A stretch of 28,200 nucleotides of DNA from a virus: positions 1 through 28,200 of the IMG/VR virus record IMGVR_UViG_3300009103_000127. One strand, written 5' to 3'. This document shows positions 1 through 28,200 of the stretch, piece after piece. The first letter of the stretch is position 1, and every line of letters starts with the position of its first letter. A model generated the notes under the pieces. That model did no database searches. It worked only from the letters and a program-made list of their open reading frames with translations, and was not told the DNA's origin. The position numbers were made by a program, and so were the translations under genes.

Positions 1-731
1 TTGTATTCTGGTTTTGTAGGGATAAAATCAGTATCATATTTTAAAGTGTGGTTTCCTGTGGGGTGTTGAATTGGTTTATAACTTGTGTTTGTTCTTTTAT
101 AAACTTCATCAAAATCAACTCCTAACAATTTACAACATTGTTCTCCATCTTTTAAAATGTCAAATTTATCTCCATCTAAATAAGGTGTATAAGATGATAC
201 TCTTTGAGCTTCCCAATTACCTTCACAAAATGCTTTATAATCAGCATCTCTAAATTCTTGCCTACAATCAGGATAAATTGCATGATCACCCGCATGAATA
301 CCCATTGCTATTTTAACAGGTGATTCTGTTTCATTAGCAATTGATAATGCTACTGATTGTATAATTGAAGAAAATATTTTATTTCTATTAGGTACTACAG
401 TTGCTTTCATATTATCTTCTTCATAATGACCTTCAGGTACTTCATCTCCTCCTTCTACTAAAGCTGAGTTTAATAACTGAGATAAACCATCTAATTTTAT
501 GGTTTGGTAGGTAATTGGATGAAAAATATGTTTATTACCTGTTACTTCGTCATATTCTTCAGAATTACTATTTAAGTAATCTACTAATTCTTGTGCTCTT
601 TCTAATTCAACTCTATGTTTTTGTCCATAATCAAAACTAAGAGCTGTTACTTTATAATCATTTGCCAATAGGTGAAGTAATAGTGTACTACTATCCATTC
701 CACCACTTAAACTTAATACTGCTTGTTTCAT
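1..731 (-). CDS. queC: QueC-like 7-cyano-7-deazaguanine (preQ0) synthase, 3' end cut by window edge
   Basis: QueC converts 7-carboxy-7-deazaguanine to preQ0 with ATP and ammonia in the cytoplasm. The reading frame opens with an ATG at 729-731 and stays open to the edge, giving 243 visible residues. The N-terminus reads MKQAVLSLSGGMDSSTLLLH, which contains the PP-loop ATP pyrophosphatase motif SGGMDSS at residues 9-15. Central segments around 'VVPNRNKIF' and 'MGIHAGDHAIYPDCRQEF' also match the QueC family. Where canonical QueC carries the first zinc-site cysteine (SCY) this protein reads TNTSYKP, and no cysteine follows before the edge, so the zinc site looks altered or lies beyond it. It is third in a tight unit after the transglycosylase and the 85-residue gene, with 11 bases before its start. 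The context suggests that it feeds DNA base modification rather than tRNA queuosine, but that is inference. Confidence 0.87.
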   Translation of the reverse strand, partial: MKQAVLSLSGGMDSSTLLLHLLANDYKVTALSFDYGQKHRVELERAQELVDYLNSNSEEYDEVTGNKHIFHPITYQTIKLDGLSQLLNSALVEGGDEVPEGHYEEDNMKATVVPNRNKIFSSIIQSVALSIANETESPVKIAMGIHAGDHAIYPDCRQEFRDADYKAFCEGNWEAQRVSSYTPYLDGDKFDILKDGEQCCKLLGVDFDEVYKRTNTSYKPIQHPTGNHTLKYDTDFIPTKPEY

Positions 732-742
732 TTATTTATTTT

Positions 743-1000
743 TTAAAAAGGTAAATCATCCAATTCATCTGGTTCTGGGGAGAAATTTTCCTCCATTTGG
801 TTATCAAAATATTCATCTAAAAACTTTGTAGTATAACAAAATACTTCTCCCTTATAACCTCCTTGTTCAATATACTGTGTTACATATTCTTGTTTGGCTT
901 TAATTGCCACTTTATTTATTTTCTCTCCTAAGTCTGGCCCTGCTGGGTAACCTAAATATTCATATAATGAATAATATTCTGTTCCATTTTTAGTTTGCAT
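743..1000 (-). CDS. Small protein of unknown function with an SSB-like acidic C-terminal tail
   Basis: This 85-residue protein sits between the DpdA-like gene (6 bases upstream) and queC (11 bases downstream), so it is almost certainly co-transcribed with them. I do not recognise the fold. The body is mixed (EYLGYPAGPDLGEKINKVAIKAK, then an aromatic segment around residues 50-70). The last residues read EPDELDDLPF. This acidic stretch ending in LPF resembles the C-terminal partner-docking peptide of bacterial SSB proteins (DDDIPF), and the phage's own gp32-like protein ends DDDDDGLPF. A role in bringing the modification enzymes to replicating DNA is a guess from tail and position only. Confidence 0.75.
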   Translation of the reverse strand: MQTKNGTEYYSLYEYLGYPAGPDLGEKINKVAIKAKQEYVTQYIEQGGYKGEVFCYTTKFLDEYFDNQMEENFSPEPDELDDLPF

Positions 1001-1006
1001 AATTAT

Positions 1007-1795
1007 TTATTTTATAAATTCTTTAAATTTTTCTACATTGTGTAATACTATATCCCAATTTTTAGCTTCACCTTCAAATTTGTCAACTTTATGTGGTAAT
1101 TTTTCTTCTAAACCATAGTCCTCATATTTTACTCCTGCTAAACCATGAATAACTGGATTTGAAGTATCTATTGTTTCTATAAAAGGCATATCTTTATACC
1201 AACTAAATTCTTGTGGTATATTACATCCTAATAAATGAATACTATCATAATCCGAAATTAAACCCTTTTCATAAAAATCCTTAATAGTGTTAAATCTCCC
1301 ATGAGCTTTAGTTACCCATTTATTATTCTTATCAGGAGTAGTACTTAACCCTTCATCATAATACCAATCAGCACCATAACTAAAAGCAATTTTTTTATAA
1401 CCTTGCATTTTTAAAATGTGGTAACATTCATATGCTTCTGATTTATTATTGGCTTGAACTACTGCTACTGGGGTTGTTTCTTCAGGATATTCTCTTCGAA
1501 TCCATTCTTTAGCTGCAACTAAAGTAGCTGTTTTATCTTGCCAATAATCTGGGGCTATAAATTCATTAGGTTTGAAATAATTCATCCAATGCCATAATCT
1601 ATCAGCATCATAAGGTTCTCCTAATTCATGTAAGGAATTATCCATTATAACATAACGACCCATTTCTTTAGATCGTTGGAAATATTCCTTATATTCCTTA
1701 CTTTCATCTAAAAGATGAGGTAAACAGTAATCATAATCGTTAAAAGCCCTGCTTTGTTTTAAATATGGAATTGGGACTTCATGTGATACCTTCAT
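1007..1795 (-). CDS. dpdA: TGT-superfamily transglycosylase, probable DNA 7-deazaguanine insertion enzyme (DpdA-like)
   Basis: The 262-residue protein has the features of the tRNA-guanine transglycosylase fold, whose members exchange guanine for a 7-deazaguanine base. 'VIMDNSLHELG' near residues 49-59 matches the first active-site aspartate region (DSGG in TGT). 'HLLGCNIPQEF' near 188-198 matches the conserved LLGxGxP strand, and 'IETIDTSNPVIHGLAG' near 206-221 matches the nucleophile aspartate loop. The C-terminal CxCxxC zinc site of bacterial TGT is absent and the protein is much shorter than tRNA TGTs (about 370 residues), as in phage DpdA-type enzymes. It heads a unit with queC, and a promoter-like pair lies at 1819-1850. 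With no other tRNA-queuosine gene visible, DNA modification is the better reading, but a tRNA target is not excluded. Confidence 0.72.
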   Translation of the reverse strand: MKVSHEVPIPYLKQSRAFNDYDYCLPHLLDESKEYKEYFQRSKEMGRYVIMDNSLHELGEPYDADRLWHWMNYFKPNEFIAPDYWQDKTATLVAAKEWIRREYPEETTPVAVVQANNKSEAYECYHILKMQGYKKIAFSYGADWYYDEGLSTTPDKNNKWVTKAHGRFNTIKDFYEKGLISDYDSIHLLGCNIPQEFSWYKDMPFIETIDTSNPVIHGLAGVKYEDYGLEEKLPHKVDKFEGEAKNWDIVLHNVEKFKEFIK

Positions 1796-1818
1796 TTATT
1801 TTTAATTTTATATTTGGG

Positions 1819-1850
1819 TAAATATAATATTCTTCATTAGTGGAGCCAAA
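1819..1850 (-). promoter_or_regulatory. Candidate early/middle promoter for the dpdA-queC unit
   Basis: On the coding strand TTTGG (1846-1850) is followed after exactly 19 bases by TATATTTA (1819-1826), then C. The -7-like box ends 23 bases before the dpdA ATG. The same pair with the same spacing occurs before the 55-residue gene and before gp32, and it resembles Bacteroidota TTG/TAnnTTTG promoters. Confidence 0.55.
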
Positions 1851-1878
1851 TGTTTTTTCAAAAGTCTTTAAAAAATAA

Positions 1879-2595
1879 TTAAGTTGGTACATCTGTTGAA
1901 TAAGTAGCTCCATTTATTGTTCCGTTATTGCTACCTGCTGAATCTATAGCAGTTGTACCTGATCCCTCTTCGAATTGCCACCAACCTAATGGGGATAGAC
2001 TTGATAAGTTTCCAGGAGTTCCCCCGTTATAAATGGTTGATATATTTGAAGATTGATCAGAGTCCCAAATCGCTAAATCATCCAAATTACCGTCTAAGTA
2101 ATATACTGTACCACCAACATCTGCACCTATTGAATCCATTGTAAATCCACCCGCTCCACTTGTACCTAAATCTGCAAAGGATGCTCCATCAACCCACCAA
2201 GTAAGAGTAGAACCTGTTTTAGTAATTGCTAAATGATGCCAATTTCCTGTTCCAAATATTTGTGGCACACCACCTGAATTAGCCACTAATATAGATGTAT
2301 GTCCGTTTACTTTTGCATATATAACCTCATTAAGGTTGTAATAAATAAAATTATTTGCATCTCCATATACAAAAGCACCATTTGGGTCGCCACTTCCTAA
2401 ATTTACGGCTTTAAGCCATATTGAAACTGTTAAATCGTTTCCGCTTGTTGTAAAACTTGAGACCGTTACAGAATCGTCTATCCCATCAAAATTTAATGAA
2501 TAAATATCTGCAAATGACGAGCCAGCAGGAATCTCAGGTATTCCTCGAGTACCTGCTCCTCTTAGCATTGATGGTGTGTAGGTGGTTGTTGCCAT
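1879..2595 (-). CDS. LamG/concanavalin A-like domain protein, copy 2 (probable tail fibre or receptor-binding protein)
   Basis: The 238-residue protein carries one LamG-like jelly-roll domain from about residue 30. Typical elements are 'YSLNFDGIDDSVTV', 'TVSIWLKA', 'GNWHHLAITKTGSTLTWWVDG', 'GNLDDLAIWD' and 'GWWQFEEGSGTTAIDSAG'. Such domains often bind sugars and are common on phage adhesins. The N-terminus MATTTYTPSMLRGAGTRG has no signal peptide. It follows its paralogue at 2608-3336 by 12 bases. First and last thirds are near-identical between the two and the middle differs, which points to duplication followed by divergence of a binding surface. It is last in a unit that starts with a late-type motif near 3693. 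Assignment to the virion surface is inferred from domain and context. Confidence 0.8.
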   Translation of the reverse strand: MATTTYTPSMLRGAGTRGIPEIPAGSSFADIYSLNFDGIDDSVTVSSFTTSGNDLTVSIWLKAVNLGSGDPNGAFVYGDANNFIYYNLNEVIYAKVNGHTSILVANSGGVPQIFGTGNWHHLAITKTGSTLTWWVDGASFADLGTSGAGGFTMDSIGADVGGTVYYLDGNLDDLAIWDSDQSSNISTIYNGGTPGNLSSLSPLGWWQFEEGSGTTAIDSAGSNNGTINGATYSTDVPT

Positions 2596-2607
2596 TATTT
2601 AATTTCT

Positions 2608-3336
2608 TTATGTTGGTACATCTGTTGAATAAGTAGCTCCATTAATAGTACCATTGTTTCCACCTGTTCCAGAATCTATAGCTGTTGTACCTGACCCTTC
2701 TTCGAATTGATACCAAGCCACAGGACTTAATGAAGTTAAATCACTCGGACCAGATGAAATTGTAGTTATTTGACTAGTTGTTAAAACACTATTAAATGCT
2801 GAAACTTCATCAATGTTACCTATAAAAAATTGGGTATTAGTTGGGTAATTGGTACATAAATATCTAAATTTAGTATCACCGCTAAAAGTACCACCTGAAG
2901 CAGTTGGTGAACCTTGGTCAACACCGTCCAAATATAATTTCGCAGTTGTTAAAGTATCTCTAACTATTATAATATTATGCCAATTTGTGTTTGCTATTGG
3001 TGTACTGCTCCATGCAAGATAACCACCTGCTATTCTAAAAAATACTCTTGGGTTTGGTGTGCTGAATTTTATAGCTAACAAATAATCAAATGAATATGAA
3101 TTTTCACCTAATATTGTATAATTTTTTGCTGTTACTATTGCTGTTGCATCTGGTTTTATCCATAAACTAATAGTACTTGTTGTTCCTAAATTGTGTTGTG
3201 TTAAATCTACATAATCGTCTATTCCATCAAAATCCATTGAGTAGGTATTTTCATAAGATGACCCAGCAGGCACTTCAGGTACTCCCCGAGTACCTGCTCC
3301 TCTTAGCATTGATGGTGTGAATATTGTTGTTGCCAT
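2608..3336 (-). CDS. LamG/concanavalin A-like domain protein, copy 1 (probable tail fibre or receptor-binding protein)
   Basis: The 242-residue paralogue of the next gene has the same layout: a conserved N-terminus (MATTIFTPSMLRGAGTRGVP), 'YSMDFDGIDDYVDL', 'TISLWIKPD', 'TNWHNIIIVRD', 'AKLYLDGVDQG', 'FIGNIDEVSAFNSVLT' and the shared C-terminus 'WYQFEEGSGTTAIDSGTGGNNG'. These are LamG/concanavalin A-like lectin signatures. The start ATG overlaps the stop of the 113-residue gene by one base (TAATG), which suggests coupled translation. The likely role is adhesion to a host glycan as a fibre or decoration protein, inferred from the fold and from lying in a late-type unit. Confidence 0.8.
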   Translation of the reverse strand: MATTIFTPSMLRGAGTRGVPEVPAGSSYENTYSMDFDGIDDYVDLTQHNLGTTSTISLWIKPDATAIVTAKNYTILGENSYSFDYLLAIKFSTPNPRVFFRIAGGYLAWSSTPIANTNWHNIIIVRDTLTTAKLYLDGVDQGSPTASGGTFSGDTKFRYLCTNYPTNTQFFIGNIDEVSAFNSVLTTSQITTISSGPSDLTSLSPVAWYQFEEGSGTTAIDSGTGGNNGTINGATYSTDVPT

Positions 3337-3677
3337 TAAGTAGTCAATATTAGAGTAAATTCACCTGTTCCTCTAAATATTGATTCTGAAACTGGAATTG
3401 ATGATCCTGGTGTAAAATCAACAGATGAGGTGCCTTCAGGTATTACCATTCCCCAATGAAATCCTCCATTTACTGTTCCTACTCCATTTGTAACTCCGGT
3501 TGTCCAATATGCTACTATTGGGTTTGTAACTGAACTTGTTAAGTTTGAAAATGTTGAACCTGAAAAGTATGATATTTGAGCTGATGAAGTTGGAAAATAT
3601 CCATCTGTTTCTCTTGGGATAAGTTCGTGAACAAAATATGCTGAGCCTGAAGGATTGTGGAAGGTATAATTAGCCAT
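3336..3677 (-). CDS. Unknown virion-like protein upstream of the LamG genes
   Basis: This 113-residue protein is rich in Ser, Thr, Gly and aromatics (for example 'NPSGSAYFVHELIPRETDGYF' and 'GGFHWGMVIPEGTSSVDFTPGSS') with no charged helices, so it looks all-beta, as phage tail or fibre proteins often are. It has no signal peptide or membrane segment. I do not recognise a family. It opens the LamG unit, with a TATTTATA late-type core 15 bases before its ATG, and its stop overlaps the next start by one base. A small fibre, fibre-anchor or decoration protein is the simplest guess. Confidence 0.72.
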   Translation of the reverse strand: MANYTFHNPSGSAYFVHELIPRETDGYFPTSSAQISYFSGSTFSNLTSSVTNPIVAYWTTGVTNGVGTVNGGFHWGMVIPEGTSSVDFTPGSSIPVSESIFRGTGEFTLILTT

Positions 3678-3692
3678 GTTTTATTATATGGC

Positions 3693-3700
3693 TATAAATA
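3693..3700 (-). promoter_or_regulatory. Late-type promoter core (weak copy) before the fibre unit
   Basis: The coding strand reads ATATTTATAG, ending 15 bases before the ATG at 3677. It shares the TATTTATA core of the motifs at 7883, 24129, 26483 and 28093 but not the following AAYAAACA, although ATAATAAAACA occurs a few bases later. Confidence 0.35.
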
Positions 3701-3973
3701 TTATATAACTCCTAAAGCTTTAGCTCTTGTATAACCAACTATCCTACCATCATCCAAAGCGTATTTTCTTTTTGTTTTGGGAAGTAATTCTTGAGTCTGT
3801 TCAAAATCCAACATCCCTCTAGGATATTTAGTTTCTGTTTTGATTGGTCCATCTGTTCTAATTGATTTATCCCAATACCAAGTCATTACTGATCCATCAT
3901 CATACTTAAATACTTGAGTGTATTTAATTATTTCTTCTTTTGGTTCTTCAACCGGTCTACCTCTTTTTGCCAT
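3701..3973 (-). CDS. Small basic protein with an AT-hook-like N-terminus
   Basis: The 90-residue protein begins MAKRGRPVEEPK. RGRP is the core of AT-hook DNA-binding motifs. The rest is mixed and charged ('YTQVFKYDDGSVMTWYWDKS', then a basic 'KTKRKYALDDGRIVGYTRAKALGVI'). No other domain is recognised. Its first 17 bases overlap the end of the SWIM-motif gene, so the two are co-transcribed and probably translationally coupled. A minor-groove DNA-binding or regulatory role is possible, but the single short motif is weak evidence and such starts are common in phage hypothetical proteins. Confidence 0.7.
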   Translation of the reverse strand: MAKRGRPVEEPKEEIIKYTQVFKYDDGSVMTWYWDKSIRTDGPIKTETKYPRGMLDFEQTQELLPKTKRKYALDDGRIVGYTRAKALGVI

Positions 3974-4406
3974 TTACTTTATTTTCTAGTTGTTTAATAT
4001 GTTTACATCTTCTATCTTTAGCTCTCCATGTTCCTGGACAACTACAATAATAATTTCCTGAATCAGGATAATATTTTGTTTTATATTCTCCCCCATTGGA
4101 ACTGCTAGTATGAGTTTCTATTGTGGGTTCTGTTCTTTTTTCTTTTTTTGGTTTAATCCAAACTATATCATCAAATGTTGTTTCAGGATGAACTTTTATA
4201 TTTCCAGGAATTATAAATTTTTCTCCATCTTTAACTTGCATTTGTGGTGCCATATAATCATGATGATACTCATACCTAAATCTTTGAACATTAACAAATT
4301 TACCTAACCCCCTTGGATTAAATGTAAATTGGGAAGAAGGACGATACATTATCCTAGTTCTTAGATTTCCGTATTTGTTTAAATTTTGGAATTTGAATAG
4401 TGCCAT
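3957..4406 (-). CDS. Small protein with a C-terminal SWIM-type zinc motif
   Basis: The 149-residue protein ends with a SWIM-like zinc motif: C121-x-C123-x10-C134-x-H136, in 'YYCSCPGTWRAKDRRCKHIKQLE'. SWIM motifs bind DNA or proteins in several families, including transposases, helicase-associated proteins and RAD51-partner proteins such as SWS1. Residues 1-90 are basic and aromatic with no recognised fold, followed by a polar linker (KKEKRTEPTIETHTSSSNGGE). It lies between the 55-residue gene (2 bases upstream) and the AT-hook-like gene (17-base overlap). A link to the phage recombination machinery is possible because some SWIM proteins serve RecA-family recombinases, but nothing here shows it. 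Confidence 0.75.
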   Translation of the reverse strand: MALFKFQNLNKYGNLRTRIMYRPSSQFTFNPRGLGKFVNVQRFRYEYHHDYMAPQMQVKDGEKFIIPGNIKVHPETTFDDIVWIKPKKEKRTEPTIETHTSSSNGGEYKTKYYPDSGNYYCSCPGTWRAKDRRCKHIKQLENKVNGKKR

Positions 4407-4408
4407 AA

Positions 4409-4576
4409 TTAAAATCCTCTTTCACACATTAATTCATAAGCATCATGCTCAGCTTGTTCTTGAGCTAATATATCATAAGCTTCAGCTTCTGTGATGCAAA
4501 TCTCTTCTTTACCATTCCAGGCAATTGCACATTCATCACCTGTTAATTCATCTGTAAAAAATCTTAATACTTTCAT
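4409..4576 (-). CDS. Short acidic protein of 55 residues, unknown function
   Basis: An ATG at 4574-4576 opens a 55-codon frame ending in TAA at 4409-4411. The protein starts MKVLRFFTDELTGDECAIAW and ends AEHDAYELMCERGF. It is strongly acidic, largely helical, and has no recognised domain. Support for a real gene: it fills a gap otherwise without coding, ends 2 bases before the SWIM gene, has AAAGGT a few bases before its ATG, and lies directly downstream of a promoter-like pair with an operator-like palindrome. Confidence 0.68.
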   Translation of the reverse strand: MKVLRFFTDELTGDECAIAWNGKEEICITEAEAYDILAQEQAEHDAYELMCERGF

Positions 4577-4591
4577 AACCTTTATTTTTTT

Positions 4592-4608
4592 TATTTACGC
4601 CGTAAATA
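4592..4608. promoter_or_regulatory. 17-bp perfect inverted repeat, candidate operator
   Basis: TATTTACGCCGTAAATA has 8-base arms around one central base. It overlaps the TATATTTA box of the promoter at 4603-4634. A directly repeated half-site, TATTTACGC, lies at 4635-4643, 43 bases away (about four helical turns), next to the upstream TTTGG box. Two half-site clusters flanking a promoter suggest a repressor site, though no repressor is identified. Confidence 0.5.
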
Positions 4609-4634
4609 TACGAACCCTTCTTCAGGTATCCAAA
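4603..4634 (-). promoter_or_regulatory. Candidate early/middle promoter for the 55-residue/SWIM unit
   Basis: On the coding strand TTTGG (4630-4634) is followed after 19 bases by TATATTTA (4603-4610), then C. The box ends 26 bases before the ATG at 4576. Boxes and spacing match the copies at 1819-1850 and 14987-15018. Confidence 0.55.
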
Positions 4635-4650
4635 TATTTACGCGGGAAAA

Positions 4651-5733
4651 TTAATAAGTTATTGTCTTATCATCATCATCCTTTTTTAATTGGTTGATTT
4701 CAGATTGTATTTTATTCACTTCTTCATTCCTTCTTTTTTCAATTAACCCACTATTTTGTGCTTTTTCTTTTTGTTTTTCTAACTCTCTAATCCTCCCCTC
4801 ATTCTGTTTAACTTCTTTATTTTGTGGTTGTTTTTTTTCTTGTTTATTAACCACATTCCCCTCTTTAGTTTTTGTTTTTTGGTTTTCATCTATCCAGTTT
4901 TTTTTTGTGTATAACTTTTTTTCTTTGGGTTTTAATTTTTCAAAAGCAAAATTAGCAGCTATTACTAAACTAATAGCTAAAGGATCAAATACAAATATAA
5001 TTATTAATAATAAGTAATTAATGATTCTATCCATAGATATTCCTGTTAATGCTGCTAGGTATTTTAAAGGACCTAACTCGCCCACAGTTCCATCTCCTAT
5101 TCTTGTTTCTACTATTTCTGATTCTAAATTAAATACTTTAGTGTTTAATGAATCTACTTTAGTATTAATTTCTGTTTGTCTTGTTATTGCCTGGTCTAGT
5201 TGTTTCTCTAAAGCTCTTCGTGTTGAACCTGAAGTAGTTGTTATTACTTGACCTTCTGGGTTTGTATATTGGATTTTATTGGTTGATAATCCATTCCTTA
5301 GATCGGTTATAGAAGTATTTATTGAGGTTTTTTCTTCATTATAGACTTCTAATTGTTCTTTTACATTATCTCTTTTAGTTTCTAAAAGTTCAATTTGAGC
5401 AGTTATATTACTTTCTTTATGAGCTGTTTCTTGATAAGCAGCACTTAAAAACCCATAAATACCCATTGAAGTAATTAATATTAAAACAGTACAAGCTGTT
5501 ATTAAATAACCTTTTAAAAGTATAGGTAAAGTTTTTCTATATTGGTAAAGTAGGGATGCTATAACTAATTTAGCTACTTCTAAGGATCCTGCCATTATAA
5601 TTACTTCCCACTGAGCTCCAGCAAACAGTTTACTTAAACCACTTACTGAATAAAAAGCAGCAGAAGCACTAACTGACAGTGCAGAAATAGCTATCAGAAA
5701 GGGGAATATTCTTTCTGTTATTTTTTTAAACAT
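4651..5733 (-). CDS. Four-span membrane protein with a long external coiled coil
   Basis: The 360-residue protein has hydrophobic segments at about residues 10-30, 43-64, 72-97 and 235-262. A helical, charged coiled-coil region at about 100-220 separates the third and fourth. The C-terminal ~95 residues are very rich in Lys, Glu and Gln and also look coiled. Basic residues at the N-terminus (MFKKITER), in the second loop (YQYRKT) and after the last span place those parts in the cytoplasm, so the long coiled coil should face the periplasm. The layout recalls DUF4407-type Bacteroidota proteins, an uncertain match. It is last in the lysis unit, one base after the amidase, so a part in lysis or envelope disruption is plausible. 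Superinfection exclusion is an alternative. Confidence 0.75.
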   Translation of the reverse strand: MFKKITERIFPFLIAISALSVSASAAFYSVSGLSKLFAGAQWEVIIMAGSLEVAKLVIASLLYQYRKTLPILLKGYLITACTVLILITSMGIYGFLSAAYQETAHKESNITAQIELLETKRDNVKEQLEVYNEEKTSINTSITDLRNGLSTNKIQYTNPEGQVITTTSGSTRRALEKQLDQAITRQTEINTKVDSLNTKVFNLESEIVETRIGDGTVGELGPLKYLAALTGISMDRIINYLLLIIIFVFDPLAISLVIAANFAFEKLKPKEKKLYTKKNWIDENQKTKTKEGNVVNKQEKKQPQNKEVKQNEGRIRELEKQKEKAQNSGLIEKRRNEEVNKIQSEINQLKKDDDDKTITY

Positions 5734-5734
5734 T

Positions 5735-6439
5735 TTAAACTAATTTTTTCTCTTCTACCTCTTGTATCATTTGAAAATGAATCTTAGCAATTCGATCTCT
5801 TCCTTCTTCACTTAAAAGATACTTATGACAATTATCGTAGTTTGTCATAAAGAAGTTTTCACTAAGTATAGCGGGCATAACTGTTTTTCTTAATACCCAA
5901 AAATTTGCTTCTTTGTCTGAGTCTCCATCTCTAGTATCTTTTCTCATATACTCATCTGGAAATTCAGCACTGGATTTTTCAAATAAAATTTGGGCTATTT
6001 TATCTGATTTGGTTTCACCTTCTGAAGTATAGACTGACCATCCGTTTGCTTGTTCTTCACCAAAACCATTTGCATGAACAGAAACATAAATGCAAGGTTT
6101 ACCATCTTTATCTCTTTGTTGGCGGTAAATATCGTTTGCTTTATCTGTTCTTTCAGATAAGGGAACATCTTCTTGAGTATCTACTAAATTAACACAATCA
6201 ATTCCTTTATCATTACATAATTTCATTAATCTATCTACAATAGCTCTATTAAATTCTCCTTCATATAAAATAGAACCATCGGGCCATACAGGTGATCTTT
6301 TACCAGATGTTTGGTATACACCATCTATAATACCACCATGACCATTATCAAAAATCCATAAATAATTTGAATCTTTTTTTTCATTAACACTAACTTCAAA
6401 AGTTGTGTTACAATTAGGACAAGTTATTTCTTTCCCCAT
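5735..6439 (-). CDS. Endolysin: N-acetylmuramoyl-L-alanine amidase (Amidase_3 family)
   Basis: This enzyme cleaves the bond between MurNAc and the stem peptide in peptidoglycan. The catalytic domain runs from about residue 26 to 230. The zinc ligands are visible as H34 (DNGHGG), E62 (YEGEFN) and H122 (SVHAN), with the catalytic glutamate E194 in 'AILSENFFMTN'. An N-terminal CPNC pair (residues 7-10) looks like half of a zinc ribbon. There is no signal peptide, so a holin should be needed for release. I chose the ATG at 6439 (234 residues): the only upstream option in frame is a TTG at 6457, which lengthens the overlap with the holin candidate from 26 to 44 bases. It follows the holin candidate and precedes the coiled-coil membrane gene. 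Confidence 0.88.
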   Translation of the reverse strand: MGKEITCPNCNTTFEVSVNEKKDSNYLWIFDNGHGGIIDGVYQTSGKRSPVWPDGSILYEGEFNRAIVDRLMKLCNDKGIDCVNLVDTQEDVPLSERTDKANDIYRQQRDKDGKPCIYVSVHANGFGEEQANGWSVYTSEGETKSDKIAQILFEKSSAEFPDEYMRKDTRDGDSDKEANFWVLRKTVMPAILSENFFMTNYDNCHKYLLSEEGRDRIAKIHFQMIQEVEEKKLV

Positions 6440-6662
6440 TATTTTTAGGTTTTGCAAATGCTTTAATAGTTGATACTCCTAACATTGTAGCTGAGAATAT
6501 AAGCATTGAGTTAAATAAGTTTTCGTTTACTGTAAACCAATGGAAACCATCTCCTATAAAAGCAAGGCATACAAGTATACCTGAGATAATTCCTAGGGTT
6601 TTTTTAGATGAATATTTATCATCTCTTTTATCTTCTGTGAATATGTCGCTTACAAATTTCAT
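6414..6662 (-). CDS. Candidate holin, two transmembrane segments
   Basis: The 82-residue protein has a charged N-terminus (MKFVSDIFTEDKRDDKYSSKK), a hydrophobic span at about 23-43 (LGIISGILVCLAFIGDGFHWF), a short loop, a second span at about 50-70 (LFNSMLIFSATMLGVSTIKAF) and a basic tail (KPKNNGERNN). This two-span form with both ends inside is typical of class II holins. It lies directly upstream of the amidase and overlaps its start. The gene pair and the late-type motif that heads the unit support a lysis role. Family identity cannot be proved by eye because holins are so diverse. Confidence 0.72.
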   Translation of the reverse strand: MKFVSDIFTEDKRDDKYSSKKTLGIISGILVCLAFIGDGFHWFTVNENLFNSMLIFSATMLGVSTIKAFAKPKNNGERNNLS

Positions 6663-6681
6663 TTTAATTTTTTCATTATTT

Positions 6682-7077
6682 TTATACTCTAAATGGTCCC
6701 AGGTCTTTAGTTAATTTATAAAATGTATCTCCTTCTTCACGACTTATAGTTCCAATACGTGTTCCAGGTTCTACTATCTCAGGTTTGGTTTTACTAAGAA
6801 CTATTAAAAGATTCTTTTTAAATTCTTCAGGACTGCCCTCAATTGAATAATGATCACCTAAATAATCAATAATCATATTTGCTTTATACTCATTACTATA
6901 ATCAGAAGGATAATTGAGTGCCTTTAATATCTCTTCATTATCTTCATCATCTAAAACATCAATACCCGATCTTTTCATTAATCGTGCAATATCTCCTAGT
7001 TTACTTTGGTTAATATCTTCATTTAATACTTTGGAGATTTCCTCTTTGATAATTTTTTTTAATTGCGATTTTTTCAT
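6682..7077 (-). CDS. Leader-family protein 4: shared N-terminal peptide plus unique C-terminal part
   Basis: The 131-residue protein begins MKKSQLKKIIKEEISKVLNE, nearly the same 20 residues as three genes just upstream. The remainder (DINQSKLGDIARLMKRSGIDVLDDEDNEE and on) is unrelated to theirs and looks largely helical and acidic, ending GTISREEGDTFYKLTKDLGPFRV. The leader is an amphipathic Lys/Glu/Ile helix ending in LNE, which fits the (L/I)-x-E sites cut by T4-type prohead proteases. The gene begins 2 bases after the preceding stop and precedes the holin candidate by 19 bases. A co-packaged internal head protein is my preferred hypothesis. The function of the unique part is unknown. Confidence 0.75.
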   Translation of the reverse strand: MKKSQLKKIIKEEISKVLNEDINQSKLGDIARLMKRSGIDVLDDEDNEEILKALNYPSDYSNEYKANMIIDYLGDHYSIEGSPEEFKKNLLIVLSKTKPEIVEPGTRIGTISREEGDTFYKLTKDLGPFRV

Positions 7078-7079
7078 TT

Positions 7080-7319
7080 TTATTTTTTTAAAGTACCAAG
7101 AAAATAATTTAATTCATTCAATGCACGATTTGCAATCTCACCCATTCTATTAGATTCCTCTGAATTCAACCCATATTCTCTTTTAATTTTTTCTCTTAAT
7201 ACATTATACCCATTAAGTATCTTATCTGTTGAACTATATACAGCTTTTACATCTATATCTTCATTTAATGTATTAGATATTTCTTCCTTAATCATTTTTC
7301 TTAATTCTGATTTTTTCAT
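7080..7319 (-). CDS. Leader-family protein 3: shared N-terminal peptide plus unique C-terminal part
   Basis: The ATG at 7317-7319 gives 79 residues starting MKKSELRKMIKEEISNTLNE. An upstream in-frame ATG at 7343 would add eight residues (MGGINKNK). I prefer the inner start because it overlaps the previous stop as ATGA and aligns the leader with its three relatives. The unique part (from DIDVKAVYSSTDKILNGY) is helical and charged, with 'YGLNSEESNRMGEIANRALNEL'. No domain is recognised. The leader again ends in L-N-E, a possible prohead protease site. Confidence 0.75.
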   Translation of the reverse strand: MKKSELRKMIKEEISNTLNEDIDVKAVYSSTDKILNGYNVLREKIKREYGLNSEESNRMGEIANRALNELNYFLGTLKK

Positions 7320-7597
7320 TTTATTTTTATTAATGCCCCCCAACTATAGGTGGTAATTTTTGGATCATATCCTGCTCTACTTAATGAAGTTCTTCCAATT
7401 TTTAAAGCATCGTAATAGTCTTGTTCTGAGTCATAGTCTTTTATTTGGACTTCTGCTACCCCATCATCACCAAATATAAACCCGGTTTCGGATTGTCTAT
7501 ACATTCCGTCTCCTATATTCTCTAAAGATTCAAAACTTTCATTTAGTACTTTAGATATTTCTTCTTTGATAATTTTTCTTAGTTCGGATTTTTTCAT
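7316..7597 (-). CDS. Leader-family protein 2: shared N-terminal peptide plus unique C-terminal part
   Basis: The 93-residue protein begins MKKSELRKIIKEEISKVLNE, the family's clearest copy. After the leader comes a compact-looking mixed domain ('SLENIGDGMYRQSETGFIFG', 'DDGVAEVQIKDYDSEQDYYDALKIG', 'YSWGALIKIK') with alternating beta-like segments, unlike the helical bodies of its neighbours. Its start follows the previous stop directly (TAAATG) and its stop overlaps the next start (ATGA). The function is unknown. Under the head-protein hypothesis the leader would be removed after LNE. Confidence 0.75.
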   Translation of the reverse strand: MKKSELRKIIKEEISKVLNESFESLENIGDGMYRQSETGFIFGDDGVAEVQIKDYDSEQDYYDALKIGRTSLSRAGYDPKITTYSWGALIKIK

Positions 7598-7873
7598 TTA
7601 AAAGTTTTTTTCATTTTTTAATTCTTTTTTAATGGAATTTATTAGTGATGATAAATATAATTTACCAAAATATTTTTCTTCTAAAACATATGCTATGGCA
7701 GTACCTAATGAAGTAGGTGATACACTATACTTGTCTACATTATCTGCTATAATTTGAGCCATTCTATAGGCATTTTCTTCCTCCATAGTAGCTCTAGCAG
7801 TTCTTGCAGTTTCATCACTAACTTCTTTTAAAATTTCTTCTTTGATTATTTTTTTTAGTTCTGATCTTTTCAT
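7598..7873 (-). CDS. Leader-family protein 1: shared N-terminal peptide plus unique C-terminal part
   Basis: The 91-residue protein opens the unit. It begins MKRSELKKIIKEEILKEVSD, the most divergent leader: it lacks the final LNE but keeps IKEE. The body is helical ('ETARTARATMEEENAYRMAQIIADNVDKYS', 'LGTAIAYVLEEKYFG', 'SLINSIKKELKNEKNF') and no family is recognised. A full copy of the late-type motif lies 9 bases before its ATG, between it and the end of nrdA, so these genes appear to be read with virion and lysis genes rather than with the replication operon. Confidence 0.75.
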   Translation of the reverse strand: MKRSELKKIIKEEILKEVSDETARTARATMEEENAYRMAQIIADNVDKYSVSPTSLGTAIAYVLEEKYFGKLYLSSLINSIKKELKNEKNF

Positions 7874-7882
7874 TTTAACTAA

Positions 7883-7899
7883 TGTTTGTTATAAATACT
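7883..7899 (-). promoter_or_regulatory. Late-type promoter motif before the leader-protein and lysis unit
   Basis: The coding strand reads AGTATTTATAACAAACA, ending 9 bases before the ATG at 7873. It matches the copies at 24129, 26483 and 28093, all before structural genes, and marks the switch from the replication operon (nrdA ends at 7901). Confidence 0.55.
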
Positions 7900-7900
7900 A

Positions 7901-9610
7901 TTAACCATCACAAGACACACATTCTGCCATTCTTGAACCTAAATCACCTTTAATTACTGAATCCGTACGAAGATAATATAATGTTTTAATTCCAAGCTTC
8001 CAGGATTCCATATGTACTTGATTTATCCATTTAGGAGAATCAGTAGGGTCAAAACTTAAATTTAACGATTGAGTTTGGTCTATATATTTCTGACGGATGG
8101 CGGCTTGTTGAACTAATCCTAATTGATTAATTTCAGGAAATGTTAAAAATACTTCTTTCTCATCCTCCGATAGGATTTTACTTGGTAAGTTTTGAACTGA
8201 TCCATTATCTACTAAAATTTGATCCCATACTTTTTCAGTATTGTATCCTTTTTCTTCTAAGACCTTAACTAATTCAGGGTTTTTAACTATAAAAGTACCT
8301 TTAGCCCCATTAAAAGTATAAACATTTGCCGGTTGTGGTTCAATTCCTGCTGAACAGCTGTTAATTCTAGAATTAGATACTGTGGGGGCAATAGCTAACA
8401 AATGTGTGTTTCTCATTCCTGTTCCTCTACACCATAATGGTTCACCATATTCTTCTGCTAATTGTCTAGAAGCAGATTCTGCTTTTAATTTTATTTGAGA
8501 AAACACTGTATGTGTCCAAGCTGTTGAAGATATAGAATTAAATGGTAAATCCTTTTGTTGTAAAAATGTATGCCAACCCATTACACCTAAACCTAATGCT
8601 CTACCCTTTTTAGCATGTCTATGAGTTCTAATCATAGATTCTTTACCATTTGTTTTTTGGATAAATTCTTCCATTACCCCATCTAAAAAGTAAACGGCAG
8701 TTTCAACTACATCTGTATCTTTCCATTCATCATACTTAGCCAAATTTAAACTAGATAAGCAACAAATAAATGAATGTTCTTCATCTGTATGGAGTGTAAT
8801 CTCAGTACAAATATTTGTCATTGAAACATTAAGGTTATTCATTAGATAAGCCATTGGGTTATCCTTATTAACATTATCAGTATACATTATATAGGGTTCA
8901 CCTGTTTCAACTCTTGATTTTAAAATTTCAAGCCACGTGTTCATAGCTTCAGTATCTCTATCATGAAGTTTTCTCATGAAATTGTCATCAATAGCTACAC
9001 ATTGATGTAAATTTAAACATTGTCTATTTGGATCTCCTTTAGGTCTTCTAATTTGAAGATATTCTTCTATATCCCCATGATTAATATTTAAATTAACTGA
9101 TGCTGCTCCTCTTCTTACTGATCCTTGATTAGTAGCAATTATAGTTGAGTCATAAATTTTAGCCCAAGGAACTACACCTTCACTTTTACCATTTCCTCTA
9201 ATAGGAGTTCCTCTTTCTCTAATTCTAGATAAACTAATTCCAACACCACCACCTTGGGAAGTTAATTTCATTAACTCAGCATTTGTTAAACCAATTCCTC
9301 GAATTGAATCAGGGGTATCAACCCCAAAACAAGAAATAGGTAAGCCTCTATCTGTCCCTGTATTTGATAAAACAGGAGAAGCTAATCCGATCCAACCATT
9401 CCAAATATATTTAAAAAATTTAGATTCTAAATCAGGTCTATTTAACCTAAAAGCAACTGCCCCTGCTACCCTACGATATGCTTTTTTAGGTGTTTCCCCA
9501 GGTAAAAGATATCCTTTTGAAATTGTAGATAAAGCTACTTCATCAAAAAATTCAGGGTAATCTTTACCCCTTTCCCACTGTGTATAATCTGCTATTAAAT
9601 TTCCATCCAT
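7901..9610 (-). CDS. nrdA: Ribonucleoside-diphosphate reductase, alpha (catalytic) subunit, class I
   Basis: This subunit reduces ribonucleoside diphosphates to deoxy forms together with NrdB. The visible active site has C94 (PISCFG), N266-x-C268-x-E270 (NICTE, the radical cysteine set) and C283/C284 as the redox partner. It also has the radical-path tyrosines Y545-Y546 (TLYYLRT) and a C-terminal cysteine pair C564/C567 (ECVSCDG). At 569 residues it is shorter than E. coli NrdA (761) and lacks an N-terminal ATP-cone, so it should not be shut off by dATP in the usual way. It follows nrdB by 3 bases and is last in the replication operon. Confidence 0.95.
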   Translation of the reverse strand: MDGNLIADYTQWERGKDYPEFFDEVALSTISKGYLLPGETPKKAYRRVAGAVAFRLNRPDLESKFFKYIWNGWIGLASPVLSNTGTDRGLPISCFGVDTPDSIRGIGLTNAELMKLTSQGGGVGISLSRIRERGTPIRGNGKSEGVVPWAKIYDSTIIATNQGSVRRGAASVNLNINHGDIEEYLQIRRPKGDPNRQCLNLHQCVAIDDNFMRKLHDRDTEAMNTWLEILKSRVETGEPYIMYTDNVNKDNPMAYLMNNLNVSMTNICTEITLHTDEEHSFICCLSSLNLAKYDEWKDTDVVETAVYFLDGVMEEFIQKTNGKESMIRTHRHAKKGRALGLGVMGWHTFLQQKDLPFNSISSTAWTHTVFSQIKLKAESASRQLAEEYGEPLWCRGTGMRNTHLLAIAPTVSNSRINSCSAGIEPQPANVYTFNGAKGTFIVKNPELVKVLEEKGYNTEKVWDQILVDNGSVQNLPSKILSEDEKEVFLTFPEINQLGLVQQAAIRQKYIDQTQSLNLSFDPTDSPKWINQVHMESWKLGIKTLYYLRTDSVIKGDLGSRMAECVSCDG

Positions 9611-9613
9611 AAA

Positions 9614-10600
9614 TTAAAAAATTGAGGCTGCATTCCATTCTAAATGACCTTTACTGTAGTTTGTTACTCTATTTGCAAAGAAATCTGTATGTTGTTTTCC
9701 AGCAGATAAATGGTCAAACCATTTCATATTATTAACTGAAGATCTATCTACATCTAAAATTATAGGATTGTATCCTAAATCTCCTAATTTTGTATTTACT
9801 CTATTTTTAATAAAATTTTGTAAATCATATTTTGAGCAACCTTCTAAGTCACCAAGTTCATAAACCTTTTCTATAAAATCAAGTTCTAATTGAAGAGAAA
9901 GTAAAGCTGCTTCATTTATTGCTGTTTCTAATTCGGGAGTTTTTAGGTTAGGGTTTTCTTTTACTAAAGTTCTAAATAACCAACACCCTGCTTCTGAATG
10001 TAATGATTCATCTCTTATTGACCATTCAACTATTTGCCCAACTCCTTTAAGTTTATTTCTCATTTTAAAAGAAAGTAAAACAGCGAATGAAGAAAATAAA
10101 TTTACCCCTTCTGTAAATGCAGAAAATATAGCTAAAGATTTTGCTATCTCATGAGGATCAATTTCTCCATTAAAACTATCTCTAATATCCATTAAATTTT
10201 CAATCTTAGCCATAGTAGTTTCGTCTTCTAAAAACTCACTAAAATCATCTAATCCTAATTCCTCATTAAGTAAAGAATAAGCTTCTGCGTGTATTGTTTC
10301 CATAGCACCAAATGTTGTAGCCATAGCTATTACTTCCGGTTTTCGAAACCATTTTGTTACTAACCCTGTCCAATAATCATTTACTACTGTTTCTGTTTGG
10401 GCAAAACCTTTTAAAATAGAACCAATAATGTTTTTTTCGGTTTTATTTAAGTTTTGTTTCCAATCATTAATGTCTGACATCATTGGGACTTCAGTATGAA
10501 TCCAATGTGCTTGTTGTTGTTTAAGCCAGTAATCAAAAGCCTTCGGGTATTCAAAAGGCTTATAGACTATTCTTTCCTTAAGTAGGTTAGTTTTTGCCAT
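9614..10600 (-). CDS. nrdB: Ribonucleoside-diphosphate reductase, beta (radical) subunit, class I
   Basis: NrdB carries the diiron-tyrosyl radical cofactor that starts catalysis in NrdA. All ligands are visible in a ferritin-like helical protein of 328 residues: E70 (QTETVV), E101 and H104 (METIHAEAY), E164 (FTEGVNLF), E198 and H201 (IRDESLHSE). The radical tyrosine is Y108, four residues after H104 as in E. coli. The gene lies 12 bases after the helicase and 3 bases before nrdA, so nucleotide supply is expressed with replication genes. The order is nrdB then nrdA, the reverse of E. coli. Confidence 0.95.
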   Translation of the reverse strand: MAKTNLLKERIVYKPFEYPKAFDYWLKQQQAHWIHTEVPMMSDINDWKQNLNKTEKNIIGSILKGFAQTETVVNDYWTGLVTKWFRKPEVIAMATTFGAMETIHAEAYSLLNEELGLDDFSEFLEDETTMAKIENLMDIRDSFNGEIDPHEIAKSLAIFSAFTEGVNLFSSFAVLLSFKMRNKLKGVGQIVEWSIRDESLHSEAGCWLFRTLVKENPNLKTPELETAINEAALLSLQLELDFIEKVYELGDLEGCSKYDLQNFIKNRVNTKLGDLGYNPIILDVDRSSVNNMKWFDHLSAGKQHTDFFANRVTNYSKGHLEWNAASIF

Positions 10601-10612
10601 TTTAATTAAAAT

Positions 10613-11983
10613 TTAAGTGTTAATAAAAAAATTCTTCGTAACCTCTTGATGAGCTAAGTGATCCTTATCCCAATTATCTATTTCTCCTGGACGTGATGGG
10701 GGTTGGTTTGTAACCAATTCATCATCTTCATCATAATCATGAACTTCAAAATGACCTGTTGATGTGTCTGCTTTTACCCCAAATGTTAATCCATCCATTC
10801 CGTATCTGTTTTTCATAACATGAAATCTTCCTGTTCCATTTACTTTATCTTTTGCTTTTCTTGATAGTGACAAACAAAAATCTGTAATCATTATTTTATC
10901 ATAAGAACCAGCTGCTTTATCACCCTCAATGATATCATCTTTTGCACCTGCACGATTTACTTGAGAAACTGACCAAATTGGTAGGTTTAATTCTTTAGCT
11001 AATCCCTTAGTACTTGTATAAATATCATCAATTTCATACTTACGATCTACATTCTTTCTTTTTGATGATAATAAATCAACATAATCTATTAGAATTAAAT
11101 CCGGTTTTACATCTCTGTCTATACACTTTCTTATATGAGATTCTACTGTATGAATACTTGCTCTTCCAGTGGGAAATTCTTTTATAACTAATTTTCCAGG
11201 AATTTGAGGAATTACTTCTTCTACTTTTTCTTTATGTTTTGTTAAATGGTCTACTGGAATTTGGGTAAAGAAAGCATCATATCTTAAACCAACATAATCT
11301 TCGCCTAATTCTAAAGTATAGTGTAGAACATTATAACCCATTCTTACTGCATATCCTCCTAGAGCAACTAAAGTCCAAGATTTTCCCCCTCCAGGATTAC
11401 CAAATATTAGTCCAAAATCACCTCCACCTAATCCACCTTGTAATAGCTCATTTATTCTTCTCCAAGGTGTTGGGATTATTTTTCTGTTGTTTTCTCTATA
11501 TCTAGTTTCAATATCTAAATTATATTCATGCCCTAAATTTTTATCTTGACCAGATTTTAAGGCATTTTCAATCATAAATTTAATGGAATCATAATCCCCT
11601 GCCTTTAATAAATCTACTGATGATAGTAGGGCTTGTTTTAATTGTTGATTTTTACAAAATGCCGAAAATTCTCCTTGAACATATTCTAAATCTTCATCAC
11701 TTGTTATATAAGCTTCTCTTAATTGTTCTTTTATTGATAATTGTAAAACTTCATTTTCTACTTTTTTAACCTCTACCTTTAAAACATCAAGTGAGGGTGT
11801 AGTATGATACTTATCATAATACTTTAATATTTCTTGTATAATCCATTTATGGGCTTGGTTATTAAAATCATCTTCATTTAAAATATCATAAATGTTCGTT
11901 AAGAACTCTTTATGAGTTAAAAGTGAAGATAACACTTTAATTTGAAACCCTGGCCCGTATTCTTCTATTGATTTTAATGTCAT
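10613..11983 (-). CDS. gp41: DnaB-type replicative helicase (T4 gp41-like)
   Basis: This ring helicase unwinds the fork ahead of the polymerase using ATP. The 456-residue protein has an N-terminal helical domain (about 1-150) and a RecA-like motor from about 170. Walker A is GNPGGGKS at 195-202 and Walker B is LILIDYVD at 296-303, followed by 'PIWSVSQVNRAGAK' with the sensor glutamine and 'MKNRYGMDG' near the arginine-finger region. The length is close to T4 gp41 (475). The ATG overlaps the upstream nuclease stop by four bases (ATGA). No primase gene is seen in the window. The acidic tail may bind partners. Confidence 0.92.
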   Translation of the reverse strand: MTLKSIEEYGPGFQIKVLSSLLTHKEFLTNIYDILNEDDFNNQAHKWIIQEILKYYDKYHTTPSLDVLKVEVKKVENEVLQLSIKEQLREAYITSDEDLEYVQGEFSAFCKNQQLKQALLSSVDLLKAGDYDSIKFMIENALKSGQDKNLGHEYNLDIETRYRENNRKIIPTPWRRINELLQGGLGGGDFGLIFGNPGGGKSWTLVALGGYAVRMGYNVLHYTLELGEDYVGLRYDAFFTQIPVDHLTKHKEKVEEVIPQIPGKLVIKEFPTGRASIHTVESHIRKCIDRDVKPDLILIDYVDLLSSKRKNVDRKYEIDDIYTSTKGLAKELNLPIWSVSQVNRAGAKDDIIEGDKAAGSYDKIMITDFCLSLSRKAKDKVNGTGRFHVMKNRYGMDGLTFGVKADTSTGHFEVHDYDEDDELVTNQPPSRPGEIDNWDKDHLAHQEVTKNFFINT

Positions 11984-13017
11984 AACTTATTTTTTGAAAC
12001 TAATTTTATAAAATTTTCTCTTAACCAGAAATCTACATTTCTGATCATTCCTCCTAATTCATCTTCATTGTATAAATCTACAAACAATTTTGGATTATAC
12101 GATAAATCTTTTGAATTCACAAATTCATTTAAATATTCTTTATCCTTTTCATCCATCATTGGATTACTCAAATCCATTATTTTGTAATTTTTTTCTAATT
12201 CATTTATTTCTTGAATTATCCTAGCATATATAATATGGTCTTTAAACTTTCTTTCACAAATATCCAAAACATCCTGCCATGAAACTTCCCACTTGTTTAA
12301 TTCAGGAAATAATTTAAATAATTTTTTAGGACCTAAACCCTTTATTCCTTTTATTTTATCAGAACTATCACCCATAAGTGTTTTATAAATAATGAAATTT
12401 TCAGGAGGCATATTGTATTTTTCCTTAAAGGATTCATTAGTATAAAATTTCTTTTCCATAGGTCTATAAACAACAACTCTGTCATTTACCAATTGAAGAA
12501 AATCCTTATCGCTGGAGACTATGAATGCTTTATCACCGCGTTGTTTTAGCGCTTTATGACTTAAATACGCGATAATATCATCCGCTTCTACCTTATCTAT
12601 TGATACTGTTTTAACAGGCAATGTTTTTAAATATTGTATAATTCTTATTATTTGATCTATTTTGGAATCATGTTCTTCATCCAAATTATCAAATACTTCC
12701 CAATTAGTAATTCTTTGAGTTTCCCTACCTGATTTATATTCAGGAACAAGATTTTTACGATTTAATGAAGAACCAGCCCCATCAAATACTACATATACTT
12801 GATGAGGTTGGATTTGTCTAATTAATGCTCCTAAGGATCTAAAGAAACCACCTAACCCCCCAATATGTACCCCTTTTGGGTTAACCATTTGTAACATGGC
12901 AAAGTTTCTAAAAAATAGATTTAACCCATCTATTAATAAGATCCTATCACCTTTAGGCATACTTGTATCATTCCCTTGATCATTGTTCAAGAGGTCTAGT
13001 AATTCTTTTTTTCTCAT
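11980..13017 (-). CDS. rnh: 5'-3' exonuclease / FEN (T4 RNase H-like)
   Basis: This nuclease removes RNA primers and 5' flaps during lagging-strand synthesis. The 345-residue protein shows the FEN metal-binding acids in order: D30 (ILLIDGLN), D79 (VVFDG), E144-D146-D147 (VEADD), D170 and D172 (SSDKDF), D217 and D220 (GDSSDKIKG). The last pair leads into the helix-hairpin-helix 'GIKGLGPKK' near 224-232 that grips DNA. An arginine/lysine-rich arch segment lies around 85-100 (NRKNLVPEYKSGRE). It sits between uvsX (3 bases upstream) and the helicase (4-base overlap) in the replication operon. Confidence 0.92.
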   Translation of the reverse strand: MRKKELLDLLNNDQGNDTSMPKGDRILLIDGLNLFFRNFAMLQMVNPKGVHIGGLGGFFRSLGALIRQIQPHQVYVVFDGAGSSLNRKNLVPEYKSGRETQRITNWEVFDNLDEEHDSKIDQIIRIIQYLKTLPVKTVSIDKVEADDIIAYLSHKALKQRGDKAFIVSSDKDFLQLVNDRVVVYRPMEKKFYTNESFKEKYNMPPENFIIYKTLMGDSSDKIKGIKGLGPKKLFKLFPELNKWEVSWQDVLDICERKFKDHIIYARIIQEINELEKNYKIMDLSNPMMDEKDKEYLNEFVNSKDLSYNPKLFVDLYNEDELGGMIRNVDFWLRENFIKLVSKNKL

Positions 13018-13020
13018 AGT

Positions 13021-14094
13021 CTATTCTGGTTCTTCAGTATAAGAGGAAATATCATTTACCTCATGATCTTCTTCTACAATTTGGAAATCACTTCCACCTA
13101 AAATACTCTTCCAAGCGGATGCATTAGCATTTTTGTATTCTTTAAGTTCCTTATCATTATCATTGATAAATCCATGTGGTGTCATAACTATTCTACCTCT
13201 TGTAGTAACTCCATTAATATGGTTTTTATCAATTTGTAAATTAACACGTTTAGCAAATTCCACCTGTTTTCCATCTTTAATTGCTTTAATTTTAGATGTA
13301 CCAGCATTTGAAATATTACCAAATGTAACTACAAAGGTAGAGTCAAACCACATAGCAAATCCACCCTTATTCATTAATTTAGGTTTACCCATTGGTGATT
13401 CTGCTTTTGCAGTCCATACTTTGTTTATACAAACTAAAGTATTTGTATGTTTAGATGATTCTTTTCTAGATAATGTAATTCTTTGATTAACATTATTCCC
13501 AAATTGAGTTGACATTGCACCTGCATTCCATTCATTGTTGTTCTTATTAGATTTGAGAGACATTTCACAGGGTACTGATCCTATTGAATCCCATAAGAAT
13601 AATAAATCATATGGTAAATTACCTCGTTTTTGTTCATCAATTAAATCTAAAATAAACATAGCTACATCTTCAATTGAATTGATAGTTTCCCTATCAACGT
13701 AAATAAAATTACCTTCGTAATTTACAATTTCACCTGTATCTGTATCAACAACTTCATCAACTTCTAATCCCATTTGTTTTGCGTGTTCCCAATTCCATTT
13801 CATTTCAGTAATAATGAAAATTGGAAGGATTTTTCTTTTTTGGGCTGAAACTGCGGCTTCTAGTAAAGCAGTTGTTTTACCTGTGTCAGAATGACCTCTT
13901 AATAAAACAATATGCCCCATTGGAATGCCAGGGATTGATGTAACGTCTTGAAATGCCTTAGAAAGTGGAATCCATTCTTGTTCTTTAAATTTGATATTTT
14001 GTTTAAGTCCCTTCTTTTCTTTGAAGGAACTTAAATCAAATTTAGATTTTATTTCTTTGGAGACTGCCTCCTGTAGAGATTTTCTTTTCGCCAT
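13021..14094 (-). CDS. uvsX: UvsX/RecA-family recombinase
   Basis: The recombinase forms filaments on ssDNA and catalyses strand invasion for recombination-dependent replication. The 357-residue protein has Walker A GHSDTGKTT at 67-75, a Walker B-like 'LLFLWDSIGSVP' near 166-177, a 'GAMSTQFGNNVNQRI' segment and 'NTLVCINKVW' matching the RecA Q-loop strand region. An N-terminal basic helix (KRKSLQEAVSKEIKSKFD) probably mediates filament contact, and the acidic C-terminus is typical of UvsX. It follows gp32 by 10 bases. No UvsY mediator is recognised in the window. Confidence 0.9.
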   Translation of the reverse strand: MAKRKSLQEAVSKEIKSKFDLSSFKEKKGLKQNIKFKEQEWIPLSKAFQDVTSIPGIPMGHIVLLRGHSDTGKTTALLEAAVSAQKRKILPIFIITEMKWNWEHAKQMGLEVDEVVDTDTGEIVNYEGNFIYVDRETINSIEDVAMFILDLIDEQKRGNLPYDLLFLWDSIGSVPCEMSLKSNKNNNEWNAGAMSTQFGNNVNQRITLSRKESSKHTNTLVCINKVWTAKAESPMGKPKLMNKGGFAMWFDSTFVVTFGNISNAGTSKIKAIKDGKQVEFAKRVNLQIDKNHINGVTTRGRIVMTPHGFINDNDKELKEYKNANASAWKSILGGSDFQIVEEDHEVNDISSYTEEPE

Positions 14095-14104
14095 ATAACC
14101 TTAT

Positions 14105-14959
14105 TTAAAATGGTAAACCATCATCATCATCATCAGCGAACATTTTATCAAATTCTGTTGCTTTGGATGTTGCTTTTTTCCCTTGATTTTCGAGATTAAA
14201 GTTATTTTCTTTTTCCTTTACCTCAGTAGTATCATTGTCAAATTCACTTATAGGTTCTGATGAAATGTCATCTTCTTCACCACTCTCTTCTTCAGAAATA
14301 AACTTTTGTAGTTCTTCCTTCAGTTTATCATAAGTGTATTTGAATCTTTCTTCTAATAATGAAGGTTGAGTAGCTAACCATTCTTTTACTTCCTTAGCAT
14401 CTTTGCTTAAAGGAGTTTGTTTTGGTTTAGGTCTTAAACTTAATGAAAAACCAGGTCTATCAACAACTTTAGTAGCATTAACTACAAAGTCAAATCCAGC
14501 AGCTACATCAGTAAAATCTCCATAATCCTCATCATCAGCAATTGATAACAATTCCATGTAAAGTGTTTTACTGAATTCGAATAAACGAACACCCTTATCT
14601 TCTTCGCCTCTAACAATTACAGGGGCAAATACTCTCATTTTAGGGTATAACTTTTTAGCTAGTCTCCAGTTTTCAGGTTCAGATGTTTTTCTCAATTTTG
14701 CAGTAAAATCAACAATTGGGTCATCTTCTCCCCAATTAGTTAATGCCATAATAGGAAATTTTCCTACTCCGTAGTGCATCATAATTTCATGAAAAGGATC
14801 ATTAGTAACTTCATGTGCCGAAGGAACAAATCTAATTTGATATTTCCCCTCTTGTTTAGGTTTCCAATAAATTAAGGTATAATCCTTTTTTTCTCTGTTT
14901 TGCGAGTTTGATTGCTTATTTAAGGTATTCAATCTCGACTTAATAGCATTTAAATCCAT
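14105..14959 (-). CDS. gp32: ssDNA-binding protein, gp32-like, without the zinc site
   Basis: This protein coats ssDNA and coordinates replication, recombination and repair proteins. The 284-residue protein starts with a Lys/Arg/Asn-rich segment like the gp32 cooperativity arm (MDLNAIKSRLNTLNKQS). An OB-like core follows (from 'YTLIYWKPKQEGKYQIRFVPS' to about 215), then a long acidic linker ending MFADDDDDGLPF, the partner-docking tail. T4 gp32 holds structural zinc through one His and three Cys. This protein has no cysteine at all, so the zinc subdomain is missing or replaced. It heads the replication operon behind a promoter-like pair. The A/U-rich leader would allow autogenous repression as in T4, but that is inference. 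Confidence 0.85.
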   Translation of the reverse strand: MDLNAIKSRLNTLNKQSNSQNREKKDYTLIYWKPKQEGKYQIRFVPSAHEVTNDPFHEIMMHYGVGKFPIMALTNWGEDDPIVDFTAKLRKTSEPENWRLAKKLYPKMRVFAPVIVRGEEDKGVRLFEFSKTLYMELLSIADDEDYGDFTDVAAGFDFVVNATKVVDRPGFSLSLRPKPKQTPLSKDAKEVKEWLATQPSLLEERFKYTYDKLKEELQKFISEEESGEEDDISSEPISEFDNDTTEVKEKENNFNLENQGKKATSKATEFDKMFADDDDDGLPF

Positions 14960-14986
14960 TTAGTAAGTTTTAATAATTAATTGTAA

Positions 14987-15018
14987 TAAATATAATAAAA
15001 ATTGATTTGGGGGCCAAA
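14987..15018 (-). promoter_or_regulatory. Candidate early/middle promoter for the replication operon
   Basis: On the coding strand TTTGG (15014-15018) is followed after 19 bases by TATATTTA (14987-14994). The box ends 27 bases before the gp32 ATG. Boxes and spacing are identical to those at 1819 and 4603. The upstream box is also part of a small hairpin (15005-15019). Confidence 0.5.
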
Positions 15019-15019
15019 T
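14995..15019 (-). terminator. Possible weak intrinsic terminator after the polymerase unit
   Basis: The coding strand has ATTTGG-CCC-CCAAAT (15005-15019), a 6-bp stem with a 3-base loop, followed by CAATTTTTATT. It overlaps the stop codon of the 156-residue gene and the -33 box of the gp32 promoter candidate, so it may be chance or a shared terminator/promoter. Confidence 0.3.
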
Positions 15020-15489
15020 TATAATTCAATTATTTTATGAATTTTTGTATTTAGCTGTTTTAACTCATTATGTTGAGTTAATAAAACGCAGTTTTTATAG
15101 TGTTGCCAGTCTATGGGGAATTTAGTATCTACAACTCCACCATTCAGGCTTTTTATAAGTTCATTTAAAGCATTTATAGTGTACAAGGTGTTTGTTTCTT
15201 TTTTTCTATGAACTAAAATTGTATTATCAGGAATTTCTTGAACATTACCTTGATCCACATTATAAGTGATAACATATTCCTCATTGCTCTTAATATAAAG
15301 AACAAACATTTTATTATACATTATAGAATATTGGGAAGAAAGATCTTTTACTAACCCATCAACCCCTTCTAATGTTGTGAAGGTGCAAAATAATTTGTTA
15401 TTCAAGTCTCCTATATTTAGCGGGTTTTCAAAATCGTATTTCTCCCTATAAATACTATCTGTGTTATTCAAAATCGTAGTTTGTTCCAT
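15019..15489 (-). CDS. Unknown protein paired with the family A polymerase
   Basis: The 156-residue protein (MEQTTILNNTDSIYREKYDF...) is soluble, with alternating beta-like segments ('KLFCTFTTLEGVDGLVKDLS', 'KMFVLYIKSNEEYVITYNVD', 'NTILVHRKKETNTLYTINALNELI') and a basic C-terminal helix. I recognise no family. Its first 26 bases overlap the end of the polymerase gene, which suggests coupled translation and perhaps a polymerase accessory role. It is last in its unit, before the gp32 promoter candidate. Confidence 0.75.
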   Translation of the reverse strand: MEQTTILNNTDSIYREKYDFENPLNIGDLNNKLFCTFTTLEGVDGLVKDLSSQYSIMYNKMFVLYIKSNEEYVITYNVDQGNVQEIPDNTILVHRKKETNTLYTINALNELIKSLNGGVVDTKFPIDWQHYKNCVLLTQHNELKQLNTKIHKIIEL

Positions 15490-16732
15490 GTTTAAGTTTT
15501 ACTTTTAATCCATATCTTTTAAAGATATTCTTTATATCTTCTATTAAATATTCTTCATCATCTGCTAAATCAAATAAAAACGCATCATACGTGTATAATA
15601 CCAATTTTGATTTTTTAAATATTATTCTTTTTAATATATGCCTCAATATACGAACATTAAGTGACGTCTCCAAATTTTGTAGCAGATAATTAAATAATTT
15701 TTGTGGGTTCATGTTATCTAATTTATCTTTTTCAAACCTGTATTTTGAAATCATACATTCAATGTAACCATCATTGTTAAATTTTTCCCATAATTCATCT
15801 ACATACTTTTGAACTTTTTGAAAAAATTCTAAGTCCTTATATTGTTTAAATACCCCACCATATAATTGTTTAAATGTTAATTCCTTAGCTTTTTTGTAAT
15901 CAACCTTATACATTTTTGCAAAGGAAGCATGAATGTCATCAGTATCGAATTTATAATCAACAAGATGAGCAGCAAGAGTAGGATGATAGGCAGAAATATC
16001 AATCTCAACAAACTTATCATTATCTGGTATAAATGCTTTACGGCAGCCATTTTCTTTATTTAATGCTGCAAAGTTAATCCCTCCGAACCTATTTGAGGGT
16101 CTTGTTGTTGTGGTTCTAAAGTTATACTGTGTGTACACTTTATCCGTGCTACCACGATCGAAGTAGTCTTCGAAGAGTTGGGGATCCACTCGTATACCAC
16201 TTTTCTCGATAAAGTGGAATAAAAATGGTATTGATTGGTTGTAAAATTTGTTGACAGGTTCATCTTTGTATTGTTTTAAATTATTATAATTTTTTTCACA
16301 AGCTTCATAATGTTTAACAAGAGGAATAATTCGATTAATGTCTAATTTACCCTTGTATCTCTTATAACTATTGAATAATTTGTGTGTTTGAGTTGTTTCT
16401 TTTTCATAACTAGGGGCAGATAAAGATAAATCAATTACCTCATTAGTCCACCAGTAAAAATGCCTAAATTCTTTTCTACCCCAAACATATAACTTATCGA
16501 ATTTATTAATTGATTCTTCAATATACTCGCTGTTTAATGACATAGCTTCGCTATGGTCTAATGTTAAAATATATCCCTTGGTTGCTTCAAATGGTCTAAT
16601 GTAAACTAAACTAACATCTGTAATTGTTGGATGTGTTTTATCAGAGTAGGGTATTACCTCTATATAAGCTTCCTTATAACCTTTTTTATTGAATTCGTTT
16701 AATTGTCTTTTGGTTTCTACTATATAGAACAT
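15464..16732 (-). CDS. polA: Compact family A DNA polymerase with a degenerate exonuclease region
   Basis: The 422-residue protein has the polymerase motifs of the Pol I family. 'RTTTTRPSNRFGGINFAALN' (206-225) matches the TATGRLSS...NLQNIP segment. Motif A is 'FVEIDISAYHPTLAAHL' (241-257, metal-binding D245). Motif B is 'KKAKELTFKQLYGG' (280-293, with K283, F287, Y291). Motif C is 'LYTYDAFLFD' (379-388, D383), where the usual HDE reads YDA. Both catalytic aspartates are present, so activity is likely. Residues 1-100 are placed like a 3'-5' exonuclease domain, but the DxE motif is not present (EAYIEVIPYSD), so proofreading looks lost. T4-like phages normally encode a family B polymerase, so this is unusual beside gp32, gp41 and uvsX homologues. 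Confidence 0.8.
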   Translation of the reverse strand: MFYIVETKRQLNEFNKKGYKEAYIEVIPYSDKTHPTITDVSLVYIRPFEATKGYILTLDHSEAMSLNSEYIEESINKFDKLYVWGRKEFRHFYWWTNEVIDLSLSAPSYEKETTQTHKLFNSYKRYKGKLDINRIIPLVKHYEACEKNYNNLKQYKDEPVNKFYNQSIPFLFHFIEKSGIRVDPQLFEDYFDRGSTDKVYTQYNFRTTTTRPSNRFGGINFAALNKENGCRKAFIPDNDKFVEIDISAYHPTLAAHLVDYKFDTDDIHASFAKMYKVDYKKAKELTFKQLYGGVFKQYKDLEFFQKVQKYVDELWEKFNNDGYIECMISKYRFEKDKLDNMNPQKLFNYLLQNLETSLNVRILRHILKRIIFKKSKLVLYTYDAFLFDLADDEEYLIEDIKNIFKRYGLKVKLKHGTNYDFE

Positions 16733-16736
16733 ATAG

Positions 16737-16768
16737 TGAATATAATGAGGAAAATTTAATTAGGCAAG
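16737..16768 (-). promoter_or_regulatory. Weaker candidate early/middle promoter for the polymerase unit
   Basis: CTTGC (16764-16768) and TATATTCA (16737-16744) on the coding strand have the same 19-base spacing as the three stronger copies, sharing TTG and 7 of 8 bases of the downstream box. The box ends only 4 bases before the ATG, so the transcript would be almost leaderless. The match may be chance. Confidence 0.3.
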
Positions 16769-17425
16769 GTATCTTTCAAAGTATAACCTAAAACCCCACC
16801 AATTATTATTCTTTTCAGTTAAAGATAATATCCTTGAATTGGTTGAAAAGGAAGATTGGGTATTTTCTAAATCCCAAGGGAGAAAAGCAACTTCATACAA
16901 ATCAAAAGCCACTGTGGGATTTTTTTCTTTAAATTTTGTGTAAGTTTCTTTATTTATTTCCATATATTGAATTTCATTTATTTTTTTAGCAAAATACCTT
17001 CGATATTCTCCTACTCTTATATCTTCAGGGGTAGGAGTAGATTTGAATTGGGTAGGGATTGATCTTGGTGATGATGAATTAGGATCGGGATAAGATGTAA
17101 TAAGGAAATTATTGGGTATTAAATCAATACCCCCTATAGGGTAGGGGGGAGTAGGATCATTTGTTATATAAAGATCTTCATCTTCTTTTAGGGAATAAAC
17201 ATTATTATCAGCTATAGGTAAATTATGAAATTCTTCTTTAAGAGGTAAAATAGGTATTAATTTTTCTTGGGTTAAAGATTCAAAATTTCTCCCAGCAAAT
17301 ATTTCTCCATTTGAAGTCTTATAATAATACCCTATATATTCTTTATCTGTGGAGAAGGATTTATATTCTTGTCCATTAGTGAAAAGATTTAGTGTTACTT
17401 GGGATTTAGGGTAATATTGGGGCAT
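16760..17425 (-). CDS. Unknown virion protein of the baseplate block
   Basis: The 221-residue protein has no membrane segment or known catalytic motif. The N-terminal part ('YPKSQVTLNLFTNGQEY', 'YIGYYYKTSNGEIFAGRNFES') and a Pro/Ser-rich middle (100-130) suggest an extended structural protein. The C-terminal half is helical and aromatic ('YRRYFAKKINEIQYMEINKETYTKF', 'NNNWWGFRLYFERYLA'). It follows the hub gene by 6 bases and is last in the late baseplate unit. A baseplate or fibre-connector role is inferred from position only. Confidence 0.72.
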   Translation of the reverse strand: MPQYYPKSQVTLNLFTNGQEYKSFSTDKEYIGYYYKTSNGEIFAGRNFESLTQEKLIPILPLKEEFHNLPIADNNVYSLKEDEDLYITNDPTPPYPIGGIDLIPNNFLITSYPDPNSSSPRSIPTQFKSTPTPEDIRVGEYRRYFAKKINEIQYMEINKETYTKFKEKNPTVAFDLYEVAFLPWDLENTQSSFSTNSRILSLTEKNNNWWGFRLYFERYLA

Positions 17426-17431
17426 AGTTTA

Positions 17432-20400
17432 TTAACTTGGGATTATAATTTCTTCAGTTCCATCTAAAGCAACTAATTCTGTTAAGGTGGTATTCTCATC
17501 AACCATAGTATAACCATTTAATCTAAAAAAGGATGCTATTGTACTAATATAACTATTGGTTCCTCGAGCTCCTGTTGAGTATATTTTTACAAATTCTTTA
17601 ATCTTTCCAGTATAGGTAAATTCATAACCAGGGAGATAAGGATTATAACCTTCCCTTAATGCTACTTCTTCAGAAAAATAGGGTTTTATTTTTTTGGTTT
17701 TTCCTATGGGGTAAGATCTGGAGATTTTAATTTCTTTTCCTGATGGGTCAAATTTATTTGTACCCGTGGCTACACCATAAAGATAATCTAATTGCCAAAC
17801 GATTCCATCTTTTAGAGAATCAAATGCCTTATTTGCCCCTGAATCTGTATTACCAATATTTGCGGGGTTATTAAATCTAAATGATCTTGTTCCATTTACA
17901 CTATCCCCTCCCAATCCAGGTGGACCTGAACCCCTAGGATTTGCATGGAATCCTTCTTTGTTTACCATAATCATAGCTAATATTTTTAACCCTCTTGTTA
18001 TTTTAGTACCTTGTGAGGTAGTTCCTGTAAGTGCTTTTAATTCGGGGATATAATATTTGAGAACATCTGAACCGAAACTTGATTTTTTATCATATTTTAT
18101 TGTTTTATACTTATTACCTGGGTTCATCCATTCGGGGACGTCTGCTTCTCCTCTAACCCAATAATCCTCTGTATCCCAACCTGGGGGTTCAACAGGACCT
18201 TCATCAAGTTTAGTAATATCCCCCCCTTTGGCCAGTATTTCTTTTGTAGAATATGTTTTTATTTCTTTAATATTTTTTGAATTAGAGGTGGCGATAGTTG
18301 ATAATGAAGTTTCCCACCCATTATCAGATATTTTATGGTCTACCCCAGTAATAATAAATTCTAATTCATCCCCATAATTAGAAGGTAAAAACTTAGTATT
18401 AACTTTAAGTTTATTATAAATTTTAATCCCCCCTATCCCATCCATACTAACTTTCATATTAAAGGGCATAAAACCCACCGAACTTTTAGCAGAATTAGAT
18501 AAAATTGAGGATTTAGCTTGATAGAATTTATTCCATTTTTCTATAACAGATTGATTAATGGGGATAACCTCATCATTAAATAATGGATGTACATTAGTAG
18601 TATAACCTAATAACGGTTCTCTATTTACAAGAAAATTTTTATAATTTTCTATTACATTTTCATTTTGGTCTTCTAATTTATCAATTTTAGTTCCTTTTGA
18701 TTTAAATTTTTTAGCATCAACAATATTATTTTTAAATCTATCTAATATCCCCTCATTCCATTTTGAAAATGCGGTTGCTTCTAAACCCGGAATAGAACCT
18801 TGGGAAGTAGCCCCTATGGTTATCATAGTAGCATATTTTTTATTAATTTCAGTAGTAATTCCTATCTTATTAACAAAAGTTGAAAGATTTGTAGTTCCCT
18901 CATCATCAAAATCATTAACTTCTTTATACCCAAAAACCTCTAAAACTGCATCCTCCTCAGAATCCTTACGAACCCCAAATTCATCTTTTATTTCATCTAA
19001 CCCAGGAATTGGGGTTTGATCTATTAATCGAATTTCATTATTTTCTTTAATAACAGGTTCTATATTGTTTACCATCCCCAAACATTCATTAATGTCTTTA
19101 CATAATTCTTTTAAAACTTTAAAAACACTTACTTCATCCCTAGTATCCACCTTATCAAAAATTTTTATTAACCTATCAAAAGAAAAATAAATATTCATAA
19201 TAAGTCCATATTTAATACCCTTTCTTGTAGCTATAAATTGATCTAACCCAGGGTTAATTTTGTTTTTTTTAGGGTAAGCATAGAAATTTTTATTTCTAAC
19301 TATAAGTTTTTTAGGGTTTGATGAAATGGAGTTATCTGTTACATAACATATGTTTTTGCTTCTTGAGGTATTTATAGTTATTAGGGGTTTTTTAGTTGAT
19401 TCTATTTTAGGAATAATTCTTTCTTCGAAAAAATCTAGAAAAACTCCCAATTTCATATAATAAGATGAAAGGTTATTAACCCCCGTTATAAAACCCGCAA
19501 AGGCATTCCTAAATCTGGATGAATTATAATACGGATAGCCTATAGCTTTTTTAAATTTATCAAAATCTGTTTTGGATGGAAACATTTTATGTGGTATCAT
19601 TTTAGTATCTTGAATAGTACTTTCAAATTTAGTTCCTAATCCAGAAGCTCTCTGGTATTCCATAACTCGGGTTAAATAAGCAGAAATTCTATTTTTTTGA
19701 GCACCCCCATATTCTTCATATTGAATTTTACTTTCATCCTCTTCCTCAGGTAATTCTGTATCTAATTCTTCTGTATTTAACCTATTATCTCCTGTTCCTC
19801 CAGCAAATTGTTGATAAACAGCAAATTGATAAAAACTTTTAAGTAGAAAACTAAGAGACATTCCCCAAAAATTTAATTCTGTAGTACTGGTAATCATAGA
19901 AGGTTGAAACCAACTAATACTGTAGTTACCCTCGGGGGTATTAAGATCCAAAACTCCTGGTAATGTTGGGTATGTTCTACCTGCTTCAGTTGTTTCAATT
20001 ACTTCTCCTTCCTCAAAAACTTGTCCTAAATCTTCTGTTAGTTTGGTTGTGTCCTCATATCTATTTACTTGCCTACCCCCCTTTGTATCATCATTCACAT
20101 TCACAAGAAGATATCTATATATAGCATACATTAACCCCTTTTCTATGTATTCGTTATCTTTTATGAATTTGGTGTTGGCATCAATTAAACCCTTAAAGGA
20201 TGGAGCAGAACTAATATCTACATCAATTTTTAACCATTCTAAATTCCTTTCAAATGAAACTCGTCTAGTTACTACATTACCATCTAAATCACCTAATTCT
20301 GAATCTGTTGCTCCAGTATTTATATCGTCTCCAACAGTACCTATAATATTACCATCTTCATCAAATTCAAATTCAACTATTTCTATATTTTGAGGAATAT

Positions 20401-21658
20401 TAGGTTGTGGTATATCTCCTTTATCTAAAAGTTCTCGACTTTGTTGTTCTATTGTTTTAACAGAATAACCAATAAATTGTTCTTGTTTAAATAGGGGTCC
20501 AATGTTTGTGTATATGGTTTTCCATGCAGGGCTATCAAAATATGGAACAAAGTCTTGGAGTAGGATAAGATTTGAGAATTTTGCCTCAGATCTCCTACTA
20601 AAATCCAAAAGTTCTGTGGAGATAAAACTTGCTTTTTTTGTTATATAGTTGTTATATATGTCTGTTAGGTAATCTTCTAAATTGGGGAAAATTTCTTCAT
20701 AAAATTGTTCTTGGGTTGCAACCACCTTTCCAAATTTTCTTTGGTTATCTGCTAAAACTACGTCACTAAATACATTGTCTCTTTTACCTATGGGGGGTAG
20801 ATTAGCTCTTAAGGATTCAATTATATCCCCCAAACTTATTACTTCTAATTTAATATCATAAGTACCATCATCTTGAAATGTCCATGAAAAATTAGAAACA
20901 GTACCAAATATTCCTTCATAGTTTCCATCAGTATTCTCCCTTTTTTTATCTATTTCGGGTATCCATTTAGAATAGTCAGATTTTTTAAATTCATCATCAA
21001 AAAATTTTTCATCAATTAATGAAGAATACATGGTTTGTAATTCACCCTCATTATCTATATACTTATCATACCCCCACTCTACAAAAATAGAATAACCTAA
21101 CCTTAAATATAAAGTATCAATAATATTAAATTGAACCCTATTATGGGCTTTTATTTTAATTGTTGTTTTTTTTATAGAACCCCTATTCAAACATTTAAGA
21201 TTAGCATCTACAATCCCAGGCATAGGAACATACCCAAAATTTGTACCACCTATACCATAAGCCCCTTCAGGATTAAAAAAGGATTTAATTCCTGCCTTAT
21301 TTCCCTCAAAATGGTTTACATATTTATTTACATCTTTGGTGGGATCATTATAATATTCTGTTTCCCTTTCATTTTCATAAGTACTTAACCCATTAAATAA
21401 AACCCAATTTTTAGCTAATTTCCCCCCATCTGAGATTGAACCAGAGGGGATAGGTTGGGAATTTGGTAGATCCTTAGTAACCTCCTCGTATTTTCTAGGT
21501 GTAAGTTCAACTCCTGAGGCTATTTTGATCCAAGCATTTCTAGAATTTAGGTAAGTGATTTGTTCTAAGGTTCTTTGGGTTGAGCCATGGAGTTTTTGTC
21601 GGGCAATTATTTGCCTATTTACATATTTCTCAAAAGGTTCTCCTATTAAATTTGACAT
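17432..21658 (-). CDS. Giant baseplate hub protein with a C-terminal muramidase-like domain
   Basis: The 1408-residue protein is the largest in the window. Early sequence ('GFVP'-like 'FGYVPMPGIVDANLKCLNRGSIKKTTIKIKAHN') and a segment near residue 1100 ('ITGVDHKISDNGWETSLSTIATS') are typical of gp27/gpD-like hub proteins that cap the tail tube. From about 1195 to 1385 lies a separate domain with 'MVNKEGFHANPRG' and 'SFRFNNPANIGNTD'. This resembles the catalytic-Glu and RNNNPGNI signatures of lysozyme/transglycosylase-like phage enzymes, so it may open the peptidoglycan during injection. T4 splits these jobs between gp27 (391 residues) and gp5 (575). It lies between the LysM-like gene and the 221-residue gene. 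The middle 700 residues are unassigned. Confidence 0.78.
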   Translation of the reverse strand: MSNLIGEPFEKYVNRQIIARQKLHGSTQRTLEQITYLNSRNAWIKIASGVELTPRKYEEVTKDLPNSQPIPSGSISDGGKLAKNWVLFNGLSTYENERETEYYNDPTKDVNKYVNHFEGNKAGIKSFFNPEGAYGIGGTNFGYVPMPGIVDANLKCLNRGSIKKTTIKIKAHNRVQFNIIDTLYLRLGYSIFVEWGYDKYIDNEGELQTMYSSLIDEKFFDDEFKKSDYSKWIPEIDKKRENTDGNYEGIFGTVSNFSWTFQDDGTYDIKLEVISLGDIIESLRANLPPIGKRDNVFSDVVLADNQRKFGKVVATQEQFYEEIFPNLEDYLTDIYNNYITKKASFISTELLDFSRRSEAKFSNLILLQDFVPYFDSPAWKTIYTNIGPLFKQEQFIGYSVKTIEQQSRELLDKGDIPQPNIPQNIEIVEFEFDEDGNIIGTVGDDINTGATDSELGDLDGNVVTRRVSFERNLEWLKIDVDISSAPSFKGLIDANTKFIKDNEYIEKGLMYAIYRYLLVNVNDDTKGGRQVNRYEDTTKLTEDLGQVFEEGEVIETTEAGRTYPTLPGVLDLNTPEGNYSISWFQPSMITSTTELNFWGMSLSFLLKSFYQFAVYQQFAGGTGDNRLNTEELDTELPEEEDESKIQYEEYGGAQKNRISAYLTRVMEYQRASGLGTKFESTIQDTKMIPHKMFPSKTDFDKFKKAIGYPYYNSSRFRNAFAGFITGVNNLSSYYMKLGVFLDFFEERIIPKIESTKKPLITINTSRSKNICYVTDNSISSNPKKLIVRNKNFYAYPKKNKINPGLDQFIATRKGIKYGLIMNIYFSFDRLIKIFDKVDTRDEVSVFKVLKELCKDINECLGMVNNIEPVIKENNEIRLIDQTPIPGLDEIKDEFGVRKDSEEDAVLEVFGYKEVNDFDDEGTTNLSTFVNKIGITTEINKKYATMITIGATSQGSIPGLEATAFSKWNEGILDRFKNNIVDAKKFKSKGTKIDKLEDQNENVIENYKNFLVNREPLLGYTTNVHPLFNDEVIPINQSVIEKWNKFYQAKSSILSNSAKSSVGFMPFNMKVSMDGIGGIKIYNKLKVNTKFLPSNYGDELEFIITGVDHKISDNGWETSLSTIATSNSKNIKEIKTYSTKEILAKGGDITKLDEGPVEPPGWDTEDYWVRGEADVPEWMNPGNKYKTIKYDKKSSFGSDVLKYYIPELKALTGTTSQGTKITRGLKILAMIMVNKEGFHANPRGSGPPGLGGDSVNGTRSFRFNNPANIGNTDSGANKAFDSLKDGIVWQLDYLYGVATGTNKFDPSGKEIKISRSYPIGKTKKIKPYFSEEVALREGYNPYLPGYEFTYTGKIKEFVKIYSTGARGTNSYISTIASFFRLNGYTMVDENTTLTELVALDGTEEIIIPS

Positions 21659-21662
21659 AACT

Positions 21663-21962
21663 TTATTTATTTATTTTTTCATATTCTACTATATAGGGGG
21701 TTGGATTAGATGGAACTCGAATTTGGGACCCTATTGGGGGGATTATGGAATTCTGATTGAAATCTCCATTTGCAATAGATATTACCCACCATAAAGTTGG
21801 ATCACTATAATATTTTAAAGCTAGAGTATCATATCTATCCCCTACTGTAGTGAAAATATAGATATCACTAAAGGATCTTGGAATTTCGGGATACCTAACA
21901 GTTTTGTACATAGGTTTTTTTGAGGGTGAAAGTGTTTGGGGCATATTTCTATATCTTCTCAT
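21663..21962 (-). CDS. LysM-like baseplate protein (gp53 / tail protein X-like)
   Basis: The 99-residue protein contains a LysM-type segment at about 38-86: 'TTVGDRYDTLALKYYSDPTLWWVISIANGDFNQNSIIPPIGSQIRVP'. The GDRYDTLA start, PTLWWVIxxAN middle and IPxGxxIRVP end are typical of the small LysM-containing baseplate proteins next to hub genes in contractile tails (gp53 of T4, gpX of P2). It probably joins hub and wedges rather than binding murein. It ends 4 bases before the hub gene. An inner ATG at 21944 would shorten it by six residues, and neither start has a Shine-Dalgarno sequence. Confidence 0.78.
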   Translation of the reverse strand: MRRYRNMPQTLSPSKKPMYKTVRYPEIPRSFSDIYIFTTVGDRYDTLALKYYSDPTLWWVISIANGDFNQNSIIPPIGSQIRVPSNPTPYIVEYEKINK

Positions 21963-21971
21963 TCTATATTT

Positions 21972-23759
21972 TTATTTTGTTTTATTATACCCTTTATCTC
22001 CATCAGTATCATTTCCATCTGCTAAAGCTATATAATGCTCCTTACCATAATATGAAACATTATTGTCCTCACCAAACTTTAATGTTTGTTTTTGTGGTCT
22101 AAATTTATGAATTGGGGTAAATCCAAAACCACTAACTGTAATTATATGGGGTAATTCCCTAACTGATTCATCAGGGGTGCCTTTATCATTAATACCTATT
22201 TCCCATGGAGATTCTTTATGGGGTGATAAGGATAATCCTGTAATAAAACCTGGTTGTTCATATAACCAACCCCCCACTGTTAAAGTAATTAAAGAACCCC
22301 CCATATAACCTGCACTACTATAAGTAGGGGCTAAATTAGAAGCTAGATAATTTAACTTTTTGTATTGAATCATTAATTCTTCTTTAGATTGGGCTGCTAC
22401 TGTAAAATCTAAACTTATATCCCTATCAAAACTATCATACTTATAAAAAGATTCTGCTCTCCCCATATAATTTATAGGTTTCCATTTGGATTTATACTTA
22501 TCTGAGAAGTTATCTATATATGCTCTAAAATGAATATAATCTTTTATATTAGGATCAACATTATTTAAAGAAGCTATTCTGAATTGGATTAAATCATTAG
22601 CCCACCATTTATTAGGCCCATCTTTTGAATTATATATGGGCATTGCATTAATTCTATCTACAGGTCCTGTAGAAGTACCATCACCTCTTTTTTTTCCCTC
22701 TGTATAATTAATTATATTTCCTCTTTGACCTGGGGATATTTGGTTTATTCTTGAATCAGAAACACCATCTATGGTAAAGGGGGATGAAGATTTTTGAGAA
22801 TAAGAAGGAGAAATACTCATTATAGTAGAAGATTTGATATCCTCTTTTAAAATAGGTTTTTGAAAACTTTCAATAATATCATGGGGTTGTCCTGAAGTGA
22901 GATCTTCAGGAATATTATTTAAATTTTGATATGTTCTTTTGACTTGTAATGAATCATTATAATTAGGAAGACCTATAGTTCCTTGATCCCTCCAATTAGT
23001 TATAGAAATATACGCTTTTGAATTTATCCCAGTTCTTAATGGTTGGCCCAAATTATCAGTAGCAAATGAAATTCTTGTTCTTCCCACACCCAAAATAGAT
23101 TTAGGACCACCAATATAGGATAAAATAAAATTAGGATCAAGGGATATTTGATTATTTTTAAAGATTTTATTAAGGAAATTGGGGTTATTTCTTTGAATAT
23201 CCCCAGATTTTTCGGAAGAATTAGAAGGATTTAGTATTTTTAATGTATTTAAATTAACTAATCTATTTTCTGATCCATCTTCCCCCCCAATAACTTTTTC
23301 AATTACACTTAAAGCTTCAGGGTTATTATTATTTCTAGGACCATAATACCTAACTCCTACTCCAGGAATTGACCCCTGTTTTGGAAAATGCCCCCCAACA
23401 AAATTTATACCTGCTTGAGCTAAAGTGGATAAGGGGTTATAAATTCCTTCATTAGGGCCAATCCCACTAGCTTGTGTTCTTACTGAGGTAAGAGATAAGG
23501 AATTTTGTTTTGCAATGAATAATAAACCTGATGGGTTTTTAGTATCAAAAAACCATTTGGTTAATCTTTCAACATCTTGTAAAGCAGTGGTAGGAGCTTT
23601 TAATCCTCCTCTCAATATAAAATCCTTATCTGCTATAGAATATTGAGTAGATTCAGGAATTGGGGTTGTTGTATAAGGCTGCCCACTATTTCCCCCATCT
23701 GCTCTATCTCTACCAAATTTTAATGATTTAAGATTGGTTTGTAGGTTTACTATACCCAT
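21972..23759 (-). CDS. Baseplate/tail-tube junction protein (gp48/gp54-like role suggested)
   Basis: The 595-residue protein is polar and rich in Asn, Ser, Gly and Pro in its first 400 residues. A structured C-terminal domain lies at about 411-555: 'HFRAYIDNFSDKYKSKWKPINYMGR', 'YKYDSFDRDISLDFTVAAQSKEEL', 'YKKLNYLASNLAPTYSSAGYMGG', 'LTVGGWLYEQPGFITGLSL'. The pattern, with an all-beta strand layout and a 'GxWLYxxPGxI' turn, looks like the tube-fold proteins that join tail tube and baseplate. Assignment to a gp48/gp54-type role is inferred from this and from its place between the tape measure and the hub. It follows the 115-residue gene by 6 bases. Confidence 0.7.
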   Translation of the reverse strand: MGIVNLQTNLKSLKFGRDRADGGNSGQPYTTTPIPESTQYSIADKDFILRGGLKAPTTALQDVERLTKWFFDTKNPSGLLFIAKQNSLSLTSVRTQASGIGPNEGIYNPLSTLAQAGINFVGGHFPKQGSIPGVGVRYYGPRNNNNPEALSVIEKVIGGEDGSENRLVNLNTLKILNPSNSSEKSGDIQRNNPNFLNKIFKNNQISLDPNFILSYIGGPKSILGVGRTRISFATDNLGQPLRTGINSKAYISITNWRDQGTIGLPNYNDSLQVKRTYQNLNNIPEDLTSGQPHDIIESFQKPILKEDIKSSTIMSISPSYSQKSSSPFTIDGVSDSRINQISPGQRGNIINYTEGKKRGDGTSTGPVDRINAMPIYNSKDGPNKWWANDLIQFRIASLNNVDPNIKDYIHFRAYIDNFSDKYKSKWKPINYMGRAESFYKYDSFDRDISLDFTVAAQSKEELMIQYKKLNYLASNLAPTYSSAGYMGGSLITLTVGGWLYEQPGFITGLSLSPHKESPWEIGINDKGTPDESVRELPHIITVSGFGFTPIHKFRPQKQTLKFGEDNNVSYYGKEHYIALADGNDTDGDKGYNKTK

Positions 23760-23765
23760 TTATTT

Positions 23766-24113
23766 TTATATATGACTACCTGCAGGAGCACAATTTTTGT
23801 ATTCTCCACATGAAAAAGTATTATTAATTGAAGGGATAGCCCCATCTCTTAATGGACCTAATGGGTTATTACCATTTAAGATTCCATCTAATAATGAAGG
23901 TGTAGGTTTTATACCAAAACCTTTAAGAACACCTGGAAAGTAATCTCCTACTAAGGCCCCATTAATTGAAGGTATACCATTCACTGAATAGTCTTTATGC
24001 CTTATTGAAAGTGGTTTTGATAAAGAGTTACCAAATGTTGGTGATAATGAAGTGCTACTAACTCCAGGATTATAAGTTGTTCCGTTGTTGTCTAATCTAT
24101 CTAATAGTCCCAT
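23766..24113 (-). CDS. Small Gly/Pro/Asn-rich virion protein, unknown
   Basis: The 115-residue protein is low in charge and rich in Gly, Asn, Ser and Pro ('NNGTTYNPGVSSTSLSPTFGNS', 'LLDGILNGNNPLGPLRDGAIPSINNTFSCGEYKNCAPAGSHI'), like an extended linker or a peptide that wraps around partners. There is no signal peptide, membrane span or known motif; two cysteines near the end (CGEYKNC) could pair or bind metal. It is first in the baseplate unit, 15 bases downstream of a full late-type motif. A small baseplate component is likely from position. Confidence 0.68.
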   Translation of the reverse strand: MGLLDRLDNNGTTYNPGVSSTSLSPTFGNSLSKPLSIRHKDYSVNGIPSINGALVGDYFPGVLKGFGIKPTPSLLDGILNGNNPLGPLRDGAIPSINNTFSCGEYKNCAPAGSHI

Positions 24114-24128
24114 AATTTTATGTTTTAA

Positions 24129-24145
24129 TGTTTGTTATAAATATG
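24129..24145 (-). promoter_or_regulatory. Late-type promoter motif before the baseplate unit
   Basis: The coding strand reads CATATTTATAACAAACA, ending 15 bases before the ATG at 24113 and just after the tape measure stop (24151). The TATTTATAACAAACATTA string is the same as at 7883. Confidence 0.55.
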
Positions 24146-24150
24146 TAATT

Positions 24151-26475
24151 TTATTGTATTTCACGTTCTGCTGTATTAATTCCTTGTCCTACTTCATTTC
24201 CACCCATTTCTATTACTGTGGATTTATTTGCAATTTGTTTAAGTAAACCTAACATTTCACTGTTGTCTTCTTTGTTTCCTCCTCCTCCACCACCAAGATT
24301 GGTTCCTGCTATAATTGAATCTTTTTTGTCTAATTGAATTGATCCTTTAGGACCAGATACTACCATTTCACCTCCTGGGCCTATTACGCCATCATTCATG
24401 TAAGAATATCCTAATGCCGCTATTCCAGCTGCAGCAGCAATCCCTAAAATGGGTCCTAAAAATGCGTATGCTTTCATAGAAGCTATTCCTATTTCTCTTC
24501 CTAGAGATCCTAATTGCATTGCTTTTTTCTGGGCTTCAAGGATTTTTTCTCTATTCTTCCACATATAAATAGCTTTTTGGATACCTTCAATACTTTTAGT
24601 TACCATTTGATAAGTTTTAAGGGAGAGTATTATAATACCAAACCATTTTGCTAGTGTTATAGCACTCTTAACCATAGCCATCATTTCCTTCTTATTTTTT
24701 AACATACTTGCTGCTATCTCTTTTGCATTGTCCCTTTCTTTTTTCTTTGTTTGTTCAATTTCTTCAGCGAGTGAAAGGCTTTCTAACTGTTGTTGTAAAT
24801 TTTCATTCCCTAATTCAGTAAATATTTCCTTTTCTTGTCTTTTTTTCTCTTCTAATAAAGCTTGTTTTTCTTCTTCTGTTGTAGCTGCTGCAATTTGGGC
24901 ATTAATTTCTGATAAATCTTCTTTGTATTGGTTATAGGCACCTGTAATATCTGTTACCCCATCACCAAAAGTTGCTTGCAAAGCATTTTGTTCTTCTTGT
25001 TTCATGATAATTTCAGCTAATTGGTCTCTTGTTAAACCTATAGCTGCCGCTGCTGATTGTTGGGCTAGAACATTATCCGTTTTAAAAGCGTTTAAAATAG
25101 CTTCCTGCTTCATTAACTCTTCTGTTAATCCTTTTTGGTCCCCTGTTAAAGCATATTGTCTAGCTTTTTCAAGGTTAATATCTTGACCTAACATTAACTC
25201 TGCTTCTAATTCTTTTTGAATTGAAGATTCAAAATCTAATAAACTATCTCCTATACCTGCTATTGTATCCATTTCTGCCCCGAATTTTTGGGCTGTCATA
25301 ACAGTTTTGGCTAACTCAGCTACATTACCTTTAGTAAAAAGATGAATACTTTTAGAGGCGTTAGCAATTTTTTCCATAACCTTATTTACATTCAAAACCA
25401 TTTTATTTTGTATGTTGAATTTTGCTACAGTTTTATGAAGAGTTTTCAATTGATCCTTCATAGTTTTTTGCCCCTTAATCTGTTTTTTAACTAAAAACCC
25501 CATAGATTTATCTGAAAGTCCAGTTCGCATTTGAATATGGGCAAAATCTGATGATATTTCTTGACTAAATTTTCCACCAGTTTGGAATCTTTCATTTAAT
25601 TTATCTTGGGCAGCTGCTATATCTTCTCCTGCTAGTAACATACCTTTAGCATCTTTAGCCATTTTACGATATTCCGACCCTAAATCTATGGCTGTTTGAT
25701 AAGAAACCCCTAAATTTTTAGCAGTTTTACCAGCAGTTTCATCAACTTCCCAAAATGCATCCTTAATCTCTTTCCCAATGAAGGTAAGTATAGCTAAGGG
25801 ACCAAAAGCTTGGGCTAAATTTTTACCTATAGTTTTTGCCATTGTTCCAGCAACTCTAAGTTTGGTTGCTATTGTAGCTGAGGCCTCTCCTCCATTAGTT
25901 AATTCAGCCGATAATTCCCTTCCTTCTTTAACTGCTTCATCAAGGCCCATTTTATCTCCTAAATCACCTAAACCTGCTTTCTTTAAAATTTTTCCCATAC
26001 CCGAAAAGGCTGCTCCCGCTAATCCTACTCCTTTTTGGATATTATTAGCTCTACTGGCCATATCAGCCATAACTTCCTTATTGTCCGTATTAACCTTAAG
26101 TTGTTCATCATAAAGATCTAATAATTTTTGTTCTGCCGTTGTTGCTGCTCTATTTTGAGAATCTATTTTACTTTTAAGTTGTCGTTGTTCAACAAGAAGT
26201 TTTGCTTGAGCTTTAGAGTATTTATTTTGTTCTTTAGCTAAATCTGCCGCAGTAGCAGTACCAGATACAATATCATCTATCATAGCTGCTTGATTAGTAA
26301 GAGAAGTACCTATATCTCTAAAAGCTTTAGTAGCTTGGTTGGCATTAGTACCTATTCCAAAAACTGCTTTTGCTGCTGCTTTTGCTTCATCAGTAAAATC
26401 CCTAGTGGCGAATAATAATTCGTCCATAGTTCCTTTAGCTTCTTCTACTTCCTTTTTAAATTTACCTTTAGCCAT
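24151..26475 (-). CDS. Tail tape measure protein
   Basis: The tape measure sets tail length and is ejected ahead of DNA. The 774-residue protein has long Ala/Lys/Glu-rich helical stretches (about 1-160 and 480-590), Gly/Ala-rich segments around 160-230, and hydrophobic spans at about 600-625 ('AITLAKWFGIIILSLKTYQMV') and 665-695 ('YAFLGPILGIAAAAGIAALGYSYM'). The C-terminus has a Gly-rich patch. This composition and the position directly after the tail-assembly gene and before baseplate genes are typical. Spans like these may help pore formation in the inner membrane. It has its own late-type motif 7 bases upstream. Confidence 0.82.
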   Translation of the reverse strand: MAKGKFKKEVEEAKGTMDELLFATRDFTDEAKAAAKAVFGIGTNANQATKAFRDIGTSLTNQAAMIDDIVSGTATAADLAKEQNKYSKAQAKLLVEQRQLKSKIDSQNRAATTAEQKLLDLYDEQLKVNTDNKEVMADMASRANNIQKGVGLAGAAFSGMGKILKKAGLGDLGDKMGLDEAVKEGRELSAELTNGGEASATIATKLRVAGTMAKTIGKNLAQAFGPLAILTFIGKEIKDAFWEVDETAGKTAKNLGVSYQTAIDLGSEYRKMAKDAKGMLLAGEDIAAAQDKLNERFQTGGKFSQEISSDFAHIQMRTGLSDKSMGFLVKKQIKGQKTMKDQLKTLHKTVAKFNIQNKMVLNVNKVMEKIANASKSIHLFTKGNVAELAKTVMTAQKFGAEMDTIAGIGDSLLDFESSIQKELEAELMLGQDINLEKARQYALTGDQKGLTEELMKQEAILNAFKTDNVLAQQSAAAAIGLTRDQLAEIIMKQEEQNALQATFGDGVTDITGAYNQYKEDLSEINAQIAAATTEEEKQALLEEKKRQEKEIFTELGNENLQQQLESLSLAEEIEQTKKKERDNAKEIAASMLKNKKEMMAMVKSAITLAKWFGIIILSLKTYQMVTKSIEGIQKAIYMWKNREKILEAQKKAMQLGSLGREIGIASMKAYAFLGPILGIAAAAGIAALGYSYMNDGVIGPGGEMVVSGPKGSIQLDKKDSIIAGTNLGGGGGGNKEDNSEMLGLLKQIANKSTVIEMGGNEVGQGINTAEREIQ

Positions 26476-26482
26476 TTAACGG

Positions 26483-26499
26483 TGTTTATTATAAATACT
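26483..26499 (-). promoter_or_regulatory. Late-type promoter motif before the tape measure
   Basis: The coding strand reads AGTATTTATAATAAACA, ending 7 bases before the tape measure ATG. It overlaps the TAG stop (26498-26500) of the frameshifted extension of the upstream gene. Confidence 0.55.
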
Positions 26500-26770
26500 A
26501 CTTATAGTTGGATTTTGTAGGCCTTTGGAAAGCTGATGGGTTTATTTTACCATCAGGGCCTATTGCTGTTGTTTTATTTTTTCCTTGGGAGGAAGCTTTA
26601 TCATAGGCTTTCTTTTCTTCTTTTTTATAATCTATTATTTGTTGGAGAGTGAATCTTCTTAACCATATAGGCATATTATATGCGGTATAAAAATCATACC
26701 CACCCTGACCATGGAAACATATATTATGGAGAGATTCGAAAATATTTTTTCTATACTCAAGAGTCAGGCC
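26498..26770 (-). CDS. C-terminal extension of the tail-assembly/baseplate gene in the +1 frame
   Basis: An open frame of 90 codons from 26770 ends in TAG at 26498-26500. The frame is closed by a stop just upstream of the T7 run and has no ATG until MPIWLRRF in its middle, although the residues before that (EYRKNIFESLHNICFHGQGGYDFYTAYN) look like folded protein. It therefore cannot be a normal independent gene. It would be made by a +1 (or -2) shift from the 246-residue frame, either at the seven T residues (26771-26777) or at TCT-TGA (26757-26762), giving a 332-residue fusion. The location immediately before the tape measure is where tail-assembly chaperones with programmed frameshifts occur in many phages. 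A homopolymer error in the assembly is the main alternative. Confidence 0.75.
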   Translation of the reverse strand, partial: GLTLEYRKNIFESLHNICFHGQGGYDFYTAYNMPIWLRRFTLQQIIDYKKEEKKAYDKASSQGKNKTTAIGPDGKINPSAFQRPTKSNYK

Positions 26771-26777
26771 AAAAAAA
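26757..26777 (-). other. Candidate translational frameshift site
   Basis: The coding strand reads GGG-TTT-TTT-TGG with seven T residues (26771-26777) and then TCT-TGA (26757-26762). Skipping one base, or slipping back two, at either point joins the 246-residue frame to the downstream frame. A -1 slip would stop within a few codons. Confidence 0.55.
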
Positions 26778-27497
26778 CCCGGCAGTCATTGGGATATTAA
26801 CGTCCTCCTCATCGCCATTTTCCCCTTGATAATCAAATTTCATTATAATGTCTGGTTGGGTATTTTTAATATGTTCTCTAAAAGCCCTAGAGTCTCTAGC
26901 AAGCATATAATTATCAACGAATTCTCTAATTTTTTTATTATCTGAATCCCCATTAACTGATGTAATCATATGTTTTAATCGTGTAGAAAGTTCAGGAGAG
27001 GATGATTTGTTTATTTTTTTAAGGCCTTTTACTTCCCCATTTATTTTCTTTTCATCCCTATTAGTTAATAATTTATAAGTTATAAGGGTATTGGTATGAG
27101 GAAGAGTATATGAAAATTCATTTTTACCATCAACTAATGATTCCTCATCTAAATATTGGGGTTGAAGTTCAGTTAAATCAACTGTAATTTCTTCATTATT
27201 GTACATAAAATCATAGTCCTTACCATAACCCAAAATACGGGCAGCTATTAATATAGCATTTTTATCTCCTACTACTAAATCATCATAATTAACATCTTTT
27301 GAAACTATTAAGGATTTTAAAAGTTTATCAATAACTACTCCTTGTTTAATATAATTTTGATTGGTTAGTATATCTTCTTCTTTAGCAGTCATGTATTTCA
27401 TTTCTACTTTTCCACTTGATAAAGGATTGTCTTTAGGATATAATAAACCCTTAGATGGTAATTCAACCTCTTCGGTTGGGAATTTTAATTCACTCAT
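26757..27497 (-). CDS. T4-type baseplate / tail-assembly protein (gp26-like), with frameshift extension
   Basis: The 246-residue protein resembles the T4-type baseplate protein family (gp26-like). The visible core is 'LPSKGLLYPKDNPLSSGKVEMKYMTAKEEDIL' (N-terminal) and 'DEKKINGEVKGLKKINKSSSPELSTRLKHMITSVNGD' with 'IREFVDNYMLARDSRAFREHIKNTQPDI' (C-terminal). It ends AGFFWPDS just before a stop, and the next 86-90 codons continue in the +1 frame. By place, between tail tube and tape measure, it corresponds to the tail-assembly chaperone of other phages, so it may guide tube polymerisation on the tape measure rather than being a virion part. A late-type motif with a small insertion lies upstream. 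Confidence 0.78.
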   Translation of the reverse strand: MSELKFPTEEVELPSKGLLYPKDNPLSSGKVEMKYMTAKEEDILTNQNYIKQGVVIDKLLKSLIVSKDVNYDDLVVGDKNAILIAARILGYGKDYDFMYNNEEITVDLTELQPQYLDEESLVDGKNEFSYTLPHTNTLITYKLLTNRDEKKINGEVKGLKKINKSSSPELSTRLKHMITSVNGDSDNKKIREFVDNYMLARDSRAFREHIKNTQPDIIMKFDYQGENGDEEDVNIPMTAGFFWPDS

Positions 27498-27518
27498 AAT
27501 TTTTATTTTGTTAAAACT

Positions 27519-27537
27519 TGTTTCATATTATAAATAT
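27519..27537 (-). promoter_or_regulatory. Late-type promoter motif, variant with insertion, before the tail-assembly gene
   Basis: The coding strand reads ATATTTATAATATGAAACA, sharing TATTTATAAT and AAACA with the other copies but with extra bases between. It ends 21 bases before the ATG at 27497 and directly follows the terminator at 27549-27573. Confidence 0.42.
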
Positions 27538-27539
27538 TA

Positions 27540-27573
27540 AAATAAGAAAGGAGTCTGACATAGCCAAACTCCT
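27540..27573 (-). terminator. Rho-independent terminator after the tail tube gene
   Basis: The coding strand has AGGAGTTTG-GCTATGT-CAGACTCCT (27549-27573), a 9-bp stem with one G-T pair and a 7-base loop, then TTCTTATTT. It lies 23 bases after the tail tube stop and before the next late-type motif, separating tube expression from the assembly gene. Confidence 0.7.
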
Positions 27574-27596
27574 CTTTAAGGAAATATATGAGGTTG

Positions 27597-28085
27597 TTAG
27601 AAATTTAATACTGCGTAGTCAATAGCTACTTCCATATCTATCATCTTAGCTTCATCTTCAGTGTCCCAATTATAATCACCAAAATTAGCACTTGTAATAA
27701 ATGCTCCTTTTAATATCCATTCTGAGACTATGTCTCCTACAGGTCCTAAAACATTTACTGTTAGATCTTTTTTATAAAAATCAGAATAACCATCTCTACC
27801 TGTTACTGATTCATGATGTAATCTTACCCATTCCATTACTGCTTGAGCACCTGAGGGGGTTATAGGATCAAATAACTGTAGGGTAACATTTTCCCATTTT
27901 GATTTACCTTTAACTTTTCTTTCTACATTAATATGGTTTAGGGTTACTACACCTTGGGTCATAGTTATAGCACTTACTCCTTTAATCATGTAAGATGGAA
28001 AACCATCTACATAAAGAATAAACCTGTTAGCTTGTTTTGGTTCAAATGCTGTGAAAAATATTGAATTGGCGTCTATTACTCCCAT
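27597..28085 (-). CDS. gp19: Tail tube protein (T4 gp19-like)
   Basis: Tail tube subunits stack as hexamers to form the inner tube through which DNA passes. The 162-residue length is almost the same as T4 gp19 (163). The fold signature is visible: 'FEPKQANRFILYVDGFPSYMIKGVSA' near the N-terminus, 'VTLNHINVERKVKGKSKWENVTLQLFDPITPSGAQAVMEWVRLHHESVTGRDGYSDFYKKDLTVNVLGP' in the middle, and 'WILKGAFITSANFGDYNWDTEDEAKMIDMEVAIDYAVL' at the end. It follows the sheath gene, as in T4 (18 then 19). A full late-type motif lies upstream and a strong hairpin terminator downstream, which fits independent high expression. Confidence 0.92.
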   Translation of the reverse strand: MGVIDANSIFFTAFEPKQANRFILYVDGFPSYMIKGVSAITMTQGVVTLNHINVERKVKGKSKWENVTLQLFDPITPSGAQAVMEWVRLHHESVTGRDGYSDFYKKDLTVNVLGPVGDIVSEWILKGAFITSANFGDYNWDTEDEAKMIDMEVAIDYAVLNF

Positions 28086-28092
28086 TTTTTAT

Positions 28093-28109
28093 TGTTTATT
28101 ATAAATATT
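28093..28109 (-). promoter_or_regulatory. Late-type promoter motif before the tail tube gene
   Basis: The coding strand reads AATATTTATAATAAACA, ending 7 bases before the ATG at 28085. It is one of four full matches to TATTTATAAYAAACA in the window, all between genes. Confidence 0.55.
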
Positions 28110-28123
28110 TAATCTTTTAATTT

Positions 28124-28200
28124 TTATGCTGGAAAAGTAGCTCCAGTTGGTAATATGTTGAAATCTAGGTAAATAAATTCAGCTGTTTTAGTTGGTTGTA
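28124..28200 (-). CDS. gp18: Tail sheath protein, C-terminal end only (window edge)
   Basis: An open frame runs in from the right edge and ends in TAA at 28124-28126. The 24 visible residues end AEFIYLDFNILPTGATFPA. The motif, with AEFI-x-LDF-x-ILPTGA, is what the C-terminus of T4-like sheath proteins looks like in marine T4-type phages, and the position just before the tail tube gene is the T4 order. Only the end is visible, so the call relies on this motif and gene order. Confidence 0.72.
   Translation of the reverse strand, partial: QPTKTAEFIYLDFNILPTGATFPA

Follow-up and report, generated by a model that had tools for sequence, protein, structure and literature searches.

A common 20-residue N-terminal leader on unrelated small proteins: a candidate head-targeting propeptide of T4-like phages

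Results and Discussion

A tandem cassette of four leader-bearing genes

The window, by which we mean the whole 28.2-kb stretch of a viral record that was analyzed, contains on its minus strand a tandem of four small genes, the products of which share a common N-terminal leader of 20 residues with the consensus MKKSELRQIIKEEI-x-K-V-L-N-E. The cassette and its neighborhood include the following features:

7901-9610, minus strand: NrdA, large subunit of ribonucleotide reductase (PHROG E-value 1.4e-159), the upstream neighbor and a fixed flank of the cassette site
7889-7897, minus strand: promoter-like motif TATTTATAA, 15 bases before leader gene 1
7873-7598, minus strand: leader gene 1, 91 aa, leader at 7823-7873, predicted cut after LKE at residue 17
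7597-7316, minus strand: leader gene 2, 93 aa, leader at 7538-7597, predicted cut after LNE at residue 20
7319-7080, minus strand: leader gene 3, 79 aa, leader at 7260-7319, predicted cut after LNE at residue 20
7077-6682, minus strand: leader gene 4, 131 aa, leader at 7018-7077, predicted cut after LNE at residue 20
6414-6662, minus strand: membrane-protein-like gene, 82 aa, a downstream neighbor, holin-like by position and appearance only
5735-6442, minus strand: endolysin-like gene (PHROG endolysin, E-value 1.3e-27), a downstream neighbor and a fixed flank of the cassette site

All four genes are present on the minus strand at the starts given by an earlier sequence-only reading (7873, 7597, 7319 and 7077), which had also described a common leader on unlike bodies, the tetrapeptide IKEE in all four leaders, and an LNE end in three of them. 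Each of these descriptions was borne out. Every pair of the four leaders is identical at 10-12 of the 13 positions from residue 2 to residue 14; chance likeness was rejected, as the worst pair never exceeded 5 of 13 in 20,000 within-leader residue shuffles. Among the bodies, five of the six pairs have no BLASTP match at E<=1, and the sixth pair gives a weak match (E 0.14). The LNE end stands at residue 20 in genes 2, 3 and 4, and the remaining leader, that of gene 1, reads ...EEILKEVSD, which places its [LIV]xE site, LKE, at residue 17 and not at 20, a minor deviation from the earlier description. The ATG of gene 3 overlaps the stop codon of gene 2.

Searches of family libraries were uninformative for these proteins: genes 1 and 2 have no match in PHROGs or Pfam, gene 3 has only weak matches in both, and the Pfam matches of gene 4 are weak and below the cut-off. 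The 82-aa gene at 6414-6662 likewise has only a weak PHROG match, to a family of unknown function. Gene 2 has 17 relatives in viral contigs, of which two, from the same phage, match over the whole protein; in the other 15 the best segment lies inside residues 1-41.

The leader DNA is also alike among the four copies, as had been pointed out before, yet many silent changes separate them. Over 201 within-locus paralogue pairs, the mismatch in codons 2-14 amounts to 0.167, 0.071 and 0.301 at the first, second and third codon positions, respectively, which points to selection on the leader protein. An assembly artefact was rejected, since the locus lies inside stretches that are at least 99.9% identical in two further contigs (G034 and G032); this identity confirms the assembly and gives no evolutionary information. 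Elsewhere in the window (1879-3336) there are two tandem paralogues of 238 and 242 aa with near-identical starts, whose DNA shows patches of 82-84% identity.

The proposal of a late-type motif before the first gene holds in part: the motif is real (TATTTATAA at 7897-7889), but it differs from the T4 late promoter motif, TATAAATA. Within the window, TATTTATA also occurs upstream of the genes starting at 28085 (tail tube), 27497, 26475, 24113 and 3677, and at four further places, none of them just before a listed gene. It is found upstream of 50 of 200 leader genes, as compared with 4.0 for stretches taken at random from these loci. TATTTAT precedes 8 of 9 tail-tube genes versus none of 46 replication genes; directly upstream of capsid, gp22-like and protease genes it was seen in 0 of 19, 1 of 13 and 1 of 20 cases, respectively.

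Distribution of the leader among viruses

Viral contigs were scanned with a degenerate pattern for leader residues 1-14, giving at least 120 stretches. The earlier suggestion that related phages be searched for more leader genes proved productive: a stricter rule yields at least 202 distinct leader proteins (the four of the window and at least one truncated copy included), enriched near the protease gene as described below, and a looser rule applied to the same loci gives at least 204 leader ORFs. The 196 bodies of at least 25 residues fall into at least 166 BLASTP clusters, 142 of them singletons, among the matches listed. A relaxed pattern was found in all 42 large records that were searched whole, with 1-10 copies in each, and its reversed control in none of the 42; these records had been chosen because they bear the leader. 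Cellular genomes, searched with a stricter pattern than the viral contigs, gave three stretches, all in one metagenome bin.

The carriers are viruses from uncultured sources and are T4-like where this can be judged. Among isolates, the Flavobacterium phage immuto has three leader proteins (immuto35A_175, 176 and 190), which are annotated as 'hypothetical protein', with other genes of this phage annotated as 'structural protein' (the basis of these names is not given). A tblastn search of INPHARED with the leader returned a single weak match, LR756508; the same search missed the immuto leaders, so it cannot prove absence from other genomes. In LR756508, a 484-kb uncultured phage, leader-like ORFs that vary in their starts form a run (L171, 8568-10889) upstream of gp22-like and capsid genes. 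Leader fragments were absent from the openly licensed papers searched by text, and we found no report of the leader in such papers, in part as judged by title and the start of the abstract.

A conserved [LIV]xE site at the leader end

In T4, the prohead protease gp21 cleaves its substrates after L/I-x-E (PMC9026906). An E-to-D change at this site in T4 IPIII hampers processing, while targeting remains possible (PMC9026906). Leader residues 15-20 lay outside the search pattern. Among the matches listed, residue 18 is Leu in 104 of 202 proteins and residue 20 is Glu in 122 of 202, with residue 19 variable; an [LIV]xE with its Glu at residue 20 is present in 108 of 197 leader proteins, as compared with 0-5 of 197 for each position from 21 to 45. 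When indels are allowed for (Glu at 15-27), the site is found in 168 of 197 leaders versus 23 of 189 in a control stretch (Glu at 45-57), leaving 29 of 197 leaders without it in that range. In the three immuto proteins no terminal [LIV]xE is present, and their sole sites are at residues 12, 8 and 12. The residue that follows the site (n=145) is enriched 3.2-fold for Ala and 2.8-fold for Asn.

A similar site is kept in capsid proteins: an [LIV]xE near residue 60 is conserved in all 22 aligned sequences, of which three belong to named phages and 19 to protease regions; the remaining three of the 22 regions yielded none. The T4 gp23 sequence at this position is FLTEAEIGG.

Exchange of leaders between bodies

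By an automatic rule, 19 of 193 leader-containing body families also hold proteins of another class, although some of these mixed families are due to mis-called starts, missed leader variants or over-merged clusters. We inspected 11 exchange pairs, picked by eye; in four of them the BLAST alignment extends into leader residues 1-5. Six pairs have their terminal [LIV]xE sites aligned with each other: L024/L160 (LNE/GTRS versus LTE/GTRS), L041/L066 (IIGE/IGEATSNPY versus LLKE/IGEGTAKPY), L041/L197, L020/L067 (LNE/AAPVHADFGKY versus ITE/EKTIHADFGKY), L162/L135 (LTE/GQ versus LSE/GQ) and L034/L105. The leaders of these six pairs are unlike, with 3-7 of the first 20 residues identical. In two further pairs, the internal IxE at residue 12 is the only site that coincides, and in the last three pairs no site does. 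To judge from these alignments, coinciding last sites on unlike leaders would be hard to explain unless the functional unit of the leader ends there.

Some of these genes carry further short leader types, in L197, L198, L071, L142, L173 and other loci: MIKLxxILxE is present in 33 ORFs from 25 body families, KKYLxENKLLKE in 7 ORFs and RMQxLAGIITE in 14 ORFs. The x-E end of the first two was part of the rule that found them; more generally, the search rules partly predetermine the [LIV]xE end of the other leader types.

Turnover of the cassette in a close relative

Comparison of the window with a close relative, L196, reveals conserved flanks (85.6% DNA identity in NrdA and 98.8% in the lysis block) around a changed cassette, in which window genes 1 and 2 are absent and different leader genes stand instead. 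The body of window gene 3 is near-identical in this relative, and gene 4 has a relative there that differs in its C-terminal part. A 79-aa gene of L196 has an upstream region, including the promoter motif, that matches window gene 1 in 23 of 30 bases, and a body start that matches window gene 3 in 49 of the first 50 bases, which locates the join at or close to the leader. In a more distant relative, L199, one leader gene is found near NrdA and genes resembling the lysis genes.

Two further observations concern L196 and were made by eye. A 175-aa gene (2127-2654) between NrdA and the leader cassette is homing endonuclease-like, and the relative of window gene 4 (3001-3567) continues into a stretch resembling a worn leader, IIKEETSNKLKED, which gives the impression of a fusion of two leader proteins.

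Association with the head protease and capsid genes

A gp21-type S77 protease (PF03420) was identified in 22 of the 42 large leader-bearing records, including 11 of the 12 largest, and a gp23-type capsid gene in exactly the same 22; an HK97-type capsid (PF05065) was found in none of the 42. Neither the S77 protease nor the gp23 capsid gene was detected in the window or in the longer contigs of the same phage (G032 and G034), all of which are fragments. The co-occurrence of leader and protease, together with the gp21/gp23 concordance, partly reflects the T4-like nature of the carriers. As a background for the protease, 24 contigs obtained with a random 17-base pattern gave one partial S77 match below the cut-off; only four of these contigs exceed 37.9 kb, which makes for a weak control.

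The position of the leader genes says more than this concordance. In 21 of the 22 protease-bearing records (G006 was left out), 25 of the 91 leader sites listed are found no more than 5 kb from the protease, as compared with 10.1 expected; when positions were rotated 20,000 times with clustering preserved, 50 rotations gave a count at least as high. Among the matches listed, eight of the 21 records have a leader site within this distance and 13 have none. The gene order around the protease resembles that of T4 (21, 22, 23), with variable cassettes in between, several of them with leaders. In several phages the leader genes stand among core genes, next to gp21 and gp22. The gp22-like label rests on sequence appearance and position, as Pfam gave no significant match.

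In two of the loci examined, L158 (from G027) and L161 (from G035), the S77 protease gene has two and three in-frame TGA codons, respectively, and the L158 capsid gene has one. Most of these TGA codons fall at Trp positions of relatives, and this alignment-based evidence suggests that TGA is read as Trp in both.

Composition of the bodies and family searches

Cysteine is strongly depleted in the leader bodies, a feature that they share with head proteins. For body families of 60-300 aa, counted after residue 20, 157 of 167 are cysteine-free versus 96.3 (sd 6.2; the highest of 2000 draws was 117) for other ORFs from the same loci, matched in length. Per 1000 residues, cysteine amounts to 1.33 in the leader bodies, 10.03 in the other ORFs, 1.56 in capsid proteins and 0.47 in gp22-like proteins; the set of other ORFs is a mixture of structural, non-structural and possibly spurious ones. 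Families with the other leader types are mostly cysteine-free as well (16/19, 8/10 and 6/6), and T4 IPI-III contain no cysteine. In one 49-kb stretch of T4, with sets selected by ourselves, 21 virion proteins have 5.07 cysteines per 1000 residues versus 13.01 in 25 others, and a published compilation of phage proteins gives 0.66% cysteine for virion versus 1.05% for non-virion proteins (PMC7072630).

The median net charge per 100 residues is +1.41 for the leader bodies versus -0.52 for the other ORFs. Two of the four window proteins have a net negative charge, and the other leader types are not basic (medians of 0.0, -8.91 and -13.61 per 100).

Family searches used 110 relatives, one per body cluster (110 of 158 listed, the 48 shortest having been dropped). 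At most five of the 110 were matched in Pfam, at least 105 having no match there at E<=0.001, and at most five were matched in PHROGs. PADLOC, a library of defence and not of counter-defence proteins, gave single, mostly weak matches to the 110 bodies (best E-value 5.3e-05). AlphaFold models of genes 2 and 4 (mean pLDDT of 53.1 and 47.5) were too poor for a fold search; in these two low-confidence models the leader is helical, over residues 3-24 and 3-41.

Some other genes of this phage were tentatively assigned by eye. A partial QueC-like gene of the queuosine pathway lies at the window edge (1-731), and the contig G034 has a QueC/QueD-like stretch (24589-26130) as well as adjacent GroES-like and GroEL-like genes (33752-35741). 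If the QueC/QueD assignment is right, DNA modification by this phage is possible and would accord with the carriage of anti-restriction proteins.

Comparison with known systems

Of the features by which T4-type internal proteins may be recognized, the window genes have two, i) a short common N-terminal leader on unrelated small proteins, and ii) a leader end that conforms to the prohead protease motif (L/I)-x-E (three LNE at residue 20 and one LKE at residue 17). The T4 proteins IPI-III, with their capsid-targeting sequence (CTS), are comparable in both respects, the second through the cleavage rule of gp21 (PMC9026906), and also in the absence of cysteine; after residue 10 their net charge is positive. 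The genomic settings are alike too, as ipIII, with ipII next to it, adjoins the lysozyme gene e in T4 and the window cassette adjoins the endolysin-like gene. In contrast, the leader of IPII and IPIII has 10 residues (MKTYQEFIAE), and compared by eye it shows no likeness to the window leader beyond the M-K start and the x-E end. Because of these differences in leader length and sequence, we did not file the window proteins as T4 internal proteins. The scale differs as well: T4 has three internal proteins and related phages at least 10 (PMC12373910), as compared with at least 166 body clusters for the window-type leader. T4 Ip1-3 have only the leader in common, and each of them blocks a GmrSD restriction enzyme (PMC12373910), which makes the leader bodies good candidates for new anti-defence proteins.

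Comparable systems are known in other phages. In the phiKZ-like phage SPN3US, the diverged inner-head proteins gp53 and gp54 have an identical 15-residue start, and head propeptides are cut by a gp21-type protease after a short motif ending in Glu; however, several propeptides of SPN3US are longer than 100 residues, cleavage follows A-x-E (S/A-x-E in phiKZ), and the two proteins gp53 and gp54 are paralogues of each other (PMC5694885). DarA and Hdf of P1 are head-associated proteins linked to the countering of restriction (PMC12810830), although P1 is a phage of a different type.

Interpretation and alternative explanations

We consider it probable that the leader is a cleavable head-targeting propeptide of T4-like phages, similar to the CTS in its working and unlike it in sequence; that the proteins enter the head, are cleaved there, are ejected and counter host defence is inference. 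The sequence-only reading had proposed that the leader directs unlike payloads into the head, and this idea gains computational support from the site, the gp21/gp23 concordance, the proximity to the protease, the exchange of leaders, the cysteine depletion and the promoter-like motif, with virion presence, cleavage, injection and an anti-host role remaining inference.

The alternative that deserves most attention accepts that the leader targets the prohead and is cut there, and assigns the bodies to head building, as core, scaffold or DNA-condensing proteins that are either degraded or kept in the head. The fact that in several phages the leader genes lie within groups of core genes, next to gp21 and gp22, is compatible with this role, the slightly basic bodies would suit DNA packing, and a morphogenetic role has been suggested for T4 IPIII (PMC9026906). 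Essential parts of morphogenesis would, however, not be expected to form at least 166 clusters among 196 bodies or to turn over between close relatives, and the blocking of a restriction enzyme by each of the T4 proteins Ip1, Ip2 and Ip3 (PMC12373910) speaks for another function; on balance we regard head building as unlikely, though not to be dismissed.

Explanations that leave the head out fare worse. The leader could be an amphipathic helix that stays uncut and docks the proteins on a membrane, a polymerase or one another, as the helical prediction in the two low-confidence models and the lack of a terminal site in the three immuto leaders and in 29 of 197 others would allow, but docking leaves unexplained the L-x-E at 18-20 with its variable middle residue, the coinciding [LIV]xE ends of unlike leaders in six of 11 pairs, and a cysteine depletion like that of capsid and core proteins, and we hold it to be improbable. 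The conserved stretch might even be a DNA or RNA element, such as a recombination site or a translation enhancer, with the peptide being incidental. Although the leader DNA of paralogues is alike and the join in L196 falls at the leader, mismatches are some four times as frequent at third as at second codon positions and the peptide is kept in relatives with different codons, so that we give this explanation very little credence; leader DNA that helps recombination as a side effect may still play a part.

Under the interpretation as a head-targeting propeptide of T4-like phages, the 20-residue leader would recruit to the prohead small late proteins that are unrelated apart from it. There, the gp21-type (S77) protease would cut after the terminal [LIV]xE, or perhaps in some members after the internal IxE at residue 12, and free the body in the head. 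The bodies would then stay in the capsid and probably be delivered with the DNA into the next host, like the T4 internal proteins. Genes would join or leave the set by recombination that puts a body behind the leader and promoter, and in this way a fixed site beside the lysis genes would come to hold a changing cassette. The leader, its spread, the [LIV]xE end, the gp21/gp23 concordance, the protease proximity, the exchange, the cysteine depletion, the motif and the turnover in one relative are read directly from genomic data, whereas injection and action on host defence are inferred by analogy with T4.

A broader possibility, for which we see close to an even chance and which is advanced only tentatively, is that uncultured T4-like phages have a general system for loading proteins into the head, in which several unlike leaders ending in [LIV]xE (the 20-residue MKKSEL type, the 10-residue MIKLxxILxE type, and two or more further types) can replace one another on hundreds of rapidly changing cargo families, with the leader DNA serving as the hinge for swaps.

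Conclusions

Only for few model phages is it known what enters the cell along with the DNA. A cargo tag recognizable from sequence would allow one to list candidate injected effectors from metagenomes, in the present case at least 166 body clusters. Should the general loading system prove true, the leader would provide a bait for a large unexplored set of phage-carried proteins. The tag could also serve to load chosen proteins into the heads of leader-bearing phages.
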